Below are positions 1 through 64,000 of a stretch of DNA of 64,000 bases, one piece after another (position 1 is the stretch's first letter; each line of letters opens with the position of its first letter). The notes beneath the pieces were generated by a model, which had not been told where the DNA came from, searched no databases, and was given only the letters and a program-made list of their open reading frames with translations. The position numbers and the translations under genes were made by a program. The stretch is from Pseudomonas delhiensis (GTDB lineage: Bacteria; Pseudomonadota; Gammaproteobacteria; Pseudomonadales; Pseudomonadaceae), in NCBI RefSeq assembly GCF_900187975.1, contig NZ_FZPC01000009.1, positions 124,001-188,000 of the forward strand. The letters run 5' to 3'.

Positions 1-1
1 C

Positions 2-2380
2 TCGGTACTGCTGCTCAGCGTCTATGCCCAGGTGCTGGCCCGCTGGAGCAACGGCCATGCCCATACCCTGAATCTGACACTGTTCGACCGGCAGGACATC
101 CATCCGGACATCGGGCGAGTGCTTGGTGACTTCACCTCGCTGGTGCCGGTGAGCTTCTACCCCGAGGTTGGCCGCAGCTTCCTGCTCCAGGCCCAGCAGA
201 TACAGGCGCAGATCGCCGATGTGCTGCAACACGCTGCCTGTTCCTCGATCTGGGTCCAACGGCAACGGGCACACCGGGTCGGTCCGCAGGCCGCGGCATT
301 GCCAGTGGTGTTCACCAGTACCCTGGGGTTGGCCGACGATCTGCTGGGCGAGCTACCCGAGGACTTTCCGGATATCGTCCCCGGCGGTCTATCGGAAACC
401 CCGCAGGTCTGGCTCGACCATCAGTTGTATGAACATCGCGGCGCCCTGGTGCTGTGCTGGGACGCCGTGGACGCACTGTTTCCGGAAGGCCTGCTGGACG
501 CGTCGTTCGCTACCTATACCGAAGCGCTGGTGCGATTGATCGACGCCGACTGGCAGTACCCCCTGGCGCTGCCACTGCCTCCTATGCAGGCCGCTGTGCG
601 CCGGCAGGTCAATGCCACAGCCCGCCCCATAGCCCCACGTACCCTACTCTCCGCCCCCTTTGCCATGAGTGCCGAACGCCTGGCGCTGATAGACGGAGAA
701 AGCCGGCTGAGCTATGGCCAGTTGCGCGAGGCAGCCTTGCGCGTGGCAGCGGGTCTGCTGGCCCAGGGCGTAAAGCCTGGCGAGGCCGTTGGCGTATGCC
801 TGCCACGTGGCAGCGACGCAGTGATCGCCCTGTTCGGAGTGCTCGCCGCTGGCGCCTGCTATGTACCGATCGGCATCGCTCAGCCCACGGCACGGCGCAA
901 GCGTATCGAGCAACGCGCCACTATCCGCTACACCCTCGATACCCAGCAACTGCCGCAACTGCTGGCGCAAGCGCCGCTGTCAGCCCCCGTAGACGTCAGC
1001 GTGGACAGTCCGGCCTATGTGATCTTCACCTCCGGCTCCACTGGCGAACCCAAGGGCGTGCAGGTCAGCCACCGTGCCGCCTGCAATACCCTGGACGATC
1101 TCAACCAGCGCTTTGCCGTCGGCCCCGAGGACCGCGTACTGGCGGTCTCGGCGTTGGATTTCGATCTGTCGGTCCACGACCTGTTCGGCGTGTTGGCGGC
1201 AGGTGGCTCTGTGGTACTGCTGGATGAACAGCAACGCCGCGACGCCACTGCCTGGCTCAGGCTGATCCAGCAACACCAAGTGACCTTGTGGAACTCGGTG
1301 CCATTGTTGCTGGACATGCTGCTGACAGTGGCCGAAAGCGATGGGCGCACCCTGCCCTTGCGCCTGGCCTACCTGTCCGGCGACTGGATCGGCCTCGACC
1401 TGCCGGCCCGCCTGGACGCCGCCACTGCCGGCGGCTGCCGACTGATCGCCATGGGCGGCGCCACCGAAGCCGCCATCTGGTCGAACTGGCAACCCGTGAC
1501 GCTGCCCTTGCCTGAACACTGGACCTCGATCCCCTACGGCACGCCCCTGGCCAACCAGTGCTTCCGCGTGGTCGACAGCCTGGGCCGCGACTGTCCGGAC
1601 TGGGTCTCCGGCGAGCTGTGGATCGGCGGGGTCGGCGTCGCCGACGGCTATCGCGGTTCGGAACAGCTCAGCGCCGAGCGTTTCGTCCAGCATGAGGGCC
1701 AGCGCTGGTACCGCACTGGCGACATGGGTCGTTACTGGCCCGACGGTTGCCTGGAGTTCCTCGGCCGCCGCGACCAGCAAGTCAAGCTCCGTGGCCACCG
1801 CATCGAACTGGGTGAAGTGGAAAGCGCCCTGCTCGCCCTGCCCGAGGTACGCCAGGCCATGGCCGTGGTGCTGGGTGACCCGCCCAGACTGGCGGTGGCG
1901 GTAGTGCTGCATCGGGAAGTCGCGCCGGACCACCTGCGCCAGCAGCTGCGCGACAGTCTGCCGGACTACATGATTCCTGCCAGCCTGCATACCCTCGACA
2001 GCCTGCCCTCGAGCATCAACGGCAAAGCCGACCGCGCGGCCCTGCGCCAGCAGTTGCTGGCCTGTCGCGGAGCAGAGACCGACAGTACCGGTGAGGCCCC
2101 ACAGGGAACCACCGAGCAGGAAATGGCAGCGCTGTGGAGCGAGATACTGCAACGCCCGGTTGTCGATCGACACATCGACTTCTTCCTCCTGGGCGGCGAC
2201 AGCCTCAGCGCCACGCGCCTGATCGAAGCCGTGAAACGTCAGAGAACGGGCAACCGCTCCCTCACTCTGCGCGAACTCTTCGCCCATCCCAGCATCGCCG
2301 AGCTGTGCGCGTACCTGATCGCGCCTGGTGAAGCCCCCCAGCATCCTCACGCCACGCACTTCGAGGAAGGCAGCCTATGA
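2..2380 (+). CDS. Nonribosomal peptide synthetase, Cy-A-PCP, 5'-truncated by window edge (PchE-like)
   Basis: The reading frame is open from base 2, so the gene begins upstream and 792 residues are visible. They comprise the C-terminal third of a heterocyclization (Cy) domain (to about base 600), an adenylation domain (about 640-2040) and a carrier domain (about 2100-2310). Visible A motifs are A3 (TSGSTGEPKG), A5-like GGATEAAIW, A7 (YRTGD), A8 (KLRGHRIELGE) and A10 (INGKADR); the carrier serine is in LGGDS (codon 2201-2203). Nothing is inserted between A8 and A10, whereas the epimerase of P. aeruginosa PchE sits there. Residues I read as the specificity pocket are D-L-H-N-Y-S-M-I-W, close to cysteine codes but with H and Y at variable positions. 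It probably activates and cyclizes the first cysteine on an aryl or acyl starter. The stop overlaps the next start (ATGA), implying translational coupling. Family certain; substrate inferred. Confidence 0.93.
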   Translation, partial: SVLLLSVYAQVLARWSNGHAHTLNLTLFDRQDIHPDIGRVLGDFTSLVPVSFYPEVGRSFLLQAQQIQAQIADVLQHAACSSIWVQRQRAHRVGPQAAALPVVFTSTLGLADDLLGELPEDFPDIVPGGLSETPQVWLDHQLYEHRGALVLCWDAVDALFPEGLLDASFATYTEALVRLIDADWQYPLALPLPPMQAAVRRQVNATARPIAPRTLLSAPFAMSAERLALIDGESRLSYGQLREAALRVAAGLLAQGVKPGEAVGVCLPRGSDAVIALFGVLAAGACYVPIGIAQPTARRKRIEQRATIRYTLDTQQLPQLLAQAPLSAPVDVSVDSPAYVIFTSGSTGEPKGVQVSHRAACNTLDDLNQRFAVGPEDRVLAVSALDFDLSVHDLFGVLAAGGSVVLLDEQQRRDATAWLRLIQQHQVTLWNSVPLLLDMLLTVAESDGRTLPLRLAYLSGDWIGLDLPARLDAATAGGCRLIAMGGATEAAIWSNWQPVTLPLPEHWTSIPYGTPLANQCFRVVDSLGRDCPDWVSGELWIGGVGVADGYRGSEQLSAERFVQHEGQRWYRTGDMGRYWPDGCLEFLGRRDQQVKLRGHRIELGEVESALLALPEVRQAMAVVLGDPPRLAVAVVLHREVAPDHLRQQLRDSLPDYMIPASLHTLDSLPSSINGKADRAALRQQLLACRGAETDSTGEAPQGTTEQEMAALWSEILQRPVVDRHIDFFLLGGDSLSATRLIEAVKRQRTGNRSLTLRELFAHPSIAELCAYLIAPGEAPQHPHATHFEEGSL

Positions 2381-5300
2381 ACGCCCTCGACATCTCCGCT
2401 CTCCTGGCCGACTGCGAAGCCCTGGGCATCCAGCTTTGGACCGAGGACGGCCAATTGCGATACCGCGCGCCGAACGGCGTCATGGACGACACCCTCAAGC
2501 AACGCCTGCGCGAGCACAAGAACGGGCTACTGGCCCTGCTCGCACCGCAGGAAGTCCAGGTGCAGGCCGATCCCCGGCATCAGTTCGAACCCTTCATCCT
2601 GACCGACGTACAGGCGGCCTACCTGGTGGGACGCAGCGACGCCTATGACTATGGAGGCGTAGGCTGCCACGGCTACGTAGAACTGGATGGCCCAGGCCTG
2701 GACCCGAAGCGTCTGGAACTAGCCTGGCACACCCTGATCCTGCGTCATCCGATGTTACGTGCAGTCATCGCCCAAGCCGGCTTCCAGCAGGTCCAGCAGC
2801 GGGTGCGCCTGCCTCCATTGGTTTGCAACGACCTACGCGGGCACAGCGCCTCGCAGGAAGAACAGGCGTTGCTTGCCACCCGTACGGAACTGGCCAACCG
2901 CGTCTACTGCGCCGATACCTGGCCCCTCTATGAACTTCGCCTGAGCCAGCGTGACCAGGGTAGCCGAGTACATCTGTCCATCGATCTGCTGATCGCCGAC
3001 TTCGTCAGCATCCAGTGCCTGCTATGCGAGCTCGACCAGCTTTACCACGAACCCGAACAAGCATTGCCGGAGCTGCAACTGACTTTCCGCGACATCCTCC
3101 TGGCCGAACGCGCGGCCCGTGACGCCCCGGCGGCCCGCGCTCGACGCGAGCGCGACCGCGACTACTGGCTGCAGCGCCTGCCGACACTGCCAGACGCTCC
3201 CGAACTGCCACTACTGGAACAACAGCAGCCAGGCACAGGCTTCGATCGTCATGCCTTGTACCTGGACTCCCGGCAATGGCAAGGCTTCTGCCAACAGGCC
3301 GCCGAATTGCGTCTGACGCCCTCGGCAGCAGTGCTCGCGGTGTTCGCCGAAACCCTTGGCCACTGGTCGCGGCGCCCGCACTTCAGCCTCAGCGTCACGG
3401 TGCTCAGACGTCCGCCGTATCATCCGGACATCGGGCGCATCGTCGGCGACTTCACCGCAATCAACGTGCTGGCGGTGGAGCCACCCGGCGCCAGTGACTT
3501 CAACCAGCGCGCCCAGGCCTTGCAGCAGCGCCTATGGCAAGACCTGGAACACGAAGCGTTTTCCGGCGTAGAGGTGCTGCGCGAGCGGGCCCGGCTGCAA
3601 TCCCGCAGCCTGCTGCCAGTAGTGTTCACCAGCACCCTGGGCGTGGGCGACAACCGCCATGCCGAGGGCGACTTCCTGCGCGGAGCCAGGCTGGGCTACG
3701 GCATCACCCAGACCCCGCAGGTGTGGCTCGACTGCCAGGTGTCCGAACGCAATGGCAGCCTGCTGATCAACTGGGACGTGCGCCAGGGCCTGTTCGCCGA
3801 AGGCCTGATCGAGGCCGCGTTCAGCAGCTTCCACGGTCTGCTGCTGGAGCTGGCCCAGGGGCCCGGCGCCTGGCACCGGACGCAGCCACTAACCCTGCCG
3901 GCGACCATGGCCGAGCGCCGGCAGGCCAGCAATGCCACCGAACGAGACTTGCCGGTACGTTGCCTGCACGACGGCTTTCTCGACAGCCTGCGCGCCATTC
4001 CAGACGCTTGCGCACTGATCTGTGCCAGCGGCCACTACAGCTACCACCAGTTGGCAGAACGAGCCAATGCCGTAGCCGAATGTCTGCGCGACAGCGGCTG
4101 CCAGCCGGGCAGTCCGGTGGCAATCATCCTCGACAAAGGACTTGAGCAGGTTGCCGCGGTACTCGGCACCCTGTTGGCAGGTGCGGTCTACGTGCCAGTG
4201 GACAGTGGCCAGCCGGATGCCCGACGTGATGCCATTCTCGATGATGCGCGAATTCGCTGGGTGCTGACCGACGCCGGGCAGCGCGAAAGCCGCGCATGGC
4301 CTGGCAACGTGGCCCTGATCGCCGTGGACAGCCTGTCCCCACTGCCGTTCCGCCAACTGCCCCGACACCACCTCTGTGACCCGGCCAACCTGGCTTATGT
4401 GATCTACACCTCGGGCACCACCGGCCGCCCCAAGGGCGTGATGATGAGCCACCGCGCCGCCTTCAACACCGTGGCCGACATCAACCAGCGCTTTGCGGTA
4501 GACGCCAACGACCGCCTGCTGGGCCTGGCCAACCTGGGCTTCGACCTGTCGGTCTACGACCTTTTCGGCACCTTCCTCGCCGGCGCGACTCTGGTGCTGC
4601 CATCTCCCGCGCAGCGCAGCGACCCGGCGCACTGGGCCAGCCTCATCAACCGCCACGCTGTCAGCCTGTGGAACTCGGTACCGGCACAAATGCAGATGCT
4701 CTGCAGTTACCTTGACGCGGAACCAGCCACCACACCCCTCAGCCTGCGCCTGGCGATGCTTTCCGGCGACTGGGTCGGCGTCGGCCTGCCCGCCGCGATC
4801 CGCCACCATTGCCCGGCATTACGCCTGATCAGTCTGGGCGGCGCCACCGAAGCGGCCATCTGGTCGATCAGCCATGAGATCCACCAGGTACCGCCAGGGA
4901 CGCGCAGCATTCCCTATGGCACGCCACTGGCCAACCAGCGCTTCCATGTGCTCGACAGCGAGTTGCAGACGCGCCCGGACGGCGTAGCCGGCGAGCTGTA
5001 CATCGGCGGCGCCGGCCTGGCCGAGGGGTACCTCAACGATGCCGCACGCACGGCCGAACGCTTTATTCACCATCCCCATAGCGGCGAACGCCTGTACCGT
5101 ACCGGCGACTTCGGCCGTTACCGTAGCGACGGCCTGATCGAGTTCCTCGGCCGCGAAGATACCCAGGTCAAGCTGCGTGGCCACCGCATAGAACTCAGTG
5201 AGATCGAAAGCCTGCTGCAGGAGCATCCGGACGTGGCCCAAGCGGTGGTGGTGCTGGCCGGCGAGGCCCAGGAGCGGCGCCTGGCCGCCTTCGTTACGCC

Positions 5301-7866
5301 TCGGGGCCTGACCACCGCCACGCACGACAGCTGGAACGCCGAACTGGCGGCTTGCGCCATGGATTGTGGCGAACGGGCCACCCTCGGGCTCGACCGGGCG
5401 CTGCTCGCACAATGGGTGGACATGGCCAACCACATCGCCCTGCTGGATATGCTCAAGACCCTACGTGGCGCCGGCCTTTTCGTCGATCCACAGGCCTGCC
5501 ACAGCATTGCAAATGTACAGCAGCAATGCCGCGTTGCTCCGGCCCATAGACGCCTGATGCGACGCTGGCTCAAGGCACTGGCCAGCGAAGGCTGGCTAAT
5601 CGAGGACAAGGCCACGGCCAGCTATAGACTCGGCAATGCGCCGGACGAGCGACAGAGCGCCCAATGCTGGCAAGCCATGGACGAACTGGAAGCACGCCTG
5701 CACTACGGCACTGAGCTGCTGCGCTACCTGCGTGACTCCAGCGACCGCCTGCCACAGTTGCTCAGCGGTGAGGTCGACCCGCTGGCCCTGCTGTTCCCCC
5801 AGGGGCGCATGGACACGGCGCTGGCGGCTTATAACGACAACCTGCTGATGCGCTGCATGAACCAGGTGATCTGTGCCTGCGTGCTCCAGATCGCCAGTAC
5901 CCGGGCGCACAGCGGACGACCCTTGCGGATCCTGGAAGTCGGCGCCGGCGTGGGCGGGACCAGTCGCGAGCTGATCCCGGCGCTGGACGGTTTCGCCGTG
6001 GACTACCTGTTCACCGATGTTTCGGCCTTCTTTCTCAACGAAGCGCGGGAGCAGTTCGCCGACCGGCCCTGGGTGCGCTTCGGTCTGTTCGACATCAACG
6101 CCGACGCCCTCGGCCAGGGCCTGCACGGCAGCAGCTGGGACGTGATCGTCTGCGCCAACGTGTTGCACAATGCCCGCCACGCCCCGACGGTGCTACGCAA
6201 CCTGCGCGAACTGGCTGTACCCGGCGGGCACCTGTTGGTGATGGAAGCAACCCGGGAGATTCTCTCGCTGCTGACTTCCATGGAGTTCAAGGAAGGCCTG
6301 GACAACTTCACCGACTTGCGCGCCGACAAAGACCAGACCTTCATCAGCCGTCATCAATGGCAGGAACTGTTCGAGGATACCGGAGCTGAGCTGGTCGCCG
6401 CGTGGCCGGTAGCCGAAGACCCGCTGGACTGTGCCGGGCAAACCACCTTCATCGTCCGCTTCCCATGCGAACAGGTCGAACTGAACCGCGAGGACCTGCT
6501 GCATTACCTGCAACGATGCCTGCCGAGCTACATGCTGCCCAGCTACCTGGAAGTGTTGGAATGCATGCCGTTGTCGCCCAATGGCAAGATCGACCGTACG
6601 TGCCTGAGCGCTCGCCTGCCCGGCCACGGCAGCCGCCAGATGGTCCTCGGCGAAGCCCCCCGAGGAGACCTGGAACAGCGCATCGCCGCGCTCTGGAGCG
6701 CCGCCCTGGGTTGCAACGACATCGCCCGTGACCAGGACTTCTTCGCCGCCGGCGGCGACTCGCTGCTGGTGGCACAGATCGTCGCCAGGATGCGTGAACA
6801 GATTCCGGAAAGCGCGTGCTGGGAGTGGGATCGACTATTGCGTGAAGTCCTGCGCGAACCGACAGTGCAAGCCTTGGCCACACGCTTGCAGGAAAGCCCC
6901 GATGAGCGCGACGACGAGCCCGCCAGCCGGCACTCGCCCCTGAACGTGCTGGCCCCGGCCCGAAGCATCGATTGCAACACCGTGCATGTGCTGGTGCACG
7001 ATGGCAGCGGCACCCTCGCGCCCTACCGCGCCTTGCTCGGCGCCTTGCGCAATGAGCCAGCGCGCCAGGGCGCGATCCTCGGCCTGAGCCTGCCAGGGGA
7101 AGCCGACTACCTGGCGCGCCCTGCCGCAGGTTTGATCGAATGGCTCGGTGCCGAGTACGCCCGCTACTTGCTCGATTACGGAGTGCAGCGCTTCGAGCTG
7201 GTGGGTTACTGCATGGGTGGCTTGCTGGCCATCGAGACTGCCCGGGGGTTGCTGGAAGCCGGGGCCGAGGTAGGTATGGTCAGCGTCATCAGTAGCGACC
7301 GCTTCCGTTACCAGATCGACGACGAACTGCTGCTGGAACGGGCCTTCGGCCGCCTGCTCGGCGCCACCATCGAAGCCGCTGGCCACGAGATAGAAGATGC
7401 CGTACTGCACCGGGCCCTGGAGCATCTGGTCAAGCGCCACGGCCCGCGGTTGCCGGCCGGTTGCCTACAAGACCTGGACGGTGAATGGGCCCCGGTCGCC
7501 GAGTGTTATCGCCGCCTCGCACAATGTCCCGCCGAACAGCGCCTGGCAACCCTCGCCAGCTGTGTGCCGACCCAGGCCGCCCCCCTGTCGGCCGTGCAGG
7601 CACACAGCCTGTTCCGGGTATTCCGCCATAGCCTCGACGCCGTCGCGGGGTATCGGCCCGCCCCCTTCGCCGGCAACCTGCAGGTACTGCTGGACGACCA
7701 GAGCCTGCATTTCCTGCCGGGTCTGCAAGGTAACATGCGAGGCTTCTGGAGAGACCTCGCTCTTGGCGACATTCGCCTGCTGAACATCAATGGCAACCAC
7801 GTGAGTTGCATGCAGCCTCCCCATGTTGACCAGTTGCTGCCGGTGCTGATGGGTGAGGTGTCATGA
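2377..7866 (+). CDS. pchF: Nonribosomal peptide synthetase, Cy-A-MT-PCP-TE (PchF-like pyochelin-type synthetase)
   Basis: This 1829-residue protein (P. aeruginosa PchF is about 1809) should add and cyclize the second cysteine, N-methylate the ring and release the siderophore. In order: a short N-terminal docking-like region (1-60), a Cy domain (about 75-500) with the D-x4-D-x2-S motif at D203-S211, an A domain from about 520 (A3 near residue 675), an embedded methyltransferase with intact SAM motif LEVGAGVGGTS near 1187, the A10 motif NGKIDR, a carrier domain with Ser1462 (GGDS), and a C-terminal thioesterase. The pocket reads D-L-Y-N-M-S-L-I-W, a cysteine-type code. The thioesterase elbow is GYCMGG, so Cys1612 replaces the usual serine; a downstream His (NGNHV) fits the catalytic histidine. 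ATGA overlaps join it to both neighbours. The symbol assumes pyochelin-type chemistry; the product could be an analogue. Confidence 0.92.
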   Translation: MNALDISALLADCEALGIQLWTEDGQLRYRAPNGVMDDTLKQRLREHKNGLLALLAPQEVQVQADPRHQFEPFILTDVQAAYLVGRSDAYDYGGVGCHGYVELDGPGLDPKRLELAWHTLILRHPMLRAVIAQAGFQQVQQRVRLPPLVCNDLRGHSASQEEQALLATRTELANRVYCADTWPLYELRLSQRDQGSRVHLSIDLLIADFVSIQCLLCELDQLYHEPEQALPELQLTFRDILLAERAARDAPAARARRERDRDYWLQRLPTLPDAPELPLLEQQQPGTGFDRHALYLDSRQWQGFCQQAAELRLTPSAAVLAVFAETLGHWSRRPHFSLSVTVLRRPPYHPDIGRIVGDFTAINVLAVEPPGASDFNQRAQALQQRLWQDLEHEAFSGVEVLRERARLQSRSLLPVVFTSTLGVGDNRHAEGDFLRGARLGYGITQTPQVWLDCQVSERNGSLLINWDVRQGLFAEGLIEAAFSSFHGLLLELAQGPGAWHRTQPLTLPATMAERRQASNATERDLPVRCLHDGFLDSLRAIPDACALICASGHYSYHQLAERANAVAECLRDSGCQPGSPVAIILDKGLEQVAAVLGTLLAGAVYVPVDSGQPDARRDAILDDARIRWVLTDAGQRESRAWPGNVALIAVDSLSPLPFRQLPRHHLCDPANLAYVIYTSGTTGRPKGVMMSHRAAFNTVADINQRFAVDANDRLLGLANLGFDLSVYDLFGTFLAGATLVLPSPAQRSDPAHWASLINRHAVSLWNSVPAQMQMLCSYLDAEPATTPLSLRLAMLSGDWVGVGLPAAIRHHCPALRLISLGGATEAAIWSISHEIHQVPPGTRSIPYGTPLANQRFHVLDSELQTRPDGVAGELYIGGAGLAEGYLNDAARTAERFIHHPHSGERLYRTGDFGRYRSDGLIEFLGREDTQVKLRGHRIELSEIESLLQEHPDVAQAVVVLAGEAQERRLAAFVTPRGLTTATHDSWNAELAACAMDCGERATLGLDRALLAQWVDMANHIALLDMLKTLRGAGLFVDPQACHSIANVQQQCRVAPAHRRLMRRWLKALASEGWLIEDKATASYRLGNAPDERQSAQCWQAMDELEARLHYGTELLRYLRDSSDRLPQLLSGEVDPLALLFPQGRMDTALAAYNDNLLMRCMNQVICACVLQIASTRAHSGRPLRILEVGAGVGGTSRELIPALDGFAVDYLFTDVSAFFLNEAREQFADRPWVRFGLFDINADALGQGLHGSSWDVIVCANVLHNARHAPTVLRNLRELAVPGGHLLVMEATREILSLLTSMEFKEGLDNFTDLRADKDQTFISRHQWQELFEDTGAELVAAWPVAEDPLDCAGQTTFIVRFPCEQVELNREDLLHYLQRCLPSYMLPSYLEVLECMPLSPNGKIDRTCLSARLPGHGSRQMVLGEAPRGDLEQRIAALWSAALGCNDIARDQDFFAAGGDSLLVAQIVARMREQIPESACWEWDRLLREVLREPTVQALATRLQESPDERDDEPASRHSPLNVLAPARSIDCNTVHVLVHDGSGTLAPYRALLGALRNEPARQGAILGLSLPGEADYLARPAAGLIEWLGAEYARYLLDYGVQRFELVGYCMGGLLAIETARGLLEAGAEVGMVSVISSDRFRYQIDDELLLERAFGRLLGATIEAAGHEIEDAVLHRALEHLVKRHGPRLPAGCLQDLDGEWAPVAECYRRLAQCPAEQRLATLASCVPTQAAPLSAVQAHSLFRVFRHSLDAVAGYRPAPFAGNLQVLLDDQSLHFLPGLQGNMRGFWRDLALGDIRLLNINGNHVSCMQPPHVDQLLPVLMGEVS

Positions 7867-8969
7867 GCGCGCCACTGATCGGCCTGGTCGGCTCCGGCGG
7901 CAGCGTCGGTGGCGCAGCACTGGCCCTGCTGCGCCACCGACCGGGGCTGCGCCTGCGCTGCGGACAGCGACGCCCACAGGCCCAGTCGGCAACGCTGGAG
8001 ACACATCCGCTGGATGTTTTCGATGCCGCGCAACTGGAGAGGTTCTGCGAAGGTTGCCAGGTGGTGCTCAACTGCGCCGGCCCCTCCTGGCTGATCGGTG
8101 AGCGTGTTGCCTGTGCTGCCCACCGGGCCGGCGCGGCCTATGTCGATGCCTTCGGCAATACCGCCTTGCTGGAGGCGCTGCAAGGAGCCGATAGGCCCTC
8201 GATCATCGGCGCCGGGGTCTTCCCCGGCCTCACCGCCCTGCTGCCACGCTGGCTGGTCAACCAGGGCCTGGAACGCCCGACCCACCTGCGAATCCTCTCT
8301 GGCGGCCGCGAACCTTGCAGCAGCGCCGGCGGCGCCGATGTACTGCTCAGTGCGCTGGGCGGCTTCGGTACGCCCAACGCCCACTGGTACGACGGCCAGG
8401 TGCAGGCCCTGGTACTCCCCCCGGGCACCGAGGAACTACCGGGCTTCCCCGAACTGGCCCACCGCTCGTCCTACCTGACCAATGAACTGCTGCAACTGGC
8501 CCAAGCTCTGGAACTGCGCGAAGCGAGTTTCTGCAACGTGTTTTCCAACCCCGAGTTGCCCACGCTGATCGCCAGTCTGTGCCAGCGCCTGAGCCAATCG
8601 CATGACCCGCACAGCCTGCAACAGGCAGTGGCGCAACTGGTTCGCGCGGCAGACCTGGAGCTGCAAGGGCGCACATCGTACTACCGCCTGGTGGTGGAGC
8701 TGGAGGGTTGGCGCAGCCAGCGACCCTACTGCCAACGGGCGGTATTGCGCAGCCACGACAGCTACAGCCTGAGTGCCACAGTAGCGGTATGCGCCACCGT
8801 ACGGCTGCTGGAAGACGATGCCTGGAGTGGTGCCCATTGGGCGGCACAGGCCCTGCAACCCGCCACCGTCATCGACGCCGTCCTTCAGCAGGCCTGCAAT
8901 GACCTGAGCCTGGTCGAACTGCCCGGACAACAGGCCCGTAATTCCGGCAAAGAAGAAGGAGCCCTATGA
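7863..8969 (+). CDS. Saccharopine-dehydrogenase-like NAD(P)-dependent oxidoreductase of the siderophore operon
   Basis: The 368-residue protein opens with a Rossmann nucleotide-binding stretch (GLVGSGGSVGGAAL, a GxGGxVG pattern) followed by SLNCAGP-like sequence (VVLNCAGPSWL) typical of the saccharopine dehydrogenase NADP-binding family. It is not similar by eye to the PchG/Irp3-like reductase encoded next. It overlaps the synthetase stop by ATGA and the next start by ATGA, so it belongs to the same translational unit. The likely role is reduction of a thiazoline or other C=N intermediate during siderophore assembly. Enantio-pyochelin producers use a reductase named PchK that is reported as unrelated to PchG, and this could be its counterpart; I cannot verify that from sequence alone. 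Family call good, reaction inferred. Confidence 0.8.
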   Translation: MSAPLIGLVGSGGSVGGAALALLRHRPGLRLRCGQRRPQAQSATLETHPLDVFDAAQLERFCEGCQVVLNCAGPSWLIGERVACAAHRAGAAYVDAFGNTALLEALQGADRPSIIGAGVFPGLTALLPRWLVNQGLERPTHLRILSGGREPCSSAGGADVLLSALGGFGTPNAHWYDGQVQALVLPPGTEELPGFPELAHRSSYLTNELLQLAQALELREASFCNVFSNPELPTLIASLCQRLSQSHDPHSLQQAVAQLVRAADLELQGRTSYYRLVVELEGWRSQRPYCQRAVLRSHDSYSLSATVAVCATVRLLEDDAWSGAHWAAQALQPATVIDAVLQQACNDLSLVELPGQQARNSGKEEGAL

Positions 8970-10045
8970 ACCAGCCTCTGCGTGTCATCGTTTGCGGCAC
9001 CACCTTTGGCGCCATCTACCTGCAAGGTATCGCCCGCCTGCCACAACACTACCGGCTGGTAGGCATCCTCGGGCGGGGCAGCGAGCACTCCCGCGCCTGC
9101 GCCAAGCGTTGGCAGGTCCCCTTGTACGAGTGCGTCGCGGCTCTGCCGTCCGAAGTCGATCTTGCCTGCGTGGCGGTACGCTCGGCGGTAGTCGGCGGCC
9201 CGGGCACCGAGCTGGCCAAGGCTCTGCTCGAGCGAGGCGTTCATGTGATCCAGGAACATCCGGTGCACCACGACGAGGTCGCCGCATGCCTGCGCATAGC
9301 CCGGCAAAGGGATCTGCAGTACCGGCTCAATCCGTTCTACAGCGACCTGGCGCCGGTACGTTGTTTCATCGATGCCGCGCGACACGTCCTGGGCCAGCGG
9401 GAGGCGTTGTATGTCGACGCCGCTTGCAGCGTGCACGTGCTGTTCCCGCTGGTGGAAATACTCGGCCAGGCCCTTGGCGGCCTGCGCCCCTGGGCTTTCA
9501 CCGTGCAACCCCAAGACACAGGCCCCTTCCTCAACGTAGCGGGTAACCTGGCCGGGGTGCCCCTGGCCTTGCGCGTGCAGAACCAGCTAAACCCGGCCGA
9601 TCCAGACAACCACACCCAGGTGTTGCATCGCATCACCCTGGGCACCAGCGGCGGTACCCTGAGCCTGACCGATACACATGGCAGTGTACTGTGGAGCCCG
9701 CGGGCCCATGTCCACCGCAACCCCCAGGGCGTGCTGGAAATGGATGGTGACTCGGCGGCCCTGGACCTGGCCGTCAGCAGCCTGATAGGCCACCCGCAGC
9801 CACCGACTCTGCGCCAGGTATTCGCCAAGCTGTGGCCAGCCAGCATCGCCTGCAGCCTGGAGCGTTTCCACCTGAGTCTGCAAAAGCCCGCCGAGCCAGC
9901 CCTGGCACAATTCCACCTGAGTTGCTGCAAGGCCTGGCAGCAGTTGGGTGCCGAGTTGGGCCCGCCCCAGATCATCAACCCGGCGCCTCCGCTGCCACTG
10001 GACCTGGGTCAATGGCCTCCGCCGCGGGAGAGCATCTCATGCTGA
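8966..10045 (+). CDS. pchG: Thiazolinyl imine reductase, PchG/Irp3 (YbtU) family
   Basis: This 359-residue protein resembles the NADPH-dependent reductases that convert the second thiazoline ring of a carrier-bound intermediate to thiazolidine in pyochelin and yersiniabactin synthesis. It starts with a Gfo/Idh/MocA-like Rossmann motif (RVIVCGTTFGAIYLQG) and carries family-typical segments such as VGILGRGSEHSRACA and a QEHPVHHDEV stretch. Length fits PchG (about 350). The ATG overlaps the upstream stop as ATGA, and the next gene starts 7 bases before this stop, so it is translationally coupled on both sides. That a second, unrelated reductase sits immediately upstream is unusual. Family identification is strong; exact substrate depends on the unseen starter unit. 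Confidence 0.87.
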   Translation: MNQPLRVIVCGTTFGAIYLQGIARLPQHYRLVGILGRGSEHSRACAKRWQVPLYECVAALPSEVDLACVAVRSAVVGGPGTELAKALLERGVHVIQEHPVHHDEVAACLRIARQRDLQYRLNPFYSDLAPVRCFIDAARHVLGQREALYVDAACSVHVLFPLVEILGQALGGLRPWAFTVQPQDTGPFLNVAGNLAGVPLALRVQNQLNPADPDNHTQVLHRITLGTSGGTLSLTDTHGSVLWSPRAHVHRNPQGVLEMDGDSAALDLAVSSLIGHPQPPTLRQVFAKLWPASIACSLERFHLSLQKPAEPALAQFHLSCCKAWQQLGAELGPPQIINPAPPLPLDLGQWPPPRESISC

Positions 10046-10833
10046 ACGAAATCAGACAGTTGCAGCAGTACCAGCAACGCTGGTTCCGCCGTTTTACAGA
10101 GCGGCCCCGAGCACGCCTGCGCCTGTTCTGTCTGGCCCACGCTGGTGGCGGTGCACGCTTCTTCGCCAACTGGGCACAACTGTTGCCCGAAAGCATCGAA
10201 CTGGTCGCCATCCAGCTACCAGGGCGCGAAGAGCGCATCGACGAGCCGCCAATCGAGCACATGACGCCACTGGTCAGCGCCATCAGCAATGTTCTGCAGC
10301 CTTGGCTGGACCGGCCTTACGCAATGTTCGGCCACAGCATGGGCGCCGCAGTGGCCCACGAACTGTGCCTGAGCATACAGCGCCAGGGGCTGCCACTCCC
10401 ACTGCGCCTGCTGGTGTCCGGCCGCGAAGGACCTAGTCGCAATCACAGCAGCAAGCTGCACAAGGCCTCAGACGAGGACTTCCTGGCTGCGATCATGGCT
10501 CTAGGCGGCACCTCGCCGGCGTTGCGGGAATCCCCGGAGCTGTTCACCCTGGCGCTGCCGGTCCTGCGCAACGACTACCGCTTGATCGAGACCTACCACC
10601 CCAATCCACGGCGGCCGCCCTTGAGCCTGCCGATCGAGGTGCTGTTCGGACAGGACGACCCGGAACTGCACCCAGGTGATGCCCAGGCCTGGACGTTGGA
10701 GAGCAGTCAGGGCGTACGCCTGCACGGCTTCCATGGCGGACATTTCTACCTGACGCCGCAGCGTCAGGCAGTGACGCAATGCATCAGCCGATGCCTGGGA
10801 GAGTACTCCCCGGAGTCCCTGGAAATGCCCTAG
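10039..10833 (+). CDS. pchC: Type II thioesterase, PchC-like editing hydrolase
   Basis: The 264-residue protein is an alpha/beta-hydrolase of the external thioesterase family that clears mis-primed or stalled acyl groups from synthetase carrier domains. The nucleophile motif GHSMG places Ser100 as catalytic; a conserved FCLAHAGGGARFF block lies near residue 30, a QDDPE acid region near 215 and a late GGHFYL segment supplies the histidine. The start ATG at 10039 lies inside the end of the preceding reductase gene (7-base overlap). The frame is open further upstream but that part is the shadow of the reductase. Its stop overlaps the stop of the convergent permease gene by a CTAG tetranucleotide, leaving no room for a conventional terminator. 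PchC is the matching pyochelin gene. Confidence 0.9.
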   Translation: MLNEIRQLQQYQQRWFRRFTERPRARLRLFCLAHAGGGARFFANWAQLLPESIELVAIQLPGREERIDEPPIEHMTPLVSAISNVLQPWLDRPYAMFGHSMGAAVAHELCLSIQRQGLPLPLRLLVSGREGPSRNHSSKLHKASDEDFLAAIMALGGTSPALRESPELFTLALPVLRNDYRLIETYHPNPRRPPLSLPIEVLFGQDDPELHPGDAQAWTLESSQGVRLHGFHGGHFYLTPQRQAVTQCISRCLGEYSPESLEMP

Positions 10834-12089
10834 GTTCGGCCATCGTCCAGACCAGCTCCGGCGGTGCTGCTGCGAACCTGCCGCAGCACCGCCAGCGCCG
10901 CGCATAACGCCAGCAGGCCAATGCCGAGACCGCTGGCGTACCCCCAATAACCAGCCACGCCGATGGCCAGTGACGACACCAGGATTTCGCCAAGGGTTTG
11001 CAGCCCCTGGAACACCGAGCAGTCGGTACCGGGCTGCTCTCCTTGCTGGGCGAAACGCATCGCCAGGGTATAGGACGCTACGCTGGTGACACCGATACCC
11101 AACCCACCCAGCAATGTCGCCAGCCCCACATAGCCGCTGCCGGCGAGGCTTGGTTGCAGTACCAGGGCAAGCCATAACAGCCCGGCAGCCCCCACCAGAA
11201 GCAAGCCGCAGAGCAGAGTGTTCCAGCGCGAAACCCGACGCAGCAGCAACCCGGCCAGACCGCAGCCGAGGATGATCGCCAGCAATTGGCCAACCCCGGC
11301 CAGCACACCGACATCGCTCATCGACCAGCCGATGTCCAGCAGGATGAGCCTGGCCAGGCCGAAGAAGATCGCCCCAGCAAGGGTCACCAGCATCACCAGG
11401 GCCGTGAGCCGCCCGGAAAAGCGCCGCTTGAAAAAGCGGCGCAGGCTGGCCTTGGACGGAGCCACCAGCGGCGCCGGCTCGCGCCAGAACAGCGCCGGCA
11501 GGCCACACAGCAGCGCCACCGCAGCCAGTAGAAGAAAGGCAGCGGACGCATCGAAATGATCGAACAGCACCATGGTGCCCGGCCCCCCAAGCAGCATGCC
11601 GCCCATGAAGCCGGCAACCTGGAAGGTATTCACCCGGCCCAGGCTGGCGCTGGGCAAACGCTCTGCGGCCAGGCCGTCGACAGCGATGTCCTGGGTGGCG
11701 CAAAGCAGCGAGAGCAAGGCGATCAGGCCCAACAGCACCCCCATGTTGGCTACGTCGAACGGTACCAGCGCCATCAACGTCAGGGTCGCTACCGAGCCGG
11801 CCTGCAACGGCAGGATCCAGCTACGGCGGCGACCGATGCGCTCACTCCAGCGGTTCTCCACCGCCGACGCCCACAGCAGCTTGGCGACCCACGGCAAGCT
11901 GGCCAGGGGCGTGAGCGCTACCAGGTCCAGCGAGGCACCCATGTTGCGCAAGAGAGTCGGATACGCCTGGAAGGCCAGCCCCACGGGTAAGCCTTGGGCC
12001 AGATACAACCCACCCACCAACAGCAGAACCTGCCATGCACGCCCCTGCTCACGCGGCAGGGGCTTCGCTTCTACGGCAACCGACGTCAT
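10830..12089 (-). CDS. MFS permease, FptX/RhtX-like ferric-siderophore transporter
   Basis: This 419-residue integral membrane protein has about 12 hydrophobic segments and an AmpG-like signature (GLPVGLAFQAYPTLLRNMGASLDLV; DIAVDGLAAERLP). In P. aeruginosa the related FptX carries ferri-pyochelin across the inner membrane as a single subunit, and RhtX does the same for rhizobactin, so inner-membrane uptake of this locus's siderophore is the likely role. The start at 12089 is chosen because GGGGGAG lies about 7 bases before this ATG; a longer frame to 12134 lacks such a site. It lies 95 bases downstream of the methyltransferase gene on the same strand, and both are behind a Fur box. An exporter role cannot be excluded from sequence. 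Confidence 0.8.
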   Translation of the reverse strand: MTSVAVEAKPLPREQGRAWQVLLLVGGLYLAQGLPVGLAFQAYPTLLRNMGASLDLVALTPLASLPWVAKLLWASAVENRWSERIGRRRSWILPLQAGSVATLTLMALVPFDVANMGVLLGLIALLSLLCATQDIAVDGLAAERLPSASLGRVNTFQVAGFMGGMLLGGPGTMVLFDHFDASAAFLLLAAVALLCGLPALFWREPAPLVAPSKASLRRFFKRRFSGRLTALVMLVTLAGAIFFGLARLILLDIGWSMSDVGVLAGVGQLLAIILGCGLAGLLLRRVSRWNTLLCGLLLVGAAGLLWLALVLQPSLAGSGYVGLATLLGGLGIGVTSVASYTLAMRFAQQGEQPGTDCSVFQGLQTLGEILVSSLAIGVAGYWGYASGLGIGLLALCAALAVLRQVRSSTAGAGLDDGRT

Positions 12090-12184
12090 GTGCTCCCCCA
12101 AAACCAAAGCTGCAAAGGCGCCATGGAAGTCCATGCCCCCTCAAGGCGCCACCCGAAACCAGCGGCGCATCCCCCGAATAGGAA

Positions 12185-12934
12185 TTAACTGTGTGGACGG
12201 CGGCGCAGCACCGCGGCCGGGATCAGTGCGTCGCCCAGCGGCTCCAGGACAAAACCCGCTACGCCAGCCTCCTGGGCAACCTGTTCCAGGCCAAAGGTGT
12301 GCCAGTCATGCTTGGCGCTGAAACGGCGCACCACGCTGTTGCCGGCCAGCACCTGGTAGTCGAGGGTCCAGTGCATCAGGTCCCCACCCGCCGGCTCACC
12401 CTGCAGGAAGACCCGGTAGAGGTGCTCGCCGATCTCGGCACAGGCCACCTGCATCAGCGGCACCGGCTGCGGCGTGTCGAGCATCATCACATCGACAATC
12501 ACGATGCCGAGCTCATCCAGGCGCTCCGACAATTGCTGCCATAGGCATTGGCGCTGGAGTGCATCGAGGTAGCCGAGAGTGCCGCAGATCACCGCCGCTG
12601 ACAGTTGTGGCGGCAAGGTCACCTGCTCTAGCGTGCCTGCCAGCACAGTGACCCGCTGACGCAGATCGGCGCTGCGCATCAGCCGGCCAAGCAACGCCGC
12701 TCGCATGGCCGCCGAGGGTTCCAGCGCAAGAATCCGAGCCTGGGGCAAGGCATCGGCGATCACTTGCACGCACGGCCCGGTGCCAGCGCCGACATCGAGA
12801 ATCAGCCCCTGCGGATCGACCTCCTGCAACGCCGCGCTTATGGAGTCTCGACGTTTCAACCATTGCTGCTCGCTGAGCACGTCATAGAATTCTGCGGACA
12901 AGGCATAGGGATCGGAGTACTGAATGGACACCAT
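12185..12934 (-). CDS. Class I SAM-dependent methyltransferase of the siderophore locus
   Basis: The 249-residue protein has SAM motif I (LILDVGAGTGPC, residues about 44-55), an acidic motif II (ILALEPS) and a downstream VDVMMLD strand, giving a complete class I methyltransferase core. Nothing identifies its acceptor. It is free-standing, unlike the methyltransferase embedded in the second synthetase, so it may tailor the siderophore or a precursor, or act in repair or regulation. The start ATG at 12934 is preceded by GGGAGG at good spacing. A Fur box (12966-12984) lies immediately upstream, which ties the gene to iron limitation, and the permease gene follows on the same strand. Confidence 0.8.
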   Translation of the reverse strand: MVSIQYSDPYALSAEFYDVLSEQQWLKRRDSISAALQEVDPQGLILDVGAGTGPCVQVIADALPQARILALEPSAAMRAALLGRLMRSADLRQRVTVLAGTLEQVTLPPQLSAAVICGTLGYLDALQRQCLWQQLSERLDELGIVIVDVMMLDTPQPVPLMQVACAEIGEHLYRVFLQGEPAGGDLMHWTLDYQVLAGNSVVRRFSAKHDWHTFGLEQVAQEAGVAGFVLEPLGDALIPAAVLRRRPHS

Positions 12935-12965
12935 GGGAAACCTCCCGGGGTACTGAAATTTAAAT

Positions 12966-12984
12966 GATAAAAAGTCTCACTATC
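12966..12984 (-). promoter_or_regulatory. Fur box upstream of the methyltransferase-permease operon
   Basis: Read on the minus strand the site is GATAGTGAGACTTTTTATC, matching the 19-base Fur consensus GATAATGATAATCATTATC at 14 of 19 positions. It sits inside a perfect 10-base inverted repeat (12960-12969 and 12981-12990, arm TTAAATGATA) with an 11-base spacer, in a locally AT-rich stretch 32 bases before the methyltransferase start. Iron-dependent repression of the methyltransferase and permease genes is the natural reading. Confidence 0.75.
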
Positions 12985-13258
12985 ATTTAAACATCATCAG
13001 CGTCCCTCGTCCTATGCCAGGGAGCGGATGCATTCTCCGACAAAGATTGTTGGCCTGGCTTGAATTTCCGTCTGAATTCGTCCATAGCCATTTGGCGAGG
13101 GCTGACAAGCTTCCAGCGCTACGTTGAAACCGAATGTGCCATCAGTGTCTGGTGCAATTGCGGAAGATGGCACTCCCCTGCCACCAGCCGGGACGGTATG
13201 GGTGATGTAGAGAAGGCAAGAAGCCAGCCCCCGAGACCTGAAGTGCCTGATGCCGAGG

Positions 13259-13290
13259 TTCGGCCCTCTCCTGTTGGAGAGAGGGCCGAA
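13259..13290 (-). terminator. Hairpin downstream of clpV, probable T6SS operon terminator
   Basis: A perfect 12-base inverted repeat (TTCGGCCCTCTC / GAGAGGGCCGAA) with an 8-base loop lies 10 bases beyond the stop of the last T6SS gene. There is no T-run on the minus strand, so it may be a weak or Rho-assisted terminator or a 3'-end stabilizer. Confidence 0.55.
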
Positions 13291-13299
13291 GCCCGTTTC

Positions 13300-15921
13300 T
13301 CAGGCGAACTCGCAGCGGAACGCGCCCTCCTCCACGCCGACGCTCAGTTGGCGGTAGCGATGGCCCTCGCGGGTGGCGCTGAGCAGGCTGTGGCTGATCT
13401 GCGGCAGCAGGGCGTTGACCAGGATGGCGTCGACCATCCGCCCGCCCGACTCCACCTCGGTGCAGCGGCTGACGATGAGTTGCACCAGCGCGTCGTCGAA
13501 ATGGCAGTCGATACCGTGGTTGTCGAGCATGCGCTGGCCGATGCGCTGCAGCTGCAGGCGGATGATCTCGCCCAGGGTGGCGTCGTCGAGCGGGTAGTAG
13601 GGCACCACCAGCAGCCGCCCCAGCAGGGCCGCCGGGAAGACCTCCAGCAGCGGCGCGCGCAGCGCCTCGGCCAGGGCATCGGGGCTGGGGCGTTCGGCGC
13701 CTTCGCGGCACAGCGCCTCGACCACTTCGCTGCCGACGTTGGAGGTGAGGATGATCACGCTGTTGCGGAAGTCGATGTGGCGGCCCTCGCCGTCCTCCAT
13801 CCAGCCCTTGTCGAAGACCTGGTAGAAGACCTCGTGGATGTCCGGGTGGGCCTTCTCGATCTCGTCCAGCAGCACCACGCTGTAGGGCCGGCGGCGCACC
13901 GCCTCGGTGAGCACGCCGCCCTCGCCGTAGCCCACGTAGCCGGGCGGCGCGCCCTTGAGCGTGGAGACGCTGTGGGCTTCCTGGAACTCGCTCATGTTCA
14001 GCACGATGGCGTTCTGCTCGCCGCCGTAGAGGGTTTCCGCCAGGGCCAGGGCGGTCTCGGTCTTGCCCACGCCGGAGGGCCCGCAGAGCAGGAACACGCC
14101 CACCGGCTTGCGCGGGTCGTCCAGCCGCGCGCGCGAGGTGCGGATGCGCCGGGCGATGGCGTCCAGCCCCTGGCGCTGGCCGATCACCCGCTGGCCGAGG
14201 GTCTCGCCCAGTTGCAGCACCGCCTGGATCTCGTCCTTGAGCATCCGTCCCAGGGGGATGCCGGTCCAGTCGCAGACCACCGCCGCCACGGTGTTGGCGT
14301 CCACCGCCGGGAAGATCAGCGGGGCCTCGCCCTGCAGCGCCTGCAACTGTTCCTGCAGTTCGGCCAGGCGCTGGCGGGCCTCCGTTTGATCGTCGCGGGC
14401 ATCGGCCTGGGGTTCGCCGGCCAGCGCCTGGCGCAGGGCGATGATCTCCAGGCCCAGGCATCTTTCCTCCTGCCAGCGCAGTTGCAGCGCCTGCAACTCG
14501 CCACGCGCCTGCTCCAGGCGCGCGCCCAGGGCCTGCACGGCCTCGGGCTCGCCCAGGCCGATGCCGCGCTCGCGTTCAATGACCTCCAGTTCGATCTCCA
14601 GCGCCTGGATGCGCTGGCGGCAGTCCTCGATGGGCGCGGGCTCGGCGTCCTGGCTCACCGCCACCCGCGCGCAGGCGGTGTCGAGCAGGGCCACCGCCTT
14701 GTCCGGCAGCTGCCGGGCGGGGATGTAGCGGTGCGACAGGCGCACCGCGGTGACCACCGCCTCGTCCAGCAGCAGCACGCCATGGTGGCTCTCCAGGGCG
14801 GCGGCGATGCGCCGCAGCATCAGCAGGGCGCGCTGCTCGTCCGGCTCCTGCACCTGCACCACCTGGAAGCGCCGCGTCAGCGCCGGGTCCTTCTCGATGT
14901 ACTTCTTGTACTCCGACCAGGTGGTGGCGCCGATGGTGCGCAGCTGGCCGCGGGCCAATGCCGGCTTCATCAGGTTGGCGGCGTCACCGGTGCCCTGGGT
15001 GCCGCCGGCGCCGACCAGGGTGTGGATCTCGTCGATGAACAGCACCGTGGGCACGGTGCTGGCCTGCACCTCCTCGATCAGCGCCTGCAGGCGCGCCTCG
15101 AACTCGCCCTTGACCCCGGCACCGGCCTGCAGCAGGCCGATGTCCAGCAGGCACAGGCGCACCCCGCGCAGCGGCGCCGGCACGTCGCCGCTGGCGATGC
15201 GCAGGGCCAGGCCCTCGACCACCGCGGTCTTGCCCACGCCGGCCTCGCCGGTGAGCAGCGGGTTGTTCTGCCGGCGGCGCATGAGGATGTCGATGATCTG
15301 GCGGATTTCCTCCTCGCGCCCGGCCACCGGGTCCAGCTCGCCGCGCCGCGCCCGTTCGGTGAGGTCCTGGGCGAAGCGCTGCAGGGCACCCTGCCCGGCC
15401 GCCTGCGCCGGTGCGGCCTGCTCGGCGTGCAGGCCCAGGGCCGACTCGCTGGAGCCTTCGACGATGCTGTGCAGGCGCTGCTGCAGGGTCTCGGCGTTGA
15501 TCCGCGAGAACTGCGGCGAGATGGCCCGCAGCTGGTTGCGCAGGTTGACGGTGGTGAGCAGGCCCAGCAGCAGGTGGGCGCCGCGGATGCTGGCGCTGCC
15601 GTCCTGCAGCGAGGCGAACACCCAGGCGCGCTCCACGGCGCTGTCGATGTGCTCGCCCAGGTCCTGCACCGAGCCGGCGCCGCGCGGCAGCCGGTCGAGC
15701 ACCGCCAGCAGGTCCTCCTGCAGGGCCTCGGCTTGCAGGTCAAAGTAGGCCATGACCCGCTGCAGGTCGCCCTGCGGCCGCTGCAGCAGCTGGTAGAGCC
15801 AGTGGGCCAGCTCGACGTAGGGGTTGCCCCGGAGCTTGCACAGGGCGGTGGCTTGCTCCAGCGCATCCAGCAGTTCGCGGTTGAGCTTGCTGAAGAGGAC
15901 GTTTCGACTGATCTCGGCCAT
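13300..15921 (-). CDS. clpV: T6SS sheath-recycling AAA+ ATPase ClpV (TssH)
   Basis: The 873-residue ClpB-class disaggregase pulls apart contracted TssB-TssC sheath so the subunits can be reused. It has an N-terminal Clp_N region (1-150), a first AAA+ module with Walker A GEAGVGKT (225-232) and LFIDEIHTLVGAG, a coiled middle region, and a second AAA+ module with Walker A GPSGVGKT (about 612) and Walker B VVLLDEIEKAHPDI. The N-terminus (MAEISRNVLFSKLN) is typical of ClpV rather than housekeeping ClpB. It is the last gene of the operon, 15 bases after tssG, and is followed by a hairpin. Both ATPase sites look intact. Confidence 0.95.
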   Translation of the reverse strand: MAEISRNVLFSKLNRELLDALEQATALCKLRGNPYVELAHWLYQLLQRPQGDLQRVMAYFDLQAEALQEDLLAVLDRLPRGAGSVQDLGEHIDSAVERAWVFASLQDGSASIRGAHLLLGLLTTVNLRNQLRAISPQFSRINAETLQQRLHSIVEGSSESALGLHAEQAAPAQAAGQGALQRFAQDLTERARRGELDPVAGREEEIRQIIDILMRRRQNNPLLTGEAGVGKTAVVEGLALRIASGDVPAPLRGVRLCLLDIGLLQAGAGVKGEFEARLQALIEEVQASTVPTVLFIDEIHTLVGAGGTQGTGDAANLMKPALARGQLRTIGATTWSEYKKYIEKDPALTRRFQVVQVQEPDEQRALLMLRRIAAALESHHGVLLLDEAVVTAVRLSHRYIPARQLPDKAVALLDTACARVAVSQDAEPAPIEDCRQRIQALEIELEVIERERGIGLGEPEAVQALGARLEQARGELQALQLRWQEERCLGLEIIALRQALAGEPQADARDDQTEARQRLAELQEQLQALQGEAPLIFPAVDANTVAAVVCDWTGIPLGRMLKDEIQAVLQLGETLGQRVIGQRQGLDAIARRIRTSRARLDDPRKPVGVFLLCGPSGVGKTETALALAETLYGGEQNAIVLNMSEFQEAHSVSTLKGAPPGYVGYGEGGVLTEAVRRRPYSVVLLDEIEKAHPDIHEVFYQVFDKGWMEDGEGRHIDFRNSVIILTSNVGSEVVEALCREGAERPSPDALAEALRAPLLEVFPAALLGRLLVVPYYPLDDATLGEIIRLQLQRIGQRMLDNHGIDCHFDDALVQLIVSRCTEVESGGRMVDAILVNALLPQISHSLLSATREGHRYRQLSVGVEEGAFRCEFA

Positions 15922-15936
15922 GGGCCAGAACTCCGT

Positions 15937-16989
15937 TCAGGGGGTTGGAAAGACGGTGCAGCCGCGGTCCAGCGGCTCCACGGTGTAGGCCAGGTCGCCG
16001 GCGTCGGCTTCGCTGTGGCGCTGTCCGCACCAGCTGCTCAGGCCCAGCCGGGCGCCATCGCCCAGGCTGGCGCCCTGGACCTGGTCGCAACGCAGCAGCA
16101 GGCGCAGTTGCCAGAAGAACTCCAGGCCCAGGTATTGGCGGACCCAGTCGCGCAGCTCGCCGGTGCGCGCCGCGCCGGGCAGGAAGGCCTGGTAGTCGGC
16201 CATCTCCAGCGGCCCCAGTTCGATGCAGAAGCCGTGCTGCAGGTCCAGGCGCGCCAGCCCCAGCAGCATGGCCTCGCCCAGGCGCGCCACCTGGCGCCCG
16301 GCGCTCAGCTGGGCACGCTCGGCGGCCTCGATGGGCAGCCAGGTCGGGCAGTTCTCGACAAGGCGCAGCGGCAGGCCGAAGTAGTGCCGCAGGACCTTTT
16401 CCAGGCCTTCGGCGTCGCGGCACTGGCGCGCCAGGTGGCCGGCCAGGGCGTACTTGGCGTGGCTGGGCAGGCTGTCCCGCGGGGTGGCGTCGGGGCCCAG
16501 GCCGATCAGGCAGGCCAGGTAGCGGTCGAAGTTGCGTTGCTCGGCGCGGTCCAGCGAGACCGTCGGCTGCGCGTCAGCCCAGGCCCGGTAGAACAGCAGG
16601 ATCAGGCGGTGGTGGAAGAGGTCGCAGAAGTCCTGCAGGCTGCGGTCGCCGTGGTGCTGCACACGCTCGCGGACGTATTCCGTGAGGTGCAGCGGCAGCG
16701 GCCCGTTGGGCCCGAACAGGCCGAAGCTGAAGATGCTCAGCTCGTGCAGCGGGCTGCCGGGGCGCGGCTTCACCGCCGCCAGGGTCGAGGACGCGAAGGA
16801 CATGGACGCCTCCTGCCCCAGGCGCAGCGGCTCGTCCCGCGGGTAAGGCGCGCGGCCCAGGCGCCAGGGGCTGCCGCCCTGGGCGTCGAGGCGGCGCAGT
16901 AGCTGGAACAGGTCGTGGCGGTGGGGCTCGGCCATCAGCCGCTGCCAGAAGTCCTCCGCCAGGCGCGCAGTGGGGGCGGCGGCGCTCAC
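15937..16989 (-). CDS. tssG: T6SS baseplate protein TssG
   Basis: This 350-residue protein matches TssG (ImpH/VasB), which with TssF, TssE and TssK forms the wedge of the T6SS baseplate. Family segments include AEPHRHDLFQLLRRLDAQGG, the HELSIFSFGLFGPNGPLPLH block and a DLFHHRLILLFYRAW stretch. The start is GTG at 16989, read directly from the overlap GTGA with the tssF stop at 16986; an open frame extends upstream but is tssF shadow. Length is usual for the family (about 330-360). Confidence 0.93.
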   Translation of the reverse strand: MSAAAPTARLAEDFWQRLMAEPHRHDLFQLLRRLDAQGGSPWRLGRAPYPRDEPLRLGQEASMSFASSTLAAVKPRPGSPLHELSIFSFGLFGPNGPLPLHLTEYVRERVQHHGDRSLQDFCDLFHHRLILLFYRAWADAQPTVSLDRAEQRNFDRYLACLIGLGPDATPRDSLPSHAKYALAGHLARQCRDAEGLEKVLRHYFGLPLRLVENCPTWLPIEAAERAQLSAGRQVARLGEAMLLGLARLDLQHGFCIELGPLEMADYQAFLPGAARTGELRDWVRQYLGLEFFWQLRLLLRCDQVQGASLGDGARLGLSSWCGQRHSEADAGDLAYTVEPLDRGCTVFPTP

Positions 16990-18860
16990 AGCAGCCCCCG
17001 GCGGCCACGCCGCGCGGCCCAGCGGCCGATCTCGCCGCGCTGCTGGCCGAGCAGGCGCGTCTCGACGAAGCTGTTGAGCGTGACCAGGCGGCCGAACAGG
17101 CGGTCGAGCACTGCCCCCAGCAGGTAGGGGCTGGCGCCGGAGAAGGCCTGCTCGTCGACCATCAGTTCCACCGCCAGGCCCCGGCAGAAAGCCGCCGGGC
17201 CGGGTTCGGCGAGGTTGCGGTAGATCGGCCGCAGGCGGCACCGCGTCAGCCCCTGCACCTGCCGGGCGACGCCGGGCTCGGCGAGGTCGGCGTACAGGCT
17301 CAGCAACTGGCGCAGGGCGCTTTCGCCATGCTCGCCGTCCATCAGGCTCAGGTAGCTGAACTGCAACTGGCTGATCAGCCCCCAGGCCACCTGGTCCTGG
17401 GCCAGCGCCGGGCGCGGCGGCGTCGGCCCGCGCAGCAGGCGCACGGCGCTCACCGGCATGGCGTCGGGGACCAGGAAGCGCCCCGGGTCCTGCCCGCGCA
17501 GCAGCAGCGGCAGGTCGCGGCTGCTGCACAGCACCTCGGCGCTCAGGTACTTGAGGTCGCCGCGCCAGGGCGACTCGCGTTCGTCCACCAGCGAGACGAA
17601 GACCTCGCTGCCGGCGTACTGCGCGCCGGCCCCGCCGCGCCGCGCGCGCTCGGCCAGCAGGCGCGGCTCGCGGCGCAGCGAGAAGTAGGCGCCATGGTTG
17701 GCGTGGTCCGCCGCGTAGGTGCAATAGAACGGCCGGAACGCCTGCTCGCTGTCCAGCGCGGCGGACAGCCCGTGCACGCTGCGCACGCAGAACACCTCAT
17801 GGTCCAGCGGGCGCGCCCGGTCGACCACCAGGTGGTATTCGGGCGTGCGCTCGCTGAGCACGATGCGTTCGGCGGTGCGCGGGAACAGGTTGATCACCGG
17901 CGTGCAGTGCAGCGCCAGGTGGGAGGCGTCGACGTGGCGCGCCAGTTCGGTGTCCTGGCGGTCGAGCAGCACGATGAGTTCGAAGCCCTGCCCTTGCAGG
18001 TCCGCCGCGCCATCGAAGAACGCCTGCAGGCCGCCGATGCTGAGGAACAGCAGGCGCGCGGGGAAGGCGAAGTATTCCTGCAGCAGCCGGTAGCCGTCGA
18101 AGTTGCGCAGGTCCACCGGCAGCAGCGCCTCGTCCTCGGCGAAACCGTCGTGGCGCAGCGCATCGGCATCCAGCAGCAACCGCCGCGGCTGCTCGCCGAG
18201 GCCCTGGCAGACCACCCCGACGCTGTGCTGCATGAGCAGCTCCAGCAGCGCCTGGGCCTGGACCTCGGCAGCGCTCAGGTGGAACGCCAGGCGCTCCAGG
18301 CGCAGGTCCTTCAGGGCCAGTTGGCCGAGGGTGCGCAGGCGGATGCGCAGCGCCGCGCGGCAACGCCCGGCGTCGGCGCCCAGGCCGGCCAGCGGCAGGT
18401 CCGGCGGCAGCCCGCCGAGTTCCACCAGCTCCAGCGCCAGCGGCTGCAGGGTCACTTCGTGGGCGGTCAGGTAGCTGCAGGCGGTGCCGCTGCGGCGCAA
18501 CGCATCGGATTCGATGGCGGTGCCACGCGGCACCCGGTAGCCGCCGTTGATCTCGCCCTTGCGGATGTCCGGGCGCAGCTCGGCGATGGCCATCGACGGC
18601 AGCGGCGACAGGTAGTGGGGATGGAGGATTTCCAGCAGGCGCTGGGAGAAGCGCGGGAACTCGGCGTCCATCTTCAGCTGGATGCGCGCGCAGAGGAAGG
18701 CGAAGCCCTCCAGCAGCCGCTCGACGTAGGGGTCGGCCACTTCGCTGCCGCTCATGCCCAGGCGCGCGGCGATCTTCGGGTGGCGCTCGGCGAACTCGCC
18801 GCCCATCTCGCGCAGGTACAGCAGTTCACGCTGGTAGTAGTCGAGGAATTTGCCGTCCAT
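16986..18860 (-). CDS. tssF: T6SS baseplate protein TssF
   Basis: The 624-residue protein matches TssF (ImpG/VasA), the largest baseplate wedge subunit. It begins MDGKFLDYYQRELLYLREMGGEFA and continues with ADPYVERLLEGFAFLCARIQLKMDAEFPRF, both highly characteristic. Length fits the family. It starts 2 bases after the tssE stop and ends in a 4-base overlap with tssG, so the two partners of the wedge are translationally coupled. Confidence 0.95.
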   Translation of the reverse strand: MDGKFLDYYQRELLYLREMGGEFAERHPKIAARLGMSGSEVADPYVERLLEGFAFLCARIQLKMDAEFPRFSQRLLEILHPHYLSPLPSMAIAELRPDIRKGEINGGYRVPRGTAIESDALRRSGTACSYLTAHEVTLQPLALELVELGGLPPDLPLAGLGADAGRCRAALRIRLRTLGQLALKDLRLERLAFHLSAAEVQAQALLELLMQHSVGVVCQGLGEQPRRLLLDADALRHDGFAEDEALLPVDLRNFDGYRLLQEYFAFPARLLFLSIGGLQAFFDGAADLQGQGFELIVLLDRQDTELARHVDASHLALHCTPVINLFPRTAERIVLSERTPEYHLVVDRARPLDHEVFCVRSVHGLSAALDSEQAFRPFYCTYAADHANHGAYFSLRREPRLLAERARRGGAGAQYAGSEVFVSLVDERESPWRGDLKYLSAEVLCSSRDLPLLLRGQDPGRFLVPDAMPVSAVRLLRGPTPPRPALAQDQVAWGLISQLQFSYLSLMDGEHGESALRQLLSLYADLAEPGVARQVQGLTRCRLRPIYRNLAEPGPAAFCRGLAVELMVDEQAFSGASPYLLGAVLDRLFGRLVTLNSFVETRLLGQQRGEIGRWAARRGRRGLL

Positions 18861-18862
18861 GC

Positions 18863-19444
18863 TCAGCCCAGGTCCTTGAGGTCGAAGGTGCCGCTCTCCA
18901 GGTCGACGTCGGTGCGGAACAGGAACTCCTGTGGGACCGGGGTGCACCACAGGCGGCCCTTGATCTCCAGCGCCAGGCTGTTGCCGCAGGTGCCGCCCTC
19001 CTGCGGCGCGAGGCAGCGCACCTGCAGGCCCTCGGCGAGGATGCGCGGCTCGAAATCGAGGATGGCCTGGGCGATGCCCTGTTGCAGGCGTTGCAGGGGG
19101 ATTTCCGAGAGGCAGCGGCCGGCCAGCGGCGCGATGCCGAAGTTGAGCGTCGAGCGCCCGGCCAGCGGGTGCGCGGCGAAGTCCTCGCGGTCGCCCGCGG
19201 CCACCGAGTTGAGCAGCCAGCCGAGGTCGCGCAGGACCATCCGGCGCAGGGCGCTCTGGCAGATGAAACGCTGCTGCGCGGATTCCTGCCGCTGCTGCGG
19301 CTGGTCGTCGGTCAGGCGGTCCAGCAGCGAGGGCTGCAGGCGCGGCTGGCCGGCCCGGGGCGCCGGCCCCATGGCTTCGCGGCCGTGCCGGGCGCCGCGG
19401 CGCGCCAGGAGCGTGGCCGGCGCGGGTCTTTCCAGGCCGCTCAT
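18863..19444 (-). CDS. tssE: T6SS baseplate gp25-like protein TssE
   Basis: This 193-residue protein matches the gp25-like baseplate component that nucleates sheath assembly. Family segments include QPSLLDRLTDDQP near residue 37, RRMVLRDLGWLLNS, and the LNFGI-x-PLAGR block with a C-terminal FLFRTDVDLESGTF. The start ATG at 19444 overlaps the stop of the FHA gene as ATGA. Slightly longer than the usual 140-180 residues because of an Arg/Pro-rich N-terminal extension. Confidence 0.92.
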   Translation of the reverse strand: MSGLERPAPATLLARRGARHGREAMGPAPRAGQPRLQPSLLDRLTDDQPQQRQESAQQRFICQSALRRMVLRDLGWLLNSVAAGDREDFAAHPLAGRSTLNFGIAPLAGRCLSEIPLQRLQQGIAQAILDFEPRILAEGLQVRCLAPQEGGTCGNSLALEIKGRLWCTPVPQEFLFRTDVDLESGTFDLKDLG

Positions 19445-21054
19445 GGCCGCCCCTCCCCGCCATGCGCTATCTGCTGCCCTGCGCCCAGGGACGCCCGCAG
19501 CGCCGCGCACTGCTTGTCGTAGGCCTGGCGGAAGGTGCGGCCGAAGGCGCCGCGGATGTCGCTGTCGGCGTCGGCCTGCAGGTAACGGTAGCGCTGGACG
19601 AAGGCATCCCAGCACTGCGCCTTGCGGCGCATCGCCAGGAACCGCAGCGGGCCCTGTGGCGCCTGGGCTTCCAGGGCCTCGGGGGCGAACTCGGCGAAGA
19701 CCGCGGCGAGGATGGCACGGATGCCCTCGACCATGCCGACCTGGTGCGCCTGCAACTCGACCATGGCCGCCTGCGCGGCCTGTTCCGGGGCCATGAAGCC
19801 GGGCATGGGCGTGCAGAACATCTGCATCAGCGCGGCCTGGCCCGAAGGCAGTATCTGCAAGGGGTTGCCGGGCGCGCCCGAGGGCGCCTCGGTGCCCGCG
19901 CGGATGCCGCGGCGGAAGATCTCCCGCGAGGCCAGCAAGGCCACGCTGCCCTGGGCCAGCACGGCGAGCACCCGGCCCAGTTGCTGCAGTTGTTCGGCCG
20001 ACCAGTGCGGCTCGGCGCCCAGGCCGTCCAGGCCGAGGCCGCCGAGCAACGCGCCAAGCCCCGTCGGCCCGGCGGGGTCCACGGCCGGGGCTTCCGGCGC
20101 GGGCGCCGGCCCGATCTCGGCGGCCGGCGATGCCTGTTCCTCAGCAGCGGGCTCCTGGGCCAGCGGCGGCGGCGCCTCCAGCGAGGCCGTCAGCGGCACC
20201 GCGCCGCCGAGCAGGAAGTCGAAATCATTGGCGCCAGCCTCCGGCTCGCACGGCGCGTCGAAAGCCACGACGTCGGCCGGAGCTGCCGGTGCGGCCGCTG
20301 CCGCCGACAAGGGCATCTCCAGGGCGTCGCCCTCGGCGAGCTGGGCCACCGACTGGCTCAGCGGCAGCATGCCGATGTCGATCAGGTCGTCGATGAAGCT
20401 GCTGTTGGCGGCCGGCAGGCCGTCGAAGAGCACGGTGGGGCTGGTGTCGGCGAGGATGTCGGGCTGCGCGGCGGCGTACTCGTCCACCGGGAACAGCCGG
20501 TGCGGGCTCTCCACCGGCGGCGCCAGTCCCCCCAGCGCCAGCAGTGACGCGCAGCCCAGCAGGGGGTCGGCCGCCTCCTCTACAGCGGCCGCCGGCGCCA
20601 GCAGCGGGTCCAGTGGCGGCTGCGGCGCGAGCGCGTCCAGCGGAGCGACGAATTCGTTGTCCAGCGCCGCCCAGACCTCGCTGGGCACCGGCGCCTGCTT
20701 CACTGCCGGCGGCGGCGTATCGTCCCCCGCGGCCTCGGCCAGTGGCTGGCAGGCCTGTAGGCGGTAGCCGGCGATCTGCAGGACGTCGCCCTCCTGTACC
20801 CGGTACTGGCGGCCGGCCTCCAGCGGCGTGCCGTTGAGCGTCTCGGCACGGGCACCGCCGCAGCTGCTCAGGTGGCAGTCGCCGCGGGAGGAGATGTAGA
20901 CGATGCTCTGCAGCGACGCGATGGTCTGGGTGCTGTCCGGCAGAACCAGGTGGTTGTGCGTGTCCTGGCCGATGCTGCCGCCAGGCACGCTGAAATCATG
21001 GAACCCCTTCGGCGGCCGCTCGGCCGCGGGGCTTTCGACGATGGTGAAGCGCAT
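19441..21054 (-). CDS. tagH: T6SS-associated FHA-domain protein (TagH/Fha type)
   Basis: The 537-residue protein has an N-terminal FHA domain (about 1-100; SIGQDTHNHLVLPD and YISSRGDCHLSS) that would bind phosphothreonine, a long Ala/Pro-rich low-complexity linker (about 105-330), and a C-terminal domain of about 190 residues typical of type VI FHA proteins (EIFRRGIRAGTEAP through FVQRYRYLQADADSDIRGAFGRTFRQAYDKQ). Such proteins gate assembly after phosphorylation, yet no PpkA/PppA kinase-phosphatase pair is present in this locus. The start at 21054 is chosen over 21096 because GAGGGAAG precedes it. It follows hcp across a 134-base gap with strong hairpins and overlaps tssE by 4 bases. Confidence 0.88.
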   Translation of the reverse strand: MRFTIVESPAAERPPKGFHDFSVPGGSIGQDTHNHLVLPDSTQTIASLQSIVYISSRGDCHLSSCGGARAETLNGTPLEAGRQYRVQEGDVLQIAGYRLQACQPLAEAAGDDTPPPAVKQAPVPSEVWAALDNEFVAPLDALAPQPPLDPLLAPAAAVEEAADPLLGCASLLALGGLAPPVESPHRLFPVDEYAAAQPDILADTSPTVLFDGLPAANSSFIDDLIDIGMLPLSQSVAQLAEGDALEMPLSAAAAAPAAPADVVAFDAPCEPEAGANDFDFLLGGAVPLTASLEAPPPLAQEPAAEEQASPAAEIGPAPAPEAPAVDPAGPTGLGALLGGLGLDGLGAEPHWSAEQLQQLGRVLAVLAQGSVALLASREIFRRGIRAGTEAPSGAPGNPLQILPSGQAALMQMFCTPMPGFMAPEQAAQAAMVELQAHQVGMVEGIRAILAAVFAEFAPEALEAQAPQGPLRFLAMRRKAQCWDAFVQRYRYLQADADSDIRGAFGRTFRQAYDKQCAALRASLGAGQQIAHGGEGRP

Positions 21055-21118
21055 GGGGCTTGCTTCCCTCTCCGACTGGGCCGGCTGGACCGGCACGCCC
21101 GCTGCGGGGCGCAGGTTG

Positions 21119-21182
21119 GCGGCCGGCCGGGGCTCACCCGGCCGGCCGCGAAGGTGGAAAAGGCGCCCCGGCGGGGGCGCCT
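21119..21182 (-). terminator. Tandem hairpins after hcp, probable partial terminator
   Basis: Two hairpins sit in the hcp-tagH gap. Nearest hcp is a 9-base stem (21161-21169 with 21174-21182, arm AGGCGCCCC) followed on the minus strand by TTTT, the layout of a Rho-independent terminator. Next is a 13-base GC-only stem (21119-21131 with 21137-21149) with a 5-base loop. Transcripts should often end or be stabilized here, lowering expression of tagH, tssE-G and clpV relative to hcp. Confidence 0.7.
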
Positions 21183-21188
21183 GCGTGG

Positions 21189-21671
21189 TCAGGCCACGCG
21201 GTTCTGCTTGATGTCCCAGGCGGCGCTGCTCTCCGCCCCCTTGCTACCCTGCTCGGTCTGTTCCCAGTACTGCTGGGTGACCTTCGCGGCCTGGAAGCTG
21301 TAGAGCATGCTGACCAGGTCGCCGGTGTCGGCGCCGGTGTACTTGACGCCGGTCACCAGCACCTCCTCGAGGATGATCCGCGTGTACTCCACCTGGGAGC
21401 CGCCGGCCTTGCACACCGAGACCTCGACCTTGGGGATGTGCTTGCCGCTGGCGCAGTACTTGAGCAGCGCCGGCGTGGACTTGTCGATCTGCGCATTGAT
21501 CAGCAGGTCGTCGAAGTGCACCTTGCCGGCGCCACCGCCGCCGCCGACGCCCATGTTGCCCGGTTGCACGGCCCCCCAGGTGAAGGACACGACATCGGTC
21601 CAGCCCTTGTGGTTGGAATCCTTGGACTCGCCGGTTGCGCCCTCGACGCGCATGAACATATCGATAGACAT
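21189..21671 (-). CDS. hcp: T6SS inner-tube protein Hcp (TssD)
   Basis: The 160-residue protein is Hcp, which forms hexameric rings stacked into the expelled tube and can carry small effectors in its lumen. It begins MSIDMFMRVEGATGESKD, with the family blocks KVHFDDLLINAQIDKSTPALL and GGSQVEYTRIILEEVLVTGV. A Gly-rich loop (GVGGGGGAG, about 42-50) lies at the position of the variable extended loop. Length is typical. The gene is set off from both neighbours by 125-134 base spacers containing hairpins, unlike the rest of the tightly overlapped operon, which suggests a distinct, abundant mRNA. Confidence 0.96.
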   Translation of the reverse strand: MSIDMFMRVEGATGESKDSNHKGWTDVVSFTWGAVQPGNMGVGGGGGAGKVHFDDLLINAQIDKSTPALLKYCASGKHIPKVEVSVCKAGGSQVEYTRIILEEVLVTGVKYTGADTGDLVSMLYSFQAAKVTQQYWEQTEQGSKGAESSAAWDIKQNRVA

Positions 21672-21701
21672 ATGGTTACCTATGAATGACTGATGATCTC
21701 G

Positions 21702-21719
21702 CCGCCCCTACCGGGGCGG
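21702..21719 (-). other. Hairpin in the tssC-hcp spacer
   Basis: A 7-base GC stem (CCGCCCC / GGGGCGG) with a 4-base loop lies in the 125-base spacer between the tssC stop and hcp start. There is no T-run on the minus strand, so a processing or 5'-stabilizing role for hcp mRNA is as likely as termination. Confidence 0.45.
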
Positions 21720-21796
21720 TGCCAAACGTCCCTGCCTTCGCGGCCGCGCGAGCCGCTTTGGCGGGTTTCTGTTTTCCTGCACGCAAGTCAATGCCT

Positions 21797-23302
21797 TCAG
21801 CCGGCCTGGCCCTCCCCGCCCTTGAGCGATGGCAGCTTGGAGACCAGGCGCAGGGACACCGTCAGGCCTTCGAGCTGGTAGTGCGGGCGCAGGAAGAACT
21901 TGGCCGCGTAGTAGCCGGGGTTGTCCTCGATCTCCTCGACCTTCACCTCGGCCGCCGCCAATGGCTTGCGCGCCTTGACCTCCTGGGAGGAGTTGGCCGG
22001 GTCGCCGTCGACGTAGTTCATCACCCAGTCGTTGAGCCACAGCTCCATCTCGGCGCGCTCGCGGAAGGAGCCGACCTTGTCGCGCACGATGCACTTCAGG
22101 TAGTGGGCGAAGCGGCAGCAGGCGAACAGGTACGGCAGGCGCGTGGCCAGTTGGGCGTTGGCGGTGGCGTCGGCGTCGTAGTACTCGGCCGGCTTCTGCA
22201 GCGACTGGGCGCCGATGAAGGCGGCGAAGTCGGAGTTCTTGCGGTGCACCAGGGAGATGAAGCCGTTCTTGGCCAGCTCCGCCTCGCGGCGGTCGCTGAT
22301 GGCGATCTCGGTGGGACACTTCATGTCCACCCCGCCGTCGTCGCTGGGGAAGCTGTGGCACGGCAGGTCGCCCACCGCGCCGCCGGACTCGACGCCGCGG
22401 ATCGCGGTGCACCAGCCGTACTCCTTGAACGAGCGGTTGATGTTCGCGGCCATGGCGAAGGCGGCGTTGGTCCAGGTGTAGTTGCCGTGGGTGGCGCCGT
22501 CGGTGTCTTCCTCGAAGTCGAACTCGTCCACCGGGTTGGTGCGGATGCCATAGGGCAGGCGCGCCAGGAAGCGCGGCATGACCAGGCCGATGTAGCGCGA
22601 GTCCTCGGATTCGCGCAGGCTGCGCCAGGGCGCGTACTCGGTGTTCTGGAAGATCTTGGTCAGGTCGCGCGGGTTGGCCAGTTCCTGCCAGGACTCCATC
22701 TGCATCACGCTGGGCGCCGCGCCGCCGATGAACGGGCAGTGCGCCGCCGCGGCGATGCGCGCCAGTTCGCCGAGCATTTCCACGTCCTGCGGGCCGTGGT
22801 CGAAGTAGTAGTCGCCCACCAGGCAGCCGAAGGGCTCGCCGCCGAACTGGCCGTACTCCTGCTCGTAGATGTGCTTGAACACCGGGCTCTGGTCCCAGCC
22901 CACGCCCTTGTAGCGCTTGAGGGTGCGGCCCAGTTCGCGCTTGCCGACGTTCATCACGCGGATCTTGAGCATCTCGTCGGTTTCGGTGTTGTTGACCAGG
23001 TAGTGCAGCCCGTGCCAGGTCCCTTCCAACTGCTGGAAGTCGGGGTGGTGGATGATCTGGTTGACCTGCGCGGAGAGCTTCTCGTCGATCTCGCCGATCA
23101 GCGCCTGGATCGCCCGGTAGGCGTCGGCGCTGGTCACCACGCAATGCTCCAGGGCCTGCTGGGCGAGGGTCTTCACCGCGTTCTCGACCGCCTCGCGGGC
23201 CTGGTCGGTCCTGGGCCGGAACTCCTTCTGCAGCAATGCGCTGAACTCGTCGCTGGTGACGCTCTGCAGCGCCTCGGCCGGTCGTTGCACCTGGGTATTC
23301 AT
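21797..23302 (-). CDS. tssC: T6SS sheath large subunit TssC (VipB)
   Basis: The 501-residue protein is the large sheath subunit, which polymerizes with TssB around the Hcp tube and contracts. Characteristic blocks are FQQLEGTWHGLHYLVNNTET, EFGGEPFG-type sequence (YGQFGGEPFGCLVGDYYF), and the C-terminal FFLRPHYQLEGLTVSLRLVSKLP. The ATG at 23302 overlaps the tssB stop as ATGA; the frame upstream is shadow. Length fits the family (about 490-500). Confidence 0.96.
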   Translation of the reverse strand: MNTQVQRPAEALQSVTSDEFSALLQKEFRPRTDQAREAVENAVKTLAQQALEHCVVTSADAYRAIQALIGEIDEKLSAQVNQIIHHPDFQQLEGTWHGLHYLVNNTETDEMLKIRVMNVGKRELGRTLKRYKGVGWDQSPVFKHIYEQEYGQFGGEPFGCLVGDYYFDHGPQDVEMLGELARIAAAAHCPFIGGAAPSVMQMESWQELANPRDLTKIFQNTEYAPWRSLRESEDSRYIGLVMPRFLARLPYGIRTNPVDEFDFEEDTDGATHGNYTWTNAAFAMAANINRSFKEYGWCTAIRGVESGGAVGDLPCHSFPSDDGGVDMKCPTEIAISDRREAELAKNGFISLVHRKNSDFAAFIGAQSLQKPAEYYDADATANAQLATRLPYLFACCRFAHYLKCIVRDKVGSFRERAEMELWLNDWVMNYVDGDPANSSQEVKARKPLAAAEVKVEEIEDNPGYYAAKFFLRPHYQLEGLTVSLRLVSKLPSLKGGEGQAG

Positions 23303-23871
23303 GGGCGTCCCTCCTCTGCGGTCTCGACGGCATCGACGGGCGCGTCCGGCTCCACGGGGGCCGCGCGGTTGGGCAGGCGGCTGAGCGACTGCATCAGCTC
23401 GGGGTTGGCGAGGATCTGCGAGATCAGCTCCTCGGCGCCGCTCTTGCCGTCCATGTAGGAGAGCAGGTTGAACAGCTGGGTGCGCGCCTCCAGCAGTTGC
23501 CGCAGCGGCTCGACCTTGTTGGCCACCGCCGCCGGCGAGAAGTCGTCCATGCTCTGGAAGCTCAGCTCGACGTTCAGCCGCCCCTCGCCGGTCAGGGTGT
23601 TGTCGACGTCGAAGGCCACCCGTGGGCGGATCGACTTCATGCGGTCGTCGAAGTTGTCGACGTCGATCTCCAGGAACCTGCGCTCGTCCACCGGTGCCAG
23701 CGGCTCGGCCGGCTTGCCGGAGAGGTCCGCCATCACCCCCATGACGAAGGGCAGCTGGACCTTGTGCTCGGCCCCGTACATTTCCACGTCGTACTCGATC
23801 TGTACCCGTGGCGCGCGGTTGCGGGCGATGAATTTCTGCCCGCTGCGGTACTTCTTGTGCTTCTGGCTCAC
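23299..23871 (-). CDS. tssB: T6SS sheath small subunit TssB (VipA)
   Basis: The 190-residue protein matches TssB, the small sheath subunit. It contains RVQIEYDVE-x-GAEHKVQLPFVMGVMADLSG and the RRFLEIDVDNFDDRMKSIRPR block, both hallmark segments, and a Glu/Pro-rich tail (PVEPDAPVDAVETAEEG) beyond the usual end. It lies 61 bases after tssA and overlaps tssC by 4 bases, matching the 1:1 complex the two proteins form. Confidence 0.95.
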   Translation of the reverse strand: MSQKHKKYRSGQKFIARNRAPRVQIEYDVEMYGAEHKVQLPFVMGVMADLSGKPAEPLAPVDERRFLEIDVDNFDDRMKSIRPRVAFDVDNTLTGEGRLNVELSFQSMDDFSPAAVANKVEPLRQLLEARTQLFNLLSYMDGKSGAEELISQILANPELMQSLSRLPNRAAPVEPDAPVDAVETAEEGRP

Positions 23872-23932
23872 TTGCCAATCTCCTGTGCGTACAACGCTTC
23901 GAATCGATGCCCTGGGGCACTCCCGGGCGGCC

Positions 23933-24916
23933 TCATGGCGAATCCCTGGAGGTGCCCAGCACCAGGTTCAACCGGTCCATGGCCTCCGGCGCCAGGTCCT
24001 CGACGATGCCGAGGAAGTCGCGGGCCACCAGCCGGCGGATGCGCTCGATCAACAGCGGCGCCGGATGGCTCGGCTCATGGGCCTGGAAGTAGTCGCGCAC
24101 GCCGTCCAGCGCCTGCAGGGCCTGCTCCCGCGAGGCGATGCGGGTACCGGGGCGGTACGCTTCGTCGGTGGCGCCGGCGGCGCCACCAGGCACATCGGCG
24201 GCCGGTGCCGCCGTGCCCTCCTGCAACAGCAGGGCGAGGCCGCGGCGCAGTTGCTGCATGTCCGGTTGCGCGGCCTCGTCCAGTTGCCGGCCGGCCAGTT
24301 CGCGCAGCGCCTCCAGGCGCTCGGCCATGCCGGCCAGGGTCGCGTGCAGCGGCGTGCCCGCCTGCAGCAACTGCTGCAGGCGCGGCCGCCCACCGGGGAA
24401 GCCTTCGGGCGCCGCGCCGCTGCCATCGAGCAGCGCCACCGCATCGCGCAGGGAAAGCGGTGCGGCGCCGCCCACCAGCGGGCAGGCGCGCAGCATCTGG
24501 GTCAGCTCGCCGCGGTCGCCCAGTTCGGCCAGGCAGCCGATGCGCGGCAGCGGGTCGAACTCGCCGTCGAACTCCAGCGCCGGGTGCAATCCGTCCCAGT
24601 AGCGCTCCAGGCTGGCGTGGATCAGCGCCAGGGCCCGGGCGTAGCCGTCCAGGCCGTGCAGCTGGGTCCAGGCCTTGCCCAACTGCACCATCACCCGCAG
24701 GTCGCGGGTGCGCTGGCACAGCTCCAGCGCCAGGCGCTCGACCTGTTGCCAGTCCGGTGCCTCGGCGGCGATCAGGGTGCTGCCGAACTCCTGCTCCGGG
24801 CGGTAGGTGGCGGCCTGCTCCATGGCCAGGAAGCCGGCGTCGTATTCCAGGTTCTCGCCGCAGGGCAGCGGGCCCTCGATGGGTTGCAGCAGGGCTTGCA
24901 GGTCGAATTCGCTCAT
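23933..24916 (-). CDS. tssA: T6SS assembly protein TssA (ImpA N-terminal domain)
   Basis: This 327-residue protein has the ImpA_N domain at its start (LLQPIEGPLPCGENLEYD, then FLAMEQAAT) and a C-terminal segment (EQALQALDGVRDYFQAHEPSHPAPLLIERIRRLVARDFLGIVEDL) found in short-type TssA proteins. TssA caps and coordinates tube-sheath extension from the baseplate. The ATG at 24916 overlaps the tagF stop as ATGA. Length is in the short class (about 320-380 residues). Confidence 0.92.
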   Translation of the reverse strand: MSEFDLQALLQPIEGPLPCGENLEYDAGFLAMEQAATYRPEQEFGSTLIAAEAPDWQQVERLALELCQRTRDLRVMVQLGKAWTQLHGLDGYARALALIHASLERYWDGLHPALEFDGEFDPLPRIGCLAELGDRGELTQMLRACPLVGGAAPLSLRDAVALLDGSGAAPEGFPGGRPRLQQLLQAGTPLHATLAGMAERLEALRELAGRQLDEAAQPDMQQLRRGLALLLQEGTAAPAADVPGGAAGATDEAYRPGTRIASREQALQALDGVRDYFQAHEPSHPAPLLIERIRRLVARDFLGIVEDLAPEAMDRLNLVLGTSRDSP

Positions 24917-25527
24917 GGGCGATCTCCTTCTCCGGCGTTGCCGAACAAACGGATGAACAGCGCCACGTCGGGCTCGCCGCAGTGGTGCAGCAGGTCGACG
25001 CCGGGGCCGTCGTCGAGCCAGCGCCACCAGTAGCTGGAAGCGCCGCCGGCGATGCATTCGCCCAGCGCCGGCAGCGCCGCGGCGGCCTCCTGGCGGCTGT
25101 CCAGGGTGAGCAGGGCATGGTCGAGCGCCTCCACCGCCCAGCGCTCGTGCAGGCCCTGGCGCAGCAGGCTGCCCAGGCGGGCGAACCAGGCCGCCAGCAC
25201 GGCCGGGGAAAGCCGCGCCCAGTCCATCGCCGTGCAACTGCGCAGGGCGCACAGCGGGTAGCGCCGCCCTACCCTGTCGCTGCCGGCCAGCAGGCAGCCG
25301 ATCAGCAGTTGCGGCCGCGGCCGCTGCAACGGCAGGACGAAGTTCCACAGCCGCTGCTCGGCGGCGAAGCCGTGGCCGTCCTGGCGCAGGCGCAGCAGCC
25401 CGGCGTCGCACCAGTCGACCCAACTGTCCTCGAGTTCGGGGGCCAGGCGCCGGCCGACGAAATCGCCGGCGCTGGGAATCTTGCCGTACCAACCGATGTC
25501 GCCCATCAGCGACTCCACGCGAATCAT
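24913..25527 (-). CDS. tagF: T6SS-associated protein TagF
   Basis: The 204-residue protein matches TagF (the BMA_A0400-like family), beginning with the conserved GWYGKIPSAGDFVGRRL and carrying WNFVLPLQRPRPQ-L-IGCLLAGSDRVGRRYPL. In P. aeruginosa TagF acts as a post-translational repressor of T6SS assembly through the FHA protein. Start 25527 is given; an internal ATG at 25506 preceded by GGAG at better spacing is a fair alternative. It sits 13 bases after tssM and overlaps tssA by 4. No PppA phosphatase domain is fused, as happens in some species. Confidence 0.88.
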   Translation of the reverse strand: MIRVESLMGDIGWYGKIPSAGDFVGRRLAPELEDSWVDWCDAGLLRLRQDGHGFAAEQRLWNFVLPLQRPRPQLLIGCLLAGSDRVGRRYPLCALRSCTAMDWARLSPAVLAAWFARLGSLLRQGLHERWAVEALDHALLTLDSRQEAAAALPALGECIAGGASSYWWRWLDDGPGVDLLHHCGEPDVALFIRLFGNAGEGDRP

Positions 25528-25540
25528 GCCGGGATCATCC

Positions 25541-28500
25541 TCAGGGGCAGTTGAAGGCCATGGCCTCGAAGGGGTTGCGGATGCTGTTGGGGGTGAACTC
25601 CAGGGTCACCCGCCGGCCGTCCAGCTCGAAGGTCGCCAGGCGCGACAGGCGCGAGCTGCCGGGCGCCAGGCGGGCCTTGTCGAGCAGGCGGTTCAGCGCC
25701 CAGTCGCCGGTGGTGCCCAGGCTGCTGCTGGCGCCGTTGACCAGGTTCAGCTGCAGGTTGACCCGCGAGCTGTTGCGCGTGCCCGGCCAGCCGATGGCCA
25801 TGGGCACCTGCGGCCCGTGGCTGTAGCGCAGCACCTGGCCGTCGACGTCCAGCACCATGTTCAGCACCTCGCTGTCCATGCTCACCGGCGTCACCGTGAG
25901 GCGGTAGCCGGGCAGTTCCTGGCTGGCGTTGAAATAGGTGTCGCGGATCGAGCGCGCCTGCTGGAAGGCGCGCAGCAGGCCCTCGCCGCCGGGCAGCGTC
26001 TTGCCGTCCACCCCCGGGTTGAAGCGCCATGTGCGCCCGGAGGTGTCGATGCGGCCTTCCAGGTTCTGCCGGAAGAAGCTCTCCATCAGGCCCTTGTTGG
26101 GGGCGAACATGCGGGCGAAGTCGGCGGCGGCGATGTCCATGGCGGCGCCGCGCTGCAACGGATAGCGGCCGGCGATGGCCTGCCGGCAGAAACTGCCGAC
26201 CTCGGCGCCGATGCGCCTGCGGGTGCTCTCCATTTCCTGCAGCTGGGTGTCGGTGCTGGCGCCCACGCTGAGCGACAGCAGCATGCCCTGGAACGGCTGC
26301 GGCAGGCGCCCGGCCTCGGCCTGCAGGCGGGTGATGACGTCCCCCGCCGGCACCGGCATGCCGCTGTTGGCCGCGCCCTGCACCGCGGTCAGGTAGTTGT
26401 AGAGGCCATCGGTCTGCTTGAGCACGGCGTCGAAGGGGATGCCGCCCTCGGCCTTGTCCGCGCCGGGGCTGCCGGCCAGTTCGATGAAGGCGCCATAGTG
26501 GTTGATCACCACTTGCTCGGGCTGGCTGGCGGCGTCGATCTCGACGTGGCTCTCGCGCTGGGAGAACAGCGCGTCGAACAGCCCGCCGGGGCTGCTCGGC
26601 GAGGCCGAGGCCTTCTCGTTGACCAGCGACTTGGCGGCGCGGTCCACGCGCTCGTCGGTGAGGTTGACGTTCTTCACCAGGTTGAGCAGCAGCCGGCGCA
26701 GCGGCGAGTCGGCCGCCGACAGCAGGCGCGCGGTGCCGATGCGCTGGGCGAGGCTGGCCACGTTGGTCAGCTCCAGGTCCGCCAGCAGGCCGTCCCAGGT
26801 GCGGATGAAGTCGCGCATGTAGAGCAGCCGCACGGTCTTCTCGACGTCCTCGCGGGCCTCGGCCTGGGCCGTGAAGCCGAGCACCCAGCCGTCCTCGCGG
26901 CCAAGCACCTCGACCACGCCGGGCAGTTGCTTGTCGAACGCCAGCCAGTAGCCCTGCGGGGTGAACAGGCCCGGCAGGCCCTCGCCCAGGGGCAGGCCGC
27001 TGCGGCGCTTGAAGGCCAGCTCCGCCTGGGGCCCGGCCAGTTCGGCGACGCTCAGCGACTTCAGCGCCTCGGGCTTGAGCAGCATGCGCTTGAGGCGCCC
27101 GTAGATGCGTTGCGCCAGGGGCACCTGGGCCAGGTAGGCGCGCACGGCGTCCTCCAGCTTTTCGTCGCGCAGGTAGGGCGAGGCCTGGACCTGCTCGTCG
27201 AGCAGTTGCCCCAGGTGCCATTCCAGCTGCTGCCACTGGGCCTTGGTGCCGGCCTGGGGCTGGCTGCGCTGCAGGTTGTAGATCAGCCAGGCGCGCAGGA
27301 AGCGGCCGTCGTACTGTTCGGGCAGGTAGAGCATGCGGTAGGCCTTGAGCGCCTCGAAGCTGAAGTCCGGGTCGGTGCGCGGGTCCTGCCGCAGGATGTG
27401 CTGCACCTGGAAGGCGGCCAGCGGCAGCAGCAGCTCCTTGAGGGCGCGCCGGTACAGCGCCTGGCCGGCGCTGCCGACCAGTTCGCCGCGGTACAGGCCG
27501 AAGCCGTAGCGGCCGGGCGGCGCCTGCAGGGCGAACTGCTGGCTCTGCGGCAGGTGCAGGATGTCGTCGAGGTAGGGCAGCAGGCGGAAGAAGTCCTGGG
27601 CGTCCAGGCGCTGCAGCGTCTCGCCCTGGCGCTCCAGGGGCGCGACCTTGGCGCGCACCTCGTCCAGGTAGGCCAGGTTGTTGCGGTAGCTCCAGGCCCA
27701 GCAGAAGCCAGCGGCGCCCAGCGCCAGCAGCAGGCACAGGTAGCCCAGCCAGTGCAGCGCGCGGTTGCGGTATTCCCACCAGCGGTTGCTGCCGGCAAGG
27801 CCCGCCTCGCGGAACACCACCTCGCGCAGCACGCCGAGGAGGAAGAAGCTGCGCCCGCGCTCGGGCAGCGCGGCCTGCTCGCCGGCGGCCTGGCCGGGCG
27901 CCGGCGCGGCCAGGCCCAGGTAGCGGTTCAGCTCGCCCATCACGCGGTCGAAGGGCTGCCCTTCCTGGGTGCCGCTGGTGAAGTAGATGCCGCGCGGGGT
28001 GAAGCTGGCGCTCTCGAAGCTGGACGAGGCGAAGACCGTGAGCAGGTAGGCCTTGAGCGGCTCGCGCAGGGCCAGGAACTCCTGCGGGAAGCGGTAGCAG
28101 GCGCCGCGCTCGGCCAGCCCGCTGGCGGCGCCCAGGACCTCCGGCAGCGCGCTCTGCAAGCGGTCGTGGAGCAGGGCGAACTCCTGGTCGTAGGCGCCGG
28201 GCAGGTCGAAGTCGGCCTGGCCGCCCCAGGCGCGCGGGAAGGTGAAGCCCCAGACCTGGGCGCGCTGCTCGGCGTCGAGGTCGGCGAAGTAGGCGGCGAA
28301 GCCGTCGAGCAGGTCGGCCTTGGTCAGCAGCACGTAGACCGGGAAGTCGATCTTCAGTTGCTCGTGCAGCTCCAGCAGGCGCCGGTGCAGGGCCTGGGCC
28401 TGCTCGTACAGCTCCGCCTCGGAGGCGCCCAGCAGGTCGGCGATGCTGATGGTCACCAGCACGCCATTGATCGGCTGGCGCGCCCGGTACTTGCGCAGCA

Positions 28501-29179
28501 GGCCGAGGAAGCCGAGCCACTCGCCGGCGTCCTGCTCGCGCTGGCTTTCCTGGGTGGTGTAGCGGCCGGCGGTGTCCAGCAGCACCGCCTCGTCGGTGAA
28601 CCACCAGTCGCAGTTGCGGGTGCCGCCGACGCCGCGCAGGGCGGCGCTGCCGAAGCGCTCGGCAAGGGGGAAGTGCAGCCCCGAGTTGACCAGGGCGGTG
28701 GTCTTGCCGGCGCCCGGCGCACCGATGATCACGTACCAGGGCAACTGGTACAGGTGCTGCCGGCCGAAGCGCAGCAGGCCGAACAGCCAGCGCGGCCAGC
28801 CGGAGGCGCGGGCGTCGCGGTCGAAGCGCATCCGCCGCAGCAGGCGGGTGGCCTCCTCGAAACGCTCGCGCAGGCGCGGCTCGGCCCCCTGCCCGCCGCC
28901 GGCGGCGCTCTCCCCTTCCTGGCTCATGCGCTTGAGCAGGTGCCGGTTGCGCCAGCTGCGGTACAGCGCCGGCAACAGCCGCGCCAGGCCCCACAGCAGA
29001 CAGATCAGGGTGATCGTCAGGGTGCGGTTGACCTCGCTCTCCAGCGGGCGCAGGTCGCCGACGGCCAGCAGCGGGCCGGCGGTCCAGATCAGCATGGACA
29101 GCGCGGCTATCCCCATGCCGCCCCAGAACAGGCGGCTGGCGAATACCGAGAGCAGCGAGTTGAACAGCGAAGCGAACAT
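25541..29179 (-). CDS. tssM: T6SS membrane-complex protein TssM (IcmF)
   Basis: The 1212-residue protein forms the envelope-spanning channel with TssL and TssJ. Two transmembrane segments lie near residues 18-40 and 53-73, a Walker A motif GAPGAGKT at 153-160 begins the cytoplasmic NTPase-like domain, and a third transmembrane segment (LGYLCLLLALGAAGFCWAW) follows near 480. The rest is the periplasmic region ending in the IcmF C-terminal domain. The ATG at 29179 shares a base with the tssL stop (TGATG). The upstream open frame to 30475 is shadow of tssL. The NTP site looks intact. Confidence 0.95.
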   Translation of the reverse strand: MFASLFNSLLSVFASRLFWGGMGIAALSMLIWTAGPLLAVGDLRPLESEVNRTLTITLICLLWGLARLLPALYRSWRNRHLLKRMSQEGESAAGGGQGAEPRLRERFEEATRLLRRMRFDRDARASGWPRWLFGLLRFGRQHLYQLPWYVIIGAPGAGKTTALVNSGLHFPLAERFGSAALRGVGGTRNCDWWFTDEAVLLDTAGRYTTQESQREQDAGEWLGFLGLLRKYRARQPINGVLVTISIADLLGASEAELYEQAQALHRRLLELHEQLKIDFPVYVLLTKADLLDGFAAYFADLDAEQRAQVWGFTFPRAWGGQADFDLPGAYDQEFALLHDRLQSALPEVLGAASGLAERGACYRFPQEFLALREPLKAYLLTVFASSSFESASFTPRGIYFTSGTQEGQPFDRVMGELNRYLGLAAPAPGQAAGEQAALPERGRSFFLLGVLREVVFREAGLAGSNRWWEYRNRALHWLGYLCLLLALGAAGFCWAWSYRNNLAYLDEVRAKVAPLERQGETLQRLDAQDFFRLLPYLDDILHLPQSQQFALQAPPGRYGFGLYRGELVGSAGQALYRRALKELLLPLAAFQVQHILRQDPRTDPDFSFEALKAYRMLYLPEQYDGRFLRAWLIYNLQRSQPQAGTKAQWQQLEWHLGQLLDEQVQASPYLRDEKLEDAVRAYLAQVPLAQRIYGRLKRMLLKPEALKSLSVAELAGPQAELAFKRRSGLPLGEGLPGLFTPQGYWLAFDKQLPGVVEVLGREDGWVLGFTAQAEAREDVEKTVRLLYMRDFIRTWDGLLADLELTNVASLAQRIGTARLLSAADSPLRRLLLNLVKNVNLTDERVDRAAKSLVNEKASASPSSPGGLFDALFSQRESHVEIDAASQPEQVVINHYGAFIELAGSPGADKAEGGIPFDAVLKQTDGLYNYLTAVQGAANSGMPVPAGDVITRLQAEAGRLPQPFQGMLLSLSVGASTDTQLQEMESTRRRIGAEVGSFCRQAIAGRYPLQRGAAMDIAAADFARMFAPNKGLMESFFRQNLEGRIDTSGRTWRFNPGVDGKTLPGGEGLLRAFQQARSIRDTYFNASQELPGYRLTVTPVSMDSEVLNMVLDVDGQVLRYSHGPQVPMAIGWPGTRNSSRVNLQLNLVNGASSSLGTTGDWALNRLLDKARLAPGSSRLSRLATFELDGRRVTLEFTPNSIRNPFEAMAFNCP

Positions 29180-30444
29180 CAATGGGCCTCCGTCAGTGGG
29201 CCACGCCAGGGGTGCGCCGGTCTGCGCGGGGGAACCTGCAGGGCGATCTCCACCCGCCGGTTGAGCGCCTTGTTGGCGCGGCTGTCGTTGGGCGCCAGCG
29301 GCTCCCGCTCGCCGCGCCCCTCGGCCTGGATACGGCCAGCCAGCGCCGCGGAATCCAGCAGCAGGCGGCCGACCGACTCGGCACGGGCCTGGGACAGTTC
29401 CCAGTTGGAGGCGAAGCGTGCGCTGCGGATGGGGTCGGAGTCGGTGTAGCCGAGCACCAGCACCTTGCCTTCCAGCTCGCCGAGCACCTGGGCCACGCGC
29501 CGCACCAGCGGCAGGTAGGCCGGCTGCATGCTCGAGGCGCCGGAGGCGAACAGGCCATCGCCGCGCATGATCACCACGCTCTGGTGCTCGTCGTCGCGCA
29601 CCGTGACCAGGCCTTCGGCGATCTCCTTGTGGAAGAAGCGCTTGAGGCTGATGCGCGGTTCCAGCGGCCTCGCCGCCGGCATCTCCAGCTCGACACGCGG
29701 CAGTTGCACCTGGTAGATGGCGCTGAGCACCGGTTCGGTGGCGTCGCCCAGGCGCCAGTTCAGGTTGATGTAGGTCAGGCAGGCGCACAGGCCGAACAGT
29801 GCCGCGCAGGCCCACAGCGGCAACATCGGCCGCCAGGTGCGGCTGCCCACGGGGGTGTCCAGGGCATGCGCCGACAGCGCTCCGGAATAGGCGCCACGGC
29901 TCGTGCGGATCACCTGCTGCAGGCGCTGCCGGAGGGTTTCCAGATGGCTGCGGCCGCCATCGAGGACGCGGTAGCGGCCCTCGAAGCCGAACAGCAGGCA
30001 GAGGTTCAGCAGTTCCAGCAGCGGCAGGTTCTCCCTGGGGTTCTGCGACAGGCGCGCCAACAGCTGGAAGAACTTCTCGCCGCCCCAGGTCTCGTTGTGG
30101 AAGGTCACCAGCAGGCCGTTGCGCGACCAGACGCAGGCCTGGCCCCAGGGCGTCAGCGAGATGGCCTCGTCGAGCACCGTGCACAGGCAGTAGCGCGCGC
30201 CGATCAGCACCTCGTGGCCGAGGCCGGCCTTCTGCCCGTTCACCTCGAAGCGCCGCACCTGTTCGATGAGCTGGTGCCGCAGCGCGGCCGGGTCGGCATG
30301 CAGCGGCGCATGGCGCAGCTGCGGTATGGCGTTCAACAGCGGCGTCGCCGCCTCCACCAGCGGGTTGCGCGCCCGCAGCGGCAACCGCTCTCCCGCGCGC
30401 CGGTCCATCCCGACCTGGCGCGCTGCCTTGGCTGACTCTTCCAT
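29179..30444 (-). CDS. tssL: T6SS membrane protein TssL (DotU) with C-terminal OmpA domain
   Basis: The 421-residue protein has an N-terminal cytoplasmic DotU domain (RNPLVEAATPLLNAIPQL, then GARYCLCTVLDEAISLTPWG and FHNETWGGEKFFQLLARL), one transmembrane helix near residues 210-230, and a periplasmic OmpA-like peptidoglycan-binding domain (VLVLGYTDSDPIRSARF, NWELSQARAESVGRLL, RVEIAL). It is an evolved TssL that anchors the membrane complex to the cell wall. Start 30444 is preferred since GAGG lies 6 bases before it; 30459 is possible. It is followed by tssM with a 1-base overlap. Confidence 0.93.
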   Translation of the reverse strand: MEESAKAARQVGMDRRAGERLPLRARNPLVEAATPLLNAIPQLRHAPLHADPAALRHQLIEQVRRFEVNGQKAGLGHEVLIGARYCLCTVLDEAISLTPWGQACVWSRNGLLVTFHNETWGGEKFFQLLARLSQNPRENLPLLELLNLCLLFGFEGRYRVLDGGRSHLETLRQRLQQVIRTSRGAYSGALSAHALDTPVGSRTWRPMLPLWACAALFGLCACLTYINLNWRLGDATEPVLSAIYQVQLPRVELEMPAARPLEPRISLKRFFHKEIAEGLVTVRDDEHQSVVIMRGDGLFASGASSMQPAYLPLVRRVAQVLGELEGKVLVLGYTDSDPIRSARFASNWELSQARAESVGRLLLDSAALAGRIQAEGRGEREPLAPNDSRANKALNRRVEIALQVPPRRPAHPWRGPLTEAH

Positions 30445-30511
30445 CGTCGTCCTCAACATCCTCTCCTGGAACCACGGGGCCCTTCCCCGCGGCGCCTAAC
30501 CTCGCCGCCGC

Positions 30512-31858
30512 TCAACCCTGCTCGTTGCGGATGGCCCAGAACTCCATTTCCAACCCGGGAAAATGCCCCGCCACGTGCAGCGCGAAGGCCCCGGAACGTT
30601 CCATCTGCGACCACAGTTCCCCGCCCCGCTCGATCTCGAAGTAGGTGAAGCCGGAGTGGTAGGGAATCTGCCGCGGCGCCACCGGCATCGGCTGCAGGGC
30701 GATGCCCGGCAGTTGCAGTTGCACCAGGTCGCGGATGCGCTGCACCGGCGCCACCTTCAGTTGCGCCGGCAGGTGCGTGCGCAGGCTCTCCGCCGGCAGG
30801 TCGGCGCGCGCGGCCAGGACGAAGCCGAAGTCGTCGAGCATCGCCGGGTTGGCCAGCGAGGCCACGCTCAGGCCGTGGGAGCGCTCGACGATGGGGATCT
30901 GCAGGGCGCTGTCCTCGTGGATCACCGACAGGCCCTGGCGCAGCAGCAGTTGCAGGCGGCCGAAGCAGCCCGCCAGGTCGTCGTGGTCGTACACCGGCAG
31001 CTCGCCGGCGCTGAGCATGCGCCGCGGGGTGAAGGTGGCCAGCTCGCCGGCCAGCGCCAGCCAGTCGGCGAACAGCCGCTCCGGGTGCAGGCTGGCCAGG
31101 CTGATGGCGTGGCTGACCTGGCCGAGGTGGCGGTTGATCAACTGCAGCAGCAGGAAATCGGCGATCTCCGAGACGCCGGCACGCCCGGCCTGCTCCAGGC
31201 GCTGGCCCATCTGCTGGCTGCGCTGCTGCAGCAGACCCTGCAGGTCGCGTTGCAAGGCCAGCAGGTTGTCGTCGCGGCGACAATTCAGGGTCGGCGGGAT
31301 GTAGCCGGCGTCCAGGCGCAGGCCGTTGTCCGCGCCGCGCTCCAGCACCCGCACCACGCCCATGGCGATCCAGTTGGCGTTCAGCTCGTTGGCCGGCATC
31401 AGCCGCAGGCGCAGGCGGCTGGCCTGGATCTGCGCGCTGCCCACCGCCACCGCGTTGAAGTCGTCCACCTCGGCCTCGTAGGCCAGGTGCCGCGCCAGGG
31501 AGTCGGCGCGCTCGGCGAAGATCACTTCCTCGCGCCCCGGCAGTTGCACCGGCAGGGCCAGCACCACCGCCTGGCCGCCCTTGCTTTCGCCGAGGGCCAG
31601 GGGCGGCGGCGCCTCGCGGGCGCCGCGGAAGGCGAAGTAGGTGCCGTCGGGCATCACCCCGCTGGCGGCGTCGAGCGCCACCAGCCCCTGGCGCAGCGCG
31701 GCCTGGTCGACGTCCAGTTCGAGGAAGCCCCAGTGGTGGCCGTGCAGGGCCATACCCCAGTCGGCGATGCTGCGCTCCAGGTAGCTGACCGACTGCTGGA
31801 AGTGGTGGGGCCGCAGGAACATCCCTTCGGTCCAGACGATCTTGTGTGCTTGTTTCAT
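30512..31858 (-). CDS. tssK: T6SS baseplate-membrane connector TssK
   Basis: The 448-residue protein matches TssK (ImpJ/VasE), the trimeric connector that docks the baseplate to the TssJLM complex and resembles phage receptor-binding proteins. It opens with KIVWTEGMFLRPHHFQQSVSYLERSI and ends with YFEIERGGELW and HVAGHFPGLEMEFWAI, all hallmark regions. Length is usual (about 445). Gap of 15 bases from tssJ and 67 bases to tssL. Confidence 0.95.
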   Translation of the reverse strand: MKQAHKIVWTEGMFLRPHHFQQSVSYLERSIADWGMALHGHHWGFLELDVDQAALRQGLVALDAASGVMPDGTYFAFRGAREAPPPLALGESKGGQAVVLALPVQLPGREEVIFAERADSLARHLAYEAEVDDFNAVAVGSAQIQASRLRLRLMPANELNANWIAMGVVRVLERGADNGLRLDAGYIPPTLNCRRDDNLLALQRDLQGLLQQRSQQMGQRLEQAGRAGVSEIADFLLLQLINRHLGQVSHAISLASLHPERLFADWLALAGELATFTPRRMLSAGELPVYDHDDLAGCFGRLQLLLRQGLSVIHEDSALQIPIVERSHGLSVASLANPAMLDDFGFVLAARADLPAESLRTHLPAQLKVAPVQRIRDLVQLQLPGIALQPMPVAPRQIPYHSGFTYFEIERGGELWSQMERSGAFALHVAGHFPGLEMEFWAIRNEQG

Positions 31859-31873
31859 GCTGGGCTTTCTCCT

Positions 31874-32473
31874 TCAGCGGCAGTCCGCGCCTTCCGGGGC
31901 GCAGGGGGTCAGGCGCAACCCGCCGGCGCCGGCGAACACCTGCGCATCCCAGCGCGGCGTGCGCGCGCCTTCGCCGGCGGCCTCCGGCCACAACTGCGCC
32001 AGGGGCGCCACGCCCGGCTCGGGCAGGCTCAGCACCAGGCGCCAGGTGTTCGCCTGCAGGTCCTGGAACTCGCCGAGCACACCCAGGTAGCGCATGCCCG
32101 GCGGCACCTCGAAGCGCACTGCCCTGCCCTGCTGTCCGGGCAGCAGGAAGAACTGCTCGCTGCCCAGCAGGCTGTCGCCCAGCACCGTGGCCGGCTCGTT
32201 CTGCAGCGAGAAGAAGTCGCCGTTGAGGAACTCCTCCTGGCGCCGCAGGTGGAACAGCCGCAGCTTCAGCGGCGCCGGCTGCAGGCTGGTGCGGTTGGCG
32301 TTGAGCCGGGCGTCGGCGTTGAACAGCACGCCGTACTCCAGCGGCGCGGCCGGCTTGAGCTGCTCCAGCGGCGCCGGCTCGCTCCAGGGCCACAGGCCAC
32401 AGCCGGTGGCCGAGGCCAGCAGCAGGCCGAGCAACAGGCGCCGGCAGGCGGCGGTGATGGATGCTCCGTGCAT
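31874..32473 (-). CDS. tssJ: T6SS outer-membrane lipoprotein TssJ
   Basis: This 199-residue protein has a lipoprotein signal: positively charged start, hydrophobic stretch LLLGLLLAS and a lipobox ending ATGC near residue 25, so the mature protein would be anchored to the outer membrane through that cysteine. The body is TssJ-like (LEYGVLFNADARLNANR, LKLRLFHLRRQEEFLNGDFF). TssJ holds the TssM periplasmic domain. A Cys pair near the C-terminus (CAPEGADC) is an uncommon addition. The start at 32473 follows a GGGAG site; upstream frame is shadow. Confidence 0.9.
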   Translation of the reverse strand: MHGASITAACRRLLLGLLLASATGCGLWPWSEPAPLEQLKPAAPLEYGVLFNADARLNANRTSLQPAPLKLRLFHLRRQEEFLNGDFFSLQNEPATVLGDSLLGSEQFFLLPGQQGRAVRFEVPPGMRYLGVLGEFQDLQANTWRLVLSLPEPGVAPLAQLWPEAAGEGARTPRWDAQVFAGAGGLRLTPCAPEGADCR

Positions 32474-32478
32474 GCCGC

Positions 32479-32868
32479 TCAGCTCCCCATCAACGCGATC
32501 TTCAGTTGGCTGGGCAGCAGGCGCGCGCCGACGACGTTGGTCAGGTTCTGCAGCGTCAGGCTGGTCATGCGCGTGGCCGGCAGGCCCTGGAGGATGAAGC
32601 TGCCGACCCCGGTGATGTGCCGCGAGGGGCCCATCACCGTGCCCGAGACCACGCCGCCGCAGCTCCCGGGCGCGTCGCCGAGGGTCAGCGGCACCAGGGT
32701 GCCGAGGTTGTGCACCGGCCCGCCGACGAACAGGATGTTGGTGATGTTGGGCACCGCCGTCGCTCCCAGGGCGAGGTTGACGTAGGGCACCGGCAAGGGC
32801 ACCGGCGGCGTCAGGCAGACGTCCGGGACCGCGATATCGAGGCCACCGGCTTGGCAATTGGCGAACAT
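32479..32868 (-). CDS. PAAR-like DUF4150 spike-tip protein
   Basis: The 129-residue protein is a DUF4150 PAAR-like domain and little more: N-terminal MFANCQAGGLDIAVPDVCLTPPVPLPVPYVNLALG, followed by ITNILFVGGPVHNLGTLVP and a GTVMGPSRHITG segment. Such proteins sharpen the VgrG spike and often carry toxin domains at the C-terminus, but here there is no extension, so it would serve as a bare tip or as an adaptor for a separately encoded cargo. It lies 15 bases after the DUF3540 gene and 5 bases before tssJ. Confidence 0.88.
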   Translation of the reverse strand: MFANCQAGGLDIAVPDVCLTPPVPLPVPYVNLALGATAVPNITNILFVGGPVHNLGTLVPLTLGDAPGSCGGVVSGTVMGPSRHITGVGSFILQGLPATRMTSLTLQNLTNVVGARLLPSQLKIALMGS

Positions 32869-32883
32869 CAGCGTGCTCCTTCT

Positions 32884-33519
32884 TCAGCCGACGTGGATCT
32901 GCTGGGCATCGAGCTTGGCCAGGTCCTGGGAAGTGATCAGCGTGTTGCGCGCATGCAGGCGCAGGCTGTCGTCGGCCTGGTAGTCGAGGTGGCCGGCGCG
33001 CACGTGCTCCACGCCGCCGACCTGGCGGAACAGCGACTGGCTGACCTGGCTCAGGGTGCGCCACAGCGTCTCGCAGGTGCCGCCCACCCAGCGCGCCGCG
33101 CCGACCCAGGCCGACAGTTCGTCGCCGCTGTAGCGCAGCGCCTGCACGCGGCATTCGCCGGTATCGGCCTCCAGGGCGAAGGCCGGCGCCGCCATGGCCA
33201 GGCGCTGGCCGGCGTCCAGGCGCAGTGCGCCGCCGGGGGCGCAGATGCTCAGGTCGCCGGCTACGCTCAGCCGCGACGGCGTCTGCGCCCGGGCCCGCTC
33301 CAGCACCGCGAGCATCCAGTAGCGGCGCTCGGCCAGCGCCAGCAGCACGCTGTCGCCTTCCTCCGGCGCCAGCAGGCAACTGGCCGAGCGCTGGCAATGC
33401 CAGCCGCGCCCCTGCGCCTGCACCATGAAACTGCCGTCGGCCAGGCAATCCACCACGCTGCCCTGCAGCAGCCCCAGCGACGGCGCCGGCATCGCCGCGG
33501 CGTGTTCGACATTGATCAT
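32884..33519 (-). CDS. DUF3540 T6SS tip-cassette protein
   Basis: The 211-residue protein matches the DUF3540 family, found beside VgrG, DUF2169 and DUF4150 genes in proteobacterial T6SS loci; its biochemical role is not established. The sequence is rich in short beta-type segments (GSVVDCLADGSFMVQAQGRGW, YWMLAVLERARAQ, LSVAGDLSICAPGGALRLDAG) that recall the needle-like repeats of spike proteins. Start 33519 is chosen because GGAGGA lies 7 bases before it; an earlier ATG at 33549 overlaps the upstream stop as ATGA and would add 10 residues. A spike assembly or adaptor role is inference. Confidence 0.82.
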   Translation of the reverse strand: MINVEHAAAMPAPSLGLLQGSVVDCLADGSFMVQAQGRGWHCQRSASCLLAPEEGDSVLLALAERRYWMLAVLERARAQTPSRLSVAGDLSICAPGGALRLDAGQRLAMAAPAFALEADTGECRVQALRYSGDELSAWVGAARWVGGTCETLWRTLSQVSQSLFRQVGGVEHVRAGHLDYQADDSLRLHARNTLITSQDLAKLDAQQIHVG

Positions 33520-33545
33520 CGTTGCTTCCTCCGAATTGAACCGGC

Positions 33546-34616
33546 TCATGCCTGCCCTCCGGCATTGCGCTCGGCGCTGAAAAGCTCGGCCGCGGCCAGC
33601 TCCGGATCGCTCCAGAGCACGCCCTCGTCCCCCGTCCACTGGCTGTCCTGGGTGTTCGCCCCATGGAAGACCGTGCGCTGGCAGTACGCCTCGCGGAAAT
33701 CCGCGCCAGCGAGGTCGGCGCGGGTGAAATCGGCATGGGCCAGGCGTGCGCCGGCGAACACCGCGCGTTCGCCATGACAGCCCTGGAACACCGCCTGGCG
33801 CAGGTCGGCGCCCTGGAAACTGGCGCCGGCCAGTTGCGCCAGCGGCCACAGGCTCTGCCGCAGCAGGCTGGCGTCCAGGCGCGCGGCGCACGCATCGGCG
33901 CCGGCGAACAGCGCCTGCTCGGCGCGCACCTCGGACAGGTCGGCGCCCCGCAGCGAGGCCCCCTGGAAATTCGCCCGGACCAGGCTGCAGCCGTTCAGAC
34001 GGGCGCCGTCGAGGTGGCTCTCGGTGAACAGGCAGGCGTCCAGGACCTGGCCGGCCAGGTCCATGGCGCGCAGGTCGCAGCGGTAGAACAGGCACTGGGC
34101 GAAGCGCGCGCCGGCCAGTTGCACGGCGCGCAGGTCGAGGTCGTGGAAGCCCGCGCGCTCCAGCTGGCAGCCGGCGAGTTTCAGCTGCGCCAGGGCGGTC
34201 CGCGAGAAGCTGCTCTGCAGCAACTGGCCACCGCTGAATTCGACGGCCTCGACCTCGCCTTCCAGCCATTGCACCTGCTCCAGGCGGCAGGCGGAGAAGT
34301 CGCAGGCCCGCACCTGGCTCTGGTTGAACAGGGTGCGTTGCAGGTGCGCCCCGGCCAGGCTGCAGCGCTCCAGGTGGCAGGAAAGGAACTGGCCGCCCTC
34401 CAGGGACGCGCCGCGCAAGTCGCAATCCTCGAAGCGGCACTGCTCGAACAGGCAGTCGCGCAGTTGCATGCCATGCAGGTCCAGGCCCTGCCAGCGGACC
34501 TGGCGGAAGATGCTCCCGTCCAGATCCAGCCCTTGCAGGTCGATGCCCTCCAGGCTGCAGGCCTCGATCACCTCGCCGCGCGCCAGGCGCGCCTGCAATT
34601 GCTCGCGGTCGATCAT
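33546..34616 (-). CDS. Pentapeptide-repeat protein of the T6SS tip cassette
   Basis: This 356-residue protein is made almost entirely of A(D/N)LxX-like pentapeptide repeats (for example LEGIDLQGLDLDGSIF, GADLSEVRAEQALFAGADA), which fold as a right-handed quadrilateral beta-helix. The first 15 residues (MIDREQLQARLARGE) form a short non-repeat cap. It overlaps the preceding DUF2169/pentapeptide gene by ATGA and the next frame by 4 bases. The family is common next to DUF2169 genes in T6SS loci; function unproven, with a structural or cargo-adaptor role inferred from context. Confidence 0.85.
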   Translation of the reverse strand: MIDREQLQARLARGEVIEACSLEGIDLQGLDLDGSIFRQVRWQGLDLHGMQLRDCLFEQCRFEDCDLRGASLEGGQFLSCHLERCSLAGAHLQRTLFNQSQVRACDFSACRLEQVQWLEGEVEAVEFSGGQLLQSSFSRTALAQLKLAGCQLERAGFHDLDLRAVQLAGARFAQCLFYRCDLRAMDLAGQVLDACLFTESHLDGARLNGCSLVRANFQGASLRGADLSEVRAEQALFAGADACAARLDASLLRQSLWPLAQLAGASFQGADLRQAVFQGCHGERAVFAGARLAHADFTRADLAGADFREAYCQRTVFHGANTQDSQWTGDEGVLWSDPELAAAELFSAERNAGGQA

Positions 34617-37150
34617 GCCCTGGCCTCCTGGCGTGTTACCTCGGGTGGCACGCCGCGCGTCCGCGCCCAGTACGCGCCGTCGAAGCGCGTTCGGCCATCC
34701 AGGCGCACCTGTGAGAGGTCGGCGCGGAACAGGTTGGCGCGGCTGAAGTCGGCCCCCGGCAGGCGCGCCTTGCCCAGCAGCGCCTCGATCAGGTCGGCGG
34801 CCAGCAGGCTGGCCTCGCCCAGGTCGCTGCGGATGAACAGGCAGCCGCTGGCGTCGCAGTCGTCGAAGTCGGCGCCGCGCAGGCAAGCCTCGGAGAAATC
34901 CGTCAGGCGCAGGCGGGCATGGCGGAAGTACGCCCCGGCCAGTTGGCCGCCGCGGAAACTGCATTGCTCCAGCAGGGTGCCGGCGAACACCGCGCGCTCC
35001 AGGCTGGCCTGGGGGAAGGCGCACTTGCGCAGGCTGGCGCCGCTGAAGTCGGGGCGCAGCGCGGGGCTGCCGATCCAGGCGCAATGGGCCAGGCTGGCCT
35101 GGCTGAAGTCCAGGTCGACCAGGCGGCAGTCGCGCCAGGTCAGCTTGTGCAGCTGGGCCTGCTGGAAGCGGCAACCCTGCAGCAGCGCCTCGCTGATCGC
35201 CAGGTTGTCGAGGCTGGCGCCGTCGAACAGGCAGTCGATCAGGATGACCCGCTCCAGTTCCGTCGAATGCAGGCGGGCGGCGCTGAAGTCGCAGCGCTGG
35301 AAGCGCACCTCGCCGAACAGCGCCCCGTCCAGGCAGGCCTCGTGGAAATCGGCGCCCTCGCCGAACGCCTGGGCCAGGCTCGCGCCCTCCAGCTGCGCGC
35401 CGCGCAGCGAGGCGCCGGTGAGGTCCGCGCGGGCCAGCATGGCCTCCCGGCAGTCGCCGGCGTCCAGCACGCATCTGCTCAGGTCCGCGCCTTCCAGCAA
35501 GGCCTGGCGCAGGCAGGCGCCGCGCAGGTCCAGGCCGGACAGGTCGGCGCCGGTGAGGTCCAGGCCCGACAGGTCGCGGGTGGTGCGCAGGCGTTCTTCC
35601 ACCTGCTCGCGCAGTTCCCTCGCCTGCTCCTGGGGCAGGCGCTCGGCCGCCTCCTGGGCCAGCGCCGCGCGCAGGTACAGGCGGTGCAGCAGGTCCTGGC
35701 TGTGGGCCAGGCGCTCGCCGCTCCATTGCTGCGGTTGCGCAGCGGCGTTCTCCTCCAGCAGGCGGCGCATCCGGCGAATGCCCTCCGGCCCCTTCTCCGG
35801 CGCCTGCTGGATGTGCTGGGCCGACGGCTGTTGGCGCGCCGCCTCGGCGCGCGCCAGGGCGTCGCTCTTGAGCGCCATGGCCTGGGCGTGGACCTGGTCG
35901 TAGAAGGCCGGCAGCTCGTCCAGGCGCGGCGGCGGCAGGCTCGAGGGTGGCAGGTCCGCAGGCATGTCCGCGCGCTCGCCGACGCGGGCCTGGCGCTGCG
36001 CCTGCAATTGCTGGCGCTGCGCCTCGCGACGCTTGAACTGTGGGTGCTCGAAGGCCGGCACCTCGGTGTCGAACCAGGCGCCCAGGGCCTCGGCGGGCAG
36101 CAGGTCGGCGTCGCGGAAGGCGTGCAGGGCGCCGCGTTCCTTGTCGCTGCGCTGCCGCCAGACTTGCTGGTAATGCTCCAGGCCGCGCGGCTGCCCGGCG
36201 CTTTCCAGCGCCGGCATCAGCGCCAGCACGTCGTGGGCATCGTCCTCGGCGATGGGCACGGCGGCGTGGTAGACCAGCACCATCTGCTCGCGGTGCGGGA
36301 ACAGCCACAGCGTGGTCGGGCGCAGGTCGAGCAGTTCGCAGCGCTCTTCGCCGTCCTGCTGGCGCAGCACCAGGCAGCGCGCCCGCCAGTCCGGCAGGCG
36401 GCCCTGCTGGCAGGCCTGGCTGGGGTGCATGTTGCGGATTTCGAAGGCCGCGCCCGGCGGCAGGTGGTCCTGGTCGAAACGCTGGTCGGGCGGCGCCATG
36501 TTGAAGAACCCGGCGTCGCAGTCCTCGGCGAAGCCCTGCCCACCCATCTCCGCATGGCCATCGCCGAGCAGCCGCAGGCGGCACGGCCAGTCGGCCTGCA
36601 GGGGGCCGAAACCGGCGGCGCGGCCCTCCTCCCCCGGCCGCGTCGGCCACTGCGGGTACTCGATGTTGGGCAGCGCCTGTGGTCCGGCCGGCGCCTCACC
36701 GGCGCCAGGCATGCCGCGGCCCAGCGGGTTGTCGGCGCAGCCCTCGCCGCCATAGGCCAGGTCCCAGCCCAGGCGCATCCGCTCGAAGGCCAACGGCGGC
36801 GTGCAGCCATGTTCCGGCGTCCATTGCCGGTCGCCACTCACCCGCAGCGTCTTGCGCAGCCCGCCGAGGGCCAGGCTGACCTCGCAGGCCGTCTTGTCGC
36901 GCTGGTGCGCGGTGCTGGCGAAGCCGCAGGCCAGCACCTCGGCCCTGGCCTTGGGCAGCGCCAGGTCGAGCACCCCGCCGCAGTCGGCCAGTTCCTCGCC
37001 GGCCAGCGACCAGAGCTCCGGTTCCGGCCTGAGCAGGGCCGGGCCCTGCAGGTTGGTCAGCGCCATCGTGGCGATGCCCAGGTAATGCCGTCCGGCCCAG
37101 GTATAAGGTCGGCTGAGAAGTGCGAGTCGAAATGGCTTGACGATTTTCAC
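34613..37150 (-). CDS. DUF2169 / pentapeptide-repeat fusion protein (T6SS adaptor)
   Basis: The 845-residue protein has an N-terminal DUF2169 domain (about 1-330; PFRLALLSRPYTWAGRHYLGI, RLGWDLAYGGEG, NPLGRGM, NMAPPDQRF), a charged, coiled-coil-prone Gln/Arg/Ala-rich middle (about 380-510), and a long pentapeptide-repeat beta-helix (about 520-830; DLSGLDLTGADLSGLDLRGA). DUF2169 proteins are recognized as T6SS adaptors that help load cargo onto the spike. It starts 95 bases after the small 91-residue gene and overlaps the second pentapeptide gene by ATGA. Adjacent repeat proteins of this kind suggest gene duplication with later divergence. Confidence 0.88.
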   Translation of the reverse strand: MKIVKPFRLALLSRPYTWAGRHYLGIATMALTNLQGPALLRPEPELWSLAGEELADCGGVLDLALPKARAEVLACGFASTAHQRDKTACEVSLALGGLRKTLRVSGDRQWTPEHGCTPPLAFERMRLGWDLAYGGEGCADNPLGRGMPGAGEAPAGPQALPNIEYPQWPTRPGEEGRAAGFGPLQADWPCRLRLLGDGHAEMGGQGFAEDCDAGFFNMAPPDQRFDQDHLPPGAAFEIRNMHPSQACQQGRLPDWRARCLVLRQQDGEERCELLDLRPTTLWLFPHREQMVLVYHAAVPIAEDDAHDVLALMPALESAGQPRGLEHYQQVWRQRSDKERGALHAFRDADLLPAEALGAWFDTEVPAFEHPQFKRREAQRQQLQAQRQARVGERADMPADLPPSSLPPPRLDELPAFYDQVHAQAMALKSDALARAEAARQQPSAQHIQQAPEKGPEGIRRMRRLLEENAAAQPQQWSGERLAHSQDLLHRLYLRAALAQEAAERLPQEQARELREQVEERLRTTRDLSGLDLTGADLSGLDLRGACLRQALLEGADLSRCVLDAGDCREAMLARADLTGASLRGAQLEGASLAQAFGEGADFHEACLDGALFGEVRFQRCDFSAARLHSTELERVILIDCLFDGASLDNLAISEALLQGCRFQQAQLHKLTWRDCRLVDLDFSQASLAHCAWIGSPALRPDFSGASLRKCAFPQASLERAVFAGTLLEQCSFRGGQLAGAYFRHARLRLTDFSEACLRGADFDDCDASGCLFIRSDLGEASLLAADLIEALLGKARLPGADFSRANLFRADLSQVRLDGRTRFDGAYWARTRGVPPEVTRQEARA

Positions 37151-37245
37151 GCCGTTCCCCGTTCCGTTTCGATGAGACGAAAGTGTCCTTCAGCCGCCAT
37201 TGCATGGCGGCCGTGGAAAGTCTTTTTCAATGAACGATGTCGAAC

Positions 37246-37521
37246 TTACAGATAGACCGTGAGGTCCTGGGAGTTCAACTCCAGCTTGCCCATGTTTATG
37301 CGCTGCCTGAATACCTTCAGCACGGTATGGTCGATATTTATCTTGGCCCCGGTGATGGCCAGGAGTACCGGATATATATCCGCTTCCAAGCTGGCCATAT
37401 CGATGGAAACCCCGGCAAGTTCCGCGCGTATTCCAATAAGCCCGATATCGTAGTTATAAACACGCAGGGCATTCGTGGAGAACATGTTCGCGGTCGGTGC
37501 GATCAAAGTGAATACCGGCAT
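37246..37521 (-). CDS. Small uncharacterized protein between vgrG and the DUF2169 gene
   Basis: I do not recognize this 91-residue protein. It starts 1 base after the vgrG stop (ATG at 37521), so it is almost certainly translated with vgrG. There is no signal peptide, transmembrane helix or cysteine. The sequence alternates hydrophobic and polar residues (MFSTNALRVYNYDIGLIG, KINIDHTVLKVF, GKLELNSQDLTVYL), suggesting beta-strands like those at the VgrG needle end. Base composition is more AT-rich than its neighbours. It might extend the spike or act as a chaperone; both are inference from position. Confidence 0.7.
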   Translation of the reverse strand: MPVFTLIAPTANMFSTNALRVYNYDIGLIGIRAELAGVSIDMASLEADIYPVLLAITGAKINIDHTVLKVFRQRINMGKLELNSQDLTVYL

Positions 37522-37522
37522 G

Positions 37523-39187
37523 TCAGCCCCCCAGGACAATGGTCATGTTATTGGTGATCTTGATATTCACGTCGTTGAGCACATTGGTGTTCTGGTCATG
37601 TGCCACCGTGGTGTTCTGGTCATTCTCGACCGAGATGTTCTGGTCGTTTTCCACCGAGATGTTCATATCCCTTTCCGCGTGCATGTCGAAGCGCTCGACG
37701 CCGCGGGTGTCGTCCAGGCAGAAGAAGCTCGCGTTCTGCGCCGTGCCGTCCTTGCTGCGGCTGACGATGCCCATCCTGGTGGCCTGCGCCGGCAGGTCCC
37801 AGGGCGGCATGTTGTCCTCGTTGTACACGCGCCCGGTGATCAGCGGGCGGTCCGGGTCGCCGTTGACGAAGTCGACGATCACCTCCTCGCCCACCCGCGG
37901 CACCTGCACCGCGCCGTACTTCCAGCCCGCCCACCAGCCGCTGGACACCCTCACCCAGCAGGAGCTGGTGTCGTCGCCGGCGGCGTAACGGTCCCAGTGG
38001 AAGCGCAGCTTGACCCGCCCGTACTGGTCGGTCCAGATGCTCTCGCCTTCCGGGCCGACCACCTCCGCGGTCTGCGGGCCGCTGGTCTTCGGCCAGGGCG
38101 TGAGCCGCTGCGGCCGCCAGTTGACGGTGGCCGGGATGGCGTCGAAGTCGATGCGGTGCTCGGGACGGTCCTCGCTGTTGCTGGCGTAGCTGTTCTCCTG
38201 GAAGAAGTAGCGGGCGCGGTGCACCAGGTATTGCTGGTCGTCCGCCTGCCGCGGCGCGCCCTGCAGCTGGAACACCCGGCCCGGCGCCGGGCCCAGGGAC
38301 GAGGCGCTGCCGTGCATGCTGGCGTGGCGGGCTTCCAGCGCCTGCTGGCGCACGCGCACGTAGAAGTCGCCCTGGTCGCGCTCGGTGTAGACCCCCGGCC
38401 ACTCGAACAGCCGGGCCTTGTCCTGGGCGTGGGAAGCGGGGTTCTGGCCCACGCTGAGCAGCCTGGCGCGCGGCTTGAGGTAGTTGTAGTCGTCCAGGCT
38501 GACCTGGCTGGAATGGATGGAAGCGGCCACCGTCCACTCGCGGATGCAGGCCCGCAGGTCCACCGCGCCGCCCTCGGCCAGGCGGTAGTCGATGCTGGCG
38601 TAGCCGGGCAGCGCGTCGTGCCCCTGGGGCGCGTCGGCCAGCACCAGCACGTGCTCGCCCTGCTGGTGGGTGAAGTAATAGTAGATGCCCTCGTGCTCCA
38701 TCAGCCGGCTGACGAAGGCGAAGTCCGTCTCCTGGTACTGCACGCAGTAGTTCCACACGCGGTAGCCGGCGGACAGGCGATTGACGAAGCCGATGCGGTA
38801 CTCGCCCAGCACCTGGGCGAGGATTTCCGGCACCGACTTCTCCTGGAAGATGCGGCAGTCGCTGCTCTGCGTCAGGTACCACAGCCCCGGGCGCACCAGG
38901 GCGCGGTAGATGTAGTGGCGGTTGCCGCCGGCCTCGCGGCCGGACAGCGCCATGCGCGTGATCTTGCCGTTCAGGTAGCGGCTGCTGGCCGGTATGTCGC
39001 GAATCTCCAGGGTCAGGCTCTTGCCCAGCAGCGCCGCGATATCCAGGTTGTTGTGCGGATGCAGCAAAGTAACTTCGAACTCATACAGATCGGAAAGCGC
39101 TTCCGTCCCGGAAAGGGAATGGAACAGCAACTCCCCGACACCCAGTGACTCAATATCCACCACGAACAAGCGACTCGAAAGATCCAT
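37523..39187 (-). CDS. vgrG: T6SS spike protein VgrG (TssI)
   Basis: The 554-residue protein is a VgrG without a C-terminal effector domain. It has the gp27-like base (FVVDIESLGVGELLFHSLSGTEALSDLYEFEVTLL), the gp5 OB-fold region (TDQYGRVKLRFHWDR, CWVRVSSGWWAGWKYGA, PRVGEEVIVDFVNGDPDRPLITGRVYN) and a short needle of NQN-type repeats (NISVENDQNISVENDQ, TTVAHDQNTNVL) ending at TIVLGG. Start 39187 is chosen because GGAGGA lies just upstream; a TTG start 15 bases earlier is less likely. It leads the T6SS operon and is followed after 1 base by a small gene. Confidence 0.95.
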   Translation of the reverse strand: MDLSSRLFVVDIESLGVGELLFHSLSGTEALSDLYEFEVTLLHPHNNLDIAALLGKSLTLEIRDIPASSRYLNGKITRMALSGREAGGNRHYIYRALVRPGLWYLTQSSDCRIFQEKSVPEILAQVLGEYRIGFVNRLSAGYRVWNYCVQYQETDFAFVSRLMEHEGIYYYFTHQQGEHVLVLADAPQGHDALPGYASIDYRLAEGGAVDLRACIREWTVAASIHSSQVSLDDYNYLKPRARLLSVGQNPASHAQDKARLFEWPGVYTERDQGDFYVRVRQQALEARHASMHGSASSLGPAPGRVFQLQGAPRQADDQQYLVHRARYFFQENSYASNSEDRPEHRIDFDAIPATVNWRPQRLTPWPKTSGPQTAEVVGPEGESIWTDQYGRVKLRFHWDRYAAGDDTSSCWVRVSSGWWAGWKYGAVQVPRVGEEVIVDFVNGDPDRPLITGRVYNEDNMPPWDLPAQATRMGIVSRSKDGTAQNASFFCLDDTRGVERFDMHAERDMNISVENDQNISVENDQNTTVAHDQNTNVLNDVNIKITNNMTIVLGG

Positions 39188-39214
39188 CTCTCCTCCGGCC
39201 AATTCACCACTCGT

Positions 39215-39445
39215 TTATATGAGAAAGCTGCTGGCGAAACAGTCTTTTAAACTTCCGACAAAGAATACACCCAACTTATCCGGCAACAAGCGCCAAATTG
39301 CCACAGTCATGCCAAACGACCACAGGAATTCAAATATCTCCATGCAAATCAAGGCATTGTAGAAGTCCACGAGAAAACAAATTAGCACCAGAAAAATACA
39401 AGTAACCAACAATAAAAACAGCACAATTAGATTTGTCCCAAACAT
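39215..39445 (-). CDS. Small hydrophobic protein in an AT-rich patch upstream of vgrG
   Basis: The 76-residue product has a strong N-terminal transmembrane segment (LIVLFLLLVTCIFLVLICFLV) and a second weaker hydrophobic stretch. I do not recognize it. The region is markedly AT-rich beside 70 % GC neighbours. The frame stays open upstream of the ATG to a stop near 39510 with aromatic and charged residues that look coding (about 22 codons) but no start, so the gene may be a 5'-truncated remnant. The stop lies 27 bases before the vgrG start. It could be a relic membrane or immunity protein; the ribosome site is poor. Confidence 0.45.
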   Translation of the reverse strand: MFGTNLIVLFLLLVTCIFLVLICFLVDFYNALICMEIFEFLWSFGMTVAIWRLLPDKLGVFFVGSLKDCFASSFLI

Positions 39446-39587
39446 AAAATCAAACTCATGATACTTGTCCCAAAAAAACTTCCAGAACTTGGTGCAAAAC
39501 TCCTGCCGTTACCTGCAAGGTTCAACCCACGGTGGACACTCGAACGGTTGCCGATGGCGTTTACCGCTTGCAGCGGAACCCTGGATT

Positions 39588-39622
39588 GAAAAACGCCGCT
39601 TCACCCTTCGGAGAAACGGCGT
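39588..39622 (-). terminator. Rho-independent terminator of the chemoreceptor remnant
   Basis: On the minus strand a stem of 13 positions with 11 pairs (ACGCCG...CGGCGT core, 39593-39605 with 39610-39622) is followed by TTTTT. It lies about 50 bases past the remnant's stop, as expected for the original terminator of that gene. It also separates the T6SS promoter region from anything upstream. Confidence 0.75.
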
Positions 39623-39669
39623 CTTCGCCTGATGCAGGTCCGGCGCACCGCAGCCCCTCGGCCACGACC

Positions 39670-39873
39670 TCAGACCCTGACGTGGTCCATCAGGCCCTGC
39701 TGGTGGTTCGCCAGGTCGTTCAGCGACCGGCTGATCCACGCCGACTCCCGGGCCTGGCCGGACAGCGACTCGGTCACGTCGCGGACACCCGCCACGTTGC
39801 GGTTGGTCTCCTCGACGGCGCTGGCGATCTGCAGGTTCATGTCGTTGATCACCGTCACCGCCTCGCCGCCGGC
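39670..39873 (-). pseudogene. Methyl-accepting chemotaxis protein 3' remnant
   Basis: About 67 codons encode the end of a chemoreceptor: [32 protein letters not shown]-like [20 protein letters not shown] followed by a stop. Pseudomonad chemoreceptors end in this way. Everything upstream (sensor, membrane and most of the signalling domain) is missing, and the frame runs into unrelated sequence beside the sdhB-like gene. A short internal stretch between SAVEE and NRNV also appears lost. The remnant keeps its terminator. It marks a past deletion or insertion boundary. Confidence 0.82.
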
Positions 39874-39896
39874 ATGACATGAGCGGCTGTCTCCAA

Positions 39897-40646
39897 CTAG
39901 GTGCCGCGCTTCAGCAGCATCCTCTCGATATGCCCGATGGCCGCCCGCGGCTTGAGCTTTTTCGGGCAGAAGGCGATGCAGTTGTAGATCGAGCGGCAAC
40001 GGAACACGCTGAAGGGGTCGTCCAGCGCCGCCAGCCGCGCCTCGGTGGCCGTGTCGCGGGAATCGGCGAGGAAGCGGTAGGCGTTCAACAGGCCCGCCGG
40101 GCCGATGAAGCGGTCCGGGTTCCACCACCAGGACGGGCACTGCGTCGAGCAGCAGGCGCACAGGATGCACTCGTACAGGCCATCCAGCCTGGCCCGCTCC
40201 TCCGGCGACTGCAGCCGCTCGATGGCCGGTGGTGGCTCGTCGTTGATGAGGTAGGGCTTTATCCGTTCGTACTGCCTGTAGAACGTCCGCATGTCGACGA
40301 CCAGGTCCCGTATCACCGGCAGGCCGGGCAATGGCCGGATGACGATGTCCACGTCGCCGCGCAACGGCCTGATCGCCTGCCCGGATGGCAGTTGCCCGCC
40401 GTGGAGCAGGGTCGAGACACTGGTGATGCAGGCCAGGCAGTTGGCGCCGTTGATGTTCATGCCGTCGGAGCCGCAGACGCCTTCGCGGCAGCTGCGCCGG
40501 TAGGTCAGCGTCTGGTCCTGGGTCTTCAGGTGCTCGAGCAGGTCGAGCACCATCAGGTCCTCGCCCGGCTGCAAGTCGTAGGTGTAGTCCTGCAGGCGCG
40601 GCGCTGCATCCTGTTCCGGGAGATAACGGTAGATACGGACTTTCAT
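39897..40646 (-). CDS. Orphan succinate dehydrogenase iron-sulfur subunit homologue (SdhB-like)
   Basis: The 249-residue protein resembles SdhB, the electron-transfer subunit of complex II. The [2Fe-2S] ligands ([10 protein letters not shown] ... CLAC), the [4Fe-4S]/[3Fe-4S] cysteines ([24 protein letters not shown]) and the WWNPD quinone-site residues are all kept, so it could carry electrons. It differs from housekeeping SdhB by an insertion of roughly 10-15 residues after CLACIT (around residues 80-95) and an extra cysteine in the first cluster region. No sdhA, sdhC or sdhD is nearby. ATG 40646 has GGAGG 8 bases upstream; a GTG at 40655 is less likely. It diverges from fecI across a region with a Fur box. 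Confidence 0.88.
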
Positions 40647-40797
40647 CTCGCTCACCTCCGGGCCGATCTCCAGCGTGGACCTTCCAGGCGATCTGGCCAG
40701 GCCTCTGTCGGCAGCCCAGGAATTATACGACTCATCGATATGAGCAGCACCGGCAGCGGCGCCGAGTTGCTGGCCAATGGCAAGCTATGTGATGATT

Positions 40798-40816
40798 AGT
40801 ATCGATTCTCATTTAC
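40798..40816. promoter_or_regulatory. Fur box between the sdhB-like gene and fecI
   Basis: On the minus strand AATGAGAATC at the core is identical or nearly so to the Fur half-site AATGATAATC, and the full 19 bases match the consensus at about 12 positions. The site lies 52 bases before the fecI start and about 150 bases before the divergent sdhB-like start. It should repress the sigma factor in iron-replete cells, as for other iron-starvation sigma factors. Confidence 0.6.
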
Positions 40817-40867
40817 CAAAAGACTCTGATGGCCGCGGGACACCACCCAGCGGCGTGGTGACTGTCT

Positions 40868-41422
40868 GTGAGTTCATCTGCCTATGCCACTCCCCCATCG
40901 CTGGAGACGCTGTACTGCGACCATCACGGCTGGCTGCAGGCGTGGCTGCGCAGGCGCCTGGGGCACGCCAGCGATGCCGCGGACCTGGCCCACGACACCT
41001 TCCTGCGGCTGATCGGCGGGGCCAGCCAGCCGCGCTTCGCCAGCATGGCCGAAGTGCGCGCCTACCTGCGAACCACCGCCAGGAACCTGTGCATCAACCT
41101 GTGGCGGCGCCAGGAAATCGAACGCGCCTGGCTCGACACCTTGGCGGCGCTGCCGGAAGAGCAGTGCCCCTCCGCCGAGCGGCAGGCCGCGGTTCTGCAG
41201 GCCCTGGAGGAAATCAGCTGCATGCTGCAGACGCTGTCCGCCAAGGCGGCACGGGCCTTTACCCTCGCCGTGGTGTGCGATATGACCGACGACGAGGTCG
41301 GTGCGCAGCTTGGGGTTTCCGGGCGCATGGTGCGCAAGTACGTGGCCCAGGCCATGCTCGCGTGCCTGACGTTGCGCGCCGGCGAGACGGCTGCCGCGTT
41401 GCGCCAGGAGCCGCTCTACTGA
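40868..41422 (+). CDS. fecI: FecI-type ECF sigma factor (iron starvation)
   Basis: This 184-residue sigma-70 family protein has region 2 (SDAADLAHDTFLRLI, then AYLRTTARNLCINLWRR) and region 4 (LQTLSAKAARAFTLAVVCDMTDDEVGAQLGVSGRMVRKYVAQAM), in the arrangement of FecI-like factors that transcribe a partner TonB-receptor gene. It starts at GTG 40868; no strong ribosome site is visible. A Fur box precedes it, the FecR-type gene overlaps it by 1 base (TGATG), and a TonB receptor with a signalling domain follows, completing the cell-surface signalling trio. The symbol denotes the family, not citrate specificity. Confidence 0.92.
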   Translation: MSSSAYATPPSLETLYCDHHGWLQAWLRRRLGHASDAADLAHDTFLRLIGGASQPRFASMAEVRAYLRTTARNLCINLWRRQEIERAWLDTLAALPEEQCPSAERQAAVLQALEEISCMLQTLSAKAARAFTLAVVCDMTDDEVGAQLGVSGRMVRKYVAQAMLACLTLRAGETAAALRQEPLY

Positions 41423-42411
41423 TGGCGGGCCCCGGTCACGAAAGGCCCCTGCCCTCGCACGCCGTGCTGGAGCAGGCGGCCTACTGGTACGCCACCCTGC
41501 GTGACGGCCAGGCCAGCGCCCAGCAGCGCGCCCACTGGCAGGCATGGCTGGGCGCGGATCAGATGCACGAGCAGGCCTGGCGTTATGTCGAAGGCGTCAG
41601 CCGCAACTTCGAGCCGCTGCGTGGCCGGCCCGACACGCACCTGGCTGCCGATGCGCTGGGTATCGCCGCCGAACGCATGCATTCGCGTCGCCGGCTGCTG
41701 ACCGCGATGGCGGCCGTCACCACTGGCACCCTGTGCGGCTGGCTGGGCTGGCGTGAAGCGCTGCTGCCGCCCGCCCTGGTGGCCTGGGGCGCGGATTACC
41801 GTACCGCCACTGGCGAGCAACGTGCGATAACCCTGGCCGATGGCTCCCGCGCCTGGCTCAACACCGCCAGTGCCATCGACCTGGCGTTCAGTGCCCGGGC
41901 CCGCCGCGTCACCTTGCTGCGCGGCGAGGTGTTCATCGCCACCGCCAAGGGCGCGCGGCCCTTTTACGTCGAGACCGAACATGGGCGCCTGCAAGCCCTG
42001 GGCACGCGCTTCAACGTGCGCTGCGAGGGCGAGCGAACCTGGCTGGCCGTCTATGAAGGCGCTGTGGAAATACGCACTGCCAAGGGCCCCGTCCGCGTGC
42101 TGAAGGCCGGCCAGCAGGCGCATTTCAGCGCCAGCCACATCGGTGACAGCCAGGCCGCCGACGCGGCCCGTGAAGCCTGGACCCAGGGCTCGCTGCTGGC
42201 CGACAACATTTCCCTGCGCGAGGTGGTGCAGGAGCTGCGCCGCTATCGCCACGGCCACCTCGGCGTTGCCGACGAGGTGGCCGACCTGCGGGTGTATGGC
42301 AACTTCCCCATCCAGGACCCCGAGCGTGTGCTGCGCATGCTGGCCTCGGCGTTGCCGATCCGTATCGAACAGCCCCTGCCCTGGTGGGCGAGCATCGAAG
42401 CCCAGCGCTGA
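41422..42411 (+). CDS. fecR: FecR-type transmembrane sigma regulator
   Basis: The 329-residue protein has a cytoplasmic N-terminal domain (AAYWYATLRDGQASAQQRAHWQAWLGADQMHEQAW), a single hydrophobic segment near residues 95-115 (LLTAMAAVTTGTLCGWLGW) and a periplasmic FecR domain (TATGEQRAITLADGSRAWLNTASAIDL, RGEVFIATA, LGTRFNVRCEGERTWLAVYEGAV). It would sense ligand binding by the receptor's signalling domain and control the sigma factor. It overlaps fecI by one base and ends 169 bases before the receptor start. Confidence 0.93.
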   Translation: MAGPGHERPLPSHAVLEQAAYWYATLRDGQASAQQRAHWQAWLGADQMHEQAWRYVEGVSRNFEPLRGRPDTHLAADALGIAAERMHSRRRLLTAMAAVTTGTLCGWLGWREALLPPALVAWGADYRTATGEQRAITLADGSRAWLNTASAIDLAFSARARRVTLLRGEVFIATAKGARPFYVETEHGRLQALGTRFNVRCEGERTWLAVYEGAVEIRTAKGPVRVLKAGQQAHFSASHIGDSQAADAAREAWTQGSLLADNISLREVVQELRRYRHGHLGVADEVADLRVYGNFPIQDPERVLRMLASALPIRIEQPLPWWASIEAQR

Positions 42412-42579
42412 GCAAGGCGGGCAAAAAAATCGGAAAAAGGGTTCCGGGTTTCGCCTGCTCGCTGGTTTACCCAGTGAGAAGACGTGAAACATCGCCGCAT
42501 CGGTGCCTCGAGGGGCCGTATGGCATCGGCTGTCGAGGGTCTTCGCTCATCAACCCTTGTCCCCAGAGGAATGCCGTCC

Positions 42580-44991
42580 ATGTCCCTCCGCTGTCACCCG
42601 CGCGCTGCCCACCCGGGTGTTGTCGCACACGCTTTTGCCCTGCGCCCGCTGACCCTGGCGCTTCACCTGGCGCTCTCGGGTAGCGCCATGGGCCTGGCCG
42701 GCTGGTCGCCGGTCGCCATGGCCGGGGACGGCGTCGTGGCCAGCGCCGAGCGCAGCTACGACATTCCCGCCGGCCCGCTGGCCAGCGCGCTCACGCGTTT
42801 TTCCCGTGAGGCAGGCGTGTACCTGGTCGGTGCCGGCAGCGTGGCCGAGGGCGTGACCAGCCCGGGCCTGCAAGGCAGCTACACGGTGTCGGACGGCCTG
42901 GCCGCGCTGCTTTCCGGAACCGGCCTGGAGGCCGTTCAGCAGGCCGATGGCAGCTATGGGCTGCAGAGGGCGCCAAGCGCGGAGCCCTATCGCCTGGCTC
43001 CCGTCATCGTCAACGCCCAGGCGGTAGCGGACGACCCCTCCGCCTCGGTGGTGACCCGGGAACTGTGGGTCGGCGGCAAGGTGGCGACCAACATCCAGAA
43101 TACCCCGGCCTCGGTTTCCGTCGTGACCCAGAAGGAAATCGAGCAGCGCAGCGCCAGCACGACCGAGGAAATCCTCCAGTACACCCCGGGGACCATCACC
43201 GACTACTACGGCACCGATGACCGCAACGACTACTTCCTGATTCGCGGCTTCCAGGCCACCACCTACCGCGATGGCCTGACCCTGGGCTCGATGCGCGGCG
43301 TGCGCGAGGAGCCTTTCGCCTATGAGCGCGTCGAGGTGCTGCGCGGCGCCAACTCCACGCTGTTCGGCCCGGCCGACCCGGGCGGCTCGGTGAACTTCGT
43401 GACCAAGCAGCCGCGTTTCAGCAGGTTCGGCCAGGTCTATGCGACCTACGGCTCGTTCAACCACATGGAGGCCGGCCTGGACACCGGCGACGCGAACGAA
43501 GACAAGACCCTGGCCTACCGCTTCACCGGCAAGTTCCAGGACAGCGATCGCGAATACGACCACTCCCAGGACGACAACAACTTCCTCATGGGCGGCCTGA
43601 CCTGGGCGCCGACGGCCTATACCTCCGCTACCCTGGTGGTGGATCACCTGCGCCAGGACAACACGCCCAACAGTGGCGGTTACCCCATGGACAGGGAGTA
43701 TGACCGCGACAAGTTCTTCGGCGAGCCGAGCTACAACTTCCACGACGTCGAGCGCACCAACGTCAGCGCCAACTTCACCCATGATTTCGACAACGGTTTC
43801 ACCCTGCGCAGCAACCTGCGCCACAGCGACCTGAGCGATGAATACGGCTATGCCTATATCAGCGACGCTTCCGGGCATACCGGAACCCTGGTCGACCGTG
43901 GCTACCTGGGCTCCGACAGCGACGCCGAGCAGTTCAACGGCAACCTGATGCTGCAGTACGACGCGCGCTTCGAGAACATCGACAGCAGCAGCATCGTCGG
44001 CGTGGAATATCTCGACTCCTCTGCCAAGAACGTTTCCGTCTATGGCTCCGCCGACCCGATAGACGTTGCCAACCCGGTATACCGCGGCGTTTCGCCGGCC
44101 ATCGTCTACCAGGACAAGGACCAGGACAGCACCATCAAGTCGGTGTTCCTGCAGCAGAACCTGTCGTTCTTCGAGCGTTTCATCGTCACCGCCGGCATGC
44201 GCAACGACTCCATGGACGTTTCCGAAACCGACCACCTCTCCGGCATCAAGTCCTCGGACAATTTCTCGGAAAACTCTTTCCGTGGCGCGTTGACCTATAT
44301 CGTCAACGATGAGGTTTCCACCTACGTCAGCATGGTGGAGTCGGTTTCCCCGCCCGAGGTCGGCGTCACTCCTGAGCGCGGCACCCAATACGAAGTGGGT
44401 GTGAAGTATTCGCCCCAGGAGATGAACGCGCTGTTCTCCGCTGCCGTCTACCAGCTGACCCAAGACGACGTCGCCACCGCGGTCGTGCAGCCGAACGGCG
44501 TCATCGACCAGCAGACCGTGGGCTCGCAGCGTGTGCGTGGCCTCGACCTGGAGGTCAAGGCCGAGCTGACGGAGAACCTGAGCCTGGTCGGCGGCTACTC
44601 CTACATGGACACCGAGGTGCTTCGCGGTGCGCTGCAGGTATGGGCCGGGACGGGTTACGAGGTCGTGTCGATCAAGGGCAACCAGCTCGTCTCCGCGCCC
44701 AAGCACTCGGCTTCGCTCTGGAGCTATTACAGCGTGCCGGGAACGGATGTCAGCGTCGGCCTGGGCGCCCGCTACACAGGGGCCTACTATTTCGGCGACT
44801 TCAACGACACCGGCAAGAGCGACGCCACCACGCTCTTCGATGCCGCGTTCAACTACCAGATACTCAAGGACACCGACCTGGCCATCAACGTCAGCAACCT
44901 GTTCGACGAGCAGCACGTGGTCGGTCGCGGTAGCGCGGACTACTACAACCCGGGCCGCGAGATCACGGCCAAGGTGAGTTACAACTGGTGA
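42580..44991 (+). CDS. TonB-dependent siderophore receptor with N-terminal signalling (STN) domain
   Basis: The 803-residue outer-membrane transducer has a long signal region ending near AMAG, an STN domain (YDIPAGPLASALTRFSREAGVYLV to YGLQRA), a plug (ASVSVVTQKEIEQRSASTTEEILQYTPG, DYFLIRGF, VEVLRGANSTLFGPADPGGSVNFV) and a beta-barrel ending in aromatic W. It belongs to the FhuA/FpvA-like ferric-siderophore class; the ligand cannot be read. Start 42580 is chosen as AGAGGA lies 9 bases before it; longer starts at 42484 or 42571 are weaker. The region 42412-42579 includes GGAAAA-type sequence that might be part of a FecI-dependent promoter (weak). Terminators follow. Confidence 0.92.
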   Translation: MSLRCHPRAAHPGVVAHAFALRPLTLALHLALSGSAMGLAGWSPVAMAGDGVVASAERSYDIPAGPLASALTRFSREAGVYLVGAGSVAEGVTSPGLQGSYTVSDGLAALLSGTGLEAVQQADGSYGLQRAPSAEPYRLAPVIVNAQAVADDPSASVVTRELWVGGKVATNIQNTPASVSVVTQKEIEQRSASTTEEILQYTPGTITDYYGTDDRNDYFLIRGFQATTYRDGLTLGSMRGVREEPFAYERVEVLRGANSTLFGPADPGGSVNFVTKQPRFSRFGQVYATYGSFNHMEAGLDTGDANEDKTLAYRFTGKFQDSDREYDHSQDDNNFLMGGLTWAPTAYTSATLVVDHLRQDNTPNSGGYPMDREYDRDKFFGEPSYNFHDVERTNVSANFTHDFDNGFTLRSNLRHSDLSDEYGYAYISDASGHTGTLVDRGYLGSDSDAEQFNGNLMLQYDARFENIDSSSIVGVEYLDSSAKNVSVYGSADPIDVANPVYRGVSPAIVYQDKDQDSTIKSVFLQQNLSFFERFIVTAGMRNDSMDVSETDHLSGIKSSDNFSENSFRGALTYIVNDEVSTYVSMVESVSPPEVGVTPERGTQYEVGVKYSPQEMNALFSAAVYQLTQDDVATAVVQPNGVIDQQTVGSQRVRGLDLEVKAELTENLSLVGGYSYMDTEVLRGALQVWAGTGYEVVSIKGNQLVSAPKHSASLWSYYSVPGTDVSVGLGARYTGAYYFGDFNDTGKSDATTLFDAAFNYQILKDTDLAINVSNLFDEQHVVGRGSADYYNPGREITAKVSYNW

Positions 44992-45000
44992 GACCGGGAC

Positions 45001-45032
45001 GCGCTACCCGATCGATTCCGCTCGGGTAGCGC
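45001..45032 (+). terminator. Hairpin after the TonB receptor
   Basis: A perfect 11-base stem (GCGCTACCCGA / TCGGGTAGCGC) with a 10-base loop lies 10 bases past the receptor stop. There is no T-run, so it may work together with the stronger terminator 40 bases further on. Confidence 0.5.
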
Positions 45033-45070
45033 GCCCGGCTGCAGCTTGTGTGTGGGCAATGCCGCGAATT

Positions 45071-45105
45071 GAAAAGACCGCCTGGGGCAACCCGGCGGTC
45101 TTTTC
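45071..45105 (+). terminator. Rho-independent terminator of the fecI-fecR-receptor module
   Basis: A perfect 12-base stem (GAAAAGACCGCC / GGCGGTCTTTTC) with an 11-base loop; the stem ends in TTTTC on the plus strand and AAAA on its other side, so it is a strong and possibly bidirectional terminator. Confidence 0.85.
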
Positions 45106-45338
45106 TGTCTGGGGCTCGGCGGGAGGGAGGGCTGAGCGCGCCTTCTTCAGGCGGGGCAGTGTACCGCTGTCGATCAGCATCGCATGCACCGGCATGCACC
45201 TGCTCCGGCCCGCACTGGGCTGGCCACATGCGCAGGACATGCTCAGTTACCGGATGAACCATCCTTTCCAGTCGCTTTAGGACTGTGCTTAAAAGTCCGG
45301 GCTGGGGGTGGATTCCAGTGGCTTTCGCAGAAACGAAA

Positions 45339-45358
45339 AAAGGGCCTTTCGGCCCTTT
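45339..45358 (-). terminator. Rho-independent terminator downstream of tRNA-Gly
   Basis: An 8-base stem (AAAGGGCC / GGCCCTTT) with a 4-base loop, followed on the minus strand by TTTTTT. It lies about 45 bases past the tRNA 3' end and is the likely end of the pgsA-tRNA or tRNA transcript. Confidence 0.8.
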
Positions 45359-45402
45359 CTTCAGCGACTTACAGCATTCACCGAACCCTGCAAGTCAATA
45401 TT

Positions 45403-45478
<76 letters not shown>

Positions 45479-45543
45479 GTCGTGTTGACGGGCGCCATTC
45501 TATCTTTTTCTGGAGCCTCGTCAACCCTTTGATTCAAAAAAAG

Positions 45544-46104
45544 TTATTTCTCTTTCGGGGTGGTGCTCAGGTGCGGCCAGGCGGCCAGCAGGTAGTGCAG
45601 CATGGACCACAGGGTCAGGGCCGCGGCGACGATCAGCAGCCCGTAGCCCAGCAGCACCCAGAAGGTGAACACCGGGGCGTTGGCCAGCAGGATCACCAGG
45701 GCCGCCATCTGCGCGGCGGTCTTCCACTTGCCCAGGTTGGACACGGCGACGTGGGCGCGGGCGCCCAGTTCGGCCATCCATTCGCGCAGCGCCGAGACCA
45801 CGATCTCGCGGCCGATGATGATCACCGCCGGCAGCGTCAGCCACAGGTTGGCGTGCTCTTCCACCAGCAGCACCAGGGCCACCGCGACCATCAGCTTATC
45901 CGCCACCGGGTCGAGGAAGGCGCCGAACGGCGTGCTCTGGCCCAGCTTGCGCGCCAGGTATCCATCCAGCCAGTCGGTCGCCGCGGCCAGGGCGAATACC
46001 GCGCTGGAGGCCAGGTGGCTGCCCGGGAACGGCATGTAGAACAGCAGGATGAAGATCGGGATGAGCAGGACGCGGAGCAGAGTGAGCAGGTTCGGAATAT
46101 TCAT
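45544..46104 (-). CDS. pgsA: CDP-diacylglycerol-glycerol-3-phosphate 3-phosphatidyltransferase
   Basis: The 186-residue inner-membrane enzyme makes phosphatidylglycerol phosphate from CDP-diacylglycerol and glycerol 3-phosphate, the committed step to phosphatidylglycerol and cardiolipin. It begins MNIPNLLTLLRVLLIPIFI and contains the CDP-alcohol phosphotransferase motif D-G-x2-A-R-x8-G-x3-D-x3-D (DWLDGYLARKLGQSTPFGAF then LDPVADK). Hydrophobic segments fit the usual membrane topology. It lies 34 bases after uvrC. The start is the ATG at 46104; the longer frame is shadow. Confidence 0.95.
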   Translation of the reverse strand: MNIPNLLTLLRVLLIPIFILLFYMPFPGSHLASSAVFALAAATDWLDGYLARKLGQSTPFGAFLDPVADKLMVAVALVLLVEEHANLWLTLPAVIIIGREIVVSALREWMAELGARAHVAVSNLGKWKTAAQMAALVILLANAPVFTFWVLLGYGLLIVAAALTLWSMLHYLLAAWPHLSTTPKEK

Positions 46105-46138
46105 CGGGACCACTGGCCGGTGAGTTGAGCCCGGCATT

Positions 46139-47965
46139 CTACTCGCTGTGCAGGGCAGCATAAATCTGCTCGGCCAGCTTTTTGCTGATGCCCGGGGCTT
46201 TGGCGATCTCCTCGATACTGGCCCGGCCCAGTTCCTGCAACCCACCGAAATGCTTGAGCAGCTCGCGGCGGCGCTTGGGCCCCACGCCCGCCACCTCTTC
46301 CAGGCTCGAGGTGCGCCGGGCCTTGCCGCGGCGCGCGCGGTGGCCGGTGATGGCGAAACGGTGCGACTCGTCGCGGATCTGCTGGATCAGGTGCAGCGCC
46401 GGGGAATTCCCCGGCAGGGTGAATTCGTGCTCGGCATCGTTGAGGTAGAGGGTCTCCAGGCCCGGCTTGCGCGTCACGCCCTTGGCCACGCCGAGCAGGA
46501 TCAGCCCGCTCACCGCCAGCTCCTGGAGCACTTCCCGGGCCATGGCCAACTGGCCCTTGCCACCGTCCACCAGGAGGATGTCGGGCATCTTGCCCTCCCC
46601 CTCCTTCAGGCGGCTGAAGCGCCGCGTCAGGGCCTGGTGCATGGCGGCGTAGTCGTCGCCGGGGGTGATGCCCTCGATGTTGAAGCGGCGGTAGTCGGAC
46701 TTCAGCGGGCCCTCGGGGCCGAACACCACGCAGGAGGCCACCGTGGCCTCGCCGCTGGAGTGGCTGATGTCGAAGCACTCCAGGCGTTGCGGCGGCTCGT
46801 CCAGGTCCAGCGCCTCGGCCAGGGACTCGAAGCGCGCGGCGACGTGCTGGCGGTTGGCCAGGCGCGCGGCCAGGGCCTGCTCGGCATTGGTGATCGCCAG
46901 TTGCTGCCAGCGTGCGCGGGTGCCGCGCACCCGGTGGCTGATCTCCAGTTCGCGGCCGCGGGCGCTGGCGATGGCCTCCACCAGCACGGGGAAGTCCTCG
47001 TGCACGGCGTTGACGATCAGCTCGGCCGGCAGTTCGCGCTCGTGGTGGCTCAGGTAGTACTGGCCGAGGAAGGCCAGCAGCACCTCGCTCAGGTCTTCCT
47101 CGATGCCCACCTGGGGGAAGAAGTTCTTGCTGCCCAGCACCCGCCCGCCGCGCACGCTGATCAGGTGCACGCAGGCGCCGCCGGGGTTGACCATGGCGGC
47201 GATGACGTCGACGTCGCCGTTGCCGCCCTCCATGCTCTGCTGGTCCTGCACGCGCCGCAGGATGGCGACCTGGTCGCGCAGCTCGGCGGCGCGCTCGAAG
47301 TCCAGGCGCATCGCCGCCTGCTCCATGTCGCTGCTCAGCTCGTCGGCCAGCTGGTTGCTGCGGCCTTCGAGGAACATCACCGAGTGGCGCACGTCCTCGG
47401 CGTACTCCTCGGGGCTGACCAGGCCGACGCAGGGGCCCTTGCAGCGCTTGATCTGGTACTGCAGGCAGGGCCGGGTGCGGTTGCGGAAGTAGCTGTCCTC
47501 GCACTGCCGCACCAGGAAGGCCTTCTGCAGCAGGGCCAGGCTCTCGCGGATGGCGCCGGCGCTCGGGTAGGGCCCGAAATAGCGGCCCTTGGCCTTCTTG
47601 GCACCGCGGTGCAGGGCCAGGCGCGGGTATTCGTCCTCGCTCGACAGGTAGACGTAGGGGTAGGACTTGTCGTCGCGCAGGAGGATGTTGTACGGCGGCC
47701 GCCATTCCTTGATCAGCGTCTGCTCCAGCAGCAGCGCCTCGGTCTCGTTGGCGGTGATGGTGGTCTCGACCTGGGCGATGCGCGCCACCAGGGCAGCCGT
47801 CTTGGGCGCCAGGCCGGTCTTGCGGAAATAGCTGGCCAGGCGCTTCTTGAGGTTCTTCGCCTTGCCGACGTAGAGCAGCTTGGCGTCCGCATCGAACATG
47901 CGGTAGACGCCGGGGCGGCCGCTGCAGGTGGCGAGGTAGGCCGCCGAATCGAACACCGCGCTCAT
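46139..47965 (-). CDS. uvrC: Excinuclease ABC subunit C
   Basis: The 608-residue nuclease subunit makes both incisions in nucleotide excision repair with UvrA and UvrB. It has the N-terminal GIY-YIG domain ([29 protein letters not shown]), a Cys-rich central stretch ([25 protein letters not shown]), a UVR domain ([16 protein letters not shown]), the C-terminal RNase H-like endonuclease domain and helix-hairpin-helix repeats ([19 protein letters not shown]). Full length. It follows gacA directly, the conserved gacA-uvrC pairing of gamma-proteobacteria. Confidence 0.97.
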
Positions 47966-48610
47966 CTAGTTGCTGGCATCCACCATGCCGTGGCGCACCG
48001 CCAGCAGCGCCAGCTCGACGTCGCTGGTGATGGAGAGCTTCTCGTAGATGCGGTAGCGGTAGGTGTTCACCGTCTTGGGCGACAGGCAGAGCTTGTCGGA
48101 GATGCTCTGCACCTTGTGGCAGTTGGCGATCATCAGGGCGATCTGGATCTCGCGCTCGGACAGCGAGTCGAACGGCGAGCCGCCCTTCTCCGGCTCGAAG
48201 GACTTCAGCGCCAGGCTCTGGGCGATCTGCGGGCTGATGTAGCGCTGCCCGGCGAAGACCTGGCGGATGGCCTGGACCATTTCCTCAAGCGCCGCGCCCT
48301 TGGTCAGGTAGCCGGAGGCGCCGGCCTGCATGAGGCGCGTGGGGAACGGGTCTTCCTCGCAGACGGTCACGGCCAGGACGCGCACGTCCGGCTGGCTGCG
48401 CATCAGCTTGCGGGTGGCTTCGAGGCCGCCGATGCCGGGCATCTTCACGTCCATCAGGACGACGTCGGGCCTGAGCTCGCGGGCCAGCCGCAGGGCGTCC
48501 TCGCCGGACTCCGCCTGCCCCACCACCTGCAGGCCCTCGATGTCGGCCAGCATGCGGGTAATTCCGGTGCGCACCAGATCGTGGTCATCGACCACCAGCA
48601 CCTTGATCAC
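47966..48610 (-). CDS. gacA: Response regulator GacA
   Basis: This 214-residue NarL-type regulator is phosphorylated by GacS and activates transcription of the small RNAs that titrate RsmA/CsrA; through that path it commonly controls T6SS and secondary metabolites. It has a receiver domain (KVLVVDDHDLVRTGI, phospho-acceptor Asp in VVLMDVKMPG at about 54, KG near 105) and a LuxR-type HTH (SEREIQIALMIANCHKVQSISDKLCLSPKTVNTYRYRIYEKL). The GTG at 48610 gives the same 214-residue length as the P. aeruginosa protein and has AGG upstream; an ATG at 48622 would add four residues. Confidence 0.96.
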   Translation of the reverse strand: MIKVLVVDDHDLVRTGITRMLADIEGLQVVGQAESGEDALRLARELRPDVVLMDVKMPGIGGLEATRKLMRSQPDVRVLAVTVCEEDPFPTRLMQAGASGYLTKGAALEEMVQAIRQVFAGQRYISPQIAQSLALKSFEPEKGGSPFDSLSEREIQIALMIANCHKVQSISDKLCLSPKTVNTYRYRIYEKLSITSDVELALLAVRHGMVDASN

Positions 48611-49128
48611 ACAGCACCTCATGCATAAAGAGTGGAACCGGGCGCTGTGCGAGCGCCATCGAATCCGCGAACCTTAACAGAAAGCGATGCCCTGACCTAG
48701 CTTGGAACACAGCTGTCAAATTGCAAGCGCCAACGAACCAGCGAGCCCCCCCCTGGGCGCCCGCGCCAAGCTCACCAGGCCGCCAGCGAAGCGTCAAGGA
48801 TGGGCATCACGGCCATCCTTTCGGCTGAGACCGACGGTCGCGGGCCATGCATCGACGCTCGCCCGGGCGGCCGCGACACGGCCGGCCGGGGCCCGCCCCG
48901 ACGAACGTCCCCGCCGCGTTACCAAAAGTGCCCGCCACGCACCAGCATGACGCACGCCGCGGCCAGGAAGTTACCTTTCGATGCTCCACCGGCAGCCTGC
49001 CGCCCTCCCCCATTCCCCCCGAATTCCCGGCAGATCAAATACTTGCACCTCGGACAGCCGTCCTGGCACGGCATCTGCTTGATTGCATGCATGGATAATT
49101 GGATACATAAATCCAAAAGGAGCGCCCC
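48611..49128. other. Divergent intergenic region gacA / gntR
   Basis: About 500 bases carrying the promoters of gacA (minus) and of the GntR gene (plus). No open frame in it has convincing coding character, and I see no repeat beyond the palindrome noted separately near 49099-49116. Confidence 0.55.
49099..49116. promoter_or_regulatory. Palindromic operator candidate upstream of the GntR gene
   Basis: TTGGATACATAAATCCAA has 6-base inverted arms (TTGGAT / ATCCAA) around a 6-base AT centre, 12 bases before the start codon and next to a good ribosome site (AAGGAG). GntR/FCD regulators typically bind short palindromes near their own promoters, so autoregulation is likely. A related ATGGATAA lies just upstream. 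Confidence 0.5.
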
Positions 49129-49797
49129 ATGCGCCTGGTACCCAACTACGACCGCCAACCCGTCACCGCCGAGGAAGAGGCCTACAGCTACCTGCTGGAC
49201 GCCATCTGCAAGGGCCAGTACCGCACCGGCGACCGCCTGATCGCCGAAGACATCGCCAACGACATCGGCATGAGCCGCATGCCGGTGCGCGAGGCCTTCC
49301 GCCGCCTGGCCGCCGAGGGCCTGGTGACGCTGCGGCCGAACCGCGGGGCCATCGTCAGCGGGCTGAACCTCGAGGAAATGCGCGAAGTCTTCGAGATGCG
49401 CAGCGCCCTGGAAGGCCTGGCCATCCGCCTCGCCGTGCCGAAGCTGGGCGAACGCCAGCTGGCGCGCCTGGAACGCCTGCTGGACGAGATGGACGACTAC
49501 CGCGACGACAGCGCCGAGTGGGTGAGCCGCCACCGCGTCTTCCACGAATACCTCTGCAGCCTGGCCGAGCGCCCGCGGCTGCTGCGGCAGATCAACGCGC
49601 TGTACTCGGTGATCGAACCGCACATGCGCCTGTGGCTGCAGCACGTCGACAAGCCGATGAGCGCCCGCGAGGAGCACGCGGTGATCCTCGACGCCCTGCG
49701 CAGCGGCGACGCCCGCGAAGCCGAGCGGGTGCTCTGCGAGCACATCGAGGGCACGGTGCCCTCGCTGCTGAAGTTCCTCGAAGCGGCGGGCGCCTGA
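49129..49797 (+). CDS. GntR-family (FCD) transcriptional regulator
   Basis: The 222-residue protein has an N-terminal winged HTH (YLLDAICKGQYRTGDRLIAEDIANDIGMSRMPVREAFRRLAAEGLVTLRPNRGAIV) and an all-helical FCD ligand-binding domain with the usual metal or ligand residues (EMRSALEGLAIRLA, HRVFHEYLC, EEHAVILDALRSGD). It is the first gene ahead of an amino-acid ABC importer and a gamma-glutamyltransferase, so it probably senses their substrate. The palindrome upstream may be its own operator. It lies 59 bases before the binding-protein gene. Confidence 0.9.
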   Translation: MRLVPNYDRQPVTAEEEAYSYLLDAICKGQYRTGDRLIAEDIANDIGMSRMPVREAFRRLAAEGLVTLRPNRGAIVSGLNLEEMREVFEMRSALEGLAIRLAVPKLGERQLARLERLLDEMDDYRDDSAEWVSRHRVFHEYLCSLAERPRLLRQINALYSVIEPHMRLWLQHVDKPMSAREEHAVILDALRSGDAREAERVLCEHIEGTVPSLLKFLEAAGA

Positions 49798-49856
49798 GAC
49801 CCGGCCTTCGCCTGTCCCGTTGAACTGCCACGGCAACCCCCCCACTGGAGCTGAAC

Positions 49857-50666
49857 ATGTTCGTACGCAGGATTCCGCAGTGCCTTCTCGCCCTCTGCCT
49901 CACCGCCCCGCTGGCCCACGCCGACGCGGTGAAGATCCCCGACCGCCTGCAGGCCGCCGACAAGGTGGTGTTCTGCGGCGGCATGGACTCCCCGCCCATG
50001 GGCTTCTACGACGCCTCGCAGAAGCTCACCGGGGTGACCGTCGACCTCGGCGAGGCCATCGCCAAGCGCCTGGGCGACAAGCGCATCGAATGGCGGGTGA
50101 CGCCCTTCTCCGGGCTGATCCCGGCGCTGCTGGCCAGGCAGTGCGACATGCTGGTGGACCAGCTGTTCGACAAGCCCGAGCGGCGCGAAGTGATCGACAT
50201 GGTCAACTACATGTACTCCAGCCAGGCCGTGGTGGTCGCCAAGGGCAACCCCAAGGGCATCCACACCCTGGACGACCTGTCCGGGAAGAAGGTGGCGGTG
50301 CTCAACGGCTCGACCATCCGCACCCTGCTCGACGCCCATAACGAGAAGCTGAAGCAGGCCGGCAAGGCGCCGATGAAAGTCATCGTCTACAACACCGACA
50401 CCGACGCCTTCCAGGCCCTGCGCATCCAGCAGGCCGACGCCTACGGCACCACCGTGGAAACCGCCGGCTACTACCAGGGCATGGCCCCGGACCTGTTCGA
50501 GATCGGCGTGCCGGCCTTCGCCCGCATCCTCACCGGCCTGGGCATCCGCAAGGAAGACAAGCAGCTCAGCGAAGCGGTGCAGCAGATCATCAGGAACATG
50601 CAGGCCGACGGCAGCTACCAGGCGTTGCTCGCCAAGTGGCACATCGAAGGCGACAAGCTCGACTGA
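49857..50666 (+). CDS. ABC importer periplasmic binding protein, polar amino-acid type
   Basis: The 269-residue protein has a signal peptide (MFVRRIPQCLLALCLTAPLAHA, cleavage near residue 22) and a class II periplasmic binding fold of the amino-acid type (VVFCGGMDSPPMGFYDASQKLTGVTVDLGEAIAKRLG; FSGLIPALLARQCDMLVDQLFDKPER; KKVAVLNGSTIRTLLD). GGAG precedes the start. It shares an operon with a permease, an ATPase and a gamma-glutamyltransferase; the ligand may be a gamma-glutamyl compound or glutamate-like amino acid (inference). Confidence 0.9.
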   Translation: MFVRRIPQCLLALCLTAPLAHADAVKIPDRLQAADKVVFCGGMDSPPMGFYDASQKLTGVTVDLGEAIAKRLGDKRIEWRVTPFSGLIPALLARQCDMLVDQLFDKPERREVIDMVNYMYSSQAVVVAKGNPKGIHTLDDLSGKKVAVLNGSTIRTLLDAHNEKLKQAGKAPMKVIVYNTDTDAFQALRIQQADAYGTTVETAGYYQGMAPDLFEIGVPAFARILTGLGIRKEDKQLSEAVQQIIRNMQADGSYQALLAKWHIEGDKLD

Positions 50667-50682
50667 GCCGAGGTAAGCGACC

Positions 50683-51453
50683 ATGAACTTCAGCTGGGAC
50701 GTGTTCTGGCAATACCTGCTCAAGCCGAGCGACATCTACCTGTACGGGCTCTGGCTGACCTGCGTGATCGCCGTCAGCGCCATGCTCCTGGGCTGCGTGC
50801 TCGGGCTGCTGGCGGCGCTGATGCGGCTGTCGTCCAACCCGCTGCTGCAGTACCCGGTGCGCTTCTACGTGTGGCTGATGCGCGGCACCCCGCTGCTGGT
50901 GCAGATCGTCTTCCTCTACACGGCGCTGGCCGCGGGCGGGGTGTTCCGCTTCGAGGACCTGGACCTTGGGCTGTTCGTCCTGCCCGGCAACATCCAGGCG
51001 GCGATCATCGCCCTGGGCCTGAACGAGGGCGCCTACATGGCCGAGATCATCCGCGCCGGCATAGGCGCGGTGGACAAGGGCCAGTACGAGGCCGGGCGCT
51101 CCCTGGGCATGACCTTCGCCAAGCTGATGCGGCGCATCGTCCTGCCCCAGGCCTTCCGCGTCATCGTCCCGCCGCTGGGCAACGAGTTCAACGTGATGCT
51201 CAAGAACACCACCCTGGTCAGCGTGATCGGCGTGCAGGAGCTGCTGCTGAGCACCCAGATGGTCACCTCGGCGACCTTCCGCGTGTTCGAGCTGTACCTG
51301 GTGGTGGCCATCTACTTCCTGCTGCTGACCACCCTCTGGGGCTTCTTCCAGCGCTGGCTGGAGAAGCGCTTCGGCAAGTCCGAGGGCAACGCCCCGGCGG
51401 CGCCGAGCCGGATGTTCGGCCAGCAGGCCATGAAACTGCTGAGGGGGCGCTGA
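50683..51453 (+). CDS. ABC importer permease, polar amino-acid type
   Basis: This 256-residue inner-membrane protein has about five transmembrane segments and the HisM/GlnP-type signature: [15 protein letters not shown] near the N-terminus, [16 protein letters not shown], and the ATPase-contact EAA loop [34 protein letters not shown]. It probably forms a homodimeric pore, since only one permease gene is present. It lies 16 bases after the binding-protein gene and is followed with a 1-base gap by the ATPase gene. Confidence 0.93.
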
Positions 51454-51454
51454 G

Positions 51455-52234
<780 letters not shown>

Positions 52235-52250
52235 TTCAAGGACGCCCTCC

Positions 52251-53867
52251 ATGCTGCGTTTCTCCGCCCACGAATACCCCTATGCCTCCCAGCGCCAGAG
52301 CGTCTTCGCCCGTAACGGCATGGTCGCCGCCTCGCAGCCGCTGGCCGCCGAGGCCGGCATCGCCATGCTGCGCGCCGGCGGCAACGCCATCGACGCCGCC
52401 ATCGCCACCGCGGCGGCGCTGACGGTGGTCGAGCCTACCGGCTGCGCCATCGGCGGCGACGCCTTCGCCCTGGTCTGGGTCAAGGACAAGCTGCACGGCC
52501 TGGACGCCAGCGGCCATGCTCCGGCCTCGCTGAGCATCGACGCGGTGAAGTCCGCCGGCCACGCGAAGATGCCGGTGCACGGCTGGCTGCCGGTCACCGT
52601 GCCGGGCATTCCCTCGGCCTGGGCCGCGCTGTCCGAGCGCTTCGGCAAGCTGCCCTTCGCCGACCTGCTGCAACCGGCCATCGCCCTGGCCCGCGACGGC
52701 TTCCCGGTGTCGCCGGTGGTGGCCCACCAGTGGGAAATCGCCCGCCGCGAATACCAGGCCAGCCGCGAGCGCGAACCGGCCCTGGAAGCCTGGTTCGCCA
52801 CCTTCCTGGTCGACGGCGAGGCGCCGCGGGCCGGCCAGCTGTTCCGCAACCCGGCCCAGGCGCGGACCCTCGCCGAACTGGCCGAGACGAAGTGCGAAAG
52901 CTTCTACCGCGGCGCCATCGCCCGGCGCCTGGCCGCCCATGCCGCCGCCAGCGGCGGCCACCTGGGCGCGGCGGACCTGGCCGGCTACCGGCCGAAGTGG
53001 GTCGAGCCGATCAAGGCCAGCTACCGCGGCTACGACGTCTGGGAAATCCCGCCCAGCGGCCAGGGCCTGATCGCCCTGATGACGCTGAACATCCTCCAGG
53101 GCTTCGACTTCGACCAGCGCGACAGCCAGCTCACCTGGCACCGCCAGCTGGAAGCGATGAAGAAGGCCTACGCCGACGGCCTGCACTACATCACCGACCC
53201 CGAGCACATGCGCGTGGCCTGCGCCGACCTGCTCGGCGCCGACTACGCCGCCCGCCGCCGCCAGGAGATCGGCGAGCGCGCGCAGCCACCGCGCCACGGC
53301 GACCCGCACGCCAGCGGCACGGTGTACATCGCCGCCGCCGACGGCGAGGGCAACATGGTCTCCTTCATCCAGAGCGCCTACCACGGCTTCGGCTCCGGCG
53401 TGGTGCTGCCGGACAGCGGCATCGCCCTGCAGAACCGCGGCTCGGAATTCAGCCTCGAGCCCGACCACGCCAACGCCCTGGCCCCGGGCAAGCAGACCTT
53501 CCACACCATCATCCCCGGCTTCCTCAGCAAGGACGGCGTGGCGGTCGGCCCCTTCGGCGTGATGGGCGGCTACATGCAGCCGCAAGGCCACGTGCAGGTG
53601 GTGATGAACCTGGTGGACTTCGGCCTCAACCCGCAAGCGGCGCTGGACGCCCCGCGCTGGCAATGGCTGGGCGGGATGAAGGTGGGCATCGAGCAGACCG
53701 CCCCGCGCGACCTGGCCTTCGCCCTCGCCCGCCGCGGCCACGAGGTGCAGGTGGCCTGCGACCTGACCGACTACGGCCGCGGCCAGATCATCGTCCGCGA
53801 CCCCGTCACCGGTGTGCTCTGCGGCGGCACCGAACCACGGGCGGATTCGCATATCGCGGTGTGCTGA
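52251..53867 (+). CDS. Gamma-glutamyltransferase-family (Ntn hydrolase) protein
   Basis: The 538-residue protein belongs to the gamma-glutamyltransferase superfamily, whose members self-cleave before a threonine that becomes the catalytic nucleophile. Conserved segments are GMVAASQPLAAEAGIAMLRAGGNAIDAAIATAAAL, IGGDAFALVW, PVTVPGIPSAW and PFGVMGGYMQPQGHVQV. Thr357 in HASGTVYIAAADGEGN is the predicted processing site. No signal peptide is visible, so it looks cytoplasmic, as in YwrD-type members. Behind an importer operon, it probably hydrolyses an imported gamma-glutamyl or related amide compound. Confidence 0.9.
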   Translation: MLRFSAHEYPYASQRQSVFARNGMVAASQPLAAEAGIAMLRAGGNAIDAAIATAAALTVVEPTGCAIGGDAFALVWVKDKLHGLDASGHAPASLSIDAVKSAGHAKMPVHGWLPVTVPGIPSAWAALSERFGKLPFADLLQPAIALARDGFPVSPVVAHQWEIARREYQASREREPALEAWFATFLVDGEAPRAGQLFRNPAQARTLAELAETKCESFYRGAIARRLAAHAAASGGHLGAADLAGYRPKWVEPIKASYRGYDVWEIPPSGQGLIALMTLNILQGFDFDQRDSQLTWHRQLEAMKKAYADGLHYITDPEHMRVACADLLGADYAARRRQEIGERAQPPRHGDPHASGTVYIAAADGEGNMVSFIQSAYHGFGSGVVLPDSGIALQNRGSEFSLEPDHANALAPGKQTFHTIIPGFLSKDGVAVGPFGVMGGYMQPQGHVQVVMNLVDFGLNPQAALDAPRWQWLGGMKVGIEQTAPRDLAFALARRGHEVQVACDLTDYGRGQIIVRDPVTGVLCGGTEPRADSHIAVC

Positions 53868-53909
53868 GCCGCCCCGCTCCTACGGGGTGGGAAAGCCGTG
53901 TCTCACGGC

Positions 53910-54036
53910 AACTGCAGGAGCGGGCCCTGCCCGCGATTCGCGCGCAGGGCGCGCTCCTACAAGGGGGCACGGTGCATGAGCAACCCGGAGCGGATCTCAT
54001 CCGCAAATCGCGCCGGAACGTCCGGCTATCGCGGAC
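53910..54036. repeat. Composite REP element, tandem copy 1
   Basis: A 127-base unit repeated at 54061-54187 with an offset of 151 bases and only a few differences. The first half is an inverted pair (AGGAGCGGGCCCTGCC ... GGGCGCGCTCCTAC) and the second half begins with GGAGCGGATCTCATCC. Both ends carry the pseudomonad REP core (T)AGGAGCG. It resembles a REPIN-type element that spreads through a trans-acting RAYT transposase. Confidence 0.75.
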
Positions 54037-54060
54037 AGTGGAATACCATGCCTCATGATG

Positions 54061-54207
54061 AACTGTAGGAGCGGGCCCTGCCCGCGATTCGCGCGCAGGG
54101 CGCGCTCCTACAAGGGGGCACGGTGCATGAGCAACCCGGAGCGAATCTCATCCGCGAATCGCGCCGGAACGTCCGGCTATCGCGGACGGAGTCCGCTCCT
54201 ACAGGGT
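54061..54207. repeat. Composite REP element, tandem copy 2
   Basis: Second copy of the unit at 53910-54036. It runs on past the shared part to the closing inverted REP half (GTCCGCTCCTACAGG near 54190-54207), which copy 1 lacks because it breaks off near 54036, so copy 2 is the more complete element. An inverted copy lies at 63489-63632. Confidence 0.75.
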
Positions 54208-54242
54208 GATACCGCCCATCTTCCCCGTCGGCCCATCACCGC

Positions 54243-54276
54243 GTAGGGCGCATAACGCCTACGGCGTTATCCGCCG
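54243..54276. terminator. Hairpin downstream of the CobW-type gene
   Basis: An 8-base stem (ATAACGCC / GGCGTTAT) with a TAC loop, within the GGCGCATAACGCC...GGCGTTATCCGCC pattern common as a repeated intergenic hairpin in pseudomonads. It lies just past the stop of the minus-strand gene and could terminate transcription from either side. Confidence 0.55.
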
Positions 54277-54296
54277 CCCCCAGGGACCGCAACGGC

Positions 54297-55208
54297 TCAG
54301 GCCGCCAGGCACTGCTCCAGGCCGGCCTCCAGCCTTTCGCGCAGGCCGGCATCGGCGCTGGCGATGAACACCAGGCAGTTCTCCCCCTCCTGCGCCTGCG
54401 CCTCCAGGAACTGGCTGCGGCCGCCCACGTACTGCAGCCACAACGGCTGTTCGCGGCCGCGGAGCTGGACGCGGCCCTTGAGGCGGAACAGGCCCTCCGG
54501 CAACTGCTCGAGCCAGGCGCGCAGGCGCTGCGGGTCGAGCTGGCCGGTGTGGCGCCAGGTCCAGCTGTCGAACAGCTCGCCGTGGTTCTGCCTGCCCACC
54601 GCCTGCAGGCGCTGCGGGCGGGCGTCCGGGCGTTCGCCGTAGAGCAGCGCGTCGGGGATCTGCGCCTGCACCGTCTGCAGCATCCGCCGCGGCTCGCCGA
54701 AGCGCTGGCGCAGGGCCTGCAGTTGCTCCGGCGCGGCGATGTCGGCCTTGTTCAGCAGCAGCAGGTCGGCCGCGGCCGCCTGGCGCCTTTCCAGTTGCGC
54801 GTATTCGCCTTCCAGCGGCTGGCTGCGAGCGGCGTCCACCAGGGTGACCAGCGCATCCAGGTGCATGTGCCTGCGCAGTTGCGGGTAGCCCAGGGCCTGG
54901 ACGATCGGCTGCGGGTCGGCCACGCCGCTGCATTCGATGACGATGCGCTCCACCGGCGGCTGGACCTGGGCCAGGCGGCCGAGCTGGGCCAGCAGGTCGT
55001 CCTGCATGGTGCAGCACAGGCAGCCGTTCTGCAGGGCGTACACCGCGTCGCTCTGCTCGGCGATCATCTCGGCGTCCACGTTCAGCTCGCCGAAGTCGTT
55101 GACGATCAGCGCCAGGCGCTGCCCGGCGCATTGCCGCACCAGGCGGCGCAGCAGGGTGGTCTTGCCGGCGCCGAGGAAGCCGGCGACCACGGTCACCGGG
55201 ATGCTCAT
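54297..55208 (-). CDS. CobW/G3E-family GTPase, putative metallochaperone
   Basis: The 303-residue protein is a G3E GTPase of the CobW/YjiA/ZigA group. It has Walker A GFLGAGKTTLL at residues 10-20, the zinc- or metal-binding motif GCLCCT (CxCC), ECSG in place of the usual ET-GT, NKAD for guanine recognition, and a C-terminal CobW_C domain (HGELFDSWTWRHTGQLD to LRGREQPLWLQYVGGR). Such proteins insert metals into client enzymes. Its start overlaps the amidohydrolase stop as ATGA, so the upstream metal-dependent amidohydrolase is the obvious client candidate. No Zur box was recognized nearby. Confidence 0.9.
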   Translation of the reverse strand: MSIPVTVVAGFLGAGKTTLLRRLVRQCAGQRLALIVNDFGELNVDAEMIAEQSDAVYALQNGCLCCTMQDDLLAQLGRLAQVQPPVERIVIECSGVADPQPIVQALGYPQLRRHMHLDALVTLVDAARSQPLEGEYAQLERRQAAAADLLLLNKADIAAPEQLQALRQRFGEPRRMLQTVQAQIPDALLYGERPDARPQRLQAVGRQNHGELFDSWTWRHTGQLDPQRLRAWLEQLPEGLFRLKGRVQLRGREQPLWLQYVGGRSQFLEAQAQEGENCLVFIASADAGLRERLEAGLEQCLAA

Positions 55209-56953
55209 CGGTCGTCCCCCATCACCTGCGGCACCTCGCCCTGCCATACCGCCTGCAGCGGGCCGTTGGCGAAGGTGCCCTGGCGGTCGTACACCGGGCG
55301 GCCCTCGACGAAGGTCTGCTCGACCTGGGTACGGTGGATGTAGCCGCGCGGCGGCTGGGCGAAAAGGTTGCGGTCGAGGACGATGAAGTCCGCCGACTTG
55401 CCGGCCTCGATGCTCCCGGTCAGCGCCTCCAGGCCCATGGCGTGGGCGCCGTTGAGGGTCGCCACCTTCAGCGCCTGCTCCAGGCCGATGGGCTCGCCGA
55501 AGCAGGCCGGGTCGTCGTTCCAGGGGTTCTGCCGGGTGACCATGGTCTCCAGGGCCAGCCAGGGGTCGATGGAGGCCACCGGCCAGTCGGTGCCCATCAC
55601 CGCGATGCCGCCGGCGGCCAGCACGCCCTTGTAGTCGTAGATGCGCTTCAGCCGCTCGGCGCCGTAGCCGGAGCGCGCGCCGCTGGCGAAGGGCGTGGGG
55701 TACCAGGCCGCCGGGGAGAACTCGGCGATCACCTCCAGCTCGCGGAAGCGCCTGAGGTTGCCCGGGTGCAGGATAGTGCTGTGCGCGCACTGGTGGCGGA
55801 TGCCGCTGAAGCCGTTGCGCCGGCGCGCCTCGGCCACGGCGTCGAGGAACACGTCGGAGGCGCCGTCGCCGGTGCAGTGGGCGATGACGCGGATGCCGCG
55901 GCGGTCCATGTCCACCACCATGTCGGTGATGTGCTCGGGGGTCAGGTTGAGCTTGCCGCGCCAGCTGTCCTCGCCCGGCCAGGGGCTGATGAGGAAGGAC
56001 GAGCGCGGCTCCACGGTGCCGTCGAAGTGGAACTTCACCGCGTTGGCCGACAGCCGCGCGCTGCGGTAGTAGTGGCGCTCGCCGCCGAGCAGTTCCCAGC
56101 GCCGGCGCACCGGGAAGATGTCGTCCTGCCAGCTGATGGCCGCTTCCACCCGCAGGGTCAGCTGGCCGGCGTCGTCCAGCTCCTTGAGCGCCTGCAGGCG
56201 GCGTTCGCAGACGTGCACGTACTTGCTGGCGGTCACGCCGCGGGCGCTCTGGAAATGCACGCCGTCGCGGTAGGCGCGGCGCAGCACCTCGATGGGCGTC
56301 GGCGGCATGGCGGCGTGGATCAGCGCGTAGGCGCCGTCGATCAGCAGGCCGTTGGGCTCCCCGGTCAGCTCGTCGCGCTCCAGGTAGCCGTTGCGCGGGT
56401 CGGGGGTGCTGGCGTCGATGCCGGCCAGCGCCAGGGCGCGGGAGTTGGCCATCATGGTCCCCCACATGCGGTCGAGCAGCGCCACCGGGCGGTCCGGCAG
56501 CACGCTGTCGAGCCACTCGCGGCCCGGCTTCAGCCCGGCCTCGCGGAAGGTGTAGCGCACCCAGTACTGGCCGTAGACCCAGCCGTCGCCGGGGTGGCTG
56601 TCGGCGTAGGCGCGGATGGCCGCGGCCAGTTGCTCGGGGCTCGGGTCCTCGATGCCCACGTCGAGGTCGTCGGCGTAGCGCGGCGCCAGGGCCAGGTCCG
56701 GGTGGGTGTGCATGTCGTGCAGGCCGGGCATGCAGAAGGCCCCGCCGAGGTCGTGCTGCAGGGTCCGCGGCCCCACCAGGTGCTCCAGCGCCTCGGCGCG
56801 GCCGACGGCGAGGAAGCGGCCGTCGCGGATGGCCACGGCCTCGGCCCAGGGCTGCGCCGGGTCGAGGGTGTAGAAGCGGCCGTTGCGCAGCAGCAGGTCG
56901 GCGTGGCGGTTGGCAGGCGAATGGGACGAACGGAAAGTATCGGGCGCCGTCAT
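55205..56953 (-). CDS. YtcJ-type metal-dependent amidohydrolase (amidohydrolase_3)
   Basis: The 582-residue protein is a TIM-barrel amidohydrolase of the YtcJ-like group. Metal-site residues visible are HDMHTHPD (HxH) near residue 80, later HCTGDG and HQCAHS histidines, and the catalytic Asp in GTDWPV; C-terminal LTGSIEAGKSADFIVLDRN is the usual composite beta-domain return. No signal peptide. The substrate is not evident; many relatives act on N-substituted formamides or other amides. Start 56953 follows GGGAG. It heads an operon with the CobW-type gene and diverges from an AraC gene. Confidence 0.88.
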   Translation of the reverse strand: MTAPDTFRSSHSPANRHADLLLRNGRFYTLDPAQPWAEAVAIRDGRFLAVGRAEALEHLVGPRTLQHDLGGAFCMPGLHDMHTHPDLALAPRYADDLDVGIEDPSPEQLAAAIRAYADSHPGDGWVYGQYWVRYTFREAGLKPGREWLDSVLPDRPVALLDRMWGTMMANSRALALAGIDASTPDPRNGYLERDELTGEPNGLLIDGAYALIHAAMPPTPIEVLRRAYRDGVHFQSARGVTASKYVHVCERRLQALKELDDAGQLTLRVEAAISWQDDIFPVRRRWELLGGERHYYRSARLSANAVKFHFDGTVEPRSSFLISPWPGEDSWRGKLNLTPEHITDMVVDMDRRGIRVIAHCTGDGASDVFLDAVAEARRRNGFSGIRHQCAHSTILHPGNLRRFRELEVIAEFSPAAWYPTPFASGARSGYGAERLKRIYDYKGVLAAGGIAVMGTDWPVASIDPWLALETMVTRQNPWNDDPACFGEPIGLEQALKVATLNGAHAMGLEALTGSIEAGKSADFIVLDRNLFAQPPRGYIHRTQVEQTFVEGRPVYDRQGTFANGPLQAVWQGEVPQVMGDDR

Positions 56954-56981
56954 CTCGGTGCTCCCTTGTCGTTTTGCGCCG

Positions 56982-57010
56982 AGTATAGGGAGCTGCCAGC
57001 GGCCGCGGAC
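56982..57010 (-). promoter_or_regulatory. Promoter candidate of the amidohydrolase-CobW operon
   Basis: On the minus strand TATACT (plus-strand 56982-56987) is a near-ideal -10 hexamer, 29 bases before the amidohydrolase start. The -35 position (57005-57010, GTCCGC) is poor, which is typical of promoters needing an activator, and the adjacent 21-bp direct repeats supply a binding site for one. Confidence 0.55.
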
Positions 57011-57048
57011 TAGCATAAGATGACAACTCGCTAGCCTCAGATAACAAC
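57011..57048. promoter_or_regulatory. AraC-type operator: two direct repeats, 21-bp period
   Basis: TAGCATAAGATGACAAC (57011-57027) and TAGCCTCAGATAACAAC (57032-57048) agree at 14 of 17 positions with starts 21 bases apart, two helical turns, the geometry AraC-family dimers use. The first repeat abuts the -35 position of the divergent amidohydrolase promoter; the second ends 7 bases before the araC-type start codon. Confidence 0.75.
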
Positions 57049-57055
57049 AACATCC

Positions 57056-58099
57056 ATGCCCGACCAGCAGTCCGAGATCGACTACGCCGCGCGCCAGCTG
57101 TACCAGCGCTTCCTCGAGGAATGGCAGGCCCGCCCGCACCTGCCGCCCCTGGCGCCGCTGCTCGCCGGCCTGGGCGTGCCGGCCGCCGAGGCCGCCGCCG
57201 GCATGACCTTCGCCCGCTACTACCGCCTGCTGCGCCAGGCCGCCGGGCTGCTCGGCGCCAGCGACTTCTTCCTGCGCCTGGGCCAGCGCTACAACCTGTT
57301 CGACCTCGGGGTGATCGGCTACGCGCTGATCAGCGCGGCCAACCTGCGACGCTCCTGGGACATCTCCCTGGGCCAGCCCTCCAGCCTGCTGCCCCACCCC
57401 ATCCACGTGGCCCGCGAGGAACACGGCGAGCACCTGGTGCTGGCCCTGCAGGCGCCGCCCTACAGCCCGATGGAAAGCCAGGCGCTGCTGGAGGAATGGT
57501 TCAGCAGCACCTGGCGCTGGCTGTGCCAGCGCCTGCCGGAGCTGGCCGAGTGCGACGGCATGCAGGTGCGCCTGCCGTTCGCCGCGCCGGCCCACGCCGC
57601 GCTCTATGGCGACATCTTCCCCGGCCGCGTGGAATTCGCCACCAGCCGCGCCGAACTGCGCATCCCCAGGGCCTTCCACGACCGCCCCTTCTCCACCTCC
57701 AACCCCTCGGTGCTGCGCCTGTGCCAGGCCCAGGGCGCGGCCACCCTGGCCAGTTTCGAGAGCGGCGAGGCGCTGCCCGACGACCTGCGCTTCTACCTGC
57801 TGCAGAACGCCCGCGTGCCGCTGCCGGACCTGGAGCAGGCCGCCGCGCACTTCCGCCTGCCGCCGCACACCCTGCAGCGGCGCCTGCGCGCCCACGGCCT
57901 GACCTTCAAGGGCGTGGTCTACGAGGTGCGCATGGCCCTGGCCGAGCGCTACCTGCTGGCCAGCCACATGAGCCTGCAGGAGATCGCCTTCCTGCTCGGC
58001 TACGAGCACGTCACCAGCTTCCACCGTGCCTTCCTGCGCCATGCCGGGACCACCCCGGAAGGCTTCCGCCAGCGGCGCGCGCAAGCGCGCCAGGAGTGA
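57056..58099 (+). CDS. AraC-family transcriptional activator (OruR-like)
   Basis: The 347-residue protein has an arabinose-binding-like N-terminal domain of the OruR group (residues about 20-200; AAGMTFARYYRLLRQAAGLLGASDFFLRLGQRYNLFDLGVIGYALISA) and a C-terminal double HTH (LPDLEQAAAHFRLPPHTLQRRLRAHGLTFKGVVYEVRMALAERYLL; LQEIAFLLGYEHVTSFHRAFLRHAGTTPEGFRQRR). It likely activates the divergent amidohydrolase-CobW operon and represses itself through the 21-bp repeats. No ribosome site precedes the ATG; the operator occupies that space. It lies 4 bases before the LysR gene. Confidence 0.92.
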   Translation: MPDQQSEIDYAARQLYQRFLEEWQARPHLPPLAPLLAGLGVPAAEAAAGMTFARYYRLLRQAAGLLGASDFFLRLGQRYNLFDLGVIGYALISAANLRRSWDISLGQPSSLLPHPIHVAREEHGEHLVLALQAPPYSPMESQALLEEWFSSTWRWLCQRLPELAECDGMQVRLPFAAPAHAALYGDIFPGRVEFATSRAELRIPRAFHDRPFSTSNPSVLRLCQAQGAATLASFESGEALPDDLRFYLLQNARVPLPDLEQAAAHFRLPPHTLQRRLRAHGLTFKGVVYEVRMALAERYLLASHMSLQEIAFLLGYEHVTSFHRAFLRHAGTTPEGFRQRRAQARQE

Positions 58100-58103
58100 C
58101 CCC

Positions 58104-59036
58104 ATGCGTTTCCCCTCGATGACCGCCCTGCGCGTGCTCGACGCCGTCGCCCGCCTGGGCAGCCTGTCCGCCGCGGCCAGCGAGCTGAGCCTCACCCGCA
58201 GCGCGGTGAGCCACCAGTTGCACAGCCTGGAGGACTGCCTGGGCACCGCGCTGATCGAGAAGGCCGGGCGCGGCATCGTGCTGACCTACCGCGGCGAATA
58301 CTTCGCCCGCGAGACCCAGCGCGCCCTGGCCATCCTCAACGAGGCGCGGCGCTTCACCGACGCCCAGGAGATCGCCGGGCGCCTGTGCGTGAGCTGCACC
58401 CCGGGCTTCGCCACCTACTGGCTGTGCCATCAGATCGGCCAGTTCCAGCGCGCCCACCCGCAGGTGGAGCTGAACCTGGTGGCGCCGCGCATCCCCGACG
58501 ACGTCAGCAACCGCGACGTCGACCTGTTCATCGCCTACGGCGTGGGCGACTGGCCGGACCTGCACGTGGAGCTGATCGCCACCCTCGACACCTTCCCGGT
58601 GTGCAGCCCCTCGCTGCTCAACGCCGCCGGCGGCCTGGACTCGCCCGAGGACCTGGCCAACCTGCCGCTGCTGCACATGGTCGACCACTCCGACTGGCTG
58701 CTGTGGGCCGCGGCCGCCGGGGTGCGCGACCTCAACGTGCGCAACGGCATCGTCTTCTCCGACGCGCACCTGGTGCAGTCGGCGGCCATCGCCGGCCAGG
58801 GCGTGGCCATGGGCGACGCCCTGGTCAGCGGCGACGCCATGGCCAAGGGGCAGTTGGTGCGGCTGTTCAACGTCTCCATCGAGCCGCCGAACCGCTACTA
58901 CTTCGTCACCGACGCGGCCAAGACCGAACGCCCCGACGTGCAGGCCTTCAAGGCCTGGATGAAGGCCGAGCTGCGGCTGTCCGAGCAATTCCGCAAGGGC
59001 AGCCGCGGCGGCGTGATAGGTGAAGGAAACAGGTGA
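58104..59036 (+). CDS. LysR-family transcriptional regulator (GcvA-like)
   Basis: The 310-residue protein has the N-terminal LysR HTH (MTALRVLDAVARLGSLSAAASELSLTRSAVSHQLHSLEDCLGTALIEKAGRGIVLTYRGE) and a periplasmic-binding-like effector domain (LCVSCTPGFATYWL, DLFIAYGVGDWPDLHVE, MVDHSDWLLWAAAAG). This arrangement, especially the HSDWLxW stretch, is common in GcvA-type regulators. The ATG at 58104 has GGAG upstream. It lies between an AraC gene and an ABC importer in the same direction, so control of the importer is likely. Confidence 0.92.
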   Translation: MRFPSMTALRVLDAVARLGSLSAAASELSLTRSAVSHQLHSLEDCLGTALIEKAGRGIVLTYRGEYFARETQRALAILNEARRFTDAQEIAGRLCVSCTPGFATYWLCHQIGQFQRAHPQVELNLVAPRIPDDVSNRDVDLFIAYGVGDWPDLHVELIATLDTFPVCSPSLLNAAGGLDSPEDLANLPLLHMVDHSDWLLWAAAAGVRDLNVRNGIVFSDAHLVQSAAIAGQGVAMGDALVSGDAMAKGQLVRLFNVSIEPPNRYYFVTDAAKTERPDVQAFKAWMKAELRLSEQFRKGSRGGVIGEGNR

Positions 59037-59164
59037 AGGAATTTGAACAATGACGGCGAAAAAACGCGATTGAAGCGAAGAGGGATTTGACAATACTGCG
59101 CAAAAGGGCTGCTGACCGAAGGGTCGGCAACCCGAGAAGAACAAGAAAAAACGAGGTAAATGCA

Positions 59165-60250
<1,086 letters not shown>

Positions 60251-60311
60251 TCGCCGGGGCGCCCGCGCGCGCCCTCCCCCTTTCGCCATCCCCTGTCTGG
60301 GAGCTGCACAC

Positions 60312-61427
60312 ATGTTCAACCCGCACCAGCAAGACTGCATCGAAGTCCTCATGGACAAGGCCCGTCGCGGCCAGGTCGACCGCCGCACCTTCCTCAAGGG
60401 CATGGGCCTGCTGGCCGCCCTGCCCCTGGCCCTGCGCAGCGGCGTCGGCTTCGCCGCCGGCGACAAGCCGCTGGTGGTGGTGAACTGGGGCGGCGACGCC
60501 ATCAAGGCATTCGGCAAGGCCTGGACCGAGGGCTTCTCCAAGGCCACCGGCATCCCGGTGAAGATCGACGGCAGCGGCCCCACCGAGGGCGCCATCCGCA
60601 CCCAGATGAGCAGCGGCCGGGTGAGCTGGGACGTGGTCGACGCGGAAAGCTCCATCCTGCAGAACCTCGGCAAGGAAAACCTGGTCGAGCCCATCGACTA
60701 CAGCATCGTGTCGAAGGACAAGGTGCTGCCCGGCTTCGCCTACGAATACGGCATCGCCGACTACATGCTCAGCTACGTGATCGCCTACGACAGCGAGCGC
60801 TTCGGCGACAAGGCGCCGAAGACCTGGAAGGACTTCTGGGACGTCGAGACCTTCCCCGGCAAGCGCACCCTGTACAAGTGGATGAACGGCATGCTGGAAG
60901 CCGCGCTGCTGGCCGACGGCGTGCCGGCGGACCAGCTCTACCCGCTGGACGTGCCGCGGGCGCTGAAGAAGATCGACGAACTCAAGCCGCACATCCTGGC
61001 CTTCTGGGGCTCGGGCGCCGAGACCCAGCAACTGTTGATCGAGGGCGAGGTGAGCATGGGCGCGATCTGGAACACCCGCGCCCAGGTGATCACCGAGGAC
61101 AGCGAAGGGCGCATCAAGTGGAACTTCGACAACGCCCTGCTCGGCTGCAGCAACTGGGGCGTGCTCAAGGGCAACCCGGCGGGCAAGGACGCGGCCATGC
61201 GCTTCATTGCCTACGCCCAGGACCCGCAGTCCCAGGTGGAACTGTTCAAGCTGTTCGGCAACGGCCCGGCCAACCCCGCCGCCGCCTCGCTGATCCCGGC
61301 CGACCGCAGGCACCTGAACTGCACCGACCCGGACAACCTGCCGCGGCAGATCATGCTCAGCCACGAGTGGTACACCGACCACTACGCGGCGACCCTGGAG
61401 CAATACCTGACCCACGTTTCCAAGTGA
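60312..61427 (+). CDS. ABC importer substrate-binding protein, polyamine type, Tat signal
   Basis: The 371-residue periplasmic protein begins with a twin-arginine signal (VDRRTFLKGMGLLAALPLAL, RR at about residues 24-25), so it is probably exported folded. The mature part is of the PotD/spermidine-putrescine type (VVVNWGGDAIKAFGKAWTEGFSKATGIPVKID; VSWDVVDAESS; GSGAETQQLLIEGEVSMGAIWNTRAQ). The ligand may be a polyamine or another cationic or amide compound. It follows the ATPase gene by 61 bases. Confidence 0.9.
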   Translation: MFNPHQQDCIEVLMDKARRGQVDRRTFLKGMGLLAALPLALRSGVGFAAGDKPLVVVNWGGDAIKAFGKAWTEGFSKATGIPVKIDGSGPTEGAIRTQMSSGRVSWDVVDAESSILQNLGKENLVEPIDYSIVSKDKVLPGFAYEYGIADYMLSYVIAYDSERFGDKAPKTWKDFWDVETFPGKRTLYKWMNGMLEAALLADGVPADQLYPLDVPRALKKIDELKPHILAFWGSGAETQQLLIEGEVSMGAIWNTRAQVITEDSEGRIKWNFDNALLGCSNWGVLKGNPAGKDAAMRFIAYAQDPQSQVELFKLFGNGPANPAAASLIPADRRHLNCTDPDNLPRQIMLSHEWYTDHYAATLEQYLTHVSK

Positions 61428-61437
61428 GGTGAGCGCC

Positions 61438-62271
61438 ATGGCGGAGAATCCTTCGCGGCTGAAGCTGGCCTTCCTGCTGGCGCCGCTGCCGCTGGTGCTG
61501 CTGCTGTTCTACGTGCTGCCCTTCGCCGGGGTGGTGGGCTGGAGTTTCAGCCTGCCCACCCCGGGCATCGAGCAGTACCAGCGCATCGCCAGCGACCCGG
61601 CGATCCACGACGTGCTCTGGCGCACCTTCCGCCTGTGCACCACGGTGAGCGTGGCGTCGCTGCTGATCGCCTACCTGATGGCCTACTGCTGGGTGTACAG
61701 CCCGCCGTTCTGGCAGCGCATGGTGGAAATCTGCGTGTTCATCCCCTTCTGGCTGTCGGTGCTGGTGCGCGCCTTCGGCTGGCTGATCGCGCTGCGCAGC
61801 AACGGCCTGCTCAACGGCTGGCTGCAGGCCCTGGGCATCACCAGCGAGCCGCTGCAGCTCACGCGCAACGAGCTGGGCGTGGTGATCGGCATGGTCCACT
61901 TCATGGTGCCCTTCGCGCTCTTCCCGCTGGTCTCGACCATGCGCCGCCTCGACCCGCGCGTGCTGCTGGCCGCGCGCGGCCTGGGCGCCGGGCAGCTGCG
62001 CACCTTCTGGAGCATCTTCGTGCCGCAGACGGTGCCCGGCATCCTCGGCGCCTTCATCATCGTCTTCGTGTTCTGCCTGGGCTTCTTCATCACCCCGGCG
62101 ATCCTCGGCGGCGGGCAGACGGTGATGGTGGCCGAGTACGTCTACCTGCAGATGTTCCAGACCAGCAACTGGGGCCTGGGCGCGGCGCTCAGCGTGGTAC
62201 TGCTGGCGCTGGTGGCCGGGCTGATCTGGGCGCTGCTGCGCATGACCCGCGTCGATAAACTGGTGGGCTGA
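61438..62271 (+). CDS. ABC importer permease 1, polyamine type (PotB-like)
   Basis: This 277-residue protein has about six transmembrane segments and the binding-protein-dependent permease loop EAA-like sequence (AARGLGAGQLRTFWSIFVPQTVPGIL). It pairs with the next gene to form a heterodimeric channel. ATG 61438 is chosen since GAGG lies 8 bases upstream; a GTG at 61429 is possible. Gap of 10 bases after the binding-protein gene. Confidence 0.92.
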   Translation: MAENPSRLKLAFLLAPLPLVLLLFYVLPFAGVVGWSFSLPTPGIEQYQRIASDPAIHDVLWRTFRLCTTVSVASLLIAYLMAYCWVYSPPFWQRMVEICVFIPFWLSVLVRAFGWLIALRSNGLLNGWLQALGITSEPLQLTRNELGVVIGMVHFMVPFALFPLVSTMRRLDPRVLLAARGLGAGQLRTFWSIFVPQTVPGILGAFIIVFVFCLGFFITPAILGGGQTVMVAEYVYLQMFQTSNWGLGAALSVVLLALVAGLIWALLRMTRVDKLVG

Positions 62272-62275
62272 CGAG

Positions 62276-63091
62276 ATGAACGCACACGAAAGCAAGGCAC
62301 CAAGCCGCCTGCTCGCCGCGATGGCGATGATCTTCATGCTGTTCCCGCTGCTGGCGGTGATCCCGGTGTCCTTCACCGGCAAGCGCTTCCTCTCGATGCC
62401 CGACGGCAACTGGTCGCTGCGCCACTACAAGGCGCTGCTGGACAGCCCCGAGTGGCTCTCGGCGGTGGGCCAGAGCCTGGTGGTGGCCAGCGCCACCTGC
62501 GTGGTCGCCACCGCCCTGGCGGTGAGCTTCGCCCTGGGCATCTGGTACCTGCGCTCGCGCTGGGCGACCCTGCTGATCGGCCTGGTGCTGCTGCCCATGG
62601 CCATCCCGCCGATGATCTCGGCGATGGTCCTGTACTTCATGGAAACCACCGTCAGCAAATTCGCCCCGGGCCTGGGCTACGACACCCTGTTCGGCCTGAC
62701 CATCGCCCACATCGTGATGGTGGTGCCCTACGGCGTGGTGACCATGCTGGTGGCGCTGAGCCAGCTGGACCGGCGCATCGAGCTGGCCGCGCGCAACCTC
62801 GGCGCCAGCCTGGCACAGACCACCTTCCTGGTGGTGCTGCCGAACCTCAAGCTGGGCGTGGCCAGCACCGCGCTGCTGTGCTTCGCGCTCTCCTGGGAAG
62901 AGATCGCCGTGACCCTGTTCGTCACCAGCACCGAGGTCAACACCCTGCCCCGGCAAATCTGGTCGGGCCTGCGCGACAACATCGACCCGGCGGTGGCGGC
63001 CATCTCGGTGCTGCTGATCGCCCTCACCCTCCTCGCCCTGCTCGGCCGCATGCTCGCCGGGCGCGCCGCCGCAAGGCCCGCCGGGCACTGA
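62276..63091 (+). CDS. ABC importer permease 2, polyamine type (PotC-like)
   Basis: The 271-residue protein has about six transmembrane segments and the conserved cytoplasmic loop (AARNLGASLAQTTFLVVLPNLKLGVAS). The LPMAIPPMISAMVLYF and GLTIAHIVMVVPYGVV segments are typical of PotC-like partners. It starts 5 bases after the first permease stop and is the last gene of the operon; a 20-base-pair hairpin follows. Confidence 0.92.
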   Translation: MNAHESKAPSRLLAAMAMIFMLFPLLAVIPVSFTGKRFLSMPDGNWSLRHYKALLDSPEWLSAVGQSLVVASATCVVATALAVSFALGIWYLRSRWATLLIGLVLLPMAIPPMISAMVLYFMETTVSKFAPGLGYDTLFGLTIAHIVMVVPYGVVTMLVALSQLDRRIELAARNLGASLAQTTFLVVLPNLKLGVASTALLCFALSWEEIAVTLFVTSTEVNTLPRQIWSGLRDNIDPAVAAISVLLIALTLLALLGRMLAGRAAARPAGH

Positions 63092-63099
63092 GCAGCCAA

Positions 63100-63150
63100 G
63101 CCGGCGGCGTTGTCCGGGGGATTGTCGGCGCCCCGGACAGCGCCGCCGGC
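63100..63150 (+). terminator. Very stable hairpin after the polyamine-type importer operon
   Basis: A 20-base stem with one mismatch (63100-63119 GCCGGCGGCGTTGTCCGGGG and its complement 63131-63150) and an 11-base loop begins 9 bases past the permease stop. No T-run follows, so it may act as a 3' stabilizer or Rho-independent-like block. Confidence 0.6.
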
Positions 63151-63185
63151 CTGGTTCACCTACAGGCACCACGGGGCCGCTTTTC

Positions 63186-63209
63186 GTAGGAGCGAGCTTG
63201 CTCGCGAAG
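63186..63209. repeat. REP element (pseudomonad GTAGGAGCGAGC type)
   Basis: TAGGAGCGAGCTTGCTCGCG is a short palindromic REP; the partner half in inverse orientation (GCAAGCTCGCTCCTAC) occurs at about 63457-63472. Together they bracket about 290 bases. Confidence 0.7.
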
Positions 63210-63249
63210 GGGGCTTGCCGGTAGCTGCTGTGTTTGTGGTGGAGACCGT

Positions 63250-63298
63250 CCCCTCTCCCCAGCCCTCGGCTGCGCGCCCCGCCCTGAAGGGAGAGGGG
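63250..63298. repeat. Inverted repeat CCCCTCTCCC / GGGAGAGGGG
   Basis: Ten-base arms with a 29-base centre. The same motif recurs as a tighter hairpin at 63388-63409, and both lie between genes, in keeping with a dispersed intergenic palindrome. Confidence 0.6.
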
Positions 63299-63387
63299 GC
63301 TTGTTCGTGCCGAGAGAAAGAATGGTTTCAGCCGGAAACCTTCGGTGCTACCGGCTAACTCCAGAACACCCAACTCTGCCCAACGGT

Positions 63388-63409
63388 CCCCTCTCCCTTC
63401 AGGGAGAGG
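63388..63409. repeat. Palindrome CCCTCTCCCT-TCA-GGGAGAGGG
   Basis: A hairpin with an 8-9 base stem and minimal loop, directly followed by a further GGGAGAGGG. Related to the inverted repeat at 63250-63298. Confidence 0.65.
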
Positions 63410-63488
63410 GTTAGGGAGAGGGAGCGGAGTCAACCCAAAACACTGCGGTTGCCGGCAAGCTCGCTCCTACGAGAAGCCGAGCCCGCCC

Positions 63489-63632
63489 GTATGGAGCGGA
63501 CCTCGTCCGCGATAGCCGGAGGTTCCGGCGCGGTTCGCGGATGAGATCCGCTCCTGCGCTGCGCCACTCACGCCATTCCCATGTAGGAGCGCGCCCTGCG
63601 CGCGAATCGCAGGCAGGGCCTGCTCCTACAGG
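63489..63632. repeat. Inverted copy of the composite REP element
   Basis: The two modules of the 53910-54207 repeats recur here in reverse-complement order: first the module with GTCCGCGATAGCCGGA and GATGAGATCCGCTCC (63489-63556), then the module with GTAGGAGCGCGCCCTGCGCG to GCCTGCTCCTAC (63582-63629). Identity by eye is well over 85 %. A further REP half (GTAGGAGCGGACTCCGTCCG) follows at about 63658-63679. Confidence 0.7.
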
Positions 63633-63804
63633 TTTCCATGAGGCACCTGTCCCACCGTAGGAGCGGACTCCGTCCGCGATCCCGCCGACATCTGGCAAGC
63701 ACATCCAAGCACTTGGCAGACAGGCACAAGGCCAGCAGCGCCCGTGGCCTTAGCATCCCAGGCAGTTTCGTCCCCTGCCAACAATAACGATACGGATGCA
63801 CGCC

Positions 63805-64000
63805 ATGACCAGACCCACCGTCCTGCGCCCGACGCTGCTCGCCCTGCTGATCGCGGGCAGCGGCCAGGCCAGCGCCTATTCGCTGTATTCCACCGACGAC
63901 ACCCACCTCAACGCCGACCTCACCGCGGTCTACGCGCTGCTGCACAGCCAGGAGAACTACGCGCAGAGCGGCACCAAGGACAAGGGCTCGTCCTCCTGGC
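63805..64000 (+). CDS. Exported protein, 3'-truncated by window edge (possibly outer membrane)
   Basis: The visible 65 codons begin MTRPTVLRPTLLALLIAGSGQASAYSLYSTD, a clear Sec signal peptide with cleavage probable after ASA near residue 24, followed by TDDTHLNADLTAVYALLHSQENYAQSG. The alternation after the signal suits a beta-barrel outer-membrane protein or porin, but too little is present to assign a family. The upstream ribosome site is weak (GGATG) and an AT-rich stretch (CAATAACGATACGG) lies before it. Confidence 0.65.
   Translation, partial: MTRPTVLRPTLLALLIAGSGQASAYSLYSTDDTHLNADLTAVYALLHSQENYAQSGTKDKGSSSW

Follow-up and report, generated by a model that had tools for sequence, protein, structure and literature searches.

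The question raised by this locus is which regulator acts on the pair of direct repeats in the 102-base gap between an amidohydrolase gene and a divergent araC-type gene, and which promoter it serves. The window analysed is the whole stretch of 64,000 nucleotides from Pseudomonas delhiensis, and its relevant features are collected in Table 1. As judged from sequence comparison, the repeats are very probably the operator of the adjacent AraC protein, which would activate the divergent amidohydrolase-cobW genes in the class II manner. The AraC protein carries the Arabinose_bd domain at its N-terminus (residues 33-211) and a C-terminal HTH_18 domain (residues 263-340), and its best solved relative by sequence was 5chh (E 8.3e-16). 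It stayed under the NCBIfam equivalog cut-offs for QhpR (116.2 of 250 bits), GliR (97.7 of 570) and CypR (92.8 of 500). The protein has no curated name, and the prediction of regulator, operator and promoter given here for it is complete to the base level. A search of solved structures with the amidohydrolase returned 14 sequences, the best being uncharacterised metal-dependent hydrolases. The start codon of cobW overlaps the amidohydrolase stop codon (ATGA). By reading, its COG0523 GTPase translation has the P-loop GFLGAGKTT and a CLCC motif of the CxCC type, and against the cobalamin-synthesis CobW model (TIGR02475) the protein scored 168.1 of 332.1 bits, under the curated cut-off.

Table 1. 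Features of the locus in window coordinates; half-sites and promoter elements are predictions.
Feature	Positions	Strand	Details
COG0523/CobW-type GTPase gene	54297..55208	-	Pfam cobW (PF02492) E 1.4e-50; CobW_C (PF07683) E 5.6e-19
Amidohydrolase gene (Amidohydro_3), predicted target	55205..56953	-	Pfam PF07969 E 2.3e-75; ATG at 56953
Predicted transcription start	56975..56975	-	A on minus strand; 7 bases downstream of -10; inferred
-10 hexamer TATACT, amidohydrolase-cobW promoter	56982..56987	-	within CCCTATACT (56982-56990)
-35 position GTCCGC at 17-base spacing	57005..57010	-	1/6 to TTGACA
Proximal half-site	57010..57026	-	minus TTGTCATCTTATGCTAG, plus CTAGCATAAGATGACAA; -35 to -51 from predicted +1
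Possible araC -10, TAAGAT, inside proximal half-site	57016..57021	+	weak
Distal half-site	57031..57047	-	minus TTGTTATCTGAGGCTAG, plus CTAGCCTCAGATAACAA; -56 to -72 from predicted +1
AraC-family regulator gene	57056..58099	+	Arabinose_bd PF12625 E 1.9e-18; HTH_18 PF12833 E 3.7e-19
LysR gene adjoining araC	58104		

The two half-sites were identical at 14 of 17 positions with a period of 21 bases, just as the earlier note had reported for this pair. A generic repeat finder did not return the pair and gave one inverted pair. Two-copy short repeats are often accidental, and 14 of 17 matches at period 21 occurred at 8 of 63,962 start positions across the whole window, in three places (35987-35990, 56308-56309, and 57010-57011), so that two other places reach the same score. 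However, dinucleotide shuffles of the gap gave at least 14 of 17 at period 21 in none of 2000 cases (at any spacing of at least 17 bases, in 1 of 2000), and the site shows fixed phasing in 23 of 23 genomes and is tied to the presence of AraC. On the shuffles and the comparative data, a functionless chance repeat was rejected as extremely improbable. At up to three mismatches, the operator pattern, which was derived from the very sites it scores, matched once in the window versus 0.03 matches expected.

On the minus strand, the -10 hexamer TATACT (56987-56982) agrees with TATAAT at five of six positions only, so its earlier description as perfect does not hold. The claim of a poor -35 was confirmed: beyond the hexamer at 17-base spacing, 0-3 of 6 matches to the consensus were found at spacings of 16-18 bases across 23 same-genus genomes. 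This hexamer and the proximal repeat have a single base in common, so "abutting" is a fair description of how the repeats lie to it. A generic sigma-70 scan of 56800-57300 gave no promoter. At the predicted +1, all 23 genomes have an A on the minus strand, and a start of amidohydrolase transcription near this position is plausible. We propose that, with a good -10 and no usable -35, the promoter would need the bound regulator to recruit RNA polymerase.

The same-genus set comprised 25 genomes, 23 with an orthologue of AraC and two without. The operator was found beside araC in all 23 (no pattern mismatch in 21, one in 2) and in neither of the AraC-less genomes, which were also devoid of an amidohydrolase orthologue (best-scoring matches at 30-34% identity). 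As background for the pattern at up to three mismatches, a backward control pattern matched once in 6 of the 25 same-genus and 5 of 30 other-genus genomes. One genome (G016) contained four additional forward-pattern matches, in a short tandem array. The half-site period of 21 and a distance of 22 bases from the proximal half-site to the amidohydrolase -10 were kept in 23 of 23 genomes, whereas the distance from the operator to the araC start varied between 5 and 25 bases, which ties the site to the amidohydrolase promoter. By comparing the columns of the half-sites, 14 of 17 were invariant in the proximal (mean 1.92 bits) and 9 of 17 in the distal one (1.49 bits), values inflated by shared ancestry since the 23 genomes represent one genus. 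The box CTAGC (plus strand) was invariant in both half-sites, in the distal one at all five columns, and the distal box at 57043-57047 reached 1.67 bits; the 7-base middle had 1.88 bits in the proximal versus 1.00 in the distal half-site. In the -10 region (56982-56990), all nine columns were invariant, the -10 itself having 2.00 bits. The spacer between -10 and -35 had 0.93 bits and the 7 bases downstream of the -10 had 0.42; between the -10 and the predicted +1 A, most bases vary and both ends are invariant. The poorly conserved spacer, together with the baseline of four-fold codon sites in the three genes (1.28-1.44 bits, 20 fetched flanks), is a partial control for shared ancestry. L023, whose contig begins inside araC, was omitted from the 22-sequence alignment and from A1, and its upstream region, on another contig, entered the spacing and conservation counts as L094; L007 was omitted from A1.

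A class-wide search with the amidohydrolase (E 1e-120, 274 genomes) matched its own genome alone, and the family was therefore searched instead. In 30 genomes of other genera, the amidohydrolase was present (66-86%) and the AraC orthologue absent; in 12 of these genomes, an AraC paralogue reached E 1e-30 or below, with 1.2e-38 as the best value. No credible operator was found in any of the 30, with no pattern match in 28 and three-mismatch matches only in the remaining 2. In the 21 of these 30 loci that were read, AGTATAGGG did not occur in the 230 bases above the amidohydrolase, and the best operator likeness was 14-23 of 38 bases versus 34 of 38 in L133, a same-genus positive control in which the -10 element and the operator were present. 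The co-occurrence of AraC and site in the 25 same-genus and 30 other-genus genomes thus ties the site to this AraC. Repeats, conservation, phasing and co-occurrence are direct readings of the DNA, and presence/absence together with fixed spacing supports the earlier proposal of a putative AraC operator in class II position for the divergent amidohydrolase and CobW genes.

Ownership of the repeats by the nearby LysR regulator, or by some other factor, was also considered. The LysR gene adjoins araC, and in three relatives (L142, L144, and L152) a LysR gene is directly divergent from the amidohydrolase, where AraC sits here. However, the operator was absent from these LysR-divergent loci, and 14 of 20 fetched same-genus flanks had no LysR match at E 1e-30 in genomes that keep the operator. 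LysR was rejected as owner on both counts, and ownership by LysR or another factor is very improbable. From an evolutionary point of view, LysR at the position of AraC in three relatives was a mild surprise.

In its own genome, no second operator was found at up to three mismatches, a threshold that weaker sites would escape, and a wider regulon was rejected on this single match. In E. coli, araI1-I2 have a period of 21 and lie beside the -35, and araO2 is the looping partner site of AraC. Since no second similar site was found at that threshold, there is no sign of a looping partner here, unlike in E. coli AraC. Among the matches listed by a literature search, with subscription journals mostly outside its scope, no paper dealt with this AraC/amidohydrolase-cobW system.

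The direction of the half-sites can be read in two ways. On the minus strand, towards the amidohydrolase, they read TGTY-N7-GCTA, with TGTC or TGTT as first box; on the plus strand, towards araC, they read TAGC-N6-TGACAA. In the available parts of PMC4514859 and PMC5481539, the XylS operator at Pm of Pseudomonas putida is TGCA-N6-GGNTA-N6-TGCA-N6-GGNTA with a period of 21, and a title cited in PMC5481539 states that the site of XylS overlaps that of RNA polymerase. The site here likewise has two direct half-sites at period 21, in the same 15-base frame. On the other hand, its first box is not TGCA, its second box GCTA has the leading G of GGNTA in some distal sites only, and it falls outside the XylS operator boxes; moreover, the ligand domain is PF12625 and the target is the amidohydrolase-COG0523 pair. 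The 15-base blocks of MtlR at PmtlE of Pseudomonas fluorescens span -72 to -58 and -50 to -36 (PMC4514859, in part), and those here span -71 to -57 and -50 to -36 from the predicted +1, but the MtlR boxes (AGTGC-N5-AGTAT and AGTGC-N5-AGGAT), their period of 22 and mannitol differ from the site here. In excerpts of PMC3900636, SphR at sphA of Pseudomonas aeruginosa shares the AraC family, direct half-sites starting with TG (TGNCC...), a predicted -10 combined with a -35 far from consensus, and a very small regulon; it differs by its half-site TGNCCSNNRNNSNCC, 6-8 bases between half-sites, the sphingosine ligand and three target promoters. The arrangement is a textbook one with unusually clean comparative support, and the site is apparently a fresh, single-target case of the known XylS/MtlR-like class II operator.

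If TAGC were instead the first box, as in the TAGC-N7-TCCATA type half-sites of E. coli AraC (PMC4514859, in part), the half-sites would run from TAGC to GACAA and the dimer would face araC, with the amidohydrolase promoter served from behind or unserved. CTAGC is indeed invariant in both half-sites; the TAGC shared with araI1-I2 stands on the opposite strand here. However, the 5-25 bases to the araC start are too few for a downstream -35 and -10, for which reason forward class II activation of araC was rejected. The boxes of XylS (PMC4514859) and SphR (PMC3900636), in the parts available, start with TG as TGTY-N7-GCTA does. A PF12625-like paralogue of the same genus has a conserved direct repeat of its own adjoining a divergent gene, and its footprint, TGGC-N8-ACC twice, points to that gene in 19 of 19 loci, which are near-identical and without established promoter direction (20 were fetched; L185 was omitted as its start motif was not found). 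A dimer facing araC is thus unlikely; XylS-like boxes and the paralogue footprint favour the direction towards the amidohydrolase, and an orientation of TGTC to GCTA is likely. At the same 19 loci, the paralogue carries beside the divergent gene the CdpR-type half-site of P. aeruginosa, RGWYNNNWNCGGCCA, as quoted in the available part of PMC8151288. It differs in sequence from the operator at 57010-57047, and its recovery means that the footprint approach does find AraC-type sites.

We hypothesize that the adjacent PF12625-type AraC/XylS regulator would bind as a dimer to the two 17-base repeats, from -35 to -72, and that its proximal subunit would touch the -35 position and recruit RNA polymerase to amidohydrolase-cobW by class II activation. 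The inducer would probably be the amidohydrolase substrate or a related compound, and it offers a possible route to this substrate. A genuine AraC operator could also be used to repress the amidohydrolase promoter or mainly araC itself, given its contact with the -35 position, the possible araC -10 TAAGAT under its proximal half, and the better conservation of the middle of that half than of the distal middle. However, a -35 with 0-3 of 6 matches in 23 genomes suits an activator better, and the constant phase is that with the amidohydrolase -10, not with araC, so repression is quite unlikely. Dual control may also occur. The alternatives weighed here are not mutually exclusive and coincide in part with activation, and their probabilities do not sum to one. 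The first T of the possible araC -10 is C in 3 of 23 genomes, and no conserved -35 for it was seen among the 23. In the preferred reading of activation, the proximal half-site may overlie this -10, and we propose that the same binding would then limit araC expression. We tentatively consider it possible that the operon changed regulators (LysR in some relatives, a lineage-restricted PF12625 AraC here) and acquired a single-site switch. In that case, one half-site would serve both to activate the operon and to cover the araC -10, and the inducer would report the substrate. From its gene position, the CobW protein is likely a metal-delivery partner of the amidohydrolase, and the COG0523 GTPase may serve one client enzyme. 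The amidohydrolase-cobW/araC block was present in all 20 fetched same-genus flanks, and cobW followed the amidohydrolase in these 20; of the 21 loci read in other genera, 19 had the same gene order.

The 102-base gap between the start of the amidohydrolase gene (56953, minus strand) and that of araC (57056, plus strand) contains two direct repeats, CTAGCATAAGATGACAA and CTAGCCTCAGATAACAA, which are identical at 14 of 17 bases with a period of 21 bases. Of 2000 dinucleotide-shuffled versions of the gap, none equalled this agreement at period 21, and one did so when every spacing from 17 upwards was allowed. The repeat pair claimed in the earlier note is borne out by both sequence and shuffles. 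On the minus strand, the order towards the amidohydrolase is the distal half-site, 4 bases, the proximal half-site and TATACT. The poor -35 described for this promoter was found again (1/6), and the -10 said to be perfect is slightly imperfect (5/6). The window reaches 14/17 at period 21 in two further places, 35987-36027 and 56308-56346, the latter inside the amidohydrolase gene. An imperfect inverted pair (56902-56916 / 56993-57007; 15 bases, 80% complementary) has one arm in the -10/-35 spacer and is probably due to chance, because this spacer is poorly conserved.

Features of the proposed operator region and its neighbouring genes
Feature	Position	Strand	Remark
Amidohydrolase and COG0523 GTPase genes	54297-56953	minus	adjacent
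-10 TATACT	56987-56982	minus	5/6 to consensus
-35 GTCCGC	17-base spacing from -10	minus	1/6 to consensus
Proximal half-site CTAGCATAAGATGACAA	57010-57026		direct repeat copy
Distal half-site CTAGCCTCAGATAACAA	57031-57047		direct repeat copy
LysR gene, GcvA-like	58104-59033		just after araC
LysR and polyamine-type ABC transporter block	58104-63091		potA, potD, two permeases

An orthologue of the regulator was present in 23 of 25 same-genus genomes, and its records (13 loci in all) belong to P. citronellolis, P. panipatensis, P. jinjuensis, P. schmalbachii, P. pseudonitroreducens, P. nitroreducens, P. nicosulfuronedens and other Pseudomonas species. The operator pattern, consisting of the bases shared by the half-sites with up to 3 mismatches allowed, matched beside araC in all 23 of these genomes (0 mismatches in 21, 1 in 2). 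It was absent, at up to 3 mismatches, from both genomes without the regulator, which also lack the amidohydrolase orthologue. The background at 3 mismatches is given by the reversed pattern, which matched once in 6/25 same-genus genomes; in the P. delhiensis genome the operator is the sole match at up to 3 mismatches. One relative (G016) had four extra matches, false ones arising from a short GCGACAA tandem array on contig C9 near 262128-262185, and in another (G020) araC is divided between contigs, with the operator on the amidohydrolase-bearing one.

The half-site period (21), the spacing between the -10 and the proximal half-site (22) and an A 7 positions past the -10 were the same in 23/23 sites; this A, at 56975 in the window, is predicted to be the natural +1 of the amidohydrolase promoter. 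The distal half-site lies 5 to 25 bases from the araC start, and all 23 sequences from the -10 to the distal half-site differ from one another. The information content of the 23 sites was 2.00 bits for the -10, 1.92 for the proximal and 1.49 for the distal half-site, 0.93 for the -10/-35 spacer (1/17 columns invariant) and 0.42 just downstream of the -10. The baseline, taken from the four-fold codon positions of the three genes (cobW, araC, amidohydrolase) in 20 fetched flanks, was 1.28-1.44 bits, and thus the distal half-site overall is only slightly over it, its boxes (2.00 and 1.67) clearly so and its middle (1.00) not. The corresponding 7 bases in the middle of the proximal half-site reached 1.88 bits, against that 1.00. 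A plausible cause is a putative araC -10 (TAAGAT, 57016-57021) beneath the proximal half-site, through which araC would be autorepressed; this is a guess, because the first T is C in 3/23 genomes and no conserved -35 was seen beside TAAGAT in the 23.

The amidohydrolase was found in 53 of 398 family genomes (E 1e-150), 30 of them from other genera. None of these 30 has the AraC orthologue; in 12, a distant paralogue reaches at least E 1e-30, the strongest match being 1.2e-38. The operator pattern had no match at up to 3 mismatches in 28 of the 30; the remaining two contain 3-mismatch matches of near-identical sequence and fall within the background, in which the reversed pattern matches in 5/30. 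AGTATAGGG was absent from the 230 bases above the amidohydrolase in 21 other-genus loci, where the best operator likeness was 14-23/38 bases, as against 34/38 in the same-genus control locus L133. Because other-genus amidohydrolase loci without the AraC orthologue show no credible operator, the operator, judged from sequence, follows the regulator and not the amidohydrolase.

The comparison supports the earlier note's proposal that amidohydrolase-cobW is the target and that the operator is in class II position, here at -35 to -72. The phasing is constant relative to the amidohydrolase -10, and the few bases left before araC could not accommodate a promoter beyond the operator. The amidohydrolase-cobW/araC block is kept in 20/20 fetched same-genus flanks, compared with 6/20 (only part of the genus) for LysR and the polyamine-type ABC genes beside araC. 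Divergent from araC, the enzyme (Amidohydro_3) is followed by the GTPase (cobW/CobW_C), the start codon of the latter overlapping the stop of the former. Their genes are adjacent in 20/20 same-genus flanks and in 19/21 other-genus loci (L132, L134-L153), with L145 and L147 as exceptions; in L147 the amidohydrolase match spans residues 1-337 only, and cobW was not found in this 6-kb locus. Such lasting adjacency suggests that the COG0523 GTPase may be a dedicated metal-delivery partner of the amidohydrolase. The regulator combines an Arabinose_bd (PF12625) domain with an HTH_18 domain, its closest solved relative by sequence is 5chh, and it scores far under the NCBIfam cut-offs of QhpR, GliR and CypR, therefore having no curated name there.

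In the direction of the amidohydrolase, the half-sites read TGTY-N7-GCTA, a layout near the XylS half-site TGCA-N6-GGNTA (PMC4514859 and PMC5481539), and their position is near that of the MtlR half-sites (-72 to -58 and -50 to -36; PMC4514859). They can also be read the opposite way, as TAGC-N6-TGACAA, which resembles the E. coli AraC half-sites in PMC4514859. This direction is less favoured, since SphR half-sites begin with TG (PMC3900636), as does the amidohydrolase-facing reading, and a second AraC-type regulator of the genus leans the same way. Between the start of this paralogue and its divergent gene, a conserved block contains two copies of TGGC-N8-ACC with a period of 22, read on the strand that faces the divergent gene, in 19/19 loci (19 of 20 fetched loci aligned, L166-L184); one of the two copies agrees with the CdpR motif given in PMC8151288. 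The support that the paralogue would lend is modest, because the 19 loci are near-identical and the promoter direction there is not established. The amidohydrolase-facing orientation is thus favoured on motif comparison.

The operator layout is already known from AraC, XylS, MtlR and SphR, and no paper on the regulator or operon was among the literature matches listed. Added interest comes from three loci of other genera (L142, L144 and L152), in which a LysR 59-60% identical to that of the window is directly divergent to the amidohydrolase, at the place held by AraC in this genus. It looks as if the regulator of the amidohydrolase operon changed between LysR and AraC, with the replacement in either order. 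In L142 and L144, the LysR-amidohydrolase gap contains an ATTGTTG/CAACAAT dyad.
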